Origin: Phycisphaerae bacterium
GTDB lineage: Bacteria; Planctomycetota; Phycisphaerae; UBA1845
Reading direction: 5' to 3'
NCBI GenBank assembly: GCA_029260215.1
Contig: JAJDDQ010000070.1
Span: forward strand, 62,001-126,000
Length of the DNA stretch: 64,000 nt
Shown: positions 1 through 64,000 of the stretch, one piece after another
Layout of the letters: each line of letters opens with the position of its first letter
How positions within the stretch are numbered: position 1 is the stretch's first letter
Made by a program: the position numbers and the translations under genes
The notes under the pieces: model-generated
Databases searched by the model: none
What the model was told of the DNA's origin: nothing
What the model saw: only the letters and a program-made list of their open reading frames with translations

Positions 1-152
1 GTCCGGTGGCGGGCACTCTGCCGGTCGAGGTGGAGAACAAGGTCAAAGCCATTGACGGCGTTGAAGAGGTCAAGGTGGAGATCGTCTGGGATCCGCCGTG
101 GACGCCGGACCTCATGTCTGAAGCCGCCAAATTGCAATTGAATATGCTGTAG
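1..152 (+). CDS. SufT-like MIP18/DUF59 Fe-S assembly protein, 3' end only
   Basis: The window opens inside this gene; only about the last 49 codons are seen, ending at TAG 150-152. The tail has the pattern of the MIP18/DUF59 (PaaD/SufT) family: a segment PVEVENKVKAIDGVEEVKVE, then the hallmark VWDPPWTPDLMSEAAK and a short C-terminus. Proteins of this family help mature iron-sulfur clusters in the cytoplasm, often beside suf genes. The suf neighbours would lie to the left of the window and cannot be checked. The family call is good; the specific role is inferred. Confidence 0.8.
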   Translation, partial: PVAGTLPVEVENKVKAIDGVEEVKVEIVWDPPWTPDLMSEAAKLQLNML

Positions 153-181
153 CGTTTCCGGGTGAGATCGTTCTGCCTCGT

Positions 182-1438
182 TCAATCCTTGACGAGGTTG
201 CGGCGGCGAAGCTCTGCGCGGATGCGCCCGACCAGAAAGAACGAGCCGGTGACGATGACGAGCGTGTCGCTGTGTGCGTGATCGGTCATCATGCTGTCGA
301 CGAGTTGTTCAGCCGATACGGCGCATGTCTCGATCTGTTGGTTTTTCTCTAATTCTTCTGCCAGCGTTTCGACGGAGACGGCGTTGTGGAAATCGTCGAG
401 CAGGACGATTCGACGCGCGAGGCGGGGGAGTTCTTGGAGATAGCGACGATAGTTCTTGTCTCGGGAAGCGCCGAAGATCAGCACGCGCGGGCGATCGGCG
501 AATCGACGTGAAACTTCGGTTGCCAGGGCGGTGATGGCTTCGTGGTTGTGCGCGCTGTCCAGCAGCCATGTTGGGTGGTCGGCGACTAGTTCGAATCTGC
601 CTGCGTGTTGCGGTGAGGTCGGAAGCGACGAAGCGGTTATTGAAGAGGGCGGCAAATCGAGTGATTCGAGAATACGCTTTACGGTGATGGCGTTGTCCGC
701 CAGGAAATTTGGGCGATCCGAGTTTGCGGTTTCTGAATGTTTCGCCTGAATGACGTGAATCCTGTGATCGCAAACCGTCCGGCGAACGACTTCAACAAGA
801 CTCTCGCTGAGGGCTGGTCCGAGGACGAGGGTTGAGTTCGGGCTTGCGATCCCTGCCTTTTCCCGTGCGATTTCGTCCAGCGTGTGGCCGAGTTTGGATT
901 CGTGATCGAAGCCGACCGTGGTGACGGCGGATGCGGGCGCTCGCAGTTCCGCCGTCGCGTCATTCTCGCCGCCGATGCCGGCTTCGATAATCGCCCAATC
1001 GATTCTTGCTTCGACGAAAACGCGCAGGGCAGCCAGCAGGATTACTTCAAAAAACGACGGAACGAAGTCGGGACCGAGGTCGTCGGCAGCGGCACGCAGG
1101 GTGGGGTTGAGTTCGCGAAGTTCGTGTTCAAGGCGGTCGTACGTGATTTCTTTCCCGTCGATGCGGATGCGTTCGGTGACGCGTTCGAGATGCGGCGAGG
1201 TGAAAACACCGGCACGAAATCCCGCTGCCCGCAGGGAGCTTTCAAGCATCGCGCAGACCGTGCCCTTGCCATTGGTGCCTGCGACTTTGATGACGTTCAG
1301 CTTAGTGTGGTCTATCGAGCAGCGGTCGAGCAGGTGCCGGAATCGGCGGCGCGTGGTGGACCGATCAGGGGTGCGCCGGCTGGTCCAATCGAGTAGTTGG
1401 TCAAGCGATGTAGGATGGCTACTGCGTCGGTTCACCAC
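182..1438 (-). CDS. folC: Folylpolyglutamate synthase / dihydrofolate synthase
   Basis: Mur-ligase-type ATP-dependent enzyme that adds glutamate to folates (and, in bifunctional forms, to dihydropteroate). The P-loop GTNGKGT lies near residue 54, followed by the family segment GVFTSPHLERVTERIRI and an Asp/His-rich C-terminal ligase domain (LLDSAHNHEA). I place the start at GTG 1438 rather than at the upstream codon at 1480: a perfect GGAGG (1448-1452 on the complement) sits 9 nt before it, and this leaves only a short overlap with the TPR gene upstream, whose stop is at 1419-1421. The overlap suggests translational coupling. About 418 residues is normal for FolC. pabB near 61.8 kb is another folate gene in the window. 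Confidence 0.93.
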   Translation of the reverse strand: MVNRRSSHPTSLDQLLDWTSRRTPDRSTTRRRFRHLLDRCSIDHTKLNVIKVAGTNGKGTVCAMLESSLRAAGFRAGVFTSPHLERVTERIRIDGKEITYDRLEHELRELNPTLRAAADDLGPDFVPSFFEVILLAALRVFVEARIDWAIIEAGIGGENDATAELRAPASAVTTVGFDHESKLGHTLDEIAREKAGIASPNSTLVLGPALSESLVEVVRRTVCDHRIHVIQAKHSETANSDRPNFLADNAITVKRILESLDLPPSSITASSLPTSPQHAGRFELVADHPTWLLDSAHNHEAITALATEVSRRFADRPRVLIFGASRDKNYRRYLQELPRLARRIVLLDDFHNAVSVETLAEELEKNQQIETCAVSAEQLVDSMMTDHAHSDTLVIVTGSFFLVGRIRAELRRRNLVKD

Positions 1439-3233
1439 CGGGTGCCGCCTCCGACGCTGTGCTGGATCGAAGCTCCGCACCTTGCCGGATCAGTTCGGGA
1501 TATTTTGCGATGGGTGAATCCGCACGCGCATCCCGGGCAGCCTGTTCGAGATTGCGCAGGCCATAGTCTTCGATGCCGATGTGATACTCAATGTAGCCGA
1601 GCAGGAAACGGAAGCGATAGTCCTCCCGCACTTTGAGTTTCTTTTCGAGATCGGCTCTGCGTAGGTCGAGGAGGTCCGCGTCGGTGATGAACTTGTTGAG
1701 GTCGAGTTTGAAGTAGGTGATTTCCGGGAAGTATTCGATGCCTTTTTCGAGCTTGCGCACCGCACCGTAGTATTCGCCTGCACCGATGAGCGCGTGTCCC
1801 TGCCCGAACCAGAGCAGCGGATTCTCCCGGTCGGCCACCAGCGCCACTTCGTAGTGTGAGAGTGCTTTGTAGAACTGTCCGTCTTTCAGAAACGACTCCG
1901 CTTTGCGTGCAAACTGTTCCGCAGGGTTGAAGCCTTCGTCCACCAGCGATGTCAAAGGTTCGTCGGATGTGTCGCGAACCCACGAGATGGCTTGGTCGAA
2001 TCGCTGTGCGAGCGCTGGCGGTGCCTGCGAGGGGTTGTCAGCCGGGTTGCTGCGTGCGGCGCGCAGTTGATTGATCCACTCTACCGAGTCTTGCATTTGT
2101 CGGTACAGCGCGTTGCTTTGGCGCATGAACTGCGGCTGGGACTGGTCCGCAAGCGTTTCGCCCAGCCCGTTGTTTACTTGTCCGGAGAATTCTCCGTTCA
2201 GCGTCGGATCGTCTGCGATATCAACCGCCTCAGCCTGCTGGGCTGACTTGAGTGTGTCGTCGAGCAGGTCGGTGTTGGGAATGCGGTTTTGAATGAGGGC
2301 GTCGATGGAAGAAGGCGCGGTTCTCGCCAAGGCTTCGTTGAGCGTGGGCTTGGACGCGTCCAACGGTGTGGGGGGCTGCATGATGTACTGCTGGAATTCG
2401 CGTGTGATGCGTTCGCGTTCCCTGATGAGCGATTCAGGTGTTTCGTAGGCACCTGTCGTGCCGGTCATCGGAGTCATGCCGAAATTGTAGTTGATAGAGC
2501 CGTCCGGTCCGGCGAATCGTCTTTTGATCTGATTGTCAAATCGGCGACGATTGCTGCCAGCGTTAGGCCCGAACAGGTTGCTCGACTCGACGACGGCTTC
2601 TTCGTAGTAGACGTCCACCACGGGCAGTTGCAGCGCGGACGTTGGCGTCTGAAAGAGCGATGAAATCAACGAATCGGTAGTCAGATCAAACGCGGCCGGC
2701 CCGGCAAGCGATTGGCCATAGGTCGGGTTGAACCTTTGCGAGCCTGACCCCAAAGATTGCAAGGGGATCGTCGGTGTCGACAGAGACGTCGCGGTCAGGC
2801 CTTGATACGGCAGCACGCTTCCTCCGTACGCGCCTCCCAGGCTAAGCGGTGGGGCGACGATCGAAGGCGTTGCGAGGCTGGGACCAAGCCCAAAGTTTGA
2901 GTTGGTGATTGGATTGTAATTGGCGGTAGGGATAAACAGTATGTTGTTGGTTATGTTGTTGGTGTTGATGGCTGCGTCGAGCGTTTGCAGGTTAGGCGAG
3001 ATTGAAAACTGCTGGGAGCGGAACGGTGACGTTGCGAATTGGCCGGTGATGGTGGGTGCCAAAGGCCTGGTCAGCACGGCGGCTGACGGGTTGTTGACGG
3101 AGTTGCTCGAGCCTACAGCGTCGAACGCCCGTCCATCCGAGACGCGGGTCTGCGCCATTGCGATTCCTGCGGTCATCAGGAGGCCGACGATACATCCAAC
3201 GAAAGCTGTTCCGGTCGGTTGTTTTGCCATCAT
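1419..3233 (-). CDS. Secreted TPR-repeat protein of unknown function
   Basis: 604 residues. An N-terminal signal peptide (MMAKQPTGTAFVGCIVGLL, cleavage after AMAQ) predicts export. The first 380 residues or so are low-complexity, rich in Ser, Thr, Asn, Pro and Gln, and match no family I recognise. The C-terminal third (about 430-560) has TPR-like helices: FLKDGQFYKALSHYEVALVA, then LWFGQGHALIGAGEYYGAV. The start has GGAGAG 6 nt upstream. folC overlaps its 3' end, so the two are probably cotranscribed, though a functional link is not evident. Possibly an envelope scaffold; no enzyme motif was seen. Confidence 0.8.
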   Translation of the reverse strand: MMAKQPTGTAFVGCIVGLLMTAGIAMAQTRVSDGRAFDAVGSSNSVNNPSAAVLTRPLAPTITGQFATSPFRSQQFSISPNLQTLDAAINTNNITNNILFIPTANYNPITNSNFGLGPSLATPSIVAPPLSLGGAYGGSVLPYQGLTATSLSTPTIPLQSLGSGSQRFNPTYGQSLAGPAAFDLTTDSLISSLFQTPTSALQLPVVDVYYEEAVVESSNLFGPNAGSNRRRFDNQIKRRFAGPDGSINYNFGMTPMTGTTGAYETPESLIRERERITREFQQYIMQPPTPLDASKPTLNEALARTAPSSIDALIQNRIPNTDLLDDTLKSAQQAEAVDIADDPTLNGEFSGQVNNGLGETLADQSQPQFMRQSNALYRQMQDSVEWINQLRAARSNPADNPSQAPPALAQRFDQAISWVRDTSDEPLTSLVDEGFNPAEQFARKAESFLKDGQFYKALSHYEVALVADRENPLLWFGQGHALIGAGEYYGAVRKLEKGIEYFPEITYFKLDLNKFITDADLLDLRRADLEKKLKVREDYRFRFLLGYIEYHIGIEDYGLRNLEQAARDARADSPIAKYPELIRQGAELRSSTASEAAPGGEPTQ

Positions 3234-3371
3234 GGTTCGCTCTCCGTTTCACGCCACTCGCCATTTGGCTACGCCAGACGATAATGTCAGTATAGAGGGG
3301 GGCACGTGGGCGTTCAATGAGATTCATCGGAGGGGAACGCTTCGGCGGAACAGTGAATCAGGTGTTTGAGG

Positions 3372-3752
3372 ATGCGACGAGCTGAGACCGAACTAACTTA
3401 TGCCCTGACACGTGCCCAACGGCTGAAGCGTCAGGTCGATTTTGAGCGTGTTTTCGCGGTTCGGTGCAGCGTCGCGGACGGTCTTCTGGTGGTTTACGCC
3501 GCCCCCAACGATCGCCCGCACAGCCGTATCGGTCTCAGTGTGGGGCGAAAGGTCGGGCCTGCGGTGCGGCGTAATCGTGTCAAACGTCTCATCCGGGAGG
3601 CGTTTCGGCTCGCTCAACACGATCTGCCCAATGGGTTGGATTTCGTGTGTGTTGCCCGCCGCAGCGAGACCGACACCGTCCGAGAATATCAATCGTCGCT
3701 CGCAGCACTGTTGCGGCGCGTCGGGAAGAAGCTCGCGTCGCGCCGGGGTTGA
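3372..3752 (+). CDS. rnpA: Ribonuclease P protein component
   Basis: Small basic protein (about 126 residues) that binds the RNase P RNA and helps process the 5' ends of tRNA precursors. The central RNR signature is clear: GLSVGRKVGPAVRRNRVKRL followed by REAFR. The N-terminal LTRAQRLKRQVDFERVF is the usual family start. ATG 3372 is preferred over the TTG two codons upstream. Normally rnpA follows rpmH and precedes yidC; here the upstream 130 bp holds no rpmH-like ORF and no yidC follows, so the gene has been separated from its usual cluster. A palindromic repeat element lies just downstream. Confidence 0.92.
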   Translation: MRRAETELTYALTRAQRLKRQVDFERVFAVRCSVADGLLVVYAAPNDRPHSRIGLSVGRKVGPAVRRNRVKRLIREAFRLAQHDLPNGLDFVCVARRSETDTVREYQSSLAALLRRVGKKLASRRG

Positions 3753-3810
3753 TCGTCGTTCCCGGCTATCCGCTCGTTGGGGCTGGCGTGTTGTCACGAT
3801 TCAATCGGAG

Positions 3811-3897
3811 GGTTGGGTGCCCCATGGCTTCAGCCGTGGGAAGTCGAATCCAAGGACCACTGACTCCCCCACCTCTGAAGAGGTGGGGCACCCAACC
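3811..3897. repeat. Palindromic repeat, family A (copy 1), double hairpin
   Basis: An 87-bp element bounded by perfect 14-bp inverted repeats (GGTTGGGTGCCCCA / TGGGGCACCCAACC). Inside are two smaller hairpins, one with a CTTCAG core (CCCATGGCTTCAGCCGTGGG) and one with CTGAAG (CCCACCTCTGAAGAGGTGGG). A diverged copy in the opposite orientation lies at 46867-46957. The structure resembles REP/BIME or small MITE elements. It sits between rnpA and a convergent gene and could also act as a terminator. Confidence 0.85.
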
Positions 3898-3927
3898 ATC
3901 GAATGATAGGTGCCAACTCCCGCTCCG

Positions 3928-6900
3928 TCAGCGCGCGGTGAGGCGCTCGATGACGTAACCTCGGGGCAGCTCGACCCCGCTGACCTGATCCGTGGCCAAT
4001 TCCAGAAACTCGATGATCGGCCCGTTTCGATCGGTGGTCATCAGCACGCCGTCGCCGACGATTTCCAAACCGCCGAGACGTGGGCCGGGGGTCAGCCCGA
4101 GGTTGGAGATCGGGTCCGCGATGGTTCCGTGGAATTCCATCGCGACGGTCATGCCGTCGGGCGCGACGACAGCGGAAAAAACGCAGATGGCCGACCCGCC
4201 GTCGCCCAACGTGCAGCCGACATACAACCGCTCGTCGTCGGTGGCGATGTCGCCGTCAAGGTCGGTGAACGAGGTGTTTCCGGGATCGGTTCCGCTGAGC
4301 GAAGTCAGGACGACCGATTGCGTCGAACTCACAGCGACAGGATCGGTAGGGACAGGCCAGAAGCGAAAACGATTGTCCTCGGAATCAAGCGCGAACAGGT
4401 AACCATTGAACTCCACCATGCCGGTGAGCACCGCGTCACTTGGTATGTTTGCGATCGGGTCGAATTCGACGACGAACCCGGCTTGCCCGCTCGACAGATC
4501 AGGGTCGATTCGGAACAGCGGGCGTTCAATGGATTGACAAAAGCTCGTGGGGCCGAGGATGCACCGCTCGACAGACACCCACAATACATCACCGTCATAA
4601 GCGATGACGGGATTGGCGCTGACAACGGGCGGGCAGCCATAGCTGCTCAAGCAAGACCCTTGAAACGCACGAAACGTAAACAGGCCTTGCGCATCGAGGA
4701 CATTGATGATCCGTCCGGTATTCGGTTCAATCTCAACGATGGGCGGGAATCGCTCGGACGTACTCTGTTCAAGATCGCTGACCGCCGGCGCGGTATGCTG
4801 TTCGTCCAAGCCCCGACGCGTGACGGCAAATGCGCGCGAAGTTTCGATAGGCGACTGGACGGGATCAATCAGTGACACGGTGATTCCGTAGCGGCGTGCC
4901 GTGCCGACCTTGGACTGAAAACGTCGAGAATAGGTCGTGCCCGATCGGAACAGGTCGTACGGAAGGTTTTCGCGCGGTTGCAAACTGCCGTTGTCGATGG
5001 CGACCATCGCGTAGATGACACCGTCACTGTTTGCGGGAACGACGCCCGCGACTGTGGCTGCTATTTCGTTGGCGGTACCGTCGTTGGACACGCCCGGCAG
5101 GATGAAAAAGTGTTCGTGCGAATAATCATGGTCGGCGAAAACGTTTCCCGAAGAATCGAGCAATGCGAGATAGGCCCGCACCGAGTGTTCGGTCTGCGGG
5201 GGCTGCTCCAGGTCGGCTGTGTTGACCACCGCGATCTGCCCCGGCTGGGCTTCGATGCGATAGAAATCAACGTCGCCCTGCCATCCGCCGAACGGGCCGT
5301 TGCCCAGCGATCGCGCCGCGACGGGTGAAACGGACAGCCGGTCCGACGGCGTCACGCTCTCGCTCGCAAACGGGATGGAGTCGTTTCCCTCGGGCGAAGC
5401 CAGTTCGTCCACATCGTCGAGGCCGACCGTGCCCAATCGGTTCATCGAGGGCAGCACGAGCAGATCGTAACACTGCTGGAAGGTCGGTCCGGAAAGCGGC
5501 CACTGTAGCAATGGCGGCCCGCTCAACATCGGGCCGGGCAGATTAACCCTGCCGCCGACGAACGGTCCGGGGTCTGAATTGGGCACGCCCGGCAATCCCG
5601 TCGCATCAGGTATGCTCAGGATCGAAGGCGGTACAGCCGGAGTGAGGAGGTTTTCACTAACACCGAAGAGACCACGATCCGTACCGAAAACCGCCAGGTA
5701 AAACACGCCGTCTCCGCCGACGCCGGTCCCGTCAACATTCGCCGCAAGCTGAGGTCGGGATTCATCCCGGCCGTTGAAGATCGGAGTCGCCGCCTGATCC
5801 CCGCAAGCGATGAGCGAGCCTGTCGAATCGTAAAGTGCGAGCGCCAAGTCGAACACGGTGGCGAAACCGGTCTTGTCGTCGCTGGTGACGCGGGCGGTTA
5901 AGCTTCGCGCGTTGGCCAACGCACCGGACAAGTGAATGCGATAAATGTCCACATCCTGCCCGCTGGCTGCGAATGCACCGTCGCCGATCATCCCGCGAAT
6001 GAAGGCCCCCGTTGTCTCGCCCCATGCGTCTGCGTCGGCCAGCGTGTCGTCCGGCTCGTGTTTGGAAACGTAGCACTCGTCGTCCGCGCCGCTCTGGTCG
6101 TCCTCCACGCAATCCGGCATCGTCATTAAGACACTGAGCGTGTAGCCGCCGCCCTCGTCCACGTCGAGGATTCCGATTGTTTCCGGGTCCAGCGGATCGT
6201 AGTCCGAGTTCGCGGCGCTGCTCACGCCGACGTAAATGGGAACAAACGAAGGCGGGAGTTGGATCGTCGTGAACGCATCTCGGCTGAATCGCTCGAAATC
6301 GTCGCTTCCGCCCAATTCCGCTGCAGGCCCACCAACAGACCGAAAGACCCGAACTTGCGGGTTCCACAGTGACACGCCGTCGCTGTTCTTGGCCCCTTCG
6401 ACATGAACAGAAAGAACGCTGCCGGGCACGGGCGCGAATTGATAGAAATCGACATCCTGCAAGAGCACGGGGGCGGGCGGAGTTTCGCCTTCGCATTCCG
6501 GGCCGGGCGATGTGAAGCCGGGTGCCGAAACGTCGCCCGAGACGCAACCGAAAAACCCGAGTCCGTCGTCACCATAGTCGGCGATTTCGACTCGCCCACT
6601 TCGGTCCTGATCGTGGACCAGGCATGTCGCATCGCCGTCTCGTCCCACGCAGCGCTGGAAGTCTCGCCAGTCCAGCAGATCGACATCGCCGTCGCGGTCG
6701 GCGTCGAACAGATCGAGCGGCGTTCCGGGGCCTATGGGCGTTCCATTGTCTCCCAGGAATCCGCTGATCTTCAGGGTTTCGGTTGCGCATGGTGCCGGGA
6801 AGCCGACGGATATCGGATCAGCGGTGGCGATTTCGTTGTTGCCGTCGGTGTCCTCGTTGCTGCCGGTGTAGAGCGTCAGAGCGATCCCGAAGTACGGCTC

Positions 6901-7881
6901 GTCGAACGTGCAGGCATCCCTTCCCGTGCAGGGCTGAGAAACAACACACTCGCTGGTGAAAGTCATGTCGCAGGTTGTTCCCAAACCGAACAGGTCTTCA
7001 CACTCCGTATCTGTGAAGCAACTGACACCGGTGTATTCCAACGGCCTCCACCCGGGGTTGTCGCACAGCAGCGAGTATTCCCCTATCGAGCACGCCGGCG
7101 AATCCGCACCGATGATGTGCAGGCCATTGGCATTCCCCGTTCCGCCGCGCGCCAGCACGACGCCCGCTTGGGGTTCTTCGCTGTTGCAAATGTTGGGCAC
7201 ACTCGGCAATCGTATTTGGACTCCGACTTTTCCAGACGGCAATACGATGGGCCGTCTACCAAAAGTTTCTCCAAGCGACTGGTCAAGTGGGTTGATTTGT
7301 TCTTCCACGATGTTGCCGCTTCCGGGCGGGTCTTCATACAACCCGACGAGGTTGTATGTCTGTGACTGATAGTCCACACTGACGCGAATCACGCCAGGAT
7401 TGCCCGTATTGGGATCCAGCCAAGGCTCGATCTTCGTTAGCATTGGAGCGCCGGCAGTTCGAAAAATAGCCTGATCAATCAGTTTTCCAAATGCCCGTTC
7501 GTCTGTGTCAAGATAAAAGGTTAGGATGAAATGTGTGGGCATATCTTCCGCGTTCACCAAATACACGTCGAATCCCGATAGTTCTCCACCGGGCGAATCG
7601 AACCAGTCGCGCGGGGAAAGCGGATTAAAGATGTGGCCCCCGAAGGCCGCGGCGTGAACGTTCGGCGTGCATTTTGTGGTATTGTCGTACAGTCTCGGGC
7701 TTTGCGGGGCAGATCCGCCTCCGAGTGTGCTCAGGCCGCGAACAATCAGCCGGTTCGACGGTTGGCCGGAAGTGCTTGCCGTCGGGCTGTCAAAGCTGTC
7801 CGGTTCCTGGCCCGCTAGAGGATTCAGCCAGAAGAGGCTGCAACCGGCAAGAGTCATCAGTACGGGAATACGATGAATCAT
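3928..7881 (-). CDS. Very large secreted protein with PPC-like domains and dockerin-like motifs
   Basis: About 1317 residues. ATG 7881 is chosen because GGAGAGG lies 6 nt upstream and a signal peptide follows directly (MIHRIPVLMTLAGCSLFWLN, cleavage near LAGQ). Two dockerin-like calcium motifs occur near the middle (DADRDGDVDLLDWRDFQRCV and DQDRSGRVEIADYGDDGLGF). Several stretches resemble bacterial pre-peptidase C-terminal (PPC) domains, with the pattern DVDFYQFAPVPGSVLSVHVE. The last third looks like a beta-propeller or sandwich. No catalytic motif was found. Its neighbours are other secreted dockerin proteins. Likely extracellular or outer-surface; the function is unknown. Confidence 0.8.
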   Translation of the reverse strand: MIHRIPVLMTLAGCSLFWLNPLAGQEPDSFDSPTASTSGQPSNRLIVRGLSTLGGGSAPQSPRLYDNTTKCTPNVHAAAFGGHIFNPLSPRDWFDSPGGELSGFDVYLVNAEDMPTHFILTFYLDTDERAFGKLIDQAIFRTAGAPMLTKIEPWLDPNTGNPGVIRVSVDYQSQTYNLVGLYEDPPGSGNIVEEQINPLDQSLGETFGRRPIVLPSGKVGVQIRLPSVPNICNSEEPQAGVVLARGGTGNANGLHIIGADSPACSIGEYSLLCDNPGWRPLEYTGVSCFTDTECEDLFGLGTTCDMTFTSECVVSQPCTGRDACTFDEPYFGIALTLYTGSNEDTDGNNEIATADPISVGFPAPCATETLKISGFLGDNGTPIGPGTPLDLFDADRDGDVDLLDWRDFQRCVGRDGDATCLVHDQDRSGRVEIADYGDDGLGFFGCVSGDVSAPGFTSPGPECEGETPPAPVLLQDVDFYQFAPVPGSVLSVHVEGAKNSDGVSLWNPQVRVFRSVGGPAAELGGSDDFERFSRDAFTTIQLPPSFVPIYVGVSSAANSDYDPLDPETIGILDVDEGGGYTLSVLMTMPDCVEDDQSGADDECYVSKHEPDDTLADADAWGETTGAFIRGMIGDGAFAASGQDVDIYRIHLSGALANARSLTARVTSDDKTGFATVFDLALALYDSTGSLIACGDQAATPIFNGRDESRPQLAANVDGTGVGGDGVFYLAVFGTDRGLFGVSENLLTPAVPPSILSIPDATGLPGVPNSDPGPFVGGRVNLPGPMLSGPPLLQWPLSGPTFQQCYDLLVLPSMNRLGTVGLDDVDELASPEGNDSIPFASESVTPSDRLSVSPVAARSLGNGPFGGWQGDVDFYRIEAQPGQIAVVNTADLEQPPQTEHSVRAYLALLDSSGNVFADHDYSHEHFFILPGVSNDGTANEIAATVAGVVPANSDGVIYAMVAIDNGSLQPRENLPYDLFRSGTTYSRRFQSKVGTARRYGITVSLIDPVQSPIETSRAFAVTRRGLDEQHTAPAVSDLEQSTSERFPPIVEIEPNTGRIINVLDAQGLFTFRAFQGSCLSSYGCPPVVSANPVIAYDGDVLWVSVERCILGPTSFCQSIERPLFRIDPDLSSGQAGFVVEFDPIANIPSDAVLTGMVEFNGYLFALDSEDNRFRFWPVPTDPVAVSSTQSVVLTSLSGTDPGNTSFTDLDGDIATDDERLYVGCTLGDGGSAICVFSAVVAPDGMTVAMEFHGTIADPISNLGLTPGPRLGGLEIVGDGVLMTTDRNGPIIEFLELATDQVSGVELPRGYVIERLTAR

Positions 7882-7971
7882 CAATGACCTCTCCGTGCGT
7901 TGTGGTGAACTTGTTGGCAGTGTCGATTCACAGTGTATTTTCCTCATGCGCGAACGACCTCGAAAAACTGT

Positions 7972-9015
7972 TCATCCAATAGGATCTGGAGCAGCACCGG
8001 AACCATAGCAATTGATGGTAGTCTGGACCGGCGGCGACGGGAGTGTGTCCATGCGCCAATCCGGTCCGCGATTAATAACACAGCGAAAGAGGTCATAAGA
8101 CCCGTCGTTCGGATATCGCCCCATGTCTGGCTGGGGATGCAGGTGTCCGTCGATAAAGACACGCCGCACGCTGCCGTCGCAAAACGCCGTATTAAACTCG
8201 AAGTCCGCACCATGCCAGCCGTGGATCGGTGCGGAGTTTTCACCGGTCCCACCGCCCAGGAACACACAGCCATCGATACCGTAATTGCGTTGGTTGGCAA
8301 AGCGGCCGCTGTTCTCCATGTACAAGATCGTCTGGCTCGGCGACGGAATGCGTGAGGCCGGTCGAAGAAAGGGTGAATTGCTCGACAAGAAACAGCCCCC
8401 ACCTGGGACCCCGATGAACCTCGCATTGACTGCGTAGCTGTTCCCGTAATGGTCGAACGAAGAGAGTCCGCTGTTGCGCCAACTGAGATAGTGATTGCCT
8501 GTATAGCCGAAATCGCCGGGACAGCGATAAACGTCCAGGTCAAGCTGCGTGTCGTCGAGCCAATTCGCGGCGAATGTTCCCGGGTCGGATTGATGATCGG
8601 GGAAGACGTCGCCGTAGAGGATTCGATTGAGCGGACGCGTCGCAGGCCCTCTGCCGGCGAGCGTGCCCCAGGGGGACGACGTAGCGTCATTGCCCACGAC
8701 AGGCTGGCCTACTCCGCTCTTGCCGCCCCAGCTCGCGTTCACAAATCTCGTGCTGGTAGTATCCGTCAAGGCGTGCTTGGGCGTGAGAAATTCGTTGGGG
8801 TCCGCGGCTGCGTTGGCTGCGCTGGCCTGCCCGATCCGATGCAGGTTTTGGAGGCAGACGATGTCCTTACCCTCCCGCCGGACCCCGCCCAGGACGGGAA
8901 CCAGCGTCGCGAACAACATAGCCACCGCGACGAAGCTCGCCCCCAGCTCGACGACCGTGAACGCCCGGCGACGCTGACCGCGAGTCACAGGCTTTGTCGA
9001 TATTACGATTTTCAT
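7972..9015 (-). CDS. Type II secretion-type pseudopilin (prepilin N-methylation motif)
   Basis: 347 residues. The N-terminus has a basic leader followed by the prepilin motif RRRAFTVVELGASFVAVAML and a hydrophobic helix, so it should be cut by prepilin peptidase and methylated at the Phe. The rest is a soluble Cys-containing domain of the planctomycete DUF1559-like type. It shares many segments with the pseudopilin at 60636-61697, including GKSGVGQPVVGNDA, GRGPATRPLNRI and FDHYGNSYAVNARFIGVPGG. ATG 9015 overlaps the upstream stop (ATGA) and has GGGAG upstream, so it is coupled to the 1021-residue dockerin protein. The role is probably secretion or surface display. Confidence 0.82.
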   Translation of the reverse strand: MKIVISTKPVTRGQRRRAFTVVELGASFVAVAMLFATLVPVLGGVRREGKDIVCLQNLHRIGQASAANAAADPNEFLTPKHALTDTTSTRFVNASWGGKSGVGQPVVGNDATSSPWGTLAGRGPATRPLNRILYGDVFPDHQSDPGTFAANWLDDTQLDLDVYRCPGDFGYTGNHYLSWRNSGLSSFDHYGNSYAVNARFIGVPGGGCFLSSNSPFLRPASRIPSPSQTILYMENSGRFANQRNYGIDGCVFLGGGTGENSAPIHGWHGADFEFNTAFCDGSVRRVFIDGHLHPQPDMGRYPNDGSYDLFRCVINRGPDWRMDTLPSPPVQTTINCYGSGAAPDPIG

Positions 9016-12000
9016 AGCCCATCTCCCGAAAAGGCGTTTTGGAACAGTCCATAGTCCTGCAAGTCCACGTCACCGTCGGAATCGAAGTCGAACACGTCGC
9101 ACGAATCATTCGATGGGAGCCCGTCGCCGGAAAAACACGTCTGCAAAGCAGACCAATCCAGCAGATCGACATCGTCGTCCATATCGGCGTCTCCGAAAGG
9201 CGCAGTCGCCACACCAGCCAGCGCGCCGATGGGTTTGTCGATCGCGATGGAATCGAGCGGCGCACCGTTGAAGCTGACCCTTCGCAATGACGCTTGAAGC
9301 CAATTCCCGGTCACGATGCCGCCACCGACTGAGGCCAAGCTCGTCGCGCTACCGGCAACCGTGGGCAAATCTTCCGGGCAACAATCCGAATTCGGCGGCA
9401 CGCCCGGACCGGCACGCTGACAATCGAGGATGGCTGCGTCGGCTGCGTTAATGTCCTGATCGCAGTTCAAATCCGCCGGTATGCAACCAAAGGCGACGCC
9501 GCTGATCGCGTTGCAGGCGTTGAAAACCGCAGCGTCTTCGCCATCGACATCGCCGTCACCGTCGAAATCAGCCGCACAAGCGCAGGCACCACCCAAGGCA
9601 AGCGACGACAGAATCGCACCGTTGTCGGGGTTGATTTCGTGAACGATGGCTGGATCGGCTGCGTCGATCGCGAGAAGCCGATTAGGCCCGACGCGCAGGG
9701 CGATCGGCCCGCGCAATCCGACCCCGCCCATACCGACATCGAGTCGCTTCACAGGCCCGTCCAATGCGGTCGGCGTTACATAGACGGCCCGCTCGCGCAT
9801 ATCGACCACACACAAGCCGCCAGCGTGCGCAACGAGGTCGCCGTAAATACCGGAACCGAACCAGGTTAGCGACCGCTCGATCACGTCGCCGGTGTCGGCA
9901 TCCATACGGTAGAGATAGGGAAAACGTCCGCCGCCCAGGAAGTAGAGATCAACTCCGTCAAAGGCCAACCCCTCGCCACCGCCAATCGGCCCTTCCGGGG
10001 CTTCGATCGACGCGAGCGTGTCGCCGGTCAGCACATCCAGTTCGAGGATAGCATCGACCGACGGGTCCAAACTTGTCGCGAATAACCGGTCGTCACCGTG
10101 CGCGTACGCATCGGATTCGCTATTGGGTGCCTCAGGCTGCGGAGAGTCTGGTTCCGGCGGTGTTAATCGGATTTCAAGCTCGTATCGATCGACATCATCA
10201 TATTCGTCAAAGAAACCGTCATCAGAACACGCGACGAACGGATCGTAGTCTTCCGCTCCTTGATTCGACACGCCGAGGAAATAGTCATCGGCTGCGTCCA
10301 GCGTATGGCGAATCGAACCGTCGCCGACCACTTGGGACAATTCGAGACCGGTCGCGTCAAACAGCCGCAATACTCGATTGGGCGCGCCGCATACGTCGGT
10401 GATCAACCGCACGTCGAGTACGGATTGCGGCGCCATCGACGTGACGCGCAAAATATCGACACCCGCGAATCCAAGGGGGCACGGGCTGTCCCCCAGCGTG
10501 CCGCCGCACGCATACTCGCCCGAACCCGCCAAAACGGATTCGCTGACATCGGTGATCGTGTCATCCGGCTCGCTGCCGCAGGTTGGGAATTCACTCGGCA
10601 GGATCGAAAAAGTAACGTCGTAGGCACCGGTCGAACCGGCACCGCCGTCGATCGCGTACAACGGCAAGGGCGGTTGGCATGTGGGGCAACTGGCAAACCC
10701 GTCTATTTTCCACGCGGAAAGCGGGTCGATCGGCGGGCGCGAACCTGCACCCATGATCGCCACGCCGAGGTGCTCGCCTTGACTATTGTTGACGCTCGCG
10801 TGCTCACATCGCCACTCGAGGACGTATTCGATTCGGTTGTTTTCGCCGGCGTGGGCTCGGCCAACCGTTTCGCCGAGATAGTCATAAACTTGCACAGCCG
10901 GAAGCAATGACGACGCTCCGCCGGCCGAAACAGGTTCGACTTCAACAACCAATCGCTGATGAACCGGCATGGGCAGCTTGAAAAAATCGATGTCGCCACG
11001 GAATGACCCAAACCGCCCGTCACCGATCACAGCCGACATCTGCACAAACCCCACTCCGGTCAAGCCGGTTGGAGCGACATGGAGCAGCGAATCGTTCGGC
11101 TCGAAAGGCCCGTCCAGCTCAAGCTCCACAAGCTCGACCTCGATCGAAATATCATAAAAACCGAAGCTGCCGGAACGCATGCCCGGTTCAGTCGGCCAAC
11201 CTCGCGCCGGTTGCAACACGACTTGGGCTTCATCCGTATCGAAGACCGCTACCTCGATGCGCTGTGCGCCATCTCTCGAACGCGACGGTTCGTGCGCGGG
11301 AACCAAGACCTCCGAAAATGAGTGAAGCGAGTTGGTCCATTCCACGCTCAACGCGGGCGTCAGTCTTTGCACGTCCCTCGGTGTCACGACGGCGGTGATG
11401 ATCGCAGGCCCGCGGAGCGCGATGGCGTATCGATCGACATCGCCCAAGCCAAACTCCCCGTCTCCCAAAAACTGCCCCGTGGCGACGAGAGACGATCCCG
11501 TGACATTGACGGCCTCGTCGAATTCAAGCTCCAACGAATCCGCCAGCGGAGGGCCTGCGGACAGCTCGATCATCAATTCGTAACCGCTGGTGTCAGCCGC
11601 ACGACCGCCGGCTGCGTCCGTGGGCGAGTACACCGAGTTGCCGGCGTGCGACACACCGATGAAGTAGATGCCGGGAAACGCGATGTGTGCCTGGAGGTGC
11701 GGCGAGAGGTCGGGATAACCCGCGTCGTCGTTGTGTGCAATATCGTAGCCCTGGGGGCTGAACAATCGCAGGTAGCCGTCAAACCCCTCGACAGTCGCAG
11801 TCATGCGCACGCTGACAAGCACCGGACGCTTCGCCGCTGCGGCTGAGACGTCGAACCAGAAGAGATCGCGATCCGCCGCGCCCAACGGCCCGTTGCCCAG
11901 CTCGGCGTCTTGAATGTGAACGACCCCAACGTCGATCAGATTCAGCGCAGTCGCCTGGTTGAGGACGTCATTCGGCTCCGCGTCAGACGCAGCGACGCAT

Positions 12001-12077
12001 GACACGCACACGCCCAGCAGCACGACCAGGGACCACCAATTCCCAACTACTCTAAGTCGTTCGCGTTTTCGCATCAT
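9012..12077 (-). CDS. Secreted protein with PPC-like repeats and dockerin-like C-terminus
   Basis: 1021 residues. The N-terminal signal region is MRKRERLRVVGNWWSLVVLL and so on, with cleavage near CVAASDAEPND. Repeated modules beginning EPNDVLNQATALNL, EPNDSLLHVAPTGLT and EPDDTITDVSES are typical of bacterial PPC domains. A six-bladed propeller-like stretch follows. Near the C-terminus are dockerin-like calcium loops (DFDGDGDVDGEDAAVFNACN, DADMDDDVDLLDWSALQTCF, DFDSDGDVDLQDYGLFQNAF). Its stop overlaps the start of a pseudopilin gene by four bases. No catalytic motif was recognised; an extracellular role is inferred. Confidence 0.82.
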   Translation of the reverse strand: MMRKRERLRVVGNWWSLVVLLGVCVSCVAASDAEPNDVLNQATALNLIDVGVVHIQDAELGNGPLGAADRDLFWFDVSAAAAKRPVLVSVRMTATVEGFDGYLRLFSPQGYDIAHNDDAGYPDLSPHLQAHIAFPGIYFIGVSHAGNSVYSPTDAAGGRAADTSGYELMIELSAGPPLADSLELEFDEAVNVTGSSLVATGQFLGDGEFGLGDVDRYAIALRGPAIITAVVTPRDVQRLTPALSVEWTNSLHSFSEVLVPAHEPSRSRDGAQRIEVAVFDTDEAQVVLQPARGWPTEPGMRSGSFGFYDISIEVELVELELDGPFEPNDSLLHVAPTGLTGVGFVQMSAVIGDGRFGSFRGDIDFFKLPMPVHQRLVVEVEPVSAGGASSLLPAVQVYDYLGETVGRAHAGENNRIEYVLEWRCEHASVNNSQGEHLGVAIMGAGSRPPIDPLSAWKIDGFASCPTCQPPLPLYAIDGGAGSTGAYDVTFSILPSEFPTCGSEPDDTITDVSESVLAGSGEYACGGTLGDSPCPLGFAGVDILRVTSMAPQSVLDVRLITDVCGAPNRVLRLFDATGLELSQVVGDGSIRHTLDAADDYFLGVSNQGAEDYDPFVACSDDGFFDEYDDVDRYELEIRLTPPEPDSPQPEAPNSESDAYAHGDDRLFATSLDPSVDAILELDVLTGDTLASIEAPEGPIGGGEGLAFDGVDLYFLGGGRFPYLYRMDADTGDVIERSLTWFGSGIYGDLVAHAGGLCVVDMRERAVYVTPTALDGPVKRLDVGMGGVGLRGPIALRVGPNRLLAIDAADPAIVHEINPDNGAILSSLALGGACACAADFDGDGDVDGEDAAVFNACNAISGVAFGCIPADLNCDQDINAADAAILDCQRAGPGVPPNSDCCPEDLPTVAGSATSLASVGGGIVTGNWLQASLRRVSFNGAPLDSIAIDKPIGALAGVATAPFGDADMDDDVDLLDWSALQTCFSGDGLPSNDSCDVFDFDSDGDVDLQDYGLFQNAFSGDGL

Positions 12078-12679
12078 TCAAATCGATCCCATCGAGTTGC
12101 CCCCCAGAACCCCCGTGTCCATAGGGACGACTACAATCTCCGTCTCGACCTCCGGAGCCGCTGTCGCAGGCTCGAAGGCGGCTTAAGTTGAGACTTCAGT
12201 CGTAGTGTTTCCACTCTACCCAATTCCGACGCCCCTCTAGAAGATTCCGCAACACGGTATCCCGCCTCTTATTTCACGATCGCCGCACGTCCAACCGCAC
12301 GATTCAGCCGAACCAGCAATAGGTCTACGCTACTACGTCTGCCCTCAGCCCGATTTCTGACACGGAAAATGGATTTTTCTTGGATTTCGAGAGAAAAAAT
12401 GCGATTGGAGGCTGAATGTGCGGGGCAGTACACAACGGCAGTGCGATGTTGCCTGGACGCAAGAGCGAAAAGCGCTGCAACTCACCGACGATGAGCGGGT
12501 TGTGTAGGCGTGTTTGCAGGCCGCAAGGGGCACGCGGTTTGCCGCAAGCCGTGCTCGATACATGGTCCGGCCGTGTCGAGGTACTCCACCAGGAAACGCT
12601 TCAGTTCCACATTTTCTGTAGCAAGTGCGACTCCCTGCCCTGCTCAAACACTATTGGCTGGAGCCTGCATCCCTGCCTT
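12078..12679. other. Intergenic region, 600 bp, no gene recognised
   Basis: This separates the 1021-residue secreted protein from the PEP-CTERM pair. Short ORFs exist on both strands, but none has a family pattern or a convincing ribosome site. The 12420-12660 part could be a decayed coding remnant. The part next to 12077 probably holds the promoter of the dockerin-pseudopilin operon. Confidence 0.5.
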
Positions 12680-12685
12680 CACCGC

Positions 12686-13315
12686 TCAACGTAGTGTTGC
12701 GTGCCGGTTTCGAGTCCGAGCTTGTTCCCGCTTGGGGCGGGCGATGACGCAGCCGACCATCAAGAGCATCAGGGTGGACGGCTCGGGGATTGGGGTTCCC
12801 CAGAACTGGAACGTGAAATCCACCGCGCCACTGAAGCCCTCAAGCCCCGGTTCGGGTTCCCAAGGTTCCACGCGTACGTCGTCAACGATCAGTCGAATAA
12901 AGTCGAGTCTGTTTCCAACGAGGTCCGGAGACCCGAAACCCCACTCCGACTCCAGGGCGACTCCGCCTGCTCCAATGTTGTTCGCGTTCAGAATGAATGG
13001 AGCCACGAACTCGTCCACGCCATCCGTAATGCGGGCCGCGAATTCGTCATACTGCGGATCGGTGTCCGTATTGAAATCGACGATGCCGGAGTCTCCGTCC
13101 TCCCAGAACACCCCGAGGCCAAGACGAACTGAATCGAGCGACCAGTAGTCGGGGCTGTGTCGCAGGACAACCTGCACCCGAAAATCAGTCTCCGGTGCCC
13201 CCCCGCCGTTGCCCGTCCGATTGAGCTCGAACAGTAGTTCCGGAGCCCCATTTGCGGAATACGGGAGTCCCAAGACTCCTGCCGTTACCGTGAGGATAAT
13301 TGCGAACTTGTGCAT
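12686..13315 (-). CDS. PEP-CTERM sorting-domain protein, tandem copy 1
   Basis: 209 residues from ATG 13315, chosen because AAGGAG lies 6-7 nt upstream and a signal peptide follows (MHKFAIILTVTAGVLGLPYS). The C-terminus is a PEP-CTERM signal: PIPEPSTLMLLMVGCVIARP followed by a basic tail, which directs processing by an exosortase. The body is a beta-rich module of unknown function. It is a tandem duplicate of the gene at 13472-14101. The 3' ends are nearly identical at the DNA level, while the centres have diverged. Probably a surface or exopolysaccharide-associated protein. Confidence 0.88.
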   Translation of the reverse strand: MHKFAIILTVTAGVLGLPYSANGAPELLFELNRTGNGGGAPETDFRVQVVLRHSPDYWSLDSVRLGLGVFWEDGDSGIVDFNTDTDPQYDEFAARITDGVDEFVAPFILNANNIGAGGVALESEWGFGSPDLVGNRLDFIRLIVDDVRVEPWEPEPGLEGFSGAVDFTFQFWGTPIPEPSTLMLLMVGCVIARPKREQARTRNRHATLR

Positions 13316-13471
13316 GGCTTGCTCCTTTTTCTGCCGCAGAAAATGCGACATCCACATGCCGGGAACCCGCACGAGAGCGGTTCCATACTACTTGTCGGAA
13401 GACTTGCACGACATTCATTATCTCGCGTCGATGGTGGACGTCGAAACTTTCTGCGGCCCTGTTACCAACGC

Positions 13472-14101
13472 TCAATGTAGTGTTGCGTGCTCGTTTCGAG
13501 TTCGAGCTTGTTCCCGCTTGGGGCGGGCGATGACGCAGCCGACCATCAAGAGCATCAGGGTGGACGGCTCGGGGATTGGGGTTCCCCAGAATTGGAATGT
13601 GAAATCCACATCGGCAAGGAAGCCCTCGACCCCAGGTTCCGGTTCCCAAGGCTCTACGCGTACGTCGTCCACTATCAGTCGAATGAAGTCCAGGCTATTT
13701 CCAACGAGGTCCGGAGACCCGAAACCCCACTCCGACTCCAAGGCAACGCTACCTGTTCCAACATTGTCCACATCGAGGGCGAGCGGGGCAACGAGTTCGT
13801 CTACGCCGTCTGTAAGGCGGGTCGCAAATTCTTCAAAATTCGGATCGGTGTCAGAAGTGAAATCGACGATGCCGGACTCACCGTCCGCCCAGAACACTCC
13901 GAGCCCGAAATAGACTGCGTCGGACGGAGAATGGTCCGGACTGTGCCGCAGTACAACCTGCACCCGAAAGTCAGTCTCCGGCGCCCCCCCGCCGTTGCCC
14001 ATCTGGCTGAACTCGAAAAGCAACTCCGGAACCCCACTCGCGGAATACGGGAGTCCCAAGACCCCTGCCGTTACCGTGAGGACAAATGCGAGCTTGTGCA
14101 T
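13472..14101 (-). CDS. PEP-CTERM sorting-domain protein, tandem copy 2
   Basis: 209 residues, the same length as its neighbour at 12686-13315. It starts at ATG 14101 with an AAGGAG-type ribosome site, has a signal peptide (MHKLAFVLTVTAGVLGLPYS) and ends with PIPEPSTLMLLMVGCVIARP plus Arg/Lys. The upstream leader is also duplicated: CCGGGAACCCGCACGAGAGCGG occurs in front of both genes. The duplicated unit is therefore about 790 bp and includes the promoter or leader. The function is unknown. Strong 3'-end identity with diverged centres suggests recent duplication or gene conversion at the sorting tail. Confidence 0.88.
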   Translation of the reverse strand: MHKLAFVLTVTAGVLGLPYSASGVPELLFEFSQMGNGGGAPETDFRVQVVLRHSPDHSPSDAVYFGLGVFWADGESGIVDFTSDTDPNFEEFATRLTDGVDELVAPLALDVDNVGTGSVALESEWGFGSPDLVGNSLDFIRLIVDDVRVEPWEPEPGVEGFLADVDFTFQFWGTPIPEPSTLMLLMVGCVIARPKREQARTRNEHATLH

Positions 14102-14257
14102 GGCTTACTCCTTTCTCAGCCGCCGACATTGCGACTTCCACATGCCGGGAACCCGCACGAGAGCGGCTTCTTGCTGTTTATCGGACAGTTTGCCTGACGA
14201 GCAACAATCTGCTCCCGACCCCTTTGTTGAAGTTGGCTGGAGAGTAGCAAAGACAAG

Positions 14258-14284
14258 AGGCCCGGCGCATTTCGCACCGGGCCT
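14258..14284 (-). terminator. Probable terminator downstream of the metalloprotease gene
   Basis: The inverted repeat AGGCCCGG / CCGGGCCT (8 bp, 11-nt loop) lies just past the stop of the gene at 14316. On the minus strand it is followed by CTTGTCTTTGCT, a moderately T-rich run. Confidence 0.7.
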
Positions 14285-14315
14285 GTATTGTTTCGTAGAT
14301 TGCTCCGCGTCGACG

Positions 14316-17300
14316 CTACGGTCTGTCGGGCAGGGATTGTCCGGACCACGCTTGTGTCGTGGGTGCGACGCCGTTGATCATTTGACGGAAGGTCAGCAGA
14401 TCGAACGGTGCGATGTCGCCGCTGCGGTCCATGTCCGCGAAGTCTTCGTCCGTTCCCTGTTCCGGCGTGAAGGAATCTTGCACGATCATGCGAAATCGCA
14501 GGAGGTCGAATGGCGCGACGTCGGCGCTCTGGTCGACATCGCCCGGCAGGAAGCCGATGTCGATGCGATCCGGCTCGTTGTTTCCCGGGCCTAGATTGCC
14601 AAGCGATTCGATCGCGTTGCCGGCGGCGTCTTCGACGTTGGCGACGATGGTCGTCCACTGCGAAAGCGGAATCGGCCCGTCAAGCGTCAAGAGGATCAAT
14701 GGGTTGTCGTCCGTGGAAACGGATGCTATTTGCGGGGCTGTCCCGCCGGTGACCGAAACGGTGAAATCGCTCGGGGAAACTTCGTCTCCGCCGATACCGA
14801 ATACCGGTTCCGAGAAGAGAATCGCGAATTCGGTAACGCCCAGATCGACGTTAATGCCGTCGGTGCTTTCCACGCGCGGATCGATGTATCCGCTGAACGG
14901 TCTGGTGGTGCTGTTGTTGTCATGGACGATCGACGGCGGAATCGTGTCGGAATCTTCGCACGCGAGTGTGTCGATTGATATAGCGTCGATGCCGGCTTCG
15001 ATGACGGATCCGAGACCGAGATCGGAGGCGATGAAACGCAGCCGGACTGTCGCGGTCGGCTCTACGAAAACGTTGACCAGATGCGAAACGAAGAACCATC
15101 CGTCATCTGCCTCGGCCCCCTCGGGTCCGACGGTTTCGAGGTTGGTCCAGTTCTGGCCGTCGTCGTTGGAGATTTCCACGACGAAGATATCGGCACCGGG
15201 CGATCCGCCGTTCGTGTTCGAATACCAGCGGGCATAGCTGATGAAGTGCAGCACGCTCGGGTCGCTCATGTCAAACGCCGCCGTGGTCAGAATGGTAGAG
15301 CCGTCGTCCACGTCGGTGTTTCCGTCGTCGTTGCCGGTCAGCCAGCATGTTCCGGAACCATCGAAGTCGGTGGGGGGGTCGCCACGATCACCGCCGCCGA
15401 CGGGGATGCCGCGTTCCCAGCGGCCAGCGTCAGTGTTGAAGATGTCGCCGCTGACGGTGTAATCGGGATTGTTGTCTTCGAAGTCGTCCGATAAGACGTT
15501 GTCACTGCCTGTCGCGACCACCGCACGGAACGGCTCTGTATCATTCGGTGCGCCGGCTGGGCTGGTTGTTTCCGTGCCGGAAATCGTTTCGGCTGAGATG
15601 TACCATTCGATTGTGGAAAAGCACGGAGCCGATGGCAGGGCGGCGGAGTACATTACGCCGGAGACGAGTGCCAGTGGTGTGCCTTCGAATGCTGCGTTGT
15701 CAATCGATGTGAAGAGCGTGGGGCCGTTGTCGGTGTCGAGCGTTTCCGCGACATCCTGAATTTCTACGACAATTGGAGCACCGGAATTCGGTTCAGACAG
15801 AGCCGGCAGTCCCTGGGGATACACGAATGCCAGCGGCGAAAGCGGCGGGGCGTCGAGGTTGTGCATTCCGAACCCCGTGGCGATTTCCGCGTAGTGCGGT
15901 GAACCGTTTTCCAACGTGCCGTCATCGTCGTCCAGTGTGAGATAGTGGACAGTGATGTTCTGTGAGATGGTCGAGCCGGTATGCAGCAGGATGGCATTGA
16001 CCGCGAGATTCGAGAGAATGTCAAGATAGTTGTCCGGCTCTGTGACGATCAGTTCGTTGCGCGTGTCCCATACCGCGCCCGACAACACTTGGCCGCATGT
16101 GTGGCTGGCGCCGAAGCAGGGTGCTTGTTGCGAGTTGATCGCGTTTCGGAGTGGCGTGTCGCAATTTCCGAAGAAACCGAACGCGAGTTCCGGCTCGTCG
16201 GTGATCAGCAATGCCATGACGTCGCCCGTGCCTTCGCCATATTGTCCCTGTCCGCTGCCAGCCACGTTGACCAGATGATGACCGTATTCGTGATAGACGA
16301 TCGAGCTGTACCCGGTATTGGGCGATCCGCCGGCCAATCGGCAGAAATTGATCGACTGATCGGCTGAGGTGTACCACGCGTTCCCCGGGCAGAATCCGTC
16401 CGTGCGATTGACACGAACGGGAAAGTTTGTCGAATCCAGTTGGGGGTAATCGGGGTTGTGCGCAAGTACGAAATCACGCACGACGTTGGCGTGGATGTAG
16501 GCGTTCACTTCCGATCTTGGAAACTGATCATTGTTCGCGTTGTGGGTGAACGTAACCGGACCGGGGGCGGTGACGTCCGTCTGAATCTCCGTGCTGTTTT
16601 CGCTGGGCCAATCCTCGACGGCGAACCATTGGCCACGGACTGACGACGACACGGTGACCGTGCCGGCGGGTGCGTTGTCAAAAACGAAGTCGCCGTTGAC
16701 GTCGGCGAAGACCGTGTCGCCGCCGATTTGCAGACGTGCGTAGGGCAGCGGGGCGAGACTTTCCTCTTCGCAAAAATCAGCGGCTGTGCTTTCGGTCGCG
16801 TTGCCCAGGACGCTTCCGGTAAGCTCGACTTTGTGCATCAGGTTTTCTTTGAGCAGAATTTCGCCCGTGACTGCGTCAGCCAGGAATCGCCATTGCTGCG
16901 GGTCTGCGTTTTGGCCGACGAACTGGATCGCCCGACGGGGTGCGACCTTCTGATCGTCGACGCCGGCCCAAATGATTGATTTCGGAGCGGAGAAATCGGT
17001 CAGGTTCATGCCCGCGATGCGTTCCACAGCCCTGGTGCGGGCGGCTGCGACATCGATCGGGGCGGCGGGGTTGGCTCCGAGTGTGCCAAGGTCACGCAGG
17101 CTGCTTTCCGCGAGAACGACTGGGAAACCCGGCTCGTTGCGAACGAGCAAGCGCAGGTCAGCCTGATAGACCGGCACGCCGTCACGATTCTGTGAGAACG
17201 TGACCAGCGAGAACTTGTACGTACCCGTTGTGCGATCGAACATGAGAGGTTGAACGTGTTGGCCGTTGGCGAGCACGCCGCCCGGCTTCAAATCTTCAGC

Positions 17301-17555
17301 GTTCGCATCGAAGACGGCGGCGTACGATTGGCGGAACAGTTCCCCCGACGCGGACGCGGATTCCGCTCGTGCAAGCGGGACGCCGTAGACGGTTGTGACG
17401 CGGTCGTTTTGCTGAAGCGTCCGAGCGCCCGGTGACTCGGTGCGAAGCTTATCCAGTGCAACCGTGCGTGCGCTTTTCGTGTCAGCCATTGCGGCGGACG
17501 CCGTAAGGACGACAGCCAAGCTCATTCCCGCAAAACGTCTCGTTTCAAATCGCAT
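14316..17555 (-). CDS. Secreted gluzincin-type zinc metalloprotease with dockerin-like tail
   Basis: 1079 residues. A signal peptide (MRFETRRFAGMSLAVVLTAS, cleavage after AMAD) is followed by a pro-region resembling fungalysin/thermolysin-type propeptides. The zinc site HEYGHHL starts near residue 422, with a downstream Glu candidate in GQGQYGEGTGDVMALL, the spacing expected for gluzincins (M4/M36-like). After the protease domain come a jelly-roll-like region with immune-activating-type beta segments and a C-terminal pair of dockerin-like motifs (GDVDQSADVAPFDLLRFRMI, DMDRSGDIAPFDLLTFRQMI). It is probably exported and degrades protein outside the cell. The exact peptidase family is uncertain. 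Confidence 0.85.
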   Translation of the reverse strand: MRFETRRFAGMSLAVVLTASAAMADTKSARTVALDKLRTESPGARTLQQNDRVTTVYGVPLARAESASASGELFRQSYAAVFDANAEDLKPGGVLANGQHVQPLMFDRTTGTYKFSLVTFSQNRDGVPVYQADLRLLVRNEPGFPVVLAESSLRDLGTLGANPAAPIDVAAARTRAVERIAGMNLTDFSAPKSIIWAGVDDQKVAPRRAIQFVGQNADPQQWRFLADAVTGEILLKENLMHKVELTGSVLGNATESTAADFCEEESLAPLPYARLQIGGDTVFADVNGDFVFDNAPAGTVTVSSSVRGQWFAVEDWPSENSTEIQTDVTAPGPVTFTHNANNDQFPRSEVNAYIHANVVRDFVLAHNPDYPQLDSTNFPVRVNRTDGFCPGNAWYTSADQSINFCRLAGGSPNTGYSSIVYHEYGHHLVNVAGSGQGQYGEGTGDVMALLITDEPELAFGFFGNCDTPLRNAINSQQAPCFGASHTCGQVLSGAVWDTRNELIVTEPDNYLDILSNLAVNAILLHTGSTISQNITVHYLTLDDDDGTLENGSPHYAEIATGFGMHNLDAPPLSPLAFVYPQGLPALSEPNSGAPIVVEIQDVAETLDTDNGPTLFTSIDNAAFEGTPLALVSGVMYSAALPSAPCFSTIEWYISAETISGTETTSPAGAPNDTEPFRAVVATGSDNVLSDDFEDNNPDYTVSGDIFNTDAGRWERGIPVGGGDRGDPPTDFDGSGTCWLTGNDDGNTDVDDGSTILTTAAFDMSDPSVLHFISYARWYSNTNGGSPGADIFVVEISNDDGQNWTNLETVGPEGAEADDGWFFVSHLVNVFVEPTATVRLRFIASDLGLGSVIEAGIDAISIDTLACEDSDTIPPSIVHDNNSTTRPFSGYIDPRVESTDGINVDLGVTEFAILFSEPVFGIGGDEVSPSDFTVSVTGGTAPQIASVSTDDNPLILLTLDGPIPLSQWTTIVANVEDAAGNAIESLGNLGPGNNEPDRIDIGFLPGDVDQSADVAPFDLLRFRMIVQDSFTPEQGTDEDFADMDRSGDIAPFDLLTFRQMINGVAPTTQAWSGQSLPDRP

Positions 17556-17959
17556 TCTTTATCGCTCCGTTTTTCGCCGGTTAGGAAACCGATGCTACGT
17601 AGAACACCGCCGCTCGCACCGGTTGCACACCGGTGCGACATCCAAAGCCCCTGTTCTTCAACAGGCTGCTATGAAATGGGCCACACCGCCCTGACAAACC
17701 ACGCTCAGGCGGGCATCTCGGATTATCGTGTGAACAGTTGGAACACACCGGAAGGAGGTTTGCGACCACAACACCTCACACCGAGGCACCGGCGGACAGG
17801 CTGCACGAGCATTCCAACCCGTGCATCGAAACCCGTATGCCGGCTCGACCCATAAAGTGGAATTGTACCCAAAGGATTGTACCGGCGGCAAGGAAAACAC
17901 AAGTTCTGACGGGAACACGCGTGCGGTTGCCTGAATTAGTCGGGCGTTGACGGAATAAT
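17556..17959. other. Intergenic region, 400 bp, small hairpins only
   Basis: No convincing ORF. Two hairpins are visible: GCACCGGT-TGCAC-ACCGGTGC near 17617-17637, and CCTGT-TCTTCA-ACAGG near 17651. They may serve as transcription stops for the glycosyltransferase gene or as degenerate repeats. The region upstream of 17555 should also hold the metalloprotease promoter. Confidence 0.5.
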
Positions 17960-19693
17960 TCAATCACCGCTCGAAGCGTTTGGTTGTACGGGCGTGATGA
18001 CCAGTCGTTCGAAGGATTCCACGGCGTCAGGCCCCCATCGCGGGGCGGCGTGAATCGTACCGTCGAGACGTATGGGTGTTGGGCGAAACGCGCTGTGAAC
18101 GTCGCCGAAAATCAGGGCTGTGACGATCAGCGAGACGATCGCGAGGTCCGTGCGTTTTGGTAAGCGGATGACCTCGGCAACTGCTGCTGTGAGGCTGACG
18201 ATCGCGACGGCTTGATGGATTGCGAATGCGGGCAGGATGGATACAGCTTGGCGAGCGTAGCCGTAGAACAGGATCGTCACGATGAGTTTGTACGCAATTA
18301 CGACGCACCAGAATCGCCCCGCCTTACGCTTGAACGCGAAGAATGCACCGATCGCCGTCAGAATGACGATGGCGGATCGCCAAAGCAGCGATTGGCCTGG
18401 CATGTGGGTGACGAGATCGACCGCGCGTCGTTCGCCGAATCTGCCTATGGGGAAGTTGTGCGCGCCCAAGCCGAGCGTCATGCCCGAAGCGAAGTGGCGG
18501 ATTTTGCGTCTGACTGTTTTGAGCCACCGGATCGGATCGGCTGTGATGTATTTCCAGCCGACGCGGTAGCCGTCGCTGTAGAGTTTGAGATGCTGCGGCA
18601 GCCCGAGGTGTAATCGCGAGCCGACCGGAAACTTGTTGGCGAGTGCGGCTTTGCAGAAAGCCCCGTCGCAGTCCGGATGATTGGCCAGCGCGAAGCTGAG
18701 CGCTCCCTGGCTTGAGACGAACACTGCTTCGGATATGGGCTGGGGTATGTAATCGAATTCGCGAAGGAGAATCTCCATGACGCGATCGGGGGTGACTGTC
18801 TGGACTCCCTCCTGCGCGCACGCATAGGAAACGAAGGCGACGTTGTCCGCCCTGGCGAATGCGGGGAAACGCTCGATGAACAGGCGGGCATCGTTTGTCC
18901 AGAGGACGGGCTGAGTTGTGTAGTCGGGGATTCTGTCACTGGTTTGGTTGAAATCGCGCGAGGCTGCGCTGCCGCGAACGCTCCAGGGCAGACAGCACAC
19001 GAACCACACGGCACACATGACGGCGATGCTGGTGAAACGCTTTCGCCATCTGGCGGGTTTCGTCGTGATTGCGAAGAACGCGACGGTCATGATGACCAGC
19101 AGTGAATGTTCGGCGCGGAGCATGGTGGCTGCTCCGTGTACCAGACCGAGCAGGGCGGCGAGCGGCAGGCCGGGGGCGCGCATGCACCGGATCGTCAGCG
19201 GAACGATGAGCACGATCATGAGCGTGTAGGGGCATTCGTTGTTCAGCGACGTCGCGGTGACGTAGGAGCCGAATGCGAACGTACACAGCATCGCGCCCAG
19301 AATTGATGTGCGGCGGTTGAATTCGAGGCGAAAAGCCAGGAACGCGGCGGCCACCGTCAGTGCGGACACCAGACACCAGATCGCTTTGATTGTTGTGAAA
19401 TCGTGCGGCAATGACCACGGGCCTATCCACGAGAGCAGGTAGGCCACGCCGGGCGAATGAATCGGCAGGTTCCACTCGAACGGCTGACCGTTGGCGAGTG
19501 CGTTCGCGAAATCGATCCACAGGGGAGCGTCGCCTTCGTAGAAAATCGAGTGAGGCCAATGGCGATCGCGTGCGGTCAGCAGAAAGAGCAATCGCACGCC
19601 GAGGGCGACGGCGAAGAAAACGCCCGCCAGGAACCAGTCCGGGCGGGCGATGGGGTCGATCGGAGTCTTGATGTCCGCGGCTGCGTCAGCCAA
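17960..19693 (-). CDS. Membrane glycosyltransferase, PMT/GT39-like (ArnT superfamily)
   Basis: 577 residues with about 10-12 predicted membrane helices. The first loop after helix 1 has the acidic pattern FYEGDAPLWIDFANALANGQ, then NLPIHSPGVAYLLSWIG. This resembles the catalytic Asp loop and the H-P-P-like segment of lipid-linked sugar transferases (GT39/GT83). Such enzymes move a sugar from a polyprenyl-phosphate donor to a lipid or protein on the outer face of the inner membrane. The start codon TTG 19693 lacks a clear ribosome site, so the N-terminus is uncertain. It lies 15 bp after the PPIase gene and is probably cotranscribed with it. Confidence 0.75.
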   Translation of the reverse strand: MADAAADIKTPIDPIARPDWFLAGVFFAVALGVRLLFLLTARDRHWPHSIFYEGDAPLWIDFANALANGQPFEWNLPIHSPGVAYLLSWIGPWSLPHDFTTIKAIWCLVSALTVAAAFLAFRLEFNRRTSILGAMLCTFAFGSYVTATSLNNECPYTLMIVLIVPLTIRCMRAPGLPLAALLGLVHGAATMLRAEHSLLVIMTVAFFAITTKPARWRKRFTSIAVMCAVWFVCCLPWSVRGSAASRDFNQTSDRIPDYTTQPVLWTNDARLFIERFPAFARADNVAFVSYACAQEGVQTVTPDRVMEILLREFDYIPQPISEAVFVSSQGALSFALANHPDCDGAFCKAALANKFPVGSRLHLGLPQHLKLYSDGYRVGWKYITADPIRWLKTVRRKIRHFASGMTLGLGAHNFPIGRFGERRAVDLVTHMPGQSLLWRSAIVILTAIGAFFAFKRKAGRFWCVVIAYKLIVTILFYGYARQAVSILPAFAIHQAVAIVSLTAAVAEVIRLPKRTDLAIVSLIVTALIFGDVHSAFRPTPIRLDGTIHAAPRWGPDAVESFERLVITPVQPNASSGD

Positions 19694-19708
19694 GGATCGG
19701 CTCGGTGA

Positions 19709-20827
19709 TTATTTGACGATTTCGACGAGGTCAACTTCAAACACGAGCACGGAGTTCGGCGGGATGGAGGGGCGTCCGCTGGCACCGTACGCGAGGTCGG
19801 GCGGGATGACGAGGTAGCGCTTGCCGCCGGTCTTCATGCTGCCCACGCCTTCGGTCCAACCCTTGATGACGCCGTTGAGACGAAACTCAGCCTCTCGGCC
19901 TCGATCGTGCGAGGAATCGAACTTGGTGCCGTTGGTCAGCCAGCCGGTGTAATGAACCTTGACTTTGTCGGTAGATGCGGGCTGGCTCCCGGTGCCCTCG
20001 GTGACGTCGACGAACCACAGGCCGGAACCAGTGGACTTACCCTTGGCGATGTCGATTTCCTTGCCGGCTACGAGTGCTTTGCCCACTTCCATCGCCTTTG
20101 CGAGTTCCGCGATTCTGGCTGCCTCCGCATCGGCGGCTGCTTTGTTCCGTTCGCCATCTTTGGCGCGGGCGGCTGAAATCTGCTCTGCGAACTTGTTCGC
20201 GTCGGCACGGGTGACCTTCTTGATGACGACCGGCGTGTCGGCAGCAGCCGGCTGACGTCCGTCGGCCTGCGGGTCCATGTGGACGGGGGTGCTGCGAATC
20301 GCTTCCAGCGTGTCGAAACCGTCAATAACCTGAGCGAACACGCAATATCCCCAACCGCGCTGATCCTTGGATTTGTGGTCGAGGAAGGTGTTGTCCACCG
20401 CGTTGATGAAAAACTGGCTCGTGGCGGAGTGGGGGTTGCCCGTCCGGGCCATCGCCAGCGTGCCGTAGGTGTTCTTCAAGCCGTTGTCGGCTTCGTTCTG
20501 GATCGGGTCTTTCGTGGGTTTCTTGGTGTAGTCAGCCTCCATGCCGCCGCCCTGAATCATGAAACCCTTGATGATGCGGTGGAAGATCGTGCCTTCGTAA
20601 AATCCCTCGTCAGCGTAGCTCAGGAAGTTTTCCACCGTGGCGGGGGCCTTTGTCTTGTTCAGCTCGATGGTCATGTCGCCGAGCGACGTGGACATTGTGA
20701 AATAGACCATGCCGTCCTTTTCGGAAGCGGCCTTTTGCTCGTCAGTGGGGGCTGCGGAAAGCATCAGATTGATGGCTCCAAGCAGGGCAACAGCGGTCGT
20801 CAGGGTACGTTGCGACGAAATCATCAT
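19709..20827 (-). CDS. Exported bifunctional peptidyl-prolyl isomerase: cyclophilin-FKBP fusion
   Basis: 372 residues. The start is ATG 20827 (GAGGA just upstream) rather than the codon at 20848. A signal peptide is followed by a cyclophilin domain, roughly residues 40-205 (FHRIIKGFMIQGGGMEADYT, then ATSQFFIN). A charged Ala/Glu/Lys-rich helix linker follows at about 210-260. An FKBP domain ends the protein, about 275-371 (KVKVHYTGWLTNGTKFDSSH, VIKGWTEGVGSMKTGGKRYL, VFEVDLVEI). Both domains catalyse proline cis-trans isomerisation and should act on exported proteins in the periplasm. Fusions of the two immunophilin families are rare. The neighbour is a membrane glycosyltransferase. Confidence 0.93.
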   Translation of the reverse strand: MMISSQRTLTTAVALLGAINLMLSAAPTDEQKAASEKDGMVYFTMSTSLGDMTIELNKTKAPATVENFLSYADEGFYEGTIFHRIIKGFMIQGGGMEADYTKKPTKDPIQNEADNGLKNTYGTLAMARTGNPHSATSQFFINAVDNTFLDHKSKDQRGWGYCVFAQVIDGFDTLEAIRSTPVHMDPQADGRQPAAADTPVVIKKVTRADANKFAEQISAARAKDGERNKAAADAEAARIAELAKAMEVGKALVAGKEIDIAKGKSTGSGLWFVDVTEGTGSQPASTDKVKVHYTGWLTNGTKFDSSHDRGREAEFRLNGVIKGWTEGVGSMKTGGKRYLVIPPDLAYGASGRPSIPPNSVLVFEVDLVEIVK

Positions 20828-21006
20828 TGTTTCCTCGTTGATTAACATGCGGATTTCCGCTCAACGCTCCGTAACGCAGGCGGAAAGTAACAACCAGCGG
20901 GGTAGGCTATCGCGGGCGGTTCGATTGGACAAGGCGCCCCGTCGCCTTCTGTGGTTGGGGATGGCGAATCTGCGATTGGTCCGAAATATGCGGGCGTGCT
21001 CAGGTC

Positions 21007-21035
21007 CGTGTCGCACGCGACACGGCTAAGCGGGT
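21007..21035. repeat. Palindromic repeat, family B (copy 1)
   Basis: The core palindrome CGTGTCGCACGCGACACG is followed by GCTAAGCGGGT. The same unit occurs at 54952-54984, 57617-57645 and, with one change, at 63210-63239. REP-like; it lies in the gap between the PPIase gene and the DUF1573 gene. Confidence 0.85.
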
Positions 21036-21072
21036 GCTCGCCGTGTTTGGACGCGGATTTTGCGGTTTCCGA

Positions 21073-22479
21073 TCATCGACGGCGTTCTCCGGATGGTTTT
21101 TTCGATGGTTTCGACTTGGTCTTGTCGTCTGACGAATGAGCGGTGGTGCTTTTTCTATCGCGAAGCGTTGTCTGGCCCTTGACTGTTCGGGCGGAGGGTT
21201 TTCGCGAAACTTTGGCTTCGGAAGCCTTTTTCCTGCTCGAAGCATCGTCCGACTTCTGTGCGGCGGATGAGGATTTGATATTCGCACCGCGTCTCGGAGG
21301 CAACATCCGGCTCCTTGCCGTCTGCTGCGAGTAGATCGGGACGGTGAGAATTTCGGTGAACTTGTCGTCGGTTCTGATTCGGACGTTTACGGTATTTTGA
21401 TCAGCGACGTAATTCTTCGGCACGGTGACGACCACGAATTGCTGTTCGTCTTCTTCGACGACCTTGGCGACCAGCTTGGAATCGTCCACTTCAACATCGA
21501 TGGCACGTCCGGTCACACCCTTGGCCCAGTTCAAGTGGATTCTGAAATCTCGCTCGGACGAGATGATCGATGGGAGGCGGATGTTGGCTGGCTTAGCTTT
21601 GACGCGCGCCTCGAAGTAGCCGGCGAGCGGATAATTGAGCGTGGGGGCTTGGCTCAAGCCGGTTTTGAGCGTGAGTTGGTGACGGAATTTCTCCTGGGCG
21701 GTGGGCAGGATGGTGACAATTAGCTCGTATTCTTCGCCTGGAGTGATTTCCTCGATCGAGGCGATGATGCCTTTCTCGGGGGCACTGAGAACCGCGGGTT
21801 TGAGCGGACCGCCGTCTCCCTTGCTGAATTTGAAGCGCTTCGTTCGCGACGCATCGTCGCCGTCACGTGTAAGACGGCCGAGATTGATGCTGCGAAAAGT
21901 AGCTGATATCGGTTCGAGAAGTTTCCCCTTGCAGGTCAGACTGACTTTCGGATTCGACGGATCGTTCGTCGTGACTTGAATCTTGCGGTTGAATGCTCCA
22001 CGGAGCTTCGAGCAGCTGAGGGTTACGGACAGATCTTCTGTTGCACCGGGCTTGATCGTACGGTCGGACCGACCGTTGAATCGAGTGCCTCACCCACCCT
22101 TCGCGCGAATCAGCAGGTCGGCGGTCCCTTCGTTCTTGATTTTGAAGGGGAACGTTAAGATGTCTTTCCCACGCCACACCGGGGGCAGGTCCACCACGAG
22201 GTTTTCGCAGGACCACTTCGCGTCAGGGTTCATCGGCAGTGCGGGCGCAGTTCGCTTGCTGCGTCTGCTGGATGGAGTCGCGCGCGGGCCAGCCACGTTT
22301 TTTCGGATCTTCGCGTTACCGGCCGATTGGGCGGAAGATTTTTGTTTCAGGGCCGGAACGGCGGCCTTTCCGGGGGCTGCCTTCTTGACCGATTCCTGGC
22401 CCAGTGTCACGCCGGTCGCCAAAAGGCAAAGCAGCATTGTCCTCGTCAAATCGCTTCGTCGCAAACGTTGTGTCGTCAC
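21073..22479 (-). CDS. DUF1573 protein with in-frame UGA, candidate selenoprotein
   Basis: One reading frame runs from GTG 22479 to the stop at 21073, interrupted only by TGA at 22092-22090. The 144 codons after the TGA contain no stop and no ATG, GTG or TTG, so the second half cannot start by itself. GTG 22479 has GGAGG 9 nt upstream; ATG 22488 sits directly against it. The product would be 468 residues with the recoded residue at about 130. It has a signal peptide (TMLLCLLATGVTLGQ), a DUF1573-type beta domain (FPFKIKNEGTADLLIRAKGG, then the UGA, then GTRF and later VTTNDPSNPKVSLTCKG) and a basic tail. The UGA sits where the family usually has its Cys-Gly-Cys motif. A hairpin follows at selenocysteine spacing. 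A plain nonsense mutation is the alternative. Confidence 0.75.
22054..22082 (-). promoter_or_regulatory. Candidate bacterial SECIS-like hairpin after the in-frame UGA
   Basis: Reading the minus strand from the UGA, bases 14-19 (ACGGUC) pair with bases 25-30 (GACCGU) around a GGUCC loop. A short outer stem GAU/AUC pairs bases 8-10 with 34-36. The loop GGUC starts 20 nt after the UGA. In E. coli fdhF, as I remember it, a GGUC loop starts at about 19 nt. The upper stem lacks the bulged U of fdhF. SelB binding is untested. Confidence 0.55.
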
Positions 22480-22642
22480 GTTCTTCATCCTCCGAATTCT
22501 GATCCAAATGAGTTCCGCATCATACGATAAACGGAGGGGGATCAAAAGGCCTCGTCGCCGCAAGTTCTTACCGAAAAGATTGAGCCGTTCCGTTACGCCT
22601 GTCTACCTGTCGTCCGAATATCGCTCGACAGGTAAATCAAAG

Positions 22643-22676
22643 CGGGTTCCGGGCGGAATACCACGCCCGGAACCCG
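22643..22676 (-). terminator. Strong hairpin downstream of the large metalloprotease gene
   Basis: A perfect 13-bp inverted repeat, CGGGTTCCGGGCG / CGCCCGGAACCCG, with an 8-nt loop, lies 37 bp past the stop of the gene at 22713. On the minus strand it is followed by CTTTGATTT. Probable intrinsic terminator. Confidence 0.75.
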
Positions 22677-22712
22677 TCAGATATCGATCATCGTCGCATT
22701 TCGGCTTCGGGA

Positions 22713-25685
22713 TCAGAACCCGCCGTATTCGTTCAACTCAGCCGCCAGCAAACGCTCGATACGCGATTTACAGGCCGTCAGGTGGGCACGCGACGCGAAA
22801 TCGAGCTTACCGGTCGCAAGGGCGTTGTTGACCTTGCCGCCGAGGTCACTCATCGACAGCCGCACCATAGCATGAATATCGGGCGACACGATGGTTCCCG
22901 GCTTTGTACGCATGATCGGCTCGATCACGGACAGGTATTCCCGCTGAAGCGAACGTCGAACCCCCGGGATGAACGGGGCTGTGTCGGTCCAGTTTCCCTT
23001 TTTGGCCCGTTTTGTGTCGACCGAGGTCGCCCAGCAGACGTCCTGAACGCGCTGGATGTATTCGGACAGTGTGAGCACATCGTCGCCATCGGTACGCAGT
23101 TCGTTGTCCTGGATGCGCCGCAGCGTGTTGGGGTACATGCGGTCGAACAGATTCCACCATTGCAACAGGCTGATGTATCTATGGAAGGTGAAGTCCTCGG
23201 TGAAACTGACGGATGTGCCCTCATGCCACCAGCGTGACGTCGCAAGATGATTCAGCACTTCCGGCGGCGTGGCAAAGAAATCGTCGTCGAAGATGGTGGT
23301 TTCCATGAACGCGAGGGCATCGCGTTGCCGCTTGGCATCGACGACTTCGAACGGTGCCTGATCGCCGGGGTCGCCTCGGTGGGCGCGATGCGTGTACACG
23401 CCGCCGATGTATCGTCCGACGTAGTCCAGAACGAAGGCTTTGTCGAACAGCAGGCTCAGGTAGGCCGACCGCGCGTGGTACCAGCTTTCCTTGTCCTCCA
23501 CGGACCATTCGAGGATGTTCGCCATCCTGCCGTCGATCACCTTCATACGTTCGCGCGCCCAGTTGATCGGGTCAGCCCCCATGTCGAACCGATTGTTTCG
23601 CGGGTCTGGGCTTCCGGATGTTGTGTCTTCGTCCGTGGCGTAGGCCAGTTCCGGCTCCGTCGATCGCGAGGCGATGGCTGCGAGCATGGCCTCTTCACCG
23701 GCGATCGTGGCGGACTTGGCCGGCTTTTTCTCGGTGAGACTCTTGGTCTTGTTTCGCTTCTTGTCGATCATCTTGCGCACATCGTCGGGGAGCTGATCGA
23801 GTACGTCTTTGGGAATGTCGTAATCCGCGGACTTGCCTGCCACGAGTTCCGCGGTCTTGGCGTCGTCTGATTTGTCCGCGTCGGCGTCATCCTGCGTTAC
23901 GGCTTTGTATGTGCCGTCGGCGGGGCGGTAACCATATTCGATGGCCCAGTAGTCATAAGGCCCGACGGTCTGTGTGATGAAACTGCCGTCGAGCGGCTTG
24001 TCGTGGAAAAACAGGGTGGCGTTGTAGTCCATGACCGAGCCGACCAGGGGTTCACCGGTTTCTCGGCGCTGCTTGATTTCCTCGACAGTGTAGATCGTGC
24101 TGGCTTTGAAATTGTGACGCAGGCCTATGGTGTGCCCGACCTCGTGCATCACGACTTCCCTCACGACTTCGTACATGTACTTGTCGAGTACTTCCTTCGG
24201 CTGTCCGGCCAACATGGTGCGCGCGACGGCCATCTGCTGGCGTTTGCCGTTGATGTAGTCGCAATGCGGGCGACCGCGTGCGTGCAGGCGTTTGCGCATT
24301 TCAGCCGTCACGTTTTCGAGCGAATCGTCGCCGATGGTGACGTGTTCCCAATTCCGCTCCGGCCTTGCGAATTGCGGATTGGCTTTGAGGAATTCTTCGA
24401 GTACCGGATCGTTGAATTTGCCTCGCGCGACGGCCGACGGCAGCAGGCGGGTGGCAGCATTTCCCATGACGCGAATCATGGAATCATCAAAGATGATGTC
24501 GGCGTCGTAGATTTGCCCGGTGAAGGGGTTGGCCCGATGAGGCCCCATCGCGAAGGCGCTTCCGGAGACGATCCAGCGGAAGAAGCTGTAGCGCATGTCC
24601 TCCGGGTCGATGTCCTTCCATTCGTTCGTATTGGTCTGCTGGCGAACCTGCACAGCATCGACGAACCCGCATTTTTCGAAGGCTTTGTTCCATTCGAGAA
24701 TGCCGTCGCGGACCGCCCGACGGTGCTGAATCGGGACCGTTTTCTCGATGTAGAAAATGATCGGCTGCTTGGGTTCGCATAGGGCGAGCGACGGATCCTG
24801 CTTCACCAGATGCCAGCGATCGATGTAACGATTGAAGATGTCGCGTGCCGCAGCCGGCTTGGACCAGTCGCGATTGACCGTAAGGAAATAGCCTACACGG
24901 TCGTCCGCCTTACGTGGCTTGTAATCGGATTTGGGGAGTTTCCAGAAACTGTAATGGACCAAACGCTTGTCGTACGAACCGGGTGGGCGCGTAGCGCTCA
25001 TGGCCATCTCGACACCGATCTCGACGTTCAACTCAAACGTCTTCTTCGCAGTCCACTTGCTCAGCGATCGGCTGATGCTGCCCCCCGCGCCAAACGACGT
25101 CCACTGAACATCGGCGAAGTTGCTTTTGAGCAAAGGCCCGAGGTCGATGACCGGGTCTCCGCCGGGCGACATGGTCACGATGGGCACGGCTGTCCGGATG
25201 CGATCCGGGTAGGTGCGATCGACGACGTCTTGGATTTCCTTGCGCTTCTCGACCACGTAGCCGCTGTTCGGTTCGATCAGCAACAGTTTCTTGTCAAGGA
25301 TTTCCCACTTGACCACACGTTCATCCAGCGGAAAGCCGGTGAACATGCCGCCGCCGGCGATGCTGGTCGAGAGCATGAACTGCTCGCCGAGGAAGCTGGC
25401 CGGTATCTGGCAGAGCAGTTTTTCCGGATCCTTGTTCTTGGCAGACGCTGGATAACTCCACAGCGTGAACAGCCCCTTGGCGGATTCCATGTCCTTGGTC
25501 ACGTCCTTGAACTTCGGGAAGCGGGACTTTTCTTCGTCCGCCTTTTTCTTCCCGCCCATCGCGGGGGGCGCAGCCAGCAACATCGGCATGGATGTGAGGC
25601 CGTCGTTCGCGACAGGTTCCTCCGCGCGAAGCGGCGTCAATACAGCCAGCATGACGGCGAGTGATGAAATGATACGTGGGGTCAT
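22713..25685 (-). CDS. Secreted zinc-dependent metalloprotease (DUF5117/DUF5118 type)
   Basis: 990 residues. A signal peptide (MTPRIISSLAVMLAVLTPLR, cleavage near AEEP) and a good AGGAG site precede ATG 25685. The extended zinc motif HEVGHTIGLRHNF begins near residue 514, which places it with metzincin-like proteases. The flanking regions (WSYPASAKNKDPEKLLCQIP, and a C-terminal domain with SFTEDFTFHRYISLLQWWN) fit the family annotated with DUF5117, DUF4953 and DUF5118 domains. An internal low-complexity Lys-rich segment lies near 640-680. The enzyme should act outside the cytoplasm. A terminator hairpin follows the gene. Confidence 0.88.
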   Translation of the reverse strand: MTPRIISSLAVMLAVLTPLRAEEPVANDGLTSMPMLLAAPPAMGGKKKADEEKSRFPKFKDVTKDMESAKGLFTLWSYPASAKNKDPEKLLCQIPASFLGEQFMLSTSIAGGGMFTGFPLDERVVKWEILDKKLLLIEPNSGYVVEKRKEIQDVVDRTYPDRIRTAVPIVTMSPGGDPVIDLGPLLKSNFADVQWTSFGAGGSISRSLSKWTAKKTFELNVEIGVEMAMSATRPPGSYDKRLVHYSFWKLPKSDYKPRKADDRVGYFLTVNRDWSKPAAARDIFNRYIDRWHLVKQDPSLALCEPKQPIIFYIEKTVPIQHRRAVRDGILEWNKAFEKCGFVDAVQVRQQTNTNEWKDIDPEDMRYSFFRWIVSGSAFAMGPHRANPFTGQIYDADIIFDDSMIRVMGNAATRLLPSAVARGKFNDPVLEEFLKANPQFARPERNWEHVTIGDDSLENVTAEMRKRLHARGRPHCDYINGKRQQMAVARTMLAGQPKEVLDKYMYEVVREVVMHEVGHTIGLRHNFKASTIYTVEEIKQRRETGEPLVGSVMDYNATLFFHDKPLDGSFITQTVGPYDYWAIEYGYRPADGTYKAVTQDDADADKSDDAKTAELVAGKSADYDIPKDVLDQLPDDVRKMIDKKRNKTKSLTEKKPAKSATIAGEEAMLAAIASRSTEPELAYATDEDTTSGSPDPRNNRFDMGADPINWARERMKVIDGRMANILEWSVEDKESWYHARSAYLSLLFDKAFVLDYVGRYIGGVYTHRAHRGDPGDQAPFEVVDAKRQRDALAFMETTIFDDDFFATPPEVLNHLATSRWWHEGTSVSFTEDFTFHRYISLLQWWNLFDRMYPNTLRRIQDNELRTDGDDVLTLSEYIQRVQDVCWATSVDTKRAKKGNWTDTAPFIPGVRRSLQREYLSVIEPIMRTKPGTIVSPDIHAMVRLSMSDLGGKVNNALATGKLDFASRAHLTACKSRIERLLAAELNEYGGF

Positions 25686-25935
25686 TGCGGGTCTCCTGTG
25701 CAGTTGCTTCCCATTCAGCCAATTCGGCGATTCGAAACGAGGGCCTCGTTTATCTCATCGCACAAAAACGTGCCCTTCCGGTAGTTTTACGTATTATTGT
25801 AACCATACCACGCAAATTTGATTGTAAGAATCCGTGTGTTCGTGGAACAGCACGGATTCGTGTCGCACCGAGAACCTTTCCCGGCCTCTCTTTCACGAGG
25901 AGGGGTGAAAAATCCGGTTCGCCGACTCAACGGCC

Positions 25936-26754
25936 CTATGCAAGCCAATCTGCGTAAAGCTGCGGACGACGATCGGGCAGAAACAATCGTCTCGCCGGGC
26001 TGTCTTGCGTCGCATCAAGGGCGACCTCGGCATGGAGCACGTGGTCCTCTCCCCGGGGCGCGCGGGCGATCATCGCACCGTCCGGGCCACACACGAACGA
26101 TTCGCCCGCGAAAGTCAGACGTTCCTCCCGCCCGACGCGGTTGCACAGGCCGACGAAATACCCGCTCTGGAAAGCAGCCACACGCAGCTCAGCCTCGTAC
26201 ATACCGTCCGGCCACTCGTCAACGGCGCCGGCTTGGGGGACGAGCACGAGGTCTGCTCCGCCGACGGCCAACGCACGCATGTATTCCGGGAAGTGGCGAT
26301 CGTAACAGATGGCTACGCCGATGTTTCCGGCAGCCGTCTGGAAAACCGGAGCGCCGAAATCACCGGGTGCGTAGAACCCCCGTTCGTGAAAGCCGGGGGA
26401 ATCCGTGATGTGGACCATGCGCGTCTTGCCCAGCAGCGTGCCGTCGGCATCGATCACCGGAGACGTGTCGTAGCAACGGTCGCCGTCGCGCTCGAACAGA
26501 TTGAACACAACGACCACGCTCAATTCTCGTGCGATCGCACACAAAGCGTCCGTCGTCGGTCCGGGAATCGTTTCAGCCAACTCCGCCACGCTCCCGCAGG
26601 CCGGTGTTTGCGGGTGGAACGGTTCAAACGCCAACTCGGCGAAACAGACGCACTCCGCTCCGGCTGCCGCGGCTGTTCTGATTGCGTTCAACCCCCGTTG
26701 CGTGTTCTCCTCGCGGTTTTTCGCAGCGTGTTGTTGGATCAGGGCAAGATGCAA
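25936..26754 (-). CDS. Carbon-nitrogen hydrolase (nitrilase superfamily amidase)
   Basis: 272 residues, cytoplasmic. The Glu-Lys-Cys triad is visible: Glu in ECVCFAELAFEPF, Lys in LLGKTRMVHI and Cys in GVAICYDRHFPE. The family includes N-carbamoylputrescine amidase, beta-ureidopropionase and omega-amidases; the substrate cannot be settled from sequence alone. The start is TTG 26754, supported by GGAGG six bases upstream. It is a single gene between the metalloprotease and a divergent lipoprotein gene. The length is typical of plain C-N hydrolases without extra domains. Confidence 0.9.
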   Translation of the reverse strand: MHLALIQQHAAKNREENTQRGLNAIRTAAAAGAECVCFAELAFEPFHPQTPACGSVAELAETIPGPTTDALCAIARELSVVVVFNLFERDGDRCYDTSPVIDADGTLLGKTRMVHITDSPGFHERGFYAPGDFGAPVFQTAAGNIGVAICYDRHFPEYMRALAVGGADLVLVPQAGAVDEWPDGMYEAELRVAAFQSGYFVGLCNRVGREERLTFAGESFVCGPDGAMIARAPRGEDHVLHAEVALDATQDSPARRLFLPDRRPQLYADWLA

Positions 26755-27007
26755 GAGAGGCCTCCCTATCGTGGCGTCGCGTTACCGGGCGAAAAGCGTC
26801 TTTTCCCAGGCGATATTACCGGAAGAAAACGCCTTGATTGACAATTGACTCGCCGATTTTACAGCGATACCGTTACAATGGCGAGCGCGATGCGACGCCA
26901 CGATTCTCCTCTGGTTGCTGGATTGGCGGGCCGGTTTGGGGGAAGCGTTGGGGGAGTCGCGTGTTGGTCCGCACAAATTCTTCAAGGTTTTCCCAGATGG
27001 TGTATCC

Positions 27008-30000
27008 ATGATGCGACACTTGCGTTGGTCGATTGTCTTCTGCCTGCCGCTTTTCTGTTCGTGTACCGATGGCGAATTCGCTGATTTCCTGCGCAGCGTT
27101 CCGGCGGAGTTTCTTAGACCGGCCCCGGACGCGCCGCCGCTGGTGGTTCAGGACAGGCCCGAGGACACTGTGCGACCAACACCCGATCGAGCGGCCACCG
27201 TTGGTGTGCGCGTTGTCAATCTTTCGATGCAGGACGCCACGGTCACCGTGCGCATGCAATTGGCTGACAACACGGTGCGGAACACGCTGATCGAAGCAAA
27301 ACGCGGGGCGACGCCTCTGGTGATAGGCCCGGATTTCACAGACATGATCGAAATCTTCGGTCGTCGGGCTGACGGCTCGCTGGTCGGCGATCGCACGCTT
27401 CGCTTCGGGCAGCAGTTTTCGGACGACACGACCGTTGATTACATCGTAACACCCGTCATCGCTCCGCCAGCCGACCAGCCCGTTCCCGATCCCGAGCCGG
27501 AGCCTGAACCCGATCCCGAACCCGACGACAATGGTGATGATGATGGGGAGGACGATGAAGTCGTCATCGGCTTCTTCCCGGACTGCAACCAGAACGGCAC
27601 GCACGATCTCGACGACATCAACCTCGGCAACAGTATCGATTGCAACGGCAACGGCATCCCCGATGAGTGCGAGGGTGAGATTGACGGCGGTACCTGCTGC
27701 TTCGCGATCGATATCGATCAAACGGTAGGCCCGAACAATCCGGAAACCGGCGCCGGCGAGATTGACGTGCCCGGCGGATTCGATTGCTACACGTTTGAAG
27801 GCCAAAGCGGCCAGGAAATTGTGTTCGACGCCCTATTTTCGTCGCCGCAATCCGAGAGTTTTTGCGCAACAGAGTCGTTGCGTTTCGACTGGGGTTGTAC
27901 AGGGCCTAACGACGAAGTTGTGTTTGGTCCGATTCCGTTCAATGTCTTCGGCGATCCAAGGGCCACTCTGCCCGCAAGTGGGACGTACACAATTCTGGTC
28001 GACGCGACGACGATTACCACGGGCACGTACTCATTCCGACTTCGTCCGCCGCCCGAGGATCCGCCCGACCCGACCATACAGATGTTCGCCATCAGTCTCG
28101 GCGATGTGGTCAGCCCTGGCGTGCCGTCGGAGGGGGCCGGTATGATCGAGTCTCCCGGTTCACTGGATATCTACAATTTCAGCATTTCCGGGGAAGGGGA
28201 TGTCGTTTACTTCGACGTTCGCGCCGGTAACTTCGGTTTGCGTTGGACCTGCACCGACGCACTGGCGATGAACGTGTTCAGCAATCAAACGCTCGATGCC
28301 AACAACGATCCGGGCGCGTTTCTACTGATACCCGGCGAATACACCTGCACGGTTTCATCGCCTTTCGGCGGCACGGGCACGTACCAGCTTGCGATTCTTC
28401 CGAACCCCGCACCGCAGACGTTCGCCATCAATTTCGACGAGCCGGTGTCCGTTGACGTACCGGATGCGGGTGCGGGGCAGATTGGTGCCGTCGGTGAAGT
28501 CGATATTTACACGTTCGACACCGCCGTTGACGACTCCGACGTCTACTTCGATGTTGACCAAATGTTCAACGGGCTGAGGTGGCGATGCACCGACGCGGGA
28601 TCGGTTGTGTTGTTCGAGCAACCGATGAATTTCGACCCCGGATTCGTCACGATCCCTCAGGCCGGCACCGTCATGTGCGAGGTATTCAGCCCCGGCGGTC
28701 TAACGGGCTTGCAATACGGCTTCGAGGTGATATCGCCCGTCGCGCCAATGTTTTTCGAAGGCATCCCGTTCGACACATCGATCAGCGGCACGATCGATAA
28801 CCCGTTTGCCGAACACCGTTACGCGCTCACGTCATCGCCGACGTCGGTCTACTTCAACGCGCTCGACGGTTCCGGATTCGACCTCGAATGGGAATTGCAG
28901 GATAGCAGCGGGGGGACCGTGTTCGGGCCTGAGCCGATCGATCCGTCCTTCGATCCGGGTGTGATAGGCCTGGACGGCAACTACACGCTCATTATCACCA
29001 CACCGTTCGGCCAGCTGGGCAACTACGAATTCAAGGTCACCATCGTGCCGGAACCGTTCCTCGCGCTCCTCGCACTCGATACGGTCGTCGACGCCACCTA
29101 CGATCAGCCGGGCCAGGAGCAGGTGTTCTTCTTCACCCCGCCCGCAAGCGGCGACGTATTCTTCGATGCCATCTCAACCGAATCGTCTGGGCTGACCTGG
29201 GAATGCCTGTCCGTGCAGGGGGTCCCCGTTTTTGGGGAGCGCGAATTCGATCCGTTCGACGATCCCGGGCGTTTCGCCGTCGCGCCCGGTGTTGATTACG
29301 GTATTATCATAAGAACGGTCGCCGGTGATTTGGACAATTACCAGTTTCAGGTTCTGTCCGAAATGCCTGTGCAAACAACCGCGATCAACATCGGCGATCC
29401 ACCGATCCAGGACACTTTGGACAATCCGCTCGACGAGCGTCTGTACACATTCACCGTCGATGCGGACACGCGCGTGTTTTTCGACGGTCTGACGTCAGCG
29501 TCGTTCGCGTTGCGCTGGAGTTGCACGGGTGACACGCAAGGCCAGATTTTTGGGAATTTCAATCTCACTTCCGATCCGGGCGAGTTTCTGCTCCCAGCCG
29601 ATAACTACACCATTCGCATCGACACGACTTCCGACGCGACGGGATTCTATTCGTTCCAGGTTCGCGGGCCGCTGCTCACCGAAGAGACGCTCGACATCAA
29701 TATCGGAGATACAGTCAGCATGGATCAGCCGTCAGCCGGCGCGGGACAGCTTGGGCAGTTCGGTGCGATGGACGTGTTCCGCTTCACCGCCAATCCGGGA
29801 ACCGTCGTCTACTTCGACACCATCACAGCCTCCAGTTTCAACGTCCGGTGGAAATGCACCGCCGACGCAAATGGGCAGACGATTTTCTCTGAACGCTCGA
29901 TGTTGTCATCCGACCCGGGCCAGCGCACGTTGGCGGCTGGGGGTGGGTATACGATTAGTGTGGTCAGCCGGACGGACGCACCAACCACTTACGAGTTTGA

Positions 30001-30382
30001 AACCCGCGTGAGCACCGATCGCTGTGAGGACAAGCGGTGTGCGTTTGAAGGAACGGTCGCGTTCGACACGACCCACGCAACGAACGACGGCCCCGGCGAC
30101 TGCCCGGTTACCAACGACATCTGGTACGAATACGTCGCAGCCTGCACAGGCCCGATCACCATCGACACCTGCGGCAGCGACTACGACACGCAATTGGCTG
30201 TGTACGAGGGGTGCGACTGCCCGCCCTCGGAACTGGTCGGTTGCAACGACAACACTTGCGGCAGCCAATCGAGCGTGACCGTCTCTGCCACTGCGGGAAC
30301 CTGCTACACCATCCGCGTGGGCGGCGTGGGGGCTGGCGGCGCAGGAACGCTGACAATCGCCGGATGCTTCGAAGAACAATAA
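27008..30382 (+). CDS. Giant repeat-containing lipoprotein with PPC-like modules
   Basis: 1124 residues from ATG 27008. The N-terminus MMRHLRWSIVFCLPLFCSC has a lipobox-like LFCSC, so it is probably an acylated outer-surface protein. A Pro/Glu/Asp linker (residues 158-180) is followed by a calcium-type motif, DCNQNGTHDLDDINLGNS and DCNGNGIPDECE. Then come about eight modules of 95-120 residues, each with an aspartate-rich strand (IYTFDTAVDDSDVYFDVDQ) and a conserved RW-x-C-T core (LRWRCTDAG, LRWTCTDAL, LRWSCTGDT, VRWKCTADA). The last 120 residues form a different Cys-rich domain (VGCNDNTCGSQSSV). The function is unknown; adhesion or ligand binding is a guess. Confidence 0.82.
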   Translation: MMRHLRWSIVFCLPLFCSCTDGEFADFLRSVPAEFLRPAPDAPPLVVQDRPEDTVRPTPDRAATVGVRVVNLSMQDATVTVRMQLADNTVRNTLIEAKRGATPLVIGPDFTDMIEIFGRRADGSLVGDRTLRFGQQFSDDTTVDYIVTPVIAPPADQPVPDPEPEPEPDPEPDDNGDDDGEDDEVVIGFFPDCNQNGTHDLDDINLGNSIDCNGNGIPDECEGEIDGGTCCFAIDIDQTVGPNNPETGAGEIDVPGGFDCYTFEGQSGQEIVFDALFSSPQSESFCATESLRFDWGCTGPNDEVVFGPIPFNVFGDPRATLPASGTYTILVDATTITTGTYSFRLRPPPEDPPDPTIQMFAISLGDVVSPGVPSEGAGMIESPGSLDIYNFSISGEGDVVYFDVRAGNFGLRWTCTDALAMNVFSNQTLDANNDPGAFLLIPGEYTCTVSSPFGGTGTYQLAILPNPAPQTFAINFDEPVSVDVPDAGAGQIGAVGEVDIYTFDTAVDDSDVYFDVDQMFNGLRWRCTDAGSVVLFEQPMNFDPGFVTIPQAGTVMCEVFSPGGLTGLQYGFEVISPVAPMFFEGIPFDTSISGTIDNPFAEHRYALTSSPTSVYFNALDGSGFDLEWELQDSSGGTVFGPEPIDPSFDPGVIGLDGNYTLIITTPFGQLGNYEFKVTIVPEPFLALLALDTVVDATYDQPGQEQVFFFTPPASGDVFFDAISTESSGLTWECLSVQGVPVFGEREFDPFDDPGRFAVAPGVDYGIIIRTVAGDLDNYQFQVLSEMPVQTTAINIGDPPIQDTLDNPLDERLYTFTVDADTRVFFDGLTSASFALRWSCTGDTQGQIFGNFNLTSDPGEFLLPADNYTIRIDTTSDATGFYSFQVRGPLLTEETLDINIGDTVSMDQPSAGAGQLGQFGAMDVFRFTANPGTVVYFDTITASSFNVRWKCTADANGQTIFSERSMLSSDPGQRTLAAGGGYTISVVSRTDAPTTYEFETRVSTDRCEDKRCAFEGTVAFDTTHATNDGPGDCPVTNDIWYEYVAACTGPITIDTCGSDYDTQLAVYEGCDCPPSELVGCNDNTCGSQSSVTVSATAGTCYTIRVGGVGAGGAGTLTIAGCFEEQ

Positions 30383-30400
30383 GCGCAGGGCAAATTCAGG

Positions 30401-31726
30401 TCAGTGTCCGCGTCGGTCGTCACTTCGAGGGGGGGCGAATTGTTCCTCTTCGGTCGATCCGTGCAGGGCGTTGATTTCGCACGTACCCCCCGTAATGACG
30501 TCGCTGACCGCGTCGAAGTATCCCGTTCCGACAAACTTTTGATGCGTCGTTGCGGCGTAATCGTTCTCTCGGGAATGCTCGAATTCACGGGCTTGCAGTT
30601 GGGCGTAGGCGGTCATGCCCTGATCCTTGTAGCCGAGCGCCAATTCGAACATGCTCAGATTCAACGCATGAAAACCGGCTAACGTAATGAACTGAAACTT
30701 ATAGCCCATCGCACCCAGTTCGCGTTGAAATTTCGCGATGGTTGCGTCGTCGAGTTGGCCTTTCCAGTTGAAAGATGGCGAGCAGTTGTACGCGAGCATC
30801 TTGCCCGGGAACTGCTTATGCATCGCCTCCGCGAAACGCTTGGCTTCGCCAAGGTCGGGGTGCGCAGTCTCGCACCAGATAAGGTCTGCGTAGGGTGCGT
30901 AGGCCAACCCACGCGCGATGGCGGCATCCAGCCCGCCCTTGAATTCGTGGAATCCCTCAGCCGTGCGCTCGCCGGTGACGAACGGTTTGTCGCGCTCGTC
31001 CGCGTCGCTGGTCAGAAGCTTGGCTGCGTTGGCGTCGGTGCGGGCGATGAGAATCGTCGGCACGCCCAATACGTCCGCCGCCAATCGCGCTGCCACAAGT
31101 TTTTCAATGAAGTGTCCGGTATGCACGACGACTTTGCCGCCCATGTGCCCGCACTTCTTGGCCGACGAAAGCTGATCCTCAAAGTGGACGCCGGCCGCCC
31201 CGGCCTCGATCAGCCATTGCATCAATTCGAACGCGTTCAGGTTTCCGCCGAATCCCGCTTCAGCGTCGGCCACTATCGGTGCATGCCAATACGTGCCGCT
31301 GTCGTTCTTGCAGACGCTCTCGACCTGATCCGCACGGGTCAGCGCGTTGTTGATACGGCGCACGACGTTGGGCACACTGTCGCTGGGATACAGACTCATG
31401 TCCGGATACATCCGGCCCGCAAGGTTCGCGTCGGCCGCCACCTGCCATCCGCTGAGGTAGATCGCTTTCAGACCGGCCTGCACCTGCTGAACAGCCTGGT
31501 TGCCGGTCAGCGCCCCCAACGCATGCACGAAATCTTCGGTACCCAGCAGTTGCCATAACCGCTCAGCCGCCAAGCGTGCCAGCGTATGCTCGACGAGCAC
31601 GCTGCCGCGCAGACGCATCACATCCTCGACCGAATACGGTCGCGTGATTCCCTTCCATCGCTCGTTGGTCGTCCATTCATCTTGCAGGTTCTTCGCGACT
31701 TGCTCGCGGTTGCCGTTCAGGTACAT
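30401..31726 (-). CDS. aceA: Isocitrate lyase
   Basis: 441 residues. It cleaves isocitrate to glyoxylate and succinate in the cytoplasm, the first step of the glyoxylate shunt. The active-site loop [11 protein letters not shown] is intact (catalytic Cys in KKCGH), and the second signature [16 protein letters not shown] is present. ATG 31726 is preceded by GAGGAGAAGTCG. It lies 19 bp after malate synthase on the same strand, so the two form an aceBA operon. The shunt lets cells build biomass from acetyl-CoA, which fits the acetyl-CoA-producing microcompartment encoded 16 kb away; that connection is inference. Confidence 0.97.
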
Positions 31727-31745
31727 CGACTTCTCCTCCTGTCTT

Positions 31746-33344
31746 TCAGTCCAACAATTCGTAACCCGGCAGGGTCATGAATTCGACGAGTTCGTCGGCT
31801 GTGCTCATGCGATCGAACAGCGAAACCGCCTCGGTGAATCGGCCGTCATCGAAGCGTTCCGCACCCAACTCGTCGCGAATGATGTCCAATTCTTCGCTCA
31901 ACAACGATCGAAAGAGTGCGTCGGTCACGCTTCGCCCGTCGTCGAGCACGCCGTTGTCGTGGTGAATCCACTGCCAGATTTGCGATCTCGAAATCTCAGC
32001 CGTGGCTGCGTCTTCCATCAGATTGTAAAGAGGCACGCAACCGTTCCCGCGAAGCCACGCTTCCATGTACCGCACGCCGACGTTGATGTTCGTACGCAGG
32101 CCGGACTCCGTGATCGTGCCCGTGGTCGGTGCCACAAGATCGGAGGCCGTCACCTGCACATCGTCGCGCAGGCGATCGAGCTGGTTCGGCCCGGACATTT
32201 TCGCATCGAAAACGCCCATCGCGATAGGTACCAGGCCCGGATGGGCGACCCACGTACCGTCGTGCCCGTCGTCCGCTTCACGCTGTTTGTCCGCGAGCAC
32301 TTTGGCGATGGCAGCCTCATGCGCCTGCGGGTCGGACTTGATTGGAATTTGAGCAGCCATGCCGCCCATCGCGTGGGCACCGCGCTTGTGGCAGATGCGG
32401 ATGACGTTTTGTGCGTAGGCCCTCATAAAGGGCACGGTCATCGTGACCTGTGACCGGTCCGGCAAAACGCATGCCGCCTTCGTCCTGAATTTCTTGATGA
32501 AACTGAAAATGTAATCCCATCGCCCGCAATTCAGACCGGCGGAGTGGTCGCGCAGCTCGTAAAGGATTTCCTCAGCCTCGAACGACGCGAGAATGTGCTC
32601 GATGAGCACGGTGGCTTTGATGCTCTTTTGCGGGATGTCGAGCGCATCCTGAGCCGCGTTGAAAACATCGTTCCAAAGACGCGCTTCGAGATGGTTTTCG
32701 AGTTTGGGTAGATAAAAGTAAGGCCCCGATCCGCGTTCGAGCAGTGTGTGCGCGTTGTGGTAGAAGTAGAGGGCGAAGTCGAACAGGCTGCCCGAGACGG
32801 GTTCACCGTCAACGAGTATATGCCGCTCCGGCAGATGCCATCCACGTGGGCGCACCAGCAACGTAGCCGTGGCATCGCCCAGGGCGTATTTTTTGCCTTG
32901 CGGGGATTCAAAGGTAATGGTGCGGTTGGCTGCGTCGCGCAGATTCTCCTGCCCCTCGATTATGTTCTGCCATGTCGGGGCGTTGGAATCCTCGAAGTCA
33001 GCCATGAAGCACTTGGCACCGGAGTTGAGCGCGTTGATGACCATTTTGCGATCGGTAGGTCCGGTAATCTCGACGCGACGATCCTGAAGGTCCGTCGGCA
33101 CCGGCGCAATGTGCCAGTCGCTTTCTCGGACGCATTGGGTCTGACTGAGAAAATCAGGACTGCCCCCCGCGTCAAGCTCCTGCTGCCGCACGATGCGCGC
33201 GTTAAGCAGCTCGATACGCCGGGGATTAAACTCGCGATGCAGATGCGCTACGAAGTCCAAAGCACCGGACGTCAAAATGTCCGAATTCGGTTTCGCAGCC
33301 TGCACATCAATTCGGACGCTCTGTTTTTCGTGTTGTGTTGGCAC
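31746..33344 (-). CDS. aceB: Malate synthase A
   Basis: 532 residues, the normal size for the A-type enzyme. It condenses glyoxylate with acetyl-CoA to give malate. Family segments include [34 protein letters not shown] and [16 protein letters not shown]. The catalytic Asp region near the C-terminus ([20 protein letters not shown]) is also present. The start is GTG 33344; an in-frame stop just upstream excludes a longer form, and the ribosome site is weak. It is first in the operon with aceA, so a promoter is expected in 33345-33600. Confidence 0.97.
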
Positions 33345-33774
33345 GCTGATTCATTCGACAAATTCTGCGAGCGGGATTCGCTCAGGCGTGGGTAACGACT
33401 CTGTTTGCAGGGTTTTCGGGCCTTGGCGGACCGCGCGACGTGCCCGAGCTTCCCGGTACTGAGAAACGAACCGGCATACGAAATGAAGTCGCTATTGAAC
33501 GGTCCGGTTAATAGTTGGGATGGCGACAACTGACTTGCATCAGCCGCCGCCATCCCGAGGGGAAAAGCGTACCGTCGAGTATAAGTCCTAGCTCGCCAAC
33601 AGCAACACCATATTCGGAGAATCGACCAAGCCCGGCAATCCGGGAAGGTACGTGATTTGCCCGGTAGAAACCCTATCGGGTTAATGCCCTGCGCCTCAAT
33701 ATCGTTACATTTGCCCCAAAGCTGTTCCGGGCCTGATCGGAGTGGTTTTCGGTGTTGGGTCGATCGAGGTGAAT
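33345..33774. other. Intergenic region upstream of aceBA, no gene recognised
   Basis: 430 bp between aceB and tRNA-Met. It should contain the aceBA promoter. A palindromic-looking stretch near 33610-33690 (AGCCCGGCAATCCGGG) is visible, but no known operator could be assigned. The ORF on the minus strand here lacks family signals and overlaps the aceB start. Confidence 0.5.
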
Positions 33775-33848
33775 TAGCGGCGACTGGATTCGAACCAGTG
33801 ACCTGCGGGCTATGAATCCGCTGCTCTAACCAACTGAGCTACGCCGCC
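33775..33848 (-). tRNA. tRNA-Met (anticodon CAT)
   Basis: A 74-nt cloverleaf reads from GGCGGCGTAGCTCAGTTGGT. The D-arm is AGCTCAGTTGGTTAGAGC, the anticodon loop TTCATAG and the T-arm CTGGTTCGAATCCAG. The acceptor stem pairs over seven positions with a G1-U72 wobble, and the discriminator is A; CCA is not encoded. The first pair is not the unpaired C1-A72 of initiator tRNA, so this is elongator Met. A lysidine-modified Ile tRNA with CAT cannot be fully excluded. An A-C mismatch closes the anticodon stem at 31-39. Confidence 0.93.
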
Positions 33849-33918
33849 GTGAACACGTCGGGAACAATATGCCCGAACCAGCCGTTTCGTCAACACCTTG
33901 TGCCCGTGCAGCCAAACA

Positions 33919-33955
33919 AAATCGACCTGCCCGAGCGTGTCGGGCAGGTCGATTT
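33919..33955 (-). terminator. Perfect 16-bp hairpin terminator
   Basis: AAATCGACCTGCCCGA pairs exactly with TCGGGCAGGTCGATTT around a 5-nt loop. It lies 63 bp past the stop of the PEP-CTERM gene at 34018 and upstream of tRNA-Met. The A/T ends of the stem give a U-run on either strand, so it may work in both directions. Confidence 0.85.
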
Positions 33956-34017
33956 GGAATCTTTGCTGTTTGAAACTTCGTCGCTTAATCGTGTCGAAGC
34001 GCGTCGGATGCAGCCGA

Positions 34018-34767
34018 TCAGCGACGGCGGCGGGCGACCACGGCGACGGCCATGCAGAGCAGCAGGCCCGTCGCAGGCTCGGGGACGTACACGAGGTTGT
34101 CCAGTGCGCCTGATCCGATGAAGCTGACATCGAGCGAGGCAACGTTGTTGATGTTGAAGCCGGCCTCCATCGCGATCGAGGTCATCAGCCCGGCGATGTT
34201 CGGTGATTCCTGCGGGCCGCCGGTGAAGTCGATCGTCGCAATACCCGGCTCGCCGAATCGCACGTCGCCGGTATAACCGGACGGAACGCCCACGGTGCGC
34301 GTCAGGCCGCCCGTGTCCGTCAACGTGAAGTTCATTAAGTTGTTGTCATCGATGTCGATAACGTCGATGGACGTTAGCGAAACAGGGAAACCTGCGACCG
34401 AAAAATCGAAGTTGATCGCGCCGCCTTCGTTGGAGTCGTTCGGGACCGAGAAGATGTTCCCGCCCATTCCCGGTTGAGACGTGTCTTGCAGGATCAAGAT
34501 GTTCGTCGAATCGACGAGCAAATCCTGATCCAGGCTGTTCGCGTTGGGGCCGAACGGGTTGGAGTCAAAGACGGCTGCACCCAGATTGGGTCCGCTGGAG
34601 GTAATCGCAAAGACCGAACCAAACGCGTTCGGTGCGACCGCCAGTTGGCCGTTGGCGAGCGGCGACAGATCGTCGTCGAAGTCAAAGGTGATGGTTTCGC
34701 CCAGCACGTTCCCACAAAGGAGCGCCGTACCAAGCACGAAGATGAAAGAGATTCTGGAGAAAGACAC
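34018..34767 (-). CDS. PEP-CTERM sorting-domain protein
   Basis: 249 residues from GTG 34767, with GGAGG seven bases upstream. The signal peptide is MSFSRISFIFVLGTALLCGN. The C-terminus VPEPATGLLLCMAVAVVARR plus Arg is a PEP-CTERM tail recognised by exosortase. The centre is a beta-sandwich of unknown function (ITFDFDDDLSPLANGQLAVA, then FDFSVAGFPVSLTSIDVIDI), similar in kind to planctomycete and cyanobacterial PEP-CTERM proteins. It is probably exported to the cell surface. A strong terminator follows. Confidence 0.9.
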   Translation of the reverse strand: MSFSRISFIFVLGTALLCGNVLGETITFDFDDDLSPLANGQLAVAPNAFGSVFAITSSGPNLGAAVFDSNPFGPNANSLDQDLLVDSTNILILQDTSQPGMGGNIFSVPNDSNEGGAINFDFSVAGFPVSLTSIDVIDIDDNNLMNFTLTDTGGLTRTVGVPSGYTGDVRFGEPGIATIDFTGGPQESPNIAGLMTSIAMEAGFNINNVASLDVSFIGSGALDNLVYVPEPATGLLLCMAVAVVARRRR

Positions 34768-35160
34768 AGCAAAGCCTCCTCGAGCGTCGCATGTTCACAA
34801 GGCACACAGCCGCACCGCCGACACACGCCGAGCGGCTGCGGATTTCAAGCGTCCCCGATCCGCAACGCGAAAAATCGCGCACGGCGGAAGCGCCCAGTTT
34901 CTCTCTCTCTGAAATCTCAAGCGTCGCACAGAACGCACGACACTGCCCCTACCCAGCAACGGATCATACCCAGTGTTCAGGCGGTCGGTCAAGACAAATT
35001 TAGCGTTTTGGGCTACGTATGCTCCTGCTTTACATCATATTGCGGCTGGCAATTGATACTTGCGGGCATATTCGGTCCGAAAACGCGATCTGTGTGATTC
35101 GGTGCTCGATTTTTCCGTTATGATCGTTACAGACGTTTCGCAAATACGCTTGGAGACCCG
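34768..35160. other. Divergent intergenic region, promoters expected
   Basis: About 390 bp between two divergent genes. It is visibly more AT-rich near 34980-35130 (TTTAGCG, TTACATCATATTG, GATTTTTCCGTTATGATCG) than the surrounding genes, which fits promoters on both sides. No operator or RNA gene was recognised. Confidence 0.45.
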
Positions 35161-35721
35161 ATGCCGTCACCCATTGCGCATTTTTCTTTGATTATTTTTT
35201 TTAGGCCAAATGTACGTCACGGAGGTGGTTGGACCGGCTGGCGGCGCGCAACGTTTGTCCTGGGGATTGTTTTCGCGTTGATGGCGCCCGACATCGATGT
35301 GTTATTCGGACTCCTCGCCGGTGAGTGCGTGGGGATGTTTCACAACGGCTTCACCCACAGCCTATTTTGCGCGATCATTTTTGCTGCGATCTTTGCGATC
35401 GTCGGTCGGATGCTCTGGCCACTCGCTTGGGTGACGATCTTCCGGTACGCGATGTGCGCCTACTGTTCCCACGTCATCATGGACGCCCTGGTGTGGAACA
35501 GCCGGGGGGTGCAGATGTTTTGGCCGCTGACCGGCGTGCGGGTTGTTTCACCCATCCCGATTTTTCTGGGCGTGCGTCATTCCGTGGGCGCGCCGGTATG
35601 GGTGCATCTCGTGACCGCCGGGACCGAACTGCTATTCGCGGTGGCGGTGTGGCTGGTGTGTCGGATGGTTCGCGATCGAAGTCGCGCGTGTTCCGCAGGG
35701 GCTGCGAACGGGGAGAATTGA
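35161..35721 (+). CDS. DUF457 (YdjM-like) membrane metal-dependent hydrolase
   Basis: 186 residues with four or so membrane helices. The DUF457 pattern is present: a first segment MPSPIAHFSLIIFF, the acidic motif ALMAPDIDVLFGLLAG and the His motif HNGFTHSLFCAIIFA, then a second His in CSHVIMDALVW. Family members are inner-membrane proteins thought to bind metal; the substrate is unknown. The stop shares one base with the start of the MscS gene, indicating coupled translation. Confidence 0.85.
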   Translation: MPSPIAHFSLIIFFRPNVRHGGGWTGWRRATFVLGIVFALMAPDIDVLFGLLAGECVGMFHNGFTHSLFCAIIFAAIFAIVGRMLWPLAWVTIFRYAMCAYCSHVIMDALVWNSRGVQMFWPLTGVRVVSPIPIFLGVRHSVGAPVWVHLVTAGTELLFAVAVWLVCRMVRDRSRACSAGAANGEN

Positions 35722-38090
35722 TGCATTCGATCTTGAGTCGGACGGGCAAGACGCTGCCGTGGCAGGTGCGTGCGGGATGGTGTACGATCCGAAACGTGAT
35801 GCCAAATATGAATTTACGACGGGGCCTTTGGCCGGGACCACTGCGGGCGGGTTTGATTTCTGCGATCGTGCTGCTGTCTGTTTGGCCTTTCGGGGCGTAC
35901 GGACAGGCGGAGAAACCGGCTGAGCCTGAGGCGCCCGCCGAGCAAGAGCGAAAGTTCACCGTCGATCTGTCGAATCCGCGTGCGGCGATGCGTTCGTTTC
36001 TCGTGGCGATGCAGGACGCGCTGGCCGACCAGCCTGAGCGGATCGACGACGCCGTTTCCTGCTTGGATATTTCGTCGTTGGAGGGGGAGGATCGGCTGGA
36101 GCGTGCGCGGTCGCTGGCCCGGCGGCTGCATGCGATTATCGATCATTTCGGCGTCAAGCTGGACGACATTCCGACGGAGCCGGAAGACCGGTTTTTCGAA
36201 TTCAAGCGCGTCGAGCCCGCCAGCATGGACGAACCGGCATTACTGATTCGCGTTGACCGCGACCCGGATACCGGCTTGTGGCGATTCACCGCCTCGACGC
36301 TGGCGTCTGTTCCCGCCCTCGAGGAGTCGCAGCGCGCACAGGCCGAAGCTCCGAAGCCGGTTGAGACAGATGTTCCCGCCGCCCGCCGATCCGCGCGGGC
36401 GACGATGGCGACGTTCAGGGAAGCCGTCGACGCCGAGCCTCCGGATTTCGACGCGGCGGCGTTGTGTTTCGACCCGACCGGGCAGGACCGGGAAGCGTGG
36501 GCGGTGCAGGCCAAGACGCACGCGTCGAAGCTCAAGAACGTGATGGACAAAATCAAACTGGTGGTGCTGACGGAAATTCCGGACGCACACCAGGGTGAGC
36601 CGTTTGTCTGGTTCACGGGCGAATTTGGGAACATCGTCATCGGTCGCATCAACGAGATCGACCCAGGGTTGATGGCCGACTGGCACTATACGCCAAAGGT
36701 TGGCGAATGGCGGTTTACACCGCAGACGCTCAAGACGCTGGATGCGCTTTACAAGGAGTATGAAGACAAGCCGATCATTCGCGAGCTTCAAGACGCGGGC
36801 GTGGCGGAGCAGCTTACGCTGGCGATGCGCCTGGATCGCGAGATACCGGATTGGGCGAAGCGAGAATATCTGGGCTTGCAGGGTTGGCAGTGGGCGGCGC
36901 TTGTGGCGTTGCTGCCGGTCGGTTGGCTGCTGAAGGTGCTGGGGAGTCTTGCTGCGAAGCTTGCGCTGCGGTTGACGCTGCGCAAGCGCTATTATGAAAT
37001 CGAGCGGGACAAACGCCGGCGTGCAGCCGGTGCGATTGGTGCGATTGCGGCTGTTTTTTCATGGCATATCGCGATCCAGTACATGAATCTTCCCGCGGAG
37101 CTTTTCGGCGTACTTCTGCGGGCGACCCAGCTCACGGTGGCGGTCACGCTCGTCTGGGCGGGGTATCGATTTGTCGATGTGGTCGGCGGATACATCATCG
37201 CCAACAAGGATGTCCGGCTGACCGAAATCGACGAGGTGCTCATTCCGCTGCTGAGCAAGGTGCTTCGCATTGTGGTCGTGGGCGTTGTCGTGCTCATCGT
37301 TCTTCGATGGTTTGGTTACACGCCCAGTACGGTGCTGGGGGCGTTGGGCATTGGTGGTCTTGCGCTCGCGTTCGCAGCCCAGGATACGCTGGGCAACTTT
37401 TTCGGTTCGATCACGGTTCTTTTTGACCGGCCTTTCGGAATTGGTGATTGGATTGTGGTCGGCGATACGGAGGGCACGGTGGAGCGTGTTGGTTTTCGCT
37501 CCACGCGCGTGCGGACATTTTACAACTCCGTGATCACGGTCCCCAATTCGCAGATGGTCAAATCGAGCGTGGACAACTACGGCGCGCGCCGCTACCGCCG
37601 TGTCAGGACGATGATCTCCATCACCTATGCAACGCCGCCCGAACTGATCGACGCATTTTGCGAAGGTATCCGCGAGCTGGTTCGATTGCATCCGTACACG
37701 CGCAAAGACTACTACCACGTCTATTTCAACAAGTTTGAAGCATCGTCTTTGGACATTCTCCTCTACATTTTCTTCGAAGCTCCGGACTGGTCGACGGAGT
37801 TGCGGGAAAGGCATCGTCTTTTTGTTGATATTTTGCGGCTGGCTGACCGGCTGGGTGTGGAATTCGCCTTCCCGACGCAAACCGTGTGGCTGGAGAAGGG
37901 GGATGCCTCCGCGAGGAACGCACCTTTTTCGATTGACTCAAGCCGGGACGATCCCGAGTCCGTGGGCGCGGAACAGGCATCCGGTTTGTTCGAGGAAACC
38001 TACGGCAGTCTCATGAGTCGCCGGCCCCCGGTCGTTATCGAAGGCACGCCGCGTGGAAAACGCGGACGCGATGCGTCACCGGATGCGTGA
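35721..38090 (+). CDS. MscS-family mechanosensitive ion channel with N-terminal extracytoplasmic domain
   Basis: 789 residues from ATG 35721 (GGGGAG five bases upstream; overlaps the preceding TGA). A signal peptide lies near 27-60 (ISAIVLLSVWPFGAYGQ). A periplasmic domain of about 350 residues follows, then three or four membrane helices from about residue 390. The MscS pore helix and beta domain are visible: TVLGALGIGGLALAFAAQDT, then FGSITVLFDRPFGIGDWI and VVGDTEGTVERVGFRSTRVR. Such channels open under membrane tension to release solutes on osmotic downshock. The 3' end overlaps the convergent gene by 15 bp. Confidence 0.93.
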   Translation: MHSILSRTGKTLPWQVRAGWCTIRNVMPNMNLRRGLWPGPLRAGLISAIVLLSVWPFGAYGQAEKPAEPEAPAEQERKFTVDLSNPRAAMRSFLVAMQDALADQPERIDDAVSCLDISSLEGEDRLERARSLARRLHAIIDHFGVKLDDIPTEPEDRFFEFKRVEPASMDEPALLIRVDRDPDTGLWRFTASTLASVPALEESQRAQAEAPKPVETDVPAARRSARATMATFREAVDAEPPDFDAAALCFDPTGQDREAWAVQAKTHASKLKNVMDKIKLVVLTEIPDAHQGEPFVWFTGEFGNIVIGRINEIDPGLMADWHYTPKVGEWRFTPQTLKTLDALYKEYEDKPIIRELQDAGVAEQLTLAMRLDREIPDWAKREYLGLQGWQWAALVALLPVGWLLKVLGSLAAKLALRLTLRKRYYEIERDKRRRAAGAIGAIAAVFSWHIAIQYMNLPAELFGVLLRATQLTVAVTLVWAGYRFVDVVGGYIIANKDVRLTEIDEVLIPLLSKVLRIVVVGVVVLIVLRWFGYTPSTVLGALGIGGLALAFAAQDTLGNFFGSITVLFDRPFGIGDWIVVGDTEGTVERVGFRSTRVRTFYNSVITVPNSQMVKSSVDNYGARRYRRVRTMISITYATPPELIDAFCEGIRELVRLHPYTRKDYYHVYFNKFEASSLDILLYIFFEAPDWSTELRERHRLFVDILRLADRLGVEFAFPTQTVWLEKGDASARNAPFSIDSSRDDPESVGAEQASGLFEETYGSLMSRRPPVVIEGTPRGKRGRDASPDA

Positions 38091-38930
38091 CGATCTCACA
38101 CGCACGGGTTGTGCGGCTGACTGACGCCGTCCCGCGATGCCCGCATAACCAATCGCCAACATGATGGCGATGAGACCGGCCATCGCGAAGGTTGAGTCGG
38201 CTGGTACGGTCGCGCCGCCGGGTGGGGTGGAGCTGTCCAATACGATGTTGTCGATCCAGATGAATGGTGTCTGATTTTCCTGGAACGGTTGCTCTCTGCG
38301 AAACTCGATTTCGAGCGTGTAGTCACGCGACTCCATCGGCACAAACGAGCCGGTCAAGTTCTCGAACCGCGTCTCGCCCGGATTAACGGGGCCGAACATG
38401 AATTGCGCGATTGTTTCGCCCGGTCGCGGGCCGCAGGAATTCGGATCCACCGGCGCACCGGCTGGTCTGATGCGTACGATGACCCGCCCGCCGTCAGGGT
38501 CTGGGACCGAACCGATTGCTTGAGACGCAAGCTGGGCGGTAAACGTGTATTGGGTTCCGGCCTCAAGGAAAAGCAGGCTGTTGCCCATTGGCGGCGGTCC
38601 GCCGGTCTGCGAAATGAATACCGACGCCCCAGGCCCTCCCCCCGGAAAGACGCAAGGACCACCGACGCCGAAGAACGCGGCACAGTTGCCCACGCCACCC
38701 TGCGCCGCGCATGGCGGGGGGTCGTTCGGACCTTCGGCTGACGCTTTGGGGAACGAGAAGGAGCCCACGCCGCGCTTCTGGCTGTTGTTCTGGGAGGCGT
38801 CCACGTTCCAGTCGGTGAATCCGCCGGACTTCCAATCGCCGTCATTCACTTCGCCAGCCCGGGTCGTTGTCACGAGTCCGAGGCCTATCGCGACGGCGAT
38901 TATGCTAATTTGATTCACATGAGATTTCAC
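38076..38930 (-). CDS. Secreted protein with PEP-CTERM-like C-terminal sorting signal
   Basis: 284 residues from GTG 38930 (GGAG nine bases upstream). It has a signal peptide (ISIIAVAIGLGLVTTTRA) and a C-terminal signal of the sorting type: VPADSTFAMAGLIAIMLAIG, then AGIAGRRQSAA with Arg at the end. This resembles PEP-CTERM or IPTL-type tails, though the exact PEP box is absent. The body includes Cys-rich and Pro/Gly-rich strands of unknown function. The last 15 bp overlap the convergent mechanosensitive channel gene. Confidence 0.75.
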   Translation of the reverse strand: MKSHVNQISIIAVAIGLGLVTTTRAGEVNDGDWKSGGFTDWNVDASQNNSQKRGVGSFSFPKASAEGPNDPPPCAAQGGVGNCAAFFGVGGPCVFPGGGPGASVFISQTGGPPPMGNSLLFLEAGTQYTFTAQLASQAIGSVPDPDGGRVIVRIRPAGAPVDPNSCGPRPGETIAQFMFGPVNPGETRFENLTGSFVPMESRDYTLEIEFRREQPFQENQTPFIWIDNIVLDSSTPPGGATVPADSTFAMAGLIAIMLAIGYAGIAGRRQSAAQPVRVRSSRIR

Positions 38931-39104
38931 GATGACTTACTCCACAGTACTGCGTCGCCCACATTCTGCGGGCGCTCAGACGGGCGACAGCTCAAAGTTC
39001 CGAAGTGGGCCGTTGGAAATTCTAAGCGAGTTGCCTGGCTGGATTCAAGGTCGAATTCCGTCAAACGCCCGATAGTCGTTCCGTTTGTGAGGGTGAGCGG
39101 GGAA

Positions 39105-41681
39105 TCAGTCCGTTTTTACGGGGAGTGCGTGTAGTTTTGCGAGTTCGCGTTCGTAGCTTTCGTACGCGGTGTCGTCCCCCAGCTTGCGCGAAACGGACTG
39201 TAATCGTTGAATTGTGGCGACGGTATCGTCAAAGGGGGGCTTATCCTTCACGCGGATCACGTCGAGGCAGTTCAACAGAACCGTTCTTGCTTCCTCATTA
39301 CGATTCAACGTGTCCAGACATCCGCCAAACGTGCTCTTGAGAATCGCCAGGCGAAAGTTATCGGCGGGCAATTTGTCGTCAAGAATATCGATCGCCTCTC
39401 GATAGAGCGCGGCTGCCTGTGAATGATCGCTCTTGTGCTCGTAGACGTTCGCGAGATTGACAAGCGTGGTGGCCATTTTGGGGTGCCCGCGCAAGAGTTC
39501 CCTGCGGATGTCCAGTGCTCGCGTCAGGTAGGATTCGGCTTTGTCGAAATCCTCCTTGTCGATGTGGAACTCGCCCAGATTGTTCAGGCTGAGCGCGACG
39601 AATTCGTTGTGTTCGCCGTAGCGCGAGATGCGAAGATTGAGGGCTTCGATTAGAACGCGTTCGGCTTCGTCAAAATCTCCGAGCTTGCGCAGGACGCGCG
39701 CCAGATTGTTCATCTTGTCGCAGACTATCGGGTGGTTGGGTTCGAGTCTCTTGCGGAAGATGTCAATGGACTCGCCGACGAGCCGTGCCGCTTCGGCAAA
39801 ATCTCCTTGGCGGTAGCGCACTTGCGCGAGCATGTCCAGGCTGGCTGCCAGGTCGGGGTCGTCTGCGGACAAGACCGCCCGACGAATCTCCATCGCTTCC
39901 ATGACGTATGGTTCGGCTTCGTCGATTCGACGCAGTTGGAGCAGGACGCCGGCCAAGTTCTCCAGACTCTTAGCCAGGTCGCGATGCTGGGGGCCGAGGA
40001 GTTTTCGTCGCATTGAAACCGCCTTCCGCAACAATTCTTCGGCGTCGGAGAATTGTCCCGAGGCACGCAGCGTCACGCCGAGGTAATGCTGACTTGTCGC
40101 GACGAGCGGGTGTTCGTGACCGTAGAGTTGCGTGCGGATGTCCATCGCCCGCCGCGCAGTTTCGACGGCGTGATTGAGATTCTTGTTGTCGCGGTGAAGG
40201 CTTGCGAGGTCGGTCAAGGCGTTTGCAACACGTTCGTTCTGGTCGCCGTATTCGTCTTCAAGGAGACGCAGGGATTCTTCGAGCAACGGCTCCGCTTGGG
40301 CATACAAGCCCAGGTTGCTGTAGACGCTGCCCATCGTGTTCATCAGCCTGGCTTTGATGAGCGGTTGGCCGTCAAGTTCTGTGCCGATGCGACTGACGCC
40401 CCGATCAAGAATTTCTCGGGCGGTGATGGTGTCTCCGCCCGACTTGGTCGGGTCGGGCGTGTTGAACAAGCCGACGAGAAATTCGGCGATGCGTGTGGCG
40501 GACTCCGCCTCCTGCTCGGCCACCCGTTTCGCTTCGAGGGTCTTGTTGTGCGCGATGGCGATGCGGTTGGCCTGGACCTTGGCGTTTACGGCGAAGCTCA
40601 CGAGCGAGACGAGTAGGGCGGCAGTCAGGACGAGTCGCACGGGATTGCGCTGCACGTATTTCCGCACGCGATACGCATAACTGCCAGCCAGCGGCGTCAC
40701 GGGGCGACACTCTTTGATTGCGGATATGTCGCGCAATACGCCGGCCATCGTCTTGTAACGATCAGCCGGCTTCGGCGACGTACACATCTCCGCGACGGCT
40801 GCAAGATCGACGGTTGTGCCCGATTGCTCAGCCAGAGCGCCGCGTACGTCGAGTCGCGTGCCGCAAATGCTCTGATAGAATTCGAGCTTCTCGTTCAGCC
40901 CAGACGCGCTTTCGAGCCGTTCCATTGTTTCAGGGCACGCTCGCGGCGTTCGGCCGGTCAGAACGGCGTGCAGGGTTGCGCCGAGCGCGTAAATGTCCCA
41001 GCGAACGTCGGGTTGAACCGGGCGGTCCGGCGAGCCGATCGCTGCTTGCTCAGGGGCCATATAGAAGAGTGTTCCCAACGTGGCTGCGTAATCCGTGAAG
41101 ACGCGGGATTGCCCGAAGTCCGCGATGCGAATGTTATCCTGCTCGTCGATGAGAATGTTTGCGGGTTTGAGATCGCAGTGGATGAGACCCTTGGCATGGA
41201 TGTATTGCATGGCCTCACAAATCTGCTCAACCCATCGCAGGATGCGTTTGGGGGCTGGGGGTCGGTCTGCGCCGACGAATTGCTGCAGCGAGCCACCCTC
41301 CATGAGGTCCATGATGTAGAAGGGCGTGCGGCCGCCGAGTTGGGCGTCGAGCAATGTGACGACGTGCGGATGGCGATCGAGTCGGGTTAGGCGCTCTACT
41401 TCACGTTGCAGGAATAGCCAGTCCAGCCCGCCGGTCTGCGTGAATATCTTGATCGCCACTTCTTTGCGCGTGCTGATTTGCATTCCGCGCCATACCTGCC
41501 CGTTCCCGCCTTCACCGAGCAGTTCCACCAGGACGTGGCCGGGGATTTTCGGTACGCCCGCTGTCGGCGTCGCGTCGTGCTGAGTGGACAGGCGCGCTGA
41601 TTCCGACGCGCCCGTTTCGCCTTGCCTAAGCGTGCGCGGGTCATCGTGCGGCGAATTGGGCGGTGGTGTGTCTTTGGGCAT
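39105..41681 (-). CDS. Membrane Ser/Thr protein kinase with TPR repeats
   Basis: 858 residues. The N-terminal kinase domain (about 45-310) has the glycine loop LLGEGGNGQVWRG, the VAIK lysine (EVAIKIF), the catalytic HCDLKPANIL and the DFG motif (IADFGQSRVF), then YMAPEQAAIG. The HRD arginine is Cys, so it is a non-RD kinase. One membrane helix follows (NPVRLVLTAALLVSLVSFAV). The extracytoplasmic part has about 10 tetratricopeptide repeats of the 42-residue type (LAKSLENLAGVLLQLRRIDE, FVALSLNNLGEFHIDKEDFD). This layout is common in planctomycetes. The neighbouring FHA-cyclase gene suggests a signalling pair. Confidence 0.94.
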   Translation of the reverse strand: MPKDTPPPNSPHDDPRTLRQGETGASESARLSTQHDATPTAGVPKIPGHVLVELLGEGGNGQVWRGMQISTRKEVAIKIFTQTGGLDWLFLQREVERLTRLDRHPHVVTLLDAQLGGRTPFYIMDLMEGGSLQQFVGADRPPAPKRILRWVEQICEAMQYIHAKGLIHCDLKPANILIDEQDNIRIADFGQSRVFTDYAATLGTLFYMAPEQAAIGSPDRPVQPDVRWDIYALGATLHAVLTGRTPRACPETMERLESASGLNEKLEFYQSICGTRLDVRGALAEQSGTTVDLAAVAEMCTSPKPADRYKTMAGVLRDISAIKECRPVTPLAGSYAYRVRKYVQRNPVRLVLTAALLVSLVSFAVNAKVQANRIAIAHNKTLEAKRVAEQEAESATRIAEFLVGLFNTPDPTKSGGDTITAREILDRGVSRIGTELDGQPLIKARLMNTMGSVYSNLGLYAQAEPLLEESLRLLEDEYGDQNERVANALTDLASLHRDNKNLNHAVETARRAMDIRTQLYGHEHPLVATSQHYLGVTLRASGQFSDAEELLRKAVSMRRKLLGPQHRDLAKSLENLAGVLLQLRRIDEAEPYVMEAMEIRRAVLSADDPDLAASLDMLAQVRYRQGDFAEAARLVGESIDIFRKRLEPNHPIVCDKMNNLARVLRKLGDFDEAERVLIEALNLRISRYGEHNEFVALSLNNLGEFHIDKEDFDKAESYLTRALDIRRELLRGHPKMATTLVNLANVYEHKSDHSQAAALYREAIDILDDKLPADNFRLAILKSTFGGCLDTLNRNEEARTVLLNCLDVIRVKDKPPFDDTVATIQRLQSVSRKLGDDTAYESYERELAKLHALPVKTD

Positions 41682-41775
41682 TGGCCGTCCGTCGTGACAA
41701 CTGTCTTCCTGATGCTATGAAGTGTGTGCGATTCGATCAAGGTGAAACCGACTTATCGTGCATCACCCATCCGCG

Positions 41776-43521
41776 CTACTTCGTGGTCAGTGTGACGACG
41801 CCATGCCAATCCGGCGGCGGCTTTCGTTGCAACGCCAGCGTATACACGAAGCGGGCGGCTGCGTCTTCTCGAACGATAGGGTGCAGCGATTCGAATGCGG
41901 CGTCCCAATCTCCGCGCTCGAAGGCGTCGAGCGCCTGGGCGTGTATGTCGAAACGGTTGAGCAGGGCAGTTCGATCTTCGGCGGAATCGGGGGCTTGATG
42001 AATCGTGAAAAGATCGACTTCGCGCGTGGTCCCGACTGGCAGAAAGCGAGCCACGCGCCGTGTCAGAATGGCATTCGCACTGAGAGAATCCGCGACAGCC
42101 CTGGTGACAAGGATCGGCACTCCGACCGCCTTGGTAATACCCTCGACGCGGGAGGCTTGGTTCGCGACTTCGCCGAGAAGGTCATAGGCGTAAACGTCCT
42201 CAGAGCCGAGCGAGCCAGCCACTACGTCACCCATACCCAGCCCGATGCCGCATTCCCAGCCATCGGTTACCTCCGACAACTGCTGTGCCATTTCAATTGC
42301 AGCCAGGCAGGCGCGTTCGGCATGATCCGCCACGGAATAGGGTGTGTTCCAACAGGCCATGAATCCGTCGCCCATGTACCGCAACACGATACCATCGTAC
42401 TTGACCACGCAATGGGTCATGGCTGTCAGCGCTCGGCGCAGCTCGCCTTCGTATTCGAGAATGCGCTCGAGGTTGCCTTCGGTCTTCCGGCTGAAACCGC
42501 GAATATCGAAGAACATGACCGTGGCTTCGGTGATTCTCGGTGACAGGGCGTCGAGGTTGTCCGATTCGAGTATCTTGGCGAACAACTGGCTGGAGAAGAA
42601 ATGCCCCAGACGCGATTTCCAAGCCTCCAGTTTGTCCATCGCGAGCGAGCGGCCGACCATGTCCGCGACAAGCCCGACGAGTCGGGCTGTGTCGCGTAAC
42701 GTCATACCGCCCGAAACCCCGCGCGCGGTGCCGAGTGCGACGCTCGTGCCGGCCACGTAGAGACAGGTTGGCGGCTCCCCGCGAACGTCCATGGCGCAGC
42801 AGACCGCCCAATCCACCCCTTCGTGCATCGTCGCGGTCACGTCCTTCGCGTTCTGCGTGTTCCACTCAGCTGCCGCGGGTCCGGGCGCTTCATCGATGGC
42901 CGTTGTGATCAGTCCGTTGCTCGTCGGTCTGTCGAGTTCGCGATCGTCGATTGCGTCTTCGGCGAGCACGTGGGTCGAGCCGCCCTCGATGCGAATAACC
43001 TGGACCCAATCAGCTCCGGCTGCCGACCGCAATGCAGCGCACGCATAGTGAAAAAACTCGTGTCGGTTTTTCGTACGCAGCACTTCCGGCAACTCAAGCA
43101 AATCGAGCAGGCGCAGACGATCCGCACTTGCGTCGCCGGCACGAAGCTCATCGTTGGTCAAGGTGAATTGGAGCGTTGGGGCGGCTGCGCGGTCTGTTTT
43201 TGGGGACGGACGCGACGGAGTCGTCCGAGGTGCGTCGAGAAGGAAAAAGGCGGTTGCACCGATGACGAAACATTCGCCCGGCCGCAGACGAAACGCATCC
43301 GACGGTTGCCCGCTGTGGAAGATCGCGTTTTGCGCATCTGACAACTTGGTGACTTGAACGCGACGTCCCTTGCAACGCAAGGTCGCGTGTTTTCGACTCA
43401 GAAACGGCTCGCCCGCAACGACGCAGTCCGCCTGCTCGGACGATCCCAGAATCAGTTCGGCGTCGTCTGGCAGGTCGACGACTCGGACAGCTCCGTCTGC
43501 GGGTCGAATCTCCAGTTTCAT
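41776..43521 (-). CDS. FHA domain - GAF-like - class III adenylate/guanylate cyclase
   Basis: 581 residues from ATG 43521. An N-terminal FHA domain (residues 5-90) has the phosphothreonine-binding pattern GSSEQADCVVAGEPFLSRKH. A middle region, about 130-310, looks like GAF. The cyclase domain begins near 330: EATVMFFDIRGFSRKTEGN carries the first metal Asp and VLRYMGDGFMACWNTPYS the second. It makes a cyclic nucleotide from ATP or GTP in the cytoplasm; I cannot assign cAMP versus cGMP. It lies 94 bp upstream of the Ser/Thr kinase gene on the same strand. The FHA domain may bind phosphothreonines made by that kinase. Confidence 0.9.
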   Translation of the reverse strand: MKLEIRPADGAVRVVDLPDDAELILGSSEQADCVVAGEPFLSRKHATLRCKGRRVQVTKLSDAQNAIFHSGQPSDAFRLRPGECFVIGATAFFLLDAPRTTPSRPSPKTDRAAAPTLQFTLTNDELRAGDASADRLRLLDLLELPEVLRTKNRHEFFHYACAALRSAAGADWVQVIRIEGGSTHVLAEDAIDDRELDRPTSNGLITTAIDEAPGPAAAEWNTQNAKDVTATMHEGVDWAVCCAMDVRGEPPTCLYVAGTSVALGTARGVSGGMTLRDTARLVGLVADMVGRSLAMDKLEAWKSRLGHFFSSQLFAKILESDNLDALSPRITEATVMFFDIRGFSRKTEGNLERILEYEGELRRALTAMTHCVVKYDGIVLRYMGDGFMACWNTPYSVADHAERACLAAIEMAQQLSEVTDGWECGIGLGMGDVVAGSLGSEDVYAYDLLGEVANQASRVEGITKAVGVPILVTRAVADSLSANAILTRRVARFLPVGTTREVDLFTIHQAPDSAEDRTALLNRFDIHAQALDAFERGDWDAAFESLHPIVREDAAARFVYTLALQRKPPPDWHGVVTLTTK

Positions 43522-43541
43522 CAACCGTTCATCCTGCTCAG

Positions 43542-43585
43542 CAAAAAAGAAGGCGGATCGAAACGTCGAGTCGCTTCGATCCGCC
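43542..43585 (-). terminator. Rho-independent terminator of the Cys/Lys-rich repeat gene
   Basis: An 11-bp stem (GGCGGATCGAA / TTCGATCCGCC) with a 12-nt loop is followed on the minus strand by TTCTTTTTTGC. It lies 27 bp past the stop of the gene at 43612. Confidence 0.88.
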
Positions 43586-43611
43586 GAAAGATGTCAGTTG
43601 ACCGGTGGTCG

Positions 43612-44817
43612 TCAGGACTTGGTGTCCGTTTCGACGGCCTTCATGATTTGCTCGATCCGGCGCTGAGCGGCAAGCAGGCCCGCTTCAGTCTCGTCGATGG
43701 TTTCCTTGCCATCCGCCGTGTTGGAAACGGTGACGGTCTTGGCGGCTTTTGCCGCTTCGGCAGCGAATTTGGCCGCTGACTTCGAGCAGCCGAATTCCTT
43801 ACCAGCGACCACGTACTTTAGGGGCTTACCCGATTTTTCCGCGACTTTGCGAGCTGTCATGGGGCACTTGAAGGACTCACCATTCGCGACGAACTGAACC
43901 TCGGTCAGTGCGTCGGCCTTCGCGTTGAGCAATGCGGTCAGGGCAGTCGTCGCCGACTTGTGACACTTGAACGATTCGCCATTGACGACGTAGGTGATGT
44001 CTTGCTTGGTCTTTTCAGCCATCTTGCCGGCTGTTTTACGACAGGGGGTTTCCGCTCCTCCGACCTTGTAGGTCATGGTCGGCATGGAAGTCAGCACCGT
44101 GCCCGCTTTGGCCGATCCGCGTTTGCCGGAGCAGCCCGACTCGGTCGCCACGGTTTTGGCACCCTTTGAGCAGCAGCCTGACGGCTTGGCGTCTTCCGTC
44201 GAGGCGACGGTCTTGGCGCTCTTGCTGCATCCACCGGCTGACTTGGCTTTGCCGCTGCAGCAGCCGCTCTTGGCTTCGGCAGCTACCGCCACGGTCTTGG
44301 CACCCTTTGAGCAGCAGCCTGACGGCTTGGCGTCTTCCGTCGAAGCGACGGTCTTGGCGCTCTTGCTGCATCCACCGGCTGACTTGGCTTTGCCGTTGCA
44401 GCAGCCGCTCTTGGCTTCGGCAGCTACCGCCACGGTCTTTGCTTGCTTGGCGCCGCAACCTGACGGTTTGGCGTTTTCAGTCGTTGCGACAGTGAGAACT
44501 TTCGCATTGTCGGCTGCCTTGGCTTTTCCGTGGCATCCGCCCGTGCTGTTCGCTACCGTCTTGGCGCCCTTGGAGCAGCAACCGGACTTCTTGGCGCTTT
44601 CCGTCGTTGCGACGGTCTTGGCACCTTTGGTGCAACCTGACGGATTGGCGGTTTCGGTCGCGACGGTGATGACCTTCGCGCCGTTGCTGTCGACCGTCTT
44701 TGCGGTGGCCGCCGCAGTCTTCGCCGCAGCCGCCTTGTGCTTGTCGCACGCGAAGGCCGCCGTTGCGAATGTCAAAGCCAACACCGATACGTACGTAGCA
44801 ATTCTGGACAATTTCAT
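43612..44817 (-). CDS. Exported Cys/Lys-rich tandem-repeat protein, function unknown
   Basis: 401 residues with a signal peptide (MKLSRIATYVSVLALTFATA, then AFACDKH). Residues 30-240 are an array of Cys-Lys motifs built from SGCCSKGAKTVA and GGCSKSAKTVAST units. A 141-bp DNA unit (47 residues) is repeated almost exactly in tandem. The C-terminal half has three or four related modules of about 37 residues with the core YVVNGESFKCHKSATTA / FVANGESFKCPMTARKVAEK. The paired Cys suggest metal or heme-like ligand binding or disulfide crosslinking, but no known family matched. It has its own terminator and a purine-rich ribosome site, so it is monocistronic. Confidence 0.8.
   Translation of the reverse strand: MKLSRIATYVSVLALTFATAAFACDKHKAAAAKTAAATAKTVDSNGAKVITVATETANPSGCTKGAKTVATTESAKKSGCCSKGAKTVANSTGGCHGKAKAADNAKVLTVATTENAKPSGCGAKQAKTVAVAAEAKSGCCNGKAKSAGGCSKSAKTVASTEDAKPSGCCSKGAKTVAVAAEAKSGCCSGKAKSAGGCSKSAKTVASTEDAKPSGCCSKGAKTVATESGCSGKRGSAKAGTVLTSMPTMTYKVGGAETPCRKTAGKMAEKTKQDITYVVNGESFKCHKSATTALTALLNAKADALTEVQFVANGESFKCPMTARKVAEKSGKPLKYVVAGKEFGCSKSAAKFAAEAAKAAKTVTVSNTADGKETIDETEAGLLAAQRRIEQIMKAVETDTKS
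44170..44450. repeat. Two tandem 141-bp near-identical coding repeats
   Basis: Within the Cys/Lys-rich protein gene, the block 44170-44310 recurs at 44311-44450 with only a few base changes (for example GAGGCG/GAAGCG and GCCGCTG/GCCGTTG). Each encodes two Cys-Cys clusters and one single Cys. Such arrays are prone to copy-number change. Confidence 0.85.
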
Positions 44818-45044
44818 TTGATTACTCGCGCTCCTTATATCTCAGCCTGAAGTTTCGTGACCACTCCGGAAAACTTGTCAACACAGGCCTAATCATAACA
44901 CATCGACCCCGGAAAAACCAAATGGATCGTTACGCTTGCGTTACCCGTGCCGCCGACAAATTCCGACACACAGGCCAACCGAGTCGCTCCCAAGGTGTTG
45001 TCGCAAAGGATATTACGACACCGCCCGGATCGGGCGCCGTTCCG

Positions 45045-45887
45045 TCAAAGGTGTACGATCGTGCCGACGTGCTCCCCTCGGATCGCCTTTTCCAGCAATT
45101 CAGGCTTAAGCCCGTTGATGATCTGGAACTGCTTCATGAGGCGTGCGTTGGGCAACAAATCGAGCAGAACGCGGTCGAACGGCAGCGTTGCAAGATTGCG
45201 CTCCTGAAGCTCCGCCACGCTGATTTTCTCGATGAATTCAGCCTTCGAATCCCGGTGCGGATCCTTCGTGAACAGCCCGTCAACATCCTTGACCAGCGTG
45301 ACGCTCTTGCAGCCGAAACATTCGCCGAGCAGCAAGGCCCCCGCGTCGCTTCGATGCGGCGGGATGCGGCCGATCTTCGGCGGATGCTCCCAAAGGGCGT
45401 AGGGCGGGTCGCCGTTGAAAATGACGCCCGGAACCGCCCGCACGAACAGCGGCAGCAGGTGCCCGAACAATTCCGGCGGAATCGCCACAACGCCATGCGG
45501 GGCCAGCAGCGTCCCGAGCATGTGCGCGTTGCCCAGCCCGTCGGCCAACGCAAGTTGAGCGAGCACGCCCGTCGGCAGCCCCAAATCCAGGCCGATCGAG
45601 TAAACGTGCCGACTCCGCGCTCCGCCTCCGGTGCTGAGAATCAACCGGTTCGATTGAAGAACCTTGCCCACAGCCTTCACGACCGGCAACAGCGCCTCGC
45701 TGCCGCGATCCATGATCGATCGCCCACCGATTTTCATTACGTGGGCATCCGGCAGCATGCGCATGACCGGCTTGTCCGTTGAGGCCATAACGTCTTTATC
45801 GAGCAGGCTTTCACGCATAAGCATCGAAAAAATGTGATGCCTGCCGTCGTTGGTTTCGGGAATCATTGGGTCGGAAGTCGCCATCAT
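45045..45887 (-). CDS. Molybdenum-storage-protein-like amino-acid-kinase-fold protein
   Basis: About 280 residues from ATG 45887 (ATG 45884 is equally possible). It belongs to the UMP-kinase/aspartokinase fold and matches the Azotobacter MosA/MosB proteins, as I remember them, throughout: VMKIGGRSIMDRGSEAL, HVYSIGLDLGLPTGVLAQL, RSDAGALLLGECFGCKS, VTLVKDVDGLFTKDP and the end GEHVGTIV. MoSto stores polyoxomolybdate clusters in an ATP-dependent way. Only one subunit gene is present. Nucleotide kinase activity is an alternative. No molybdenum genes are adjacent. Confidence 0.82.
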   Translation of the reverse strand: MMATSDPMIPETNDGRHHIFSMLMRESLLDKDVMASTDKPVMRMLPDAHVMKIGGRSIMDRGSEALLPVVKAVGKVLQSNRLILSTGGGARSRHVYSIGLDLGLPTGVLAQLALADGLGNAHMLGTLLAPHGVVAIPPELFGHLLPLFVRAVPGVIFNGDPPYALWEHPPKIGRIPPHRSDAGALLLGECFGCKSVTLVKDVDGLFTKDPHRDSKAEFIEKISVAELQERNLATLPFDRVLLDLLPNARLMKQFQIINGLKPELLEKAIRGEHVGTIVHL

Positions 45888-46034
45888 ATTCGGTCTCGCG
45901 TACGCACTCGTTTCAAATTTCAACAGCTATGCAATCCCCCTGTCGGGACGCTGCGTCACCGGTGGATCGCCGCTACCGCTCCATTATGACGGCGATGACC
46001 GTGATTGTACAAACCCTGCGTTTCCCCGATACGC

Positions 46035-46679
46035 TCAAATCAGCCCCGCGCGGACGGCGAAGCGAACGATTGAGGCTGAGTCCGGGAGCTGGAGACGTTC
46101 CATGAAGGCCGTCCTCATACGCTTCGCCGCCCTGATTTCGATCCCCAGTTTCAGAGCGGCGCTCGGCGTTGTCATGCCGCCGGCCAAGAGAGACAGCAGT
46201 GCCTTTTCGTCTGCGGACAGGCGGTCGAGTTCGGAAGTTGGTGCGCCTGCCAACGTCATGTGACCGTCATGCGTTTGAATTCGATCCATGATCGCGCTCG
46301 GATAACACAGTCGCCCTTTCGACACGCGCTGAATCACGTCGCAGACCGCCGCTGGCGGCGCGGACTGGAAGACGATCCCCCAGAAACCAGCCGCGACAAG
46401 CTGCGCGATCGTGGCTTCGCAACAGTCGTCCGGCACGTCGGCCACGCAGCGAAAAGACGACCCCCGACTTCGGAGTTCCGTTGCCGCTGCCAGGGCGAAC
46501 TCGCCGTGATGCACGCAGTCGAAGAGCGCAACCCCGCGTTGTTCGGGCAAATCGTTGGCCGAGAATTGCTGCGGCGTTTCCAGTAAAGCTGTTTGGACGC
46601 TGCCATGCTCGCGGACGCGCTGTAACCGCTCCGCGAGTAACCAGCTTGCGTCACCGATCAATGCCAAGTGCCGGCGCAT
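46035..46679 (-). CDS. LuxR/NarL-type regulator with degenerate receiver domain
   Basis: 214 residues from ATG 46679 (GGAG five bases upstream). The N-terminal 110 residues or so have a receiver-like fold (HLALIGDASWLLAERLQRV), but the phospho-acceptor Asp context is not clear. The C-terminal helix-turn-helix resembles LuxR (LSADEKALLSLLAGGMTTPS, then IRAAKRMRTAFMERLQL) and is somewhat diverged. It probably binds DNA as a dimer and responds to something other than phosphorylation. It lies upstream of, and on the same strand as, the MoSto-like gene and downstream of the nucleoside transporter, so it may regulate either; this is a guess. Confidence 0.72.
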   Translation of the reverse strand: MRRHLALIGDASWLLAERLQRVREHGSVQTALLETPQQFSANDLPEQRGVALFDCVHHGEFALAAATELRSRGSSFRCVADVPDDCCEATIAQLVAAGFWGIVFQSAPPAAVCDVIQRVSKGRLCYPSAIMDRIQTHDGHMTLAGAPTSELDRLSADEKALLSLLAGGMTTPSAALKLGIEIRAAKRMRTAFMERLQLPDSASIVRFAVRAGLI

Positions 46680-46866
46680 AAAGACTCCATCGTTGCACCT
46701 GACCGCGTCATCGGCAGTGTTACGCGCCGGACATGGATCAATCAAGGACGTGATAACCCCAGTGTCGAAATGTGACACCGCCCCCGCGATCGGCCGACAT
46801 GCCTTCACCGGTTTGCAAATCCAATGCCAAACAGAAAGCCTGCGGCTTTGTCAGGCCTGAAAAAAC

Positions 46867-46957
46867 GGGTGGGTGCTCCACGTCTTCAGAGGTGGGAGAG
46901 TCGTATAGTCCCTCGGATTCGACTTCCCCACGGCTAAAGCTGTGGGGCACCCGACCC
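46867..46957. repeat. Palindromic repeat, family A (copy 2, inverted orientation)
   Basis: About 91 bp, bounded by GGGTGGGTGCTCCA and TGGGGCACCCGACCC. It matches the reverse complement of the 3811-3897 element, including the internal AGTCGAATCC, at roughly 80% by eye. The two CTTCAG/CTGAAG hairpins are retained, one with a base change. It lies between the LuxR-type regulator and the nucleoside transporter and may act as a terminator. Confidence 0.82.
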
Positions 46958-47000
46958 TTCAATTGAGTTGTGACAAAGCACTACGGCTTTCAAAATGTCG

Positions 47001-48284
47001 CTACACAAGAACGCCGGCAATGCCGCCGGTCATCCAGCACGCGAAAGCCCCTCCCAGCATCGCCCGCGGACCGAGTCGCACGAGGTCCGCCCGTCGATCC
47101 GGGGCCAACCCGCCAATGCCGCCGATCTGGATTCCGATCGAACTGATATTCGCGAACCCGCAAAGCGAATACGTCGCGATGAGCGCTGTTTTTTCAGAAA
47201 TCCCGTTTGAAGCGATTAGGCCGCGCAAATCGTCGTACGCGAGCAGCTCGTTCGTGGCCATCGCCTTACCCAGCAGCCCGCCGTAAACCCGACACTCCGC
47301 CGAATCAACGCCCACAAGCCACGCGATCGGCGAAAAGACGATGCCCAGCACGCCGTCGAGATCGAGCTGATCCAAGCCCATCCAATGCACCACCGGCAGC
47401 AGCGGCGACCATTGACCCACCCTGATCAGAATCGCGTCGCACACTGCGATCAATGCCACAAACGCGATGAGCATCGCAAGTACATTGATCGAAAGCTTCA
47501 TGCCCTGCGACGCGCCCTCCGTCGCAGCGTCGATGACGCTCGTCGTCTTGCAGTCAGCCGAAATCTGCACCTCTCCCAACGTCTTGGGTTGACCTGTCTC
47601 GGGGACCATGACCTTGGCCATCACAAAGGCAGCCGGTGCCGACATCAAACAAGCCGTCAGCAAATGACGCGTAATGCGGACGGCGGATTCGACGTCACCG
47701 CCCGCCAGCATGCTCACATAGACAGCCATCACGCCCGCCGCCACGGTCGCAAACCCGCCGGTCATGAGCGCCATAAGTTCGGATTGCGTCATGGACGAAA
47801 TATAGGGCCGAACCAGCAGCGGAGCCTCCGTCTGCCCGAGAAACACGTTGGCTGCCCCAGCCAGGCTCTCCGCGCCGCTGATGCCCATCGCGCGGCGCAT
47901 CACGACGGCCATCATCGCCACCACACGCTGCAAAACGCCGAAGTGATATCCGACCGACGAAAAGGTGGCCACCACGATGATCGTCGTCATGATCTTGATG
48001 CCCACGATCGCTTTCCAGGCGACCGACGGATGGTCACCCGCCAACTCCCCGAAGACGAAGTTCGCCCCCGCGTCCGCGCCCAGAAGCACGATCGCGACAA
48101 GTCGGCCTATCGCATCGAACACGCCCTTGCCGACATCGGTCTTCAGCACGATCAGCCCCAACGCCCACTGCATCGCCAAGCCGACGATGACAATTTTGAC
48201 CGGAAAACGCCTGCGATTCGTGGACAGAACCCACGCGAACCCCACAAGAACTACCATGCCCACCAGCCCGCGCGCAACATCCAT
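47001..48284 (-). CDS. Concentrative nucleoside transporter (CNT/NupC family)
   Basis: 427 residues with about 10 membrane helices. The CNT core is clear: SGAESLAGAANVFLGQTEAP, then the helix with VAAGVMAVYVSMLAGG and the C-terminal SLCGFANISSIGIQIGGIGG. CNT proteins import nucleosides with sodium or protons. ATG 48284 is five bases after the thymidine kinase stop, so tdk and this gene form one operon. The operon is divergent from the DeoC-containing microcompartment operon, which points to uptake of (deoxy)nucleosides as its feedstock. Confidence 0.93.
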   Translation of the reverse strand: MDVARGLVGMVVLVGFAWVLSTNRRRFPVKIVIVGLAMQWALGLIVLKTDVGKGVFDAIGRLVAIVLLGADAGANFVFGELAGDHPSVAWKAIVGIKIMTTIIVVATFSSVGYHFGVLQRVVAMMAVVMRRAMGISGAESLAGAANVFLGQTEAPLLVRPYISSMTQSELMALMTGGFATVAAGVMAVYVSMLAGGDVESAVRITRHLLTACLMSAPAAFVMAKVMVPETGQPKTLGEVQISADCKTTSVIDAATEGASQGMKLSINVLAMLIAFVALIAVCDAILIRVGQWSPLLPVVHWMGLDQLDLDGVLGIVFSPIAWLVGVDSAECRVYGGLLGKAMATNELLAYDDLRGLIASNGISEKTALIATYSLCGFANISSIGIQIGGIGGLAPDRRADLVRLGPRAMLGGAFACWMTGGIAGVLV

Positions 48285-48288
48285 AGAA

Positions 48289-48870
48289 TTATCGAGGCTC
48301 CGGTTCGTCCGCCAGCGGCGTGAAGTGTTCTGCGCAACGAGGCTCGTAGTCGTCCAGACCGCCGACCATGTGCAGGGCGTCCATCTTCGTATTGCGTTGG
48401 TTGTAGGGCGCGGGTCGACCGCAAACCCGACACGGCGCCTGGCAGAGTTCGACATGGTCCGCGAATTCAATCAATTGCGGTATCGGATCGAACGGGCGCC
48501 CCCACACATCGTACGTGATGCCTGCCACCAGCACAGTCAATCCCCGATCGCGCAAGGCACGTACCACAGGTATGAGGTCAGTGCCAAAAAAGTGTCCCTC
48601 GTCGATGGCCACCACATCCACGTCGTCGCACATAGCCTCGATGGTTTCCGCATCGGGAACGCGCACAGCCTCAAACCGGTCAAGACGGTGCGTCACCAGC
48701 GCGTCGGGTTCGTAACGGCTGTCGATGATATGCTTGAACGCCTTGACCCGCCGATGGTTGGAGGTTTCCTGTCGCAATCGGCTGATCGTGTATTCGGTCT
48801 TGCCGGCGAACATGGAACCATGCACGACTTCGAGGCGCCCTGTCTTGGTTGAATCGTTCAAAATACGCAT
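48289..48870 (-). CDS. tdk: Thymidine kinase
   Basis: About 193 residues if ATG 48870 is the start; an upstream GTG (48954) would give 221 but adds sequence with no family match. The P-loop is VVHGSMFAGKTEYTI, the Asp-Glu motif VVAIDEGHFFGTDLIPV, the lid and base-binding loop AGITYDVWGRPFDPI, and the zinc site uses CRVCGRPA with a later Cys in PRCAEHF. It phosphorylates thymidine (and deoxyuridine) with ATP to make dTMP, the salvage entry for DNA precursors. It is first in an operon with the nucleoside transporter. Confidence 0.95.
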   Translation of the reverse strand: MRILNDSTKTGRLEVVHGSMFAGKTEYTISRLRQETSNHRRVKAFKHIIDSRYEPDALVTHRLDRFEAVRVPDAETIEAMCDDVDVVAIDEGHFFGTDLIPVVRALRDRGLTVLVAGITYDVWGRPFDPIPQLIEFADHVELCQAPCRVCGRPAPYNQRNTKMDALHMVGGLDDYEPRCAEHFTPLADEPEPR

Positions 48871-48961
48871 CCGGAAACTGTCTTGATCTCCGGGTGGGAT
48901 TATGAATGGTCCCGTTCCCGTCGTCGAATTTTTTGAAGCCGATTTTCCGATCACACCTCAA

Positions 48962-48988
48962 CGAGCCGCGGACTTCAGTCCGCGCGGA
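48962..48988. repeat. Palindromic repeat, family C (copy 1)
   Basis: CGAGCCGCGGACTTCAGTCC-GCGCGGA, a hairpin with a GACTTCAGTC centre. Identical copies lie at 57500-57526 and 57689-57715. It lies in the divergent gap between tdk and the microcompartment operon. Confidence 0.85.
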
Positions 48989-49239
48989 TGCTTTTGTGTC
49001 CGCAAGCATTTCGCAGCAGCGGAGACGTTTCCTTTTCACCGACGATCGGGCTGACGACACGGTTCGCCGCGAAAACGTGTAACGAGCTTACGTGGCGCGC
49101 TGCAGCCGCCCCGTTCGAGCGACGCCCCAAGGCACAAAGACGATCCAACGCGTCGCCAAGTCAATCTTCTTGACAAAGTCGCGCGTTCGCTCTCCAATTT
49201 CCCCCTCAGCGACAACGGTAGCGGTCAGATACACGATTT
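48989..49239. promoter_or_regulatory. Divergent promoter region of the tdk-CNT and BMC operons (inferred)
   Basis: About 250 bp of non-coding DNA between the divergent tdk and rpiB-deoC-like genes must hold both promoters. No operator was recognised. The spacing suggests shared control, which is inference. Confidence 0.5.
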
Positions 49240-50664
49240 ATGCCCACAAGAACGGATAGCCCACGAATCGCCATCGGCTCGGATCATGGCGGATACGAGC
49301 TAAAGCAGACGCTGAAGACACATCTGTGCAAGCGTGGCTACCAGGTCGAAGATTGCGGCACGCATGGCACAGAATCGGTCGATTACCCGACCTTTGCTCA
49401 GGCCGTCGCCAAAATGGTATCCACCCAGCAGGTCGATCGCGGGATCGTGATCGATCGGGCGGGGATCGGCTCGACCATGGCAGCCAACAAGCTGCCCGGC
49501 GTGCGGGCTGCGTTGTGCTACGATTTGTCCTCGGCGCGCAACAGTCGTGAACACAACAACGCTAATGTGTTGTGTCTCGGTGCGGGCCTGATCGGTGAGG
49601 ACTTAGCCAAGCAGATCGCCGACGTTTGGCTGACAACGGATTGCACGGAAGAGCGTCATCTGCGACGCGCAGCCATGATCGAACCGGCGCAACAAAGCTC
49701 CGTGCCCCAGGCCCGTTCGAGCGGACCCGGCGCGACGGACTGCGCCTGCACTCGTGAGGAGCACATGGAACACCTATCGGAACAGGATCTCGAACGCATT
49801 GTTGAACGCATCATCGATATGTCGGGCGATCCCAGCTCGACAATCTGCGCGAAACTTGCCTGTGCCCTGACTCATGTTTGTGCGGAAACCAATCCCGAAA
49901 TCGTGAGGCAGCTCGTAGGCATGGGGGCCGGCCGCATCGGTCATCGCCCCGGCGCCGGAGCCATCCCGAATGATTTAGCCCGGTACATCGACCACACACT
50001 CCTGCGACCCGACGCTACCAAAGCCGAGGTCGAGGAGTTGTGCGCCGAAGCCGTCCAGCACAGCTTCGCCAGCGTGTGCGTCAATCCGACCTACGTCAGC
50101 CTTGTCGCTGAGAAGTTGAAGGGCAGCCCGGTGGCTGTTTGCGCGGTCGTTGGGTTTCCCCTCGGAGCGCATGTCCGCGAGATCAAAGCCTTGGAGGCCA
50201 GGCGTGCGATTCGGGATGGCGCCCGTGAAATCGATATGGTCATCAACATCGGCGCGCTCAAGAGCAACGACGACGAGCTGGTGTTCCGGGACATTCGAGC
50301 CGTGACAGACGTGTGCATGGAGAGTCGTGTGCTGTCCAAGGTGATCTTCGAAACCGTCCTGCTCACCGACGACGAAAAGGTTCGCGCCTGCCGCTGTGCA
50401 AAGCGTGCCCACGCGGATTTCGTCAAAACTTCGACCGGTTTCGGTGGCGGCGGAGCGACGGCGCACGACGTAGCCCTGATGTCCGAGGCGGTGCAGGGCA
50501 CCAGGATGGGCGTCAAAGCGTCCGGCGGAATCCGATCGTTCGAGGATGCCCAGGAAATGATTCTCGCTGGCGCTACCCGATTGGGTGCCAGCGCCGGTGT
50601 GAAAATTCTCAAAGAAGCCAAAGGGTTGACCGTCTCAGACGACGCAGCCCCGAAAGGGTACTAG
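49240..50664 (+). CDS. RpiB-like / deoxyribose-phosphate aldolase (DeoC) fusion, BMC cargo
   Basis: 474 residues. Residues 8-148 match ribose-5-phosphate isomerase B ([17 protein letters not shown], then [16 protein letters not shown]), but the catalytic Cys loop reads IDRAGIG: Asp72 replaces Cys and Ala74 the Thr. A linker, about 148-245, has an amphipathic helix ([20 protein letters not shown]) of the encapsulation-peptide kind. Residues 245-465 are DeoC with its Schiff-base Lys396 (VKTSTGFG), Lys426 (VKASGGIRS) and Asp332 (EIDMVINIG). DeoC splits 2-deoxyribose-5-phosphate into acetaldehyde and glyceraldehyde-3-phosphate. The gene ends six bases before the shell gene, and no strong ribosome site is visible. 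Confidence 0.93.
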
Positions 50665-50670
50665 GCGAGT

Positions 50671-51309
50671 ATGAAACAAGTCGATCTGCGCGCATACGTG
50701 ATGTTGGACAACCTGCAACCGCAATACGCGGCCTTTCTCGCCACCGTGGCGCAAGGGTACTTGCCCACCGTCGGCCAGGCTTCGCTGTTTGTGGAAATTT
50801 CGCCCGGCATCGAGATCAATCGCATTACAGATGTCGCCGTGAAAGCGACAGATGTCACGCCCGGCATGCAGATTGTCGAGCGTCTTTACGGCATGTTGGA
50901 GATCCATTCTGATTCGCAGGCGGACGTTCGTGCAGCCGGTCGGGCGATTCTTGAAGCGATCGATGTCACCGAGGATCAGCGTATCAAACCGAACGTTATT
51001 TCCAGTCAGGTCATCCGCCACGTTGACGCGCAGCAGACGCAGCTCATCAACCGAACGCGGCATGGAAACATGATCTTGCCCGGCCAGACTCTGTATGTTC
51101 TGGAATGCGAGCCAGCTGCCTATTCCGCGCTCGTTGCCAATGAAGCTGAAAAGGCAGCGGACATTAACATCCTCGAAGTACGCTCGTTCGGCAGCTTCGG
51201 CCGGGTCTATCTCGGCGGCGAGCAGAGCGATATCGACGTCGCTTCGGAGGCGGCGGTGAAGGCCCTTGAGAACGTTACGGGGCGAACCCCGGAAGCGAAA
51301 AAACGATGA
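50671..51309 (+). CDS. BMC-T shell protein, permuted double-stacking type (CsoS1D-like)
   Basis: 212 residues with two BMC domains. It matches the CsoS1D/CcmP pattern I remember: [54 protein letters not shown], and in domain two [20 protein letters not shown] and [14 protein letters not shown]. The Glu70-Arg71 pair in IVERL corresponds to the pore-gating Glu-Arg of CsoS1D. Such trimers stack as dimers and open large gated pores, which suits passage of bulky substrates such as sugar phosphates or CoA. It is second in the operon, six bases after the enzyme fusion. Confidence 0.9.
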
Positions 51310-51423
51310 GCAGCGCATGAGTTCCGAGTTCGCAGGAACACGGGCATGCGATACTGAATATCAGCGTGATGTTTACAGGCGAAACAATGCCGATACCCGT
51401 CGGCGAAGGAGGAATCAAATACG

Positions 51424-51732
51424 ATGGCAGAAGCCCTCGGAATGATTGAAACACGTGGCTTCGCAGCCATGGTCGAAGCCAGCGACGCGATGGTCAAAGC
51501 CGCGAAAGTTGAGCTAATGCCCTACGAAAAGATCGGTGGCGGATATGTGACAGCCATCGTTCGCGGCGATGTGGCTGCGGTGAAGGCTGCCTGCGACGCG
51601 GGTCAGGCTGCTGCGGCGCGCGTCGGCGAAGTGGTCACCGTGCATGTCATCGCTCGGCCTCACACGAATGTCGATTCGGTGCTGCCGCTGGGCCGTGAAA
51701 AGCAGGCCGCCGCCGAAGGCAGGAAGAAATAG
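51424..51732 (+). CDS. BMC-H hexameric shell protein (PduA/CcmK type)
   Basis: 102 residues, a single BMC domain: [20 protein letters not shown], then [20 protein letters not shown] and a C-terminal segment [14 protein letters not shown]. The pore loop is KIGGG at 36-40, close to the KIGSG of PduA, so the pore should be small and polar. It forms the facets of the shell. AAGGAGG lies about 12 bases before ATG. It is the only BMC-H gene in the operon. Confidence 0.97.
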
Positions 51733-51845
51733 AAGCACGGCGGGCGATGCCCGTCTGTTTGCTCGGGGTATGTTGTTGTCGTGGACAGGTCGCACGTTGC
51801 GGCCTGTTCGGGGCTGCGGTTCGATTTTGACGTGTGGAGCGGGTC

Positions 51846-52145
51846 ATGCTCTTGGCCAAAGTGATAGGTACCGTTGTTTCGTCCCAAAAGGAGAAGAGCA
51901 TGGAGGGTAAGCGCTTCATGCTCCTCGAACCGGTCGATCTGGACGGAAAACCCTCGGGGTCGCACGTGGTGGCCATCGACGCGGTCGGCTCAGGCCCCGG
52001 CGAAATTGTCCTCTACGCCTCCGGCAGCTCCGCAAGACTGACCGCCCTCACCAACAAGACCCCCTGCGACGCGGTCATCATGGCCATCGTCGATCAATGG
52101 GAAGTCGGCGGCGACGTGAAATACAACAAGTCGGAGGCTGGCTAG
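51846..52145 (+). CDS. BMC-P pentameric vertex protein (EutN/CcmL type), copy 1
   Basis: 99 residues from ATG 51846 (GGAG six bases upstream); GTG 51834 would add four residues. The EutN/CcmL fold is visible: MLLAKVIGTVVSSQKEKSME, FMLLEPVDLDGK, then VAIDAVGSGPGEIVLYASGS and VIMAIVDQWEV. Pentamers cap the vertices of the shell. It is followed by a 10-bp intercistronic hairpin (52175-52199), perhaps to limit expression of what comes after. Confidence 0.95.
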   Translation: MLLAKVIGTVVSSQKEKSMEGKRFMLLEPVDLDGKPSGSHVVAIDAVGSGPGEIVLYASGSSARLTALTNKTPCDAVIMAIVDQWEVGGDVKYNKSEAG

Positions 52146-52174
52146 TGCGTCGGCACGCGTCATGCGAAGGGTGG

Positions 52175-52199
52175 CATGCCCGCCTCAAAGGCGGGCATG
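52175..52199 (+). promoter_or_regulatory. Intercistronic hairpin inside the BMC operon
   Basis: CATGCCCGCC pairs with GGCGGGCATG around a TCAAA loop, between the first vertex protein and the aldehyde dehydrogenase. No T-run follows, so full termination is unlikely. It could be an mRNA processing or stability element that sets shell-to-enzyme ratios. Confidence 0.6.
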
Positions 52200-52251
52200 T
52201 TGCGTCAACCGGAGCATCGGAACCAAGTGGACTCATTCGGAGTGACAAGCA

Positions 52252-53730
52252 GTGGCCGGCCTGACCAGTCAGCAAGTTGATGATATCGCCGGGCGCGTGC
52301 TGAGGAAGCTGGCCCAAAACGCCGGCACCCCCGCGCAAACGCCACCGCCACCGATAGCGTGCGGCGAAGCGCACAGTCGGCCCACGTCACAGAAATCGTC
52401 AGGCCACTCCGGCGCATTCCCCGAAGTCGACGGAGCAGTACAGGCCGCCACCGACGCATTCTACAAATTCGAAGCCATGCCGCTCGCACGTCGCGCCAAA
52501 ATCATCGCGAACATCCGCGAACAAATGTTTGAGAATGCAGAATACCTCGCCCGCGAAGCCCACGCCGAAACAGGCTTGGGACGCTGGGAGGACAAGGTTC
52601 TCAAAAACCGCCTAGTCACCGAAAAAACAGAAGGAACCGAAGCCCTCGTACCCACCGCCACGACCGGGGACCGGGGCTTAACGCTCATGGAGCGTGCTCC
52701 GTTCGGCGTCATCGCGTCCATCACGCCGTGTACCAACCCGACTTCCACGATCATCTGCAACACCATCGGCATGTTGGCCGCCGGAAACTCGGTCGTGTTC
52801 AACGTACACCCGACAGCCAAAATCGTGTCCATGCGTAACATCGCGATGCTCAACGACGCCATCACCGCAGCAGGCGGACCGCCCAATCTCGTCACCGGCA
52901 TCGCCAACCCGACCATCGAGTCGGCCCAAGCGCTGATGACCCATCCCGGCGTACGACTGCTCGTCGTAACGGGTGGTCCCGGCGTCGTCGCAGCCGCCAT
53001 GCAAAGCGGAAAACGCGCCATCTGCGCAGGCCCAGGCAATCCCCCGGTCGTGATTGACGAGACCGCCGATATCGAAAAAGCAGGGCGCAGCGTGGTCCAG
53101 GGCGCTTCACTGGACAACAACGTCATCTGCACGGACGAAAAAGAAGCATTCGTTGTCGAGTCGGTGGCGGACGAGTTCCTCAGCGCAATGAAGCGCCACG
53201 GCGCGATCGTGCTCGACGCAGGGCAAACGCGACAACTGGAAAACCTGATCTTCAAAGAACGTCGCGAACCGCCGCAATCCAGCGTCATAAGCCGCGACCT
53301 GATCGGCAAGAACGCCGGCGTCATCCTGGGCAAAATCGGGGTACACGTTTCGGACGACATTCGCTTGGCGGTCATCGAAGTCGACAAACGTCATCCGCTG
53401 GTCTGGACCGAGCAGTTAATGCCGGTGTTCCCAGTCGTCCGCGTCGCCAACGTTGACGACGGCATCGACTTAGCCGTCGCCGCCGAAGGAGGCCGACGAC
53501 ACTCTGCCGCAATGCACTCCCGCAACATCGAAAAACTAAGTCGAATGGCCCGGCTCATGAACTGCAGCATTTTCGTCAAGAACGGCCCCTGCTACGCCGG
53601 ATTGGGCCAAGGCGGCGAGGGCTATTGCTCGTTCTCCATCGCCAGCCCCACCGGCGAGGGGCTGACCGGGCCTCGAAGTTTCACACGCGAACGCCGCTGC
53701 GTACTCGTGGATCATTTTCGAATCGTATGA
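52252..53730 (+). CDS. CoA-acylating aldehyde dehydrogenase (PduP/EutE type), BMC cargo
   Basis: 492 residues from GTG 52252. It oxidises acetaldehyde to acetyl-CoA with NAD and CoA. The N-terminal 24 residues (LTSQQVDDIAGRVLRKLAQN) form an amphipathic helix like the encapsulation peptides of PduP, followed by a Pro-rich linker. The Rossmann region includes IASITPCTNPTSTIICNTIG. Catalytic Cys293 is in DNNVICTDEKEAF. The segment PVVRVANVDDGIDLAVAAEG is near the C-terminus. The stop overlaps the next start (ATGA). It takes the aldehyde made by DeoC inside the shell. Confidence 0.95.
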   Translation: MAGLTSQQVDDIAGRVLRKLAQNAGTPAQTPPPPIACGEAHSRPTSQKSSGHSGAFPEVDGAVQAATDAFYKFEAMPLARRAKIIANIREQMFENAEYLAREAHAETGLGRWEDKVLKNRLVTEKTEGTEALVPTATTGDRGLTLMERAPFGVIASITPCTNPTSTIICNTIGMLAAGNSVVFNVHPTAKIVSMRNIAMLNDAITAAGGPPNLVTGIANPTIESAQALMTHPGVRLLVVTGGPGVVAAAMQSGKRAICAGPGNPPVVIDETADIEKAGRSVVQGASLDNNVICTDEKEAFVVESVADEFLSAMKRHGAIVLDAGQTRQLENLIFKERREPPQSSVISRDLIGKNAGVILGKIGVHVSDDIRLAVIEVDKRHPLVWTEQLMPVFPVVRVANVDDGIDLAVAAEGGRRHSAAMHSRNIEKLSRMARLMNCSIFVKNGPCYAGLGQGGEGYCSFSIASPTGEGLTGPRSFTRERRCVLVDHFRIV

Positions 53731-54308
53731 GTACCACACAGGCCATCGCACTGCTCGAATTGGACAGCGTCGCCGTCGGCACGCGCGTGGCCGACGCTAT
53801 GGTCAAGCGTTCGCCCGTCCGCCGGATTCGCATCGGCACCGTCCAGCCGGGAAAATACCTGATACTCGTCGGCGGGTCGGTGGCGGAAGTGGAAGAGGCC
53901 CATCTCGCCGGCCTGTGTGAAGGCGGCGAAGCACTCCTCGATGAAATCATCCTGCCCGGCGTGCATGAACAAGTGCTCGACGCGCTCGACCACAAGCGGC
54001 GAAAAGACCGCGACGACGCACTGGGCATTCTCGAATTCTCGTCAATCCCCGCCAGCGTGTTGGCCGCCGACGTCGCCGTAAAATCCGCGAACATTTCCAT
54101 CGTCGAGATTCGCCTCGGCGACGGTTTGGGCGGCAGCGGCATCACCCACCTGACCGGGAAAGTTGAAGACGTTCAGTTCGCAATCGAAGCAGGCGTCGCA
54201 TCGGTACGCAGAGCGGAGGTCAATGTGCGCTCGGTCGTCATACCGCAATTGCACCCGGAAATTCAAGAGCAGCTTGGGCAGTCAACATCCTTCTCCGGAT
54301 CGGGTTGA
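53727..54308 (+). CDS. BMC-T shell protein, PduT-like but lacking the Fe-S cysteine
   Basis: 193 residues from ATG 53727, sharing ATGA with the dehydrogenase stop; a longer upstream reading is an overlap artefact. Two BMC domains: AIALLELDSVAVGTRVADAM with QPGKYLILVGGSVAEVEEA, and ALGILEFSSIPASVLAADVA with IRLGDGLGGSGITHLTGKVE. The layout matches PduT, where a Cys before PGK binds a 4Fe-4S cluster at the trimer pore. Here that position is Gln40, so a cluster there is unlikely and the pore may pass metabolites instead. Confidence 0.9.
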   Translation: MSTTQAIALLELDSVAVGTRVADAMVKRSPVRRIRIGTVQPGKYLILVGGSVAEVEEAHLAGLCEGGEALLDEIILPGVHEQVLDALDHKRRKDRDDALGILEFSSIPASVLAADVAVKSANISIVEIRLGDGLGGSGITHLTGKVEDVQFAIEAGVASVRRAEVNVRSVVIPQLHPEIQEQLGQSTSFSGSG

Positions 54309-54332
54309 CCCCATGGCAATAGAGGAATCGCG

Positions 54333-54617
54333 ATGAAGCTAGGCCGAATCATAGGAACCGTCGTGCCGTGCGTCCGTTACGCGGGCCTCGAAGGCGTACC
54401 ATTCCTGATTGTCCAGCCGCTCACTTCCACCGGCGAGCGCAAAGGCAAAACCGTCGTAGCAGCCGATTCCACCAAAATGGCTGGCCCCGGCGAACTCGTC
54501 CTCTTCGAAGGCGGCGCCGAAGCCGCACTCGCGCTCGATGAATCGTTCGTCCCCGTCGATCATTCCGTCGTCGGAATAGTCGATCAGGTGAACCGCGAAG
54601 GATGGAAAAACCAATGA
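54333..54617 (+). CDS. BMC-P pentameric vertex protein (EutN/CcmL type), copy 2
   Basis: 94 residues. MKLGRIIGTVVPCVRYAGLE, VPFLIVQPLTSTGE, TVVAADSTKMAGPGELVLFE and SVVGIVDQVNREG are the family strands. GAGG lies 7 bases before ATG. The third vertex gene starts at its stop (ATGA), so the two are translated together. Three different vertex proteins in one operon suggest mixed or specialised pentamers. Confidence 0.95.
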   Translation: MKLGRIIGTVVPCVRYAGLEGVPFLIVQPLTSTGERKGKTVVAADSTKMAGPGELVLFEGGAEAALALDESFVPVDHSVVGIVDQVNREGWKNQ

Positions 54618-54883
54618 TCCTCGCCCGCGTCCAAGGCCAAGTCGTCGCCACAATCAAACACGACGCCTACGCGAACCGCCGACTGCTCCTGCTGGACCGC
54701 CTCGACGCATCCGGCCGCGAGCAGGGCGGATACCTCGTCGCCATCGACGCCGTCGACGCAGGCCCAGGCCAAACCGTGCTCGTCATCGACGAAGGCAACT
54801 CCGCCAGACAAATCGTCGGCGACCCCAAAGCCCCAATCCGCTCCGTAGTCATCGGCATAGTCGACGACATCCACACCATCTAG
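54614..54883 (+). CDS. BMC-P pentameric vertex protein (EutN/CcmL type), copy 3
   Basis: 89 residues from ATG 54614, which overlaps the previous stop; ATG 54602 would add four residues. MILARVQGQVVATIKHDAYA, RLLLLDRLDASGRE, VAIDAVDAGPGQTVLVIDEG and SVVIGIVDDIHTI are the EutN/CcmL strands. It is the last gene of the operon. It resembles copy 1 more than copy 2 (shared VAIDAV-GPG pattern), so copies 1 and 3 may come from one duplication. Confidence 0.95.
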   Translation: MILARVQGQVVATIKHDAYANRRLLLLDRLDASGREQGGYLVAIDAVDAGPGQTVLVIDEGNSARQIVGDPKAPIRSVVIGIVDDIHTI

Positions 54884-54951
54884 CGCAGCGAGTCACAACA
54901 CAAATCCCGCCGTCCCCGCTTAGAACAGACCACATCGCCCTCACGCAACCC

Positions 54952-54984
54952 GTCCCCGCTTAGCCGTGTCGCGTGCGACACGAA
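54952..54984. repeat. Palindromic repeat, family B (copy 2) with adjacent half copy
   Basis: GTCCCCGCTTAGCCGTGTCG then CGTGCGACACGAA, matching the 21007 unit in reverse orientation. A partial unit, CCGTCCCCGCTTAG, precedes it at 54910-54923. It lies between the convergent BMC operon and PKD gene and may help end transcription. Confidence 0.85.
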
Positions 54985-55000
54985 CGAACCAAAGCGAAAC

Positions 55001-57388
55001 TCAATTCGCCAAACAATCCAACGCCAACACCACCCTCGCCGTATCAGAATTCCCATTCGCATCCGTCACGGTAACGGTGTACGTGTCCACCGCACCGATC
55101 GTTAGTTGCGTCACCGCCGCCGTCGCATCCGTCAAACCGTCCACCGGCACCCATGAATAGGTATAAGGCTCCGTCCCGCCCATCCCGACCGCCGTCAGCG
55201 TCACGTCAGTCACACCGAAGACAAAGTACTCCGACGAAGTAGCCCCAGCCAAAACCGCATTCGCGGGCGGATTAACAATAACAATCGCTTCAGACGTCTC
55301 CGTATCCTGATCGTCCGTGACCGAGGCGGTAATGACATACGTGTCCGCCGACAGAAGCGTGAGAGGCCCCGGCTCGGTCGAAAAAACAATCCCCCCCTCG
55401 GACCAGCTAATCAGACACGTCGCACATCCGCCGGAAGTCAACGATGAGAACTGCACCTGCTCAGGCCCGGCTGATCCGGTGCGTTGAATAAGTATCTTGT
55501 GCGGCACGGTTGTGAACTCGGGAAACGGTGCCTGATTGTCGAACACGCATTGAGGCTCCATCTCAAGAATGGTGATCTGTTGCATGACGGTGTCGATGGT
55601 CAGCGCCTCGACATTAACTGCGAGATTATCTTCATCGCCCGTGCAAACCCCGACAAAGCTCCCGCACATCGTTCGATCGGGCAGCCCGTCGGATGTTGTC
55701 GACGGAACGTGAACCGACACCCTCAAAGAGTCCGTCACCGATCCCGTATTCGCGTCCGTAACCGTCAGATCAATGTCGTGAATGCCGACTGTCAGCGTGG
55801 CGGTAATAGACTGAGTACCACCCAGATTCGTAGCGCCTTCTGCCCACGCATAGACGTAGGGCGGCGTACCCCCCGCAGCCGACCCCGTAAGCGTGACAGC
55901 CCTTCCGGTATACACCCCGCCGGACGCCTCAGCCGCCACCATCCGATCGACACCGGCATCGGCTGACAGCGGAGGCGGCGGTACTACATTGATCGTGACT
56001 GAGTCGACCCCCGTGATCCCGTCATTGTCCGTCACCAAAAGGTCGATAATGTGCGCGCCCTGCGCGAGCGATACGGTAGCAGAGGCCGTCATCGCGAGCT
56101 GCGTGCTGCCCTCCGACCATCGGTACGCGACGATCGTGCCGTCCGCGTCGGTACTGCCGCCCGCGTTCAGAACAACGTCATGATTTCCATCGTTGTCGAG
56201 GTCCACTTCCTCCCGATCAACGCCCGCGTTGGCGATCGGTGCGATCAGAGCACTGACCGTAATCACCACTATGTCGGTGGCTGTCCGCCCCGCGCCATCG
56301 GTGATTTCCAACGTGATCGTGTGAACGCCGGTCGAGAGTATCACGGTAGGCCCAACGCCCACGGCGATCTCCTGACCGTTCTCAAGCCATCGATACGAAG
56401 CAATCGTCGAGTCAGCCCGGCTCCCGCTGCCGTCCAGCGTGACCGATTCCGTCCCATTGTTGCCGTCGTCGCGCAGGAATTGATCGAGACCAGCCAACGC
56501 GATCGGAGCACCCGGCACAACAACGACCACGCGTACATTGTCGGTCGCGGAGAGGCCGTCTTCGTCGGTGACCGTGAGCGTAACGTTGTGATCGCCAACC
56601 GCCAGCACGACATCCATCGGCGATTCATCAGCCGATATCTCGACACCGTCCACCGTCCAGCTAAACGAAGCGATTGTCCCGTCCGCATCCTCGCTCGCGC
56701 TGCCGTCGAGGTCCACATTCTCGAACCCGCTCAGGTCTATGTCCACCGCCGTCTGATCCACCCCGGCGTTCGCGATAGGCGGCACGCCCACGCTGATAAC
56801 CACCGTGTCTATGCTGACACGCTGCTGATCGTCCAGAATCTCCAGCGTGATCGTGTGCGTACCGACCGACAGCTCCACCGAAGGCGACACGCCCGTGGCA
56901 ATCAGCGCACCGTTCTCCAGCCACCGGTAAGACCTGATCGTCCCGTCTCTATCGACGCTCAAGCCCGCGTCCAATCTCACCGTCGCCACGCCGTCAACAT
57001 CCTCAACAACGAGCGTCTGGTCAGCCCCGGCGTCCGCCGTCGGCAGGGCGCGTTCTTCAGTGCTTTCCGTCGCCGTCACCGTAACCGTCACCGTGTCGGT
57101 AAAGCTCATCTCGCACGTCGTAACCGTCACCGTGTAAACTGTTGTTTCCGTCGGCGACGCTGTCGGCATGCTGCTCCCCGCATCGCTCAGAGACTCCGCA
57201 GGTTGCCAGGCGTACGTCACTGAACCATCGTCGCCCGAGACCGTCGCGTTCAGCGTCACCGAACCGCCAGCCTCAATCGCCGTGTCCGATCCCGCATCCA
57301 CCATCACGGACATGCACGGACAACCAGCCACGAAACCAAGTCCAATAACAGCGCAAACATGACGCAAACCCAAAAGAGGAATCCTCAT
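55001..57388 (-). CDS. PKD-domain-rich surface lipoprotein
   Basis: 795 residues. The N-terminus MRIPLLGLRHVCAVIGLGFV then AGCPC fits a lipobox. The rest is a chain of about eight PKD/Ig-like beta domains with the recurring pattern TIRSYRWLENGALIATGVSP and VGTHTITLEILDDQ, plus domains ending ATDNVRVVVVV. PKD domains bind sugars or proteins outside the cell. No catalytic domain was found. It is convergent with the microcompartment operon and not obviously linked to it. Confidence 0.85.
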   Translation of the reverse strand: MRIPLLGLRHVCAVIGLGFVAGCPCMSVMVDAGSDTAIEAGGSVTLNATVSGDDGSVTYAWQPAESLSDAGSSMPTASPTETTVYTVTVTTCEMSFTDTVTVTVTATESTEERALPTADAGADQTLVVEDVDGVATVRLDAGLSVDRDGTIRSYRWLENGALIATGVSPSVELSVGTHTITLEILDDQQRVSIDTVVISVGVPPIANAGVDQTAVDIDLSGFENVDLDGSASEDADGTIASFSWTVDGVEISADESPMDVVLAVGDHNVTLTVTDEDGLSATDNVRVVVVVPGAPIALAGLDQFLRDDGNNGTESVTLDGSGSRADSTIASYRWLENGQEIAVGVGPTVILSTGVHTITLEITDGAGRTATDIVVITVSALIAPIANAGVDREEVDLDNDGNHDVVLNAGGSTDADGTIVAYRWSEGSTQLAMTASATVSLAQGAHIIDLLVTDNDGITGVDSVTINVVPPPPLSADAGVDRMVAAEASGGVYTGRAVTLTGSAAGGTPPYVYAWAEGATNLGGTQSITATLTVGIHDIDLTVTDANTGSVTDSLRVSVHVPSTTSDGLPDRTMCGSFVGVCTGDEDNLAVNVEALTIDTVMQQITILEMEPQCVFDNQAPFPEFTTVPHKILIQRTGSAGPEQVQFSSLTSGGCATCLISWSEGGIVFSTEPGPLTLLSADTYVITASVTDDQDTETSEAIVIVNPPANAVLAGATSSEYFVFGVTDVTLTAVGMGGTEPYTYSWVPVDGLTDATAAVTQLTIGAVDTYTVTVTDANGNSDTARVVLALDCLAN

Positions 57389-57499
57389 ACTGACAAGTCT
57401 CCGAACCCCGGCGGGGCGTAAATTGACAATCTCTACGTACCGAACATCAAGCCGCTACCCTAACGCAGACCACCAACCCACTTCAACCCAAACAAACAG

Positions 57500-57526
57500 C
57501 GAGCCGCGGACTTCAGTCCGCGCGGA
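57500..57526. repeat. Palindromic repeat, family C (copy 2)
   Basis: Identical to 48962-48988, with a hairpin around GACTTCAGTC. Confidence 0.85.
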
Positions 57527-57616
57527 CCCAATCCTCTACCGCCCACCAAAAACATCCTGAAACCCCGCCCAATCCACCAAGTCCACATCCCTAGGAGTCA
57601 ACCGGTCGCACACAAC

Positions 57617-57645
57617 ACCCGCTTAGCCGTGTCGCGTGCGACACG
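57617..57645. repeat. Palindromic repeat, family B (copy 3)
   Basis: ACCCGCTTAGCCGTGTCGCG then TGCGACACG, the same unit as 21007-21035 in reverse orientation. Confidence 0.85.
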
Positions 57646-57688
57646 AGAAAAGACACAAATCCAAAATAACGCACACCCCCCAAGCCAA

Positions 57689-57715
57689 CGAGCCGCGGAC
57701 TTCAGTCCGCGCGGA
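57689..57715. repeat. Palindromic repeat, family C (copy 3)
   Basis: Identical to the copies at 48962 and 57500; the spacing to copy 2 is 189 bp. Confidence 0.85.
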
Positions 57716-57967
57716 CCCACAATCACGCCCCACCCCAACCCCCGCGAAACTCCCGATTTCAACCCAAAATCCCAACAAACACCCCAAAGCCTCATCGTGT
57801 CCATTAGCTCGTCTAGCCGCGCGTGCCAGGGGCGCGCGCCCGCGACGAATCACCTCCGACGTTATATTAGAGGAAGGCGTAGCTGGAACCGCCGCGTTGA
57901 CGGCTTGGAACGGGGTTTCTAAACTACCCTCGGAAAAATAAGTACGACAATGATCAAGGAGTCATTC

Positions 57968-58303
57968 ATGGCTGGTGCAAATACCCTGGAATTCACCGAC
58001 GGAAACTTCGAAACCGAAGTAATCCAATCAGATACGCCCGTATTGGTCGATTTCTGGGCTGAATGGTGTGGACCCTGCAAAGCCCTCACCCCCGTAATCG
58101 ACGAGTTGGCCAACGACTTCGCCGGGAAGGTCAAGATCGGAAAGCTCGACACCGATGCCAACCGAGAGGTGGCCACCAAGTACGCCGTCAGCGCCATTCC
58201 CACGCTTTTCCTGTTTCAGAACGGTGAAATCACGGAAAAGTTCGTCGGCTTGAAGCCGAAATCGGAGTTGGCCAAGGCGTTGGAAGCGGTCGTGGCCAGC
58301 TAA
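57968..58303 (+). CDS. trxA: Thioredoxin
   Basis: 111 residues from ATG 57968, with AAGGAG six bases upstream; the earlier ATG at 57950 lacks a site. The redox motif WCGPC is in VDFWAEWCGPCKALTPVIDE, and the cis-Pro loop is SAIPTLFLFQNG. It reduces disulfides in the cytoplasm with electrons from thioredoxin reductase. It is followed 39 bp later by the PSP1 protein and is probably cotranscribed with it. Confidence 0.96.
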   Translation: MAGANTLEFTDGNFETEVIQSDTPVLVDFWAEWCGPCKALTPVIDELANDFAGKVKIGKLDTDANREVATKYAVSAIPTLFLFQNGEITEKFVGLKPKSELAKALEAVVAS

Positions 58304-58341
58304 CGGCGTTCAACAGGTCTACCTGAATCAGGCGGAATTCA

Positions 58342-59640
58342 ATGGTCTCGCTAACGCTTCGAGAAGATGATCGACCGAATTCAAAGTCCGGAGGCTGCGG
58401 CGATTGCGGCAGCGGAGACCCGGACCAGAAGTGCGGAAACGGTCTCGAAAAGGTCTATCCAACGACAGCCGTCCGTTACGGCTACATGCGCCACGTCGGC
58501 GAGTTCACCTACCCGCAGAACATGAAGTTCAGTTGCGGTGCCAGGGTCGTTGTGCAGACCAATCGCGGTATCGAGATCGGCCAACAGGTCTCGTTGTCCT
58601 GCTCCGGGTGCGACAAGCATGTCTCGCGCGAGCAAATCAAAACCTACGTCGAAAACAGCGGGACGGATTCCTATGTCCTCGACAACGGCCGCATCCTTCG
58701 AGAAGCCACACCCGATGACCTGAGCGAAAACGCGCACCTGCGCCAGCGTACGCGGAACATGGAGCGCGTCGCCCAGCAAACCGCCGACCGTTGCCTGCGC
58801 GGCGAGCAGCGCATGCGCATCGTCGAATGTGAATTCCTGCTCGGTGGCGAGCGCGCCATCATTTACTTCACCGCCGACGGGCGTGTGGATTTTCGAGCTT
58901 TGGTCAAAGACCTTTCGCATGAGTTCCAGACCCGCATCCAAATGCACCAGGTCGGCGCTCGTGACGAAGCTCGCCTGCTCGCAGACTACGAAACCTGCGG
59001 GCGTGAAGTTTGCTGCAAGGTATTTCTCAAAACGCTGAAACCCATTTCGATGCGCATGGCCAAGCTTCAGCGCGCGACGCTGGACCCGACCAAGGTCTCC
59101 GGCCGCTGTGGCCGATTGAAATGCTGCCTGCGCTACGAGCATGAATCCTACGAAGATCTGGACTCCAAACTGCCCAAACGCGGCGAAATCGTGCTCACCG
59201 CGCACGGCTACGGCACGGTCGTTGATCGCCAGATACTGACCCAGTTGATCCGGATCGATCGCCCCCTCGGGGAGGGCATCGCCACCGTGGTGATTGAGGA
59301 TGTCGAACAACGAAAATTGCGTGAGTTTCCGCCGGACGCCGAAATCGCCCAGATGAACCTGGTCCGCCAAAGGGCGGCGGCAGCCCTTGTGGCACCGATC
59401 GTACCGGCCAGGCCGGCTCAAGATTCCGAGCCTCGCAAGCCGAAATCCGATACAAGGAGGCGTCGTTCCAGAGGTCGAGGTCAGCAGCGTCAGCAGTCCA
59501 AAGACGCGCCGCCGAGAGTGGTGGGGAAGGCCGACAGTCCTTCAGAGACGCCCAAGTCGTCGCCAGGGTCCCGCGGGCCGCGCCGTCGTCGTCGCCGCAG
59601 GCCACAGGGCGATGGTGGCCCAAAGAAAACAGGTGAATAG
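58342..59640 (+). CDS. PSP1 domain protein, RicT/YaaT-like
   Basis: 432 residues. The PSP1 core includes VRYGYMRHVGEFTYP and VVVQTNRGIEIGQQVSL, then VGARDEARLLADYETCGREV, CCKVFLKTLKPISMRMAKLQ and VSGRCGRLKCCLRYEHESYE. In RicT (YaaT) of Bacillus, conserved Cys bind Fe-S clusters with RicA/RicF and affect RNA maturation by RNase Y. The N-terminus has an extra Cys cluster (GGCGDCGSGDPDQKCG). The C-terminal 90 residues are a basic disordered tail (RRRSRGRGQQRQQ) that may bind RNA. No RicA or RicF is nearby. Confidence 0.9.
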   Translation: MVSLTLREDDRPNSKSGGCGDCGSGDPDQKCGNGLEKVYPTTAVRYGYMRHVGEFTYPQNMKFSCGARVVVQTNRGIEIGQQVSLSCSGCDKHVSREQIKTYVENSGTDSYVLDNGRILREATPDDLSENAHLRQRTRNMERVAQQTADRCLRGEQRMRIVECEFLLGGERAIIYFTADGRVDFRALVKDLSHEFQTRIQMHQVGARDEARLLADYETCGREVCCKVFLKTLKPISMRMAKLQRATLDPTKVSGRCGRLKCCLRYEHESYEDLDSKLPKRGEIVLTAHGYGTVVDRQILTQLIRIDRPLGEGIATVVIEDVEQRKLREFPPDAEIAQMNLVRQRAAAALVAPIVPARPAQDSEPRKPKSDTRRRRSRGRGQQRQQSKDAPPRVVGKADSPSETPKSSPGSRGPRRRRRRRPQGDGGPKKTGE

Positions 59641-59667
59641 GATGTCGATCAACGGGGGATTGCATCG

Positions 59668-60210
59668 GTGAGTCACGATTCGGACGAAACGGACATCTCG
59701 CTTCGCGACGTCGTTCGCGCTGTTGGCAAGTATCCGGAAGAGGCGTATCGATTTGTTCGCGACGGGCTGGAGTTTTCAGCACGCGCCGAACACGGTTCCA
59801 TGACCCCGCCTCAGTATCTTGTCGCCCAGTACATGCAGGATGAATCGCTCGATATCGAGGAGGTCATCGAACGCCTCGAAGACGGCACGATCGACCCCGT
59901 CATCGCAGCCGCCGTTTCGCAGGCCGGGGGGCTGGAACGCCTGAATCGTAACGTCGGGGGTAGCTGCCTCTGCTGGGCACTGCGTGATTTGGCGCTGATT
60001 CAATGGGGCCGACTCGCGATACGAGTTCTGGAAAACTGGCAAATTCGCAAAACCGACGATTTCGGCGAGATTGTTTTTGCCCTCGTGGACCACGGCTTCA
60101 TGCACAAGGAGCCTCACGATTCCATCGAAGATTTTCACGATGTGTACGATTTCGAAAGCGCCCTGGTCAAATCGTTTCATCTCACAACGCGCGAAGCCGT
60201 TCCGGGCTGA
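59668..60210 (+). CDS. Minf_1886 family protein, function unknown
   Basis: 180 residues from GTG 59668. It has the pattern of the Minf_1886 family, common in planctomycetes and verrucomicrobia: VVRAVGKYPEEAYRFVRDGL, then HVSGREL-type replaced by GGSCLCWALRDLALIQWG, and FGEIVFALVDHGFMHKEPHD, then DFHDVYDFESALVKSF at the end. It is predicted cytoplasmic. It follows the PSP1 gene by 28 bp and is likely in the same operon with trxA. No activity is known. Confidence 0.85.
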   Translation: MSHDSDETDISLRDVVRAVGKYPEEAYRFVRDGLEFSARAEHGSMTPPQYLVAQYMQDESLDIEEVIERLEDGTIDPVIAAAVSQAGGLERLNRNVGGSCLCWALRDLALIQWGRLAIRVLENWQIRKTDDFGEIVFALVDHGFMHKEPHDSIEDFHDVYDFESALVKSFHLTTREAVPG

Positions 60211-60635
60211 CGCGCCCTCGGTCGATATTCGTGACGATTTCAACAATTTCGCACAAAATTATTTCTACAAAATCAGACGGTGTTCAGAGCGGGGCCGTGG
60301 CGGGATCGGTCGCTTGGTCTCGCGGTGTAAGCTTGTGGGTGTGCGCACGTTACGGCGCTGCGGCGGAACCTCGTGGCGCGAGGAGCCGCGGGTGTGCCGG
60401 ACCGAAGGCGGTCCTGTCGGGCTGGTTTGTAGGATTCTGCACGCATCAATTGATAGATTTTCATGGGTTTCCTGCCTTGAGTGTGCGAAGGTAGTGGTGT
60501 GTATCGTGTCGGATTGGCGCGAGGAACGTGTTTTTTGACGGCCGTACTGAGTTGCGGCGTATTTGTCATATTTCATTCGGTTACGCAGCGGTCGTGATAG
60601 CGATCCGCTGCAGGACTCCAGTGGAGGCTTGAATC
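60211..60635. other. Long intergenic/leader region before the pseudopilin gene
   Basis: About 425 bp with no convincing gene. The part 60290-60440 is strongly GC-rich with possible stems (GCGGAACCTCGTGGCGCGAG, CCGAAGGCGG). The 3' part is AT-richer and should hold the promoter and ribosome site (GGAGG at 60624-60628). A structured 5' leader is possible but not shown. Confidence 0.45.
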
Positions 60636-61697
60636 ATGGAACGTGCAACGAATTGTGGCGGGTGGCGCTCGCCAACGGCGAGATCGGCTCGCGGGCGTGG
60701 CTTTACGCTCATCGAATTGCTGGTCGTGGTGGCGATTATCGCGCTGCTGGTCAGCATCCTTCTGCCGTCGCTGAAGCGTGCCCGCGCTCAGGCGAAGATG
60801 GTGGCTTCGACGGCCAACCTCAAAGGTATCGCGACTTCGTCGCTCACCTTTGCGACGGAAGACAAGCGAGACATGTCGATCCCCATCCATCGTTTGATGG
60901 GGCTGGTTCCCGGTGCGGTCGGCGAGTACGAGTACGGCGGCAAGTCGGGCATTGGCGAGCCGATTTCGGGCAATGACGAAGTCTCATCCAAGTGGGGCAC
61001 ACAGGAAGGCAGAGGCCCTGCGACCCGAGGCCTGAACCCGATCGTGTACAAGGGCGGCTTTACGAACTACACATTCCTTCCTGGGGCTGAGAACGAGAAC
61101 TGGATCAGCGACACAAAGCTCGATCTTGGAATTTTCAGGGCACCGTCGGACACGGGTTACGTCGGTCACCACTACTCTGCTTGGCGTGACTCGGGTTTGA
61201 CCTCGTACGATCACTACGGGAACAGTTACTCCGCCAGCACTGCGTGGATCGGTTTTTCGGGGGGCGATTGTCGTCTTCTAAGCAATTCTTCCTTTCTCAA
61301 GCCGGTTACGCGCGTGCCGAACCCCGCCAATACGCTCTACTTCCTGGAAAACTGTGGCCGGTTCGCCTACCGCAAGAATTATGGAGCGGACGGTTGCCAG
61401 ACGTTGAACGGTGGGCCTGTCGGCACGGATGTCGAGTCCGTCATCAAGGGTTGGCATGGTCGACCGTGGTTTTTTGCAACCTCCTTTGTCGACGGCCACG
61501 CGGCGATGACGAACATCCAAGGCCACATCCAACCCCAGCCCAGGCTGTCCTCCTATCCCAGTGGGGGGTCTTATGAAAACTGGAACTGCGTAATCTTTCG
61601 GGGCAAGGGCTGGCAGCGCGACACGCTTCCCGCTGCGCCCGTCGAAACGCCGATTTCGTGCGGTGCAAGCGGTACGGTTGTGAACCCGGTTCAGTAG
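60636..61697 (+). CDS. Pseudopilin with prepilin cleavage/methylation motif
   Basis: 353 residues from ATG 60636 (GGAGG eight bases upstream). The prepilin motif is clear: ARGRGFTLIELLVVVAIIAL followed by LLVSILLPSLKRAR. The soluble part is of the planctomycete type with a DGH-like end (FATSFVDGHAAMTNIQGHIQ). It is a paralogue of the gene at 7972-9015, sharing GKSGIGEPISGNDE, GRGPATRGLNPIVY and TSYDHYGNSYSASTAWIGFS. It is probably processed by prepilin peptidase and assembled in a type II secretion-like pseudopilus. A terminator follows at 61725. Confidence 0.88.
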   Translation: MERATNCGGWRSPTARSARGRGFTLIELLVVVAIIALLVSILLPSLKRARAQAKMVASTANLKGIATSSLTFATEDKRDMSIPIHRLMGLVPGAVGEYEYGGKSGIGEPISGNDEVSSKWGTQEGRGPATRGLNPIVYKGGFTNYTFLPGAENENWISDTKLDLGIFRAPSDTGYVGHHYSAWRDSGLTSYDHYGNSYSASTAWIGFSGGDCRLLSNSSFLKPVTRVPNPANTLYFLENCGRFAYRKNYGADGCQTLNGGPVGTDVESVIKGWHGRPWFFATSFVDGHAAMTNIQGHIQPQPRLSSYPSGGSYENWNCVIFRGKGWQRDTLPAAPVETPISCGASGTVVNPVQ

Positions 61698-61724
61698 GCG
61701 GGAAACCGTTTCTTCGATAATCTC

Positions 61725-61767
61725 GCGAGGCTCTGGCTGACTTACGCTGGGGCCTCGCTCATTTTTT
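61725..61767 (+). terminator. Rho-independent terminator of the pseudopilin gene
   Basis: GCGAGGC pairs with GCCTCGC across a 20-nt loop and is followed by TCATTTTTT. It lies 28 bp after the stop codon. Confidence 0.8.
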
Positions 61768-61820
61768 ACCGTTTGGGGCGGGCTGTGGGAGGCGTCGGAA
61801 GCCGGTTATGATGGGCGGCG

Positions 61821-63239
61821 ATGGTTGTTCGTCGTTCATCCTGCAATGAAAAAGTTTCGGTCTCGCGGTTGGCGGGTGGGCCAAGCGTTGAGGCGGCGGT
61901 GCTCGCATTCCTGGATCGGGAGCGGCCGGCGGTGTTGGAAAGCACCGCTCCCGCGGCGCGTGGAGGTCGGTACACGATTCTCGCGTGTGAGCCTTCCGAC
62001 GTTGTGGAACTCGATGCAGCCTGCGGCGGCGATTGGCTGGAGCAACTCGCGGAGCGTATTGGGCGCGGGAGTGCTGTACCTCGTACCGGTGGGCTTCCGT
62101 TTGTGGGCGGATGGATCGGGTTCATCGGCTACGAGGCTGGTCCGGTTCTGGAAAACGTGCGTGTGACGCAAGCGCGCTGCGCGGGTTGGCCTGTTGCTGC
62201 GTTTGCGCGGTACAACGCTGTAGCTGTTTTCGATCACGCGGAGAGTGCTTGGTGGGTGGCGGGCAGTGATTCGCCCGCTGGCGGGGACGCGCGCGACGGT
62301 GTCGAGCGGGTGACGTCGGTTTTGCTGAATGCTCCGCCGCCGCTGCCGGTTGATTGGTCAGCATCGCTTGCTGATGAATTCGTGCCGGCGATGTCGCGCG
62401 AGGCCTACTTCGAGCGGGTCGCGGCTGCTCAGGCGTACATTCGGGCCGGTGATATTTATCAGGTCAATGTGACGCAGCGGTTCAGCACGGAGACATCCGC
62501 GACGGCGGCGGATATCTATCGCCGCGTGCGACGGGCGAACCCGGCTGCCTACAGTGCGTTTCTGCCCTGCGGGCTGGCTTCGATCGTGAGCGCTTCGCCT
62601 GAACTTTTTCTGGAACTTCGGGACGGTCGCGCGTTGACGCGCCCGATCAAAGGTACGAGGCCCAGAGGTTCTGATTCGGCGGGTGACGAGCGTCTTGCGC
62701 GGGAGCTGTTGGCGAGCGAGAAGGATCGGGCGGAGCTGACGATGATTGTCGATTTGCTGCGTAACGATCTCGGCCGCGTGTCGCGGTTTGGATCGGTGCG
62801 CGTGGAGTCGGCTGGTGAATTGGAGACGCATCCGACGGTGTTTCATCTGGTGGCTTCGATTTCCGGCGAGCTTTGCGATGGGTTGTGCTGGTCGGATGTT
62901 TTGAGGGCGGCGTATCCGGGCGGTTCGATTACGGGTTGCCCGAAGATTCGGGCGATGGAAGTTATCGACGAACTGGAAGTTACGGAGCGTGGGCCTTATT
63001 GCGGGGCGATCGGGTATATCGGTTTTGATGGGTCGATGTGTTTGAGCGTTGCGATACGCACGATGGTGCATGATGGGGGGCGGTTGCATTTGTACGGTGG
63101 GGGGGCGATCACGTCGGACAGCGATGCGCGCGACGAGTATGAGGAGATTCGGGCGAAGATTGCGGGGCTGGAAGGGGCGTTGCGGGCGCGCGGGGGGCGG
63201 AAGAGGACGGTGTCGCACGCGACACCGCTAAGCGGGTGA
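61821..63239 (+). CDS. pabB: Aminodeoxychorismate synthase component I
   Basis: 472 residues. It makes aminodeoxychorismate from chorismate (with PabA supplying ammonia), towards folate. The chorismate-binding region has PIKGTRPRGSDSAGDERLAR; the Lys in PIKGT marks PabB rather than anthranilate synthase (LAGT). Further signatures are LTMIVDLLRNDLGRVSR, HLVASISGEL and SITGCPKIRAMEVIDELE. folC near the left end of the window is another folate gene. The last 10 codons (TVSHATPLSG) are encoded by a family B palindromic repeat, so the C-terminus seems to have been rebuilt by the repeat. Confidence 0.93.
   Translation: MVVRRSSCNEKVSVSRLAGGPSVEAAVLAFLDRERPAVLESTAPAARGGRYTILACEPSDVVELDAACGGDWLEQLAERIGRGSAVPRTGGLPFVGGWIGFIGYEAGPVLENVRVTQARCAGWPVAAFARYNAVAVFDHAESAWWVAGSDSPAGGDARDGVERVTSVLLNAPPPLPVDWSASLADEFVPAMSREAYFERVAAAQAYIRAGDIYQVNVTQRFSTETSATAADIYRRVRRANPAAYSAFLPCGLASIVSASPELFLELRDGRALTRPIKGTRPRGSDSAGDERLARELLASEKDRAELTMIVDLLRNDLGRVSRFGSVRVESAGELETHPTVFHLVASISGELCDGLCWSDVLRAAYPGGSITGCPKIRAMEVIDELEVTERGPYCGAIGYIGFDGSMCLSVAIRTMVHDGGRLHLYGGGAITSDSDARDEYEEIRAKIAGLEGALRARGGRKRTVSHATPLSG
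63210..63239. repeat. Palindromic repeat, family B (copy 4), forms the pabB 3' end
   Basis: GTGTCGCACGCGACACCGCT then AAGCGGGTGA, matching 21007-21035 except for one base in the palindrome. It supplies the last codons and stop of pabB. Confidence 0.85.
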
Positions 63240-63257
63240 GGGTGACGAGTCAACGTA

Positions 63258-63974
63258 GTGTTTGAAACGTCCGTCCAATGCGGTTGTGGGTATGACTTGC
63301 GCGGGCAACGATTGGATGGGCGTTGTCCGGAATGTAATGCGCATGTTCGGGAGCAGATGGAGCTTGCGATTCCATTGCTTCCGGATGAAAAGCGGGAATA
63401 CGAGCGTGCGCTGAGCGGTTTGTATACTGCGGGCGTTGCGTTGTTTGTTTTGTTTTTCATGGCGGGGATGGTCGGCGTGCTTGACATCGGTCCGGGGTCT
63501 TACGTTTGGTGTACCGGGGTTTCTGTGTTGTGTTTTTTCGCCGTGCGGTTGGCTTGGCGGATTCCGAATGGTGCGGGACGGGTTCCGAGTGTCATTCTTG
63601 GGTTGGCGGTGTTGGTGCGGATCGGGCTTCACTTGGGGGACGTGGTGAGTTGGGGGAATCTTATCGGTATTTCCTTTTTCGGTGTGGCTTATGCGACGGC
63701 GGCTGGGCTGCTTGTTTGGGGGCTTGCTCCGTTGGCGAGTCTCCTGTCGGATGCTGCAAGGGCGAAGGTCTTGGCGGATCGGGCTGCGCCTTATGTTCTT
63801 GCGGGCGTGATTGGGTTGATGGGCAGCGCGTTGGAGTTGCCATCGCCGGAGAGCGCTGGGGTCCTTTCTCTTGTTCTCATAATTTGGGTTCATTTTGATG
63901 TAACGCGGCAGCTTGGACAGTTGCGGAAGTCGCTTGCGGGTCGGCGGGCGGTTACCATGCGTGCGGCGGCGTGA
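63258..63974 (+). CDS. Membrane protein with N-terminal zinc ribbon, function unknown
   Basis: 238 residues from GTG 63258. The N-terminus has a zinc-ribbon pattern (CGCGYDLRGQRLDGRCPECN, residues 8-27), common in planctomycete membrane proteins. About six hydrophobic helices follow (YTAGVALFVLFFMAGMVGVL, then VSVLCFFAVRLAW, and so on). The C-terminus is basic. It lies 18 bp after pabB on the same strand; a functional link is not evident. Confidence 0.78.
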   Translation: MFETSVQCGCGYDLRGQRLDGRCPECNAHVREQMELAIPLLPDEKREYERALSGLYTAGVALFVLFFMAGMVGVLDIGPGSYVWCTGVSVLCFFAVRLAWRIPNGAGRVPSVILGLAVLVRIGLHLGDVVSWGNLIGISFFGVAYATAAGLLVWGLAPLASLLSDAARAKVLADRAAPYVLAGVIGLMGSALELPSPESAGVLSLVLIIWVHFDVTRQLGQLRKSLAGRRAVTMRAAA

Positions 63975-64000
63975 GGTTTTGGAATTGGGGTTAAATGGAA

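Follow-up and report, generated by a model that had tools for sequence, protein, structure and literature searches.

Selenoproteins of the DUF1573 family have been described before. The family pfam07610 is listed among prokaryotic selenoprotein families as OS_HP2, with the motif UxC (PMC2398784), and DUF1573 is also listed as a selenoprotein family with the motif UGC (PMC9312934; PMC13188914). The members listed as OS_HP2 (pfam07610; NCBIfam NF041425, OS_HP2_seleno) came from an Olavius algarvensis symbiont and the GOS metagenome. The use of selenocysteine (Sec) in planctomycetes is likewise already known (PMC4807772). An earlier note on the DNA studied here, from a Phycisphaerae bacterium, proposed a DUF1573 gene as a new selenoprotein and knew of no established DUF1573 selenoprotein family; at the family level this does not hold, as pfam07610 is the listed OS_HP2. 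What appears to be new is a mainly Sec-using clade of proteins with a lone Sec, its breadth, and the changes from Gly-Sec to Cys-Cys within it. No description of a lone-Sec clade was found in the literature searched, which did not extend to the original OS_HP2 paper and a Haft selenoprotein paper.

The gene lies on the minus strand at 21073..22479 of the window, the whole 64,000-nucleotide stretch of DNA that was analysed. Translation of the frame 22479-21073 confirms that it is open but for one internal TGA at 22092-22090 (codon 130; 22090..22092, minus), with the codons on either side in one frame. The read-through product has 468 aa with Sec as residue 130 in the motif G-G-U-G-T, and the frame ends at a normal TGA stop (21075-21073) 339 codons past the Sec codon. 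The start is a GTG at 22479 with GGAGG ~9 nt ahead of it; translation could instead begin at the in-frame ATG at 22488, 9 nt upstream of the GTG. The second half has no usual start of its own, as the earlier note had stated: the 144 codons past the TGA are free of ATG, GTG and TTG, and the nearest downstream start is codon 145 after it. Homology is continuous across the TGA in relatives of the protein. Residues 1-28 (VTTQRLRRSDLTRTMLLCLLATGVTLGQ; 22396..22479, minus), a basic and hydrophobic N-terminus read off the translation, form a probable export signal. A lipobox-like start, for instance ALVVGCS or AAVAGCD, is present in some of the homologues.

The read-through protein was searched against 150 related genomes, 117 of which contained homologues, and the TGA codons were taken from the DNA of the homologous loci. 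A family tree built with the Sec column masked, which rests on few columns and leaves many forks unresolved, is divided by a 100/100 split into clade A, which includes the window protein (43 Sec and 6 Cys forms), and clade B (16 Cys and 10 Sec forms; motif C/U-G-C, with one CKC). The 43 clade-A sequences with TGA at query residue 130 are spread over 36 genomes in 29 genera, from 4 families of a single order, and typically read AKGG-U-GTRFNGRSDRTIKPG. TGC or TGT occupies the Sec column in the other 6, which branch from within the Sec forms at three or more points, and Sec has apparently been replaced by Cys several times within the clade. Some homologues therefore have Cys opposite the in-frame UGA and others have UGA, the pattern expected of a selenoprotein and the one that the earlier note had said would support Sec. 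All clade-A sequences derive from genome assemblies (MAGs where named) and are known at gene level only; the named relatives with TGA homologues are Phycisphaerae/Planctomycetota MAGs. One of the loci (L040; G018:C19:10360-12711) holds a tandem pair of Sec-type DUF1573 genes, both with a TGA and a hairpin of their own. No conserved gene neighbourhood was found around the DUF1573 gene, and no neighbour hints at a function.

The window protein resembles OS_HP2 in that the two have the Pfam domain in common and Sec stands at the first Cys of a Cys-x-Cys motif. Unlike OS_HP2, with its UxC/UGC motif and second Cys, it has UGT, and it falls in a separate clade, across the 100/100 split. NF041425 has a curated cutoff of 100 bits. 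The window protein, at 46.1 bits (E 4.7e-12), is well below it, and three more members of clade A score 37-61 bits; five UGC-type forms tested reach 86-128 bits, with the Desulfobacterales form at 128. UGC-type DUF1573 Sec proteins occur in the same order (L103-L105, L107, L109, L110), in Myxococcota including Enhygromyxa (L076, L077, L079) and in Desulfobacterales (L080). Their TGA lies at the alignment column of the Sec in the window protein and, in those from the same order, is followed by a hairpin at equal spacing, but they keep the second Cys and belong to clade B, which is mostly Cys. The same-order set, from families f8 and f4, has the hairpin GGTCAGT(A/T)TGACC. Ordinary CGC-type DUF1573 proteins of planctomycetes and Bacteroidota also have the Pfam domain in common with the window protein, but carry Cys at the site and mostly have no hairpin there. 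The earlier note's argument from a Cys-Gly-Cys motif is correct in that the TGA takes the place of the first Cys in the CGC motif, but it overlooked the second Cys, which is Thr in the window protein and is missing from all 43 clade-A Sec forms; most of these have T, V or M after UG.

Past the TGA, at 22076-22060 (22060..22076, minus), is the hairpin that the earlier note had placed at the expected distance. It reads ACGGUCG-GUC-CGACCGU, a SECIS-like element with its apical loop 20 nt past the UGA. Bacterial SECIS (bSECIS) rules call for a stem of 4-16 bp, a loop of 3-9 nt, a G in the first two loop positions, a spacing of 16-37 nt and an energy of ≤-7.5 kcal/mol (PMC13188914). The window hairpin agrees with them throughout, with 7 bp, a 3-nt loop (GUC) starting with G, the 20-nt spacing and -10.0 kcal/mol for the hairpin region. 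Taken alone it does not stand out: stems of at least 7 occur in 8% of the 60-mers taken along the window, and its fold z-score is only -1.25. The weight of the hairpin evidence comes instead from its conservation across homologues. When 28 TGA forms were aligned without gaps, with the 7-bp helix at a fixed place, 94.9% of the cells of the 7-pair helix were paired, versus 17-47% in slid controls, and both sides had changed in 15 cells versus 2.7 expected in shuffles (0/500). The pair at the stem base may be AU, GC, UA or CG, and the first loop position is G in 28 of 28. Among 85 non-redundant homologues, a stem of at least 6 bp is found in 49 of 53 TGA forms versus 5 of 32 others (Fisher p = 4e-13, only indicative as the sequences are related). 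The terminal TGA of the DUF1573 gene is followed by no stem longer than 4 bp. In two loci with a Cys form (KGCCGS; L029:1687-1749 and L030:2341-2403), the SECIS position is still occupied by a 6-bp hairpin, CGGCTC-GAA-GAGCCG, which may be left over from a recent change from Sec to Cys.

For Sec insertion, the genome has adjacent selA (460 bits) and selB (375 bits) genes, as well as selD (364 bits). The selD gene has an in-frame TGA of its own near the N-terminus (G000:C34:22037-22960; L060, TGA at locus 1531) in the context ASCAG-U-AGK, at the active-site Cys/Sec position of SelD. Sec-type SelD is known elsewhere, and this selD is probably a selenoprotein itself; since it too carries an in-frame TGA, two or more selenoprotein genes are probable for the genome. 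A gene for tRNA-Sec was not found in the assembly (97% complete, 88 contigs), whether with a covariance model, with an anticodon/T-arm pattern or with the gene of a relative as BLAST query, and those sub-cutoff matches that were examined are other tRNAs. Because relatives possess tRNA-Sec (17 of 24, including 13 of 20 clade-A genomes, with anticodon TCA in all ten examined), the missing selC is likely an assembly gap. The earlier note had proposed to look for selA, selB, selD and tRNA-Sec in the genome. The three protein genes are there and tRNA-Sec was not found; among the findings that the note had named as speaking against Sec, this absence from a draft assembly is the only one encountered, with selA and selB both present.

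SelA was found in 30 of the 36 clade-A genomes, including all those at least 90% complete; the six without it have a completeness of 87% or less. Within the order, SelA is also often present where a genome lacks a clade-A Sec gene. In family f4 genomes (for example G066:C6:150507-151658), the profile matches to SelA break near position 183/192 within one open frame, which suggests a lineage-specific insertion.

The read-through protein matches Pfam DUF1573 (PF07610) with 45 bits against a curated cutoff of 26.1. The match, to a DUF1573/HYDIN-like Ig domain at residues 95-186 (21922..22197, minus), spans the TGA and bears out the earlier claim that the encoded beta domain continues across the stop. 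An AlphaFold2 model calculated from the window protein (21271-22239) and 14 relatives is all beta, with a mean pLDDT of 88. In it, Sec (model residue 50) sits in the first domain, in the loop that joins strand 42-47 to strand 52-54. A confident single-domain model across the TGA counts as support for a selenoprotein. Foldseek matches with ciliary central-apparatus, titin, cadherin and other Ig-like chains have low TM-scores and, as tandem Ig/HYDIN-type proteins, are useful only for the predicted fold class. A sequence search for solved structures related to the window protein found none.

From the conserved TGA, the Cys alternates, the conserved hairpin, selA, selB and selD, and the precedent in the family, we consider it almost certain that the DUF1573 gene is unbroken and that its product is a selenoprotein, with UGA read as Sec; the earlier candidate is thus supported by aligned TGA/Cys homologues, hairpin and Sec machinery together. 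The ribosome would reach the UGA at codon 130 of the DUF1573 mRNA, where a SelB-type factor bound to the downstream hairpin would bring Sec-tRNA to the codon, and translation would then proceed to the normal stop 339 codons on. The product would be a tandem Ig-like (HYDIN/ASH-type) protein, probably exported, whose first domain carries the single Sec in a Gly-Gly-Sec-Gly loop.

That a stop codon interrupts the gene in a draft assembly of 88 contigs could also point to a pseudogene or a miscall, that is, a nonsense mutation in an ordinary Cys-type gene. However, the TGA recurs at the same codon throughout the 43 clade-A sequences, both sides of it are conserved with few other internal stops, and the hairpin goes with the TGA. 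The aligned TGA codons reject this explanation for the clade, and for the window gene it is scarcely credible. Decoding of the UGA as Cys, Trp or Gly, through a code change or plain read-through, would agree with the Cys found in some relatives. Yet 12 of 19 long genes in the window end in TGA, as does the DUF1573 gene itself, so that TGA is an ordinary stop elsewhere in the window and a general reassignment is rejected. The presence of selA, selB and selD, and of a hairpin that obeys bacterial SECIS rules and is mostly missing from the Cys forms, also argues against another amino acid, and we regard this reading as very improbable. UGA decoding competes with termination, and the codon could conceivably act as a selenium-sensitive switch that mainly terminates to give a 129-aa protein, with occasional read-through; the lack of a start soon after the TGA means that the second half would not be made separately. 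The 129-aa form, however, would stop inside the Ig-like domain and probably would not fold, and the sequence downstream of the TGA is conserved throughout, making such a switch highly unlikely.

The role of the Sec residue is less certain. Gly precedes it in all 43 clade-A Sec forms, whereas Cys stands there in 5 of the 6 Cys forms (p = 3e-6 with relatedness ignored; two of the five Cys-Cys forms are identical in the region). Because these replacements add an adjacent Cys, as if one Sec were worth a Cys-Cys pair, our best guess, held tentatively, is that the protein provides a redox-active selenol in the cell envelope. Cys is frequent at query residues 91 and 183 (12 and 14 of 18 sequences), and judging from the alignment either could be a partner for Sec. 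Vicinal Cys-Cys arrangements also occur in soft-metal sites, and a lone Sec with no adjacent Cys, replaced by such a pair in Cys forms, might bind a soft metal or metalloid instead. This seems unlikely, as no metal-handling neighbours are conserved and most selenoproteins are redox proteins (PMC9312934; PMC13188914).

To a broader proposal we give somewhat less than even chances. Clade A would be ancestrally a Sec-using envelope protein in which Cys can do the work of the single Sec only when two Cys stand side by side; the change from Gly-Sec to Cys-Cys apparently arose in three or more separate lineages. It would form a natural Sec-to-dithiol series in a fold other than that of thioredoxin, and the conserved peptide G-(R/Q)-(S/A)-D-R would have been shaped by the SECIS hairpin.

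With UGA read as Sec, many planctomycete DUF1573 genes that standard gene callers truncate or split would be whole selenoprotein genes, and a broad, mostly Sec-using clade would be added to a family so far listed only in its UGC form. What selenium adds to an Ig-like, non-thioredoxin protein could be asked by comparing the Sec forms with the Cys-Cys forms nested among them and with the sister clade, which has UGC and CGC forms; together they make a clean set for the purpose.

A codon-score scan for stops inside the coding frames of the window gave its top match at 54044 (minus), which is a shadow of a gene on the opposite strand. That gene, at 53628-54308 (plus), encodes a bacterial microcompartment shell protein (BMC domain, PF00936).
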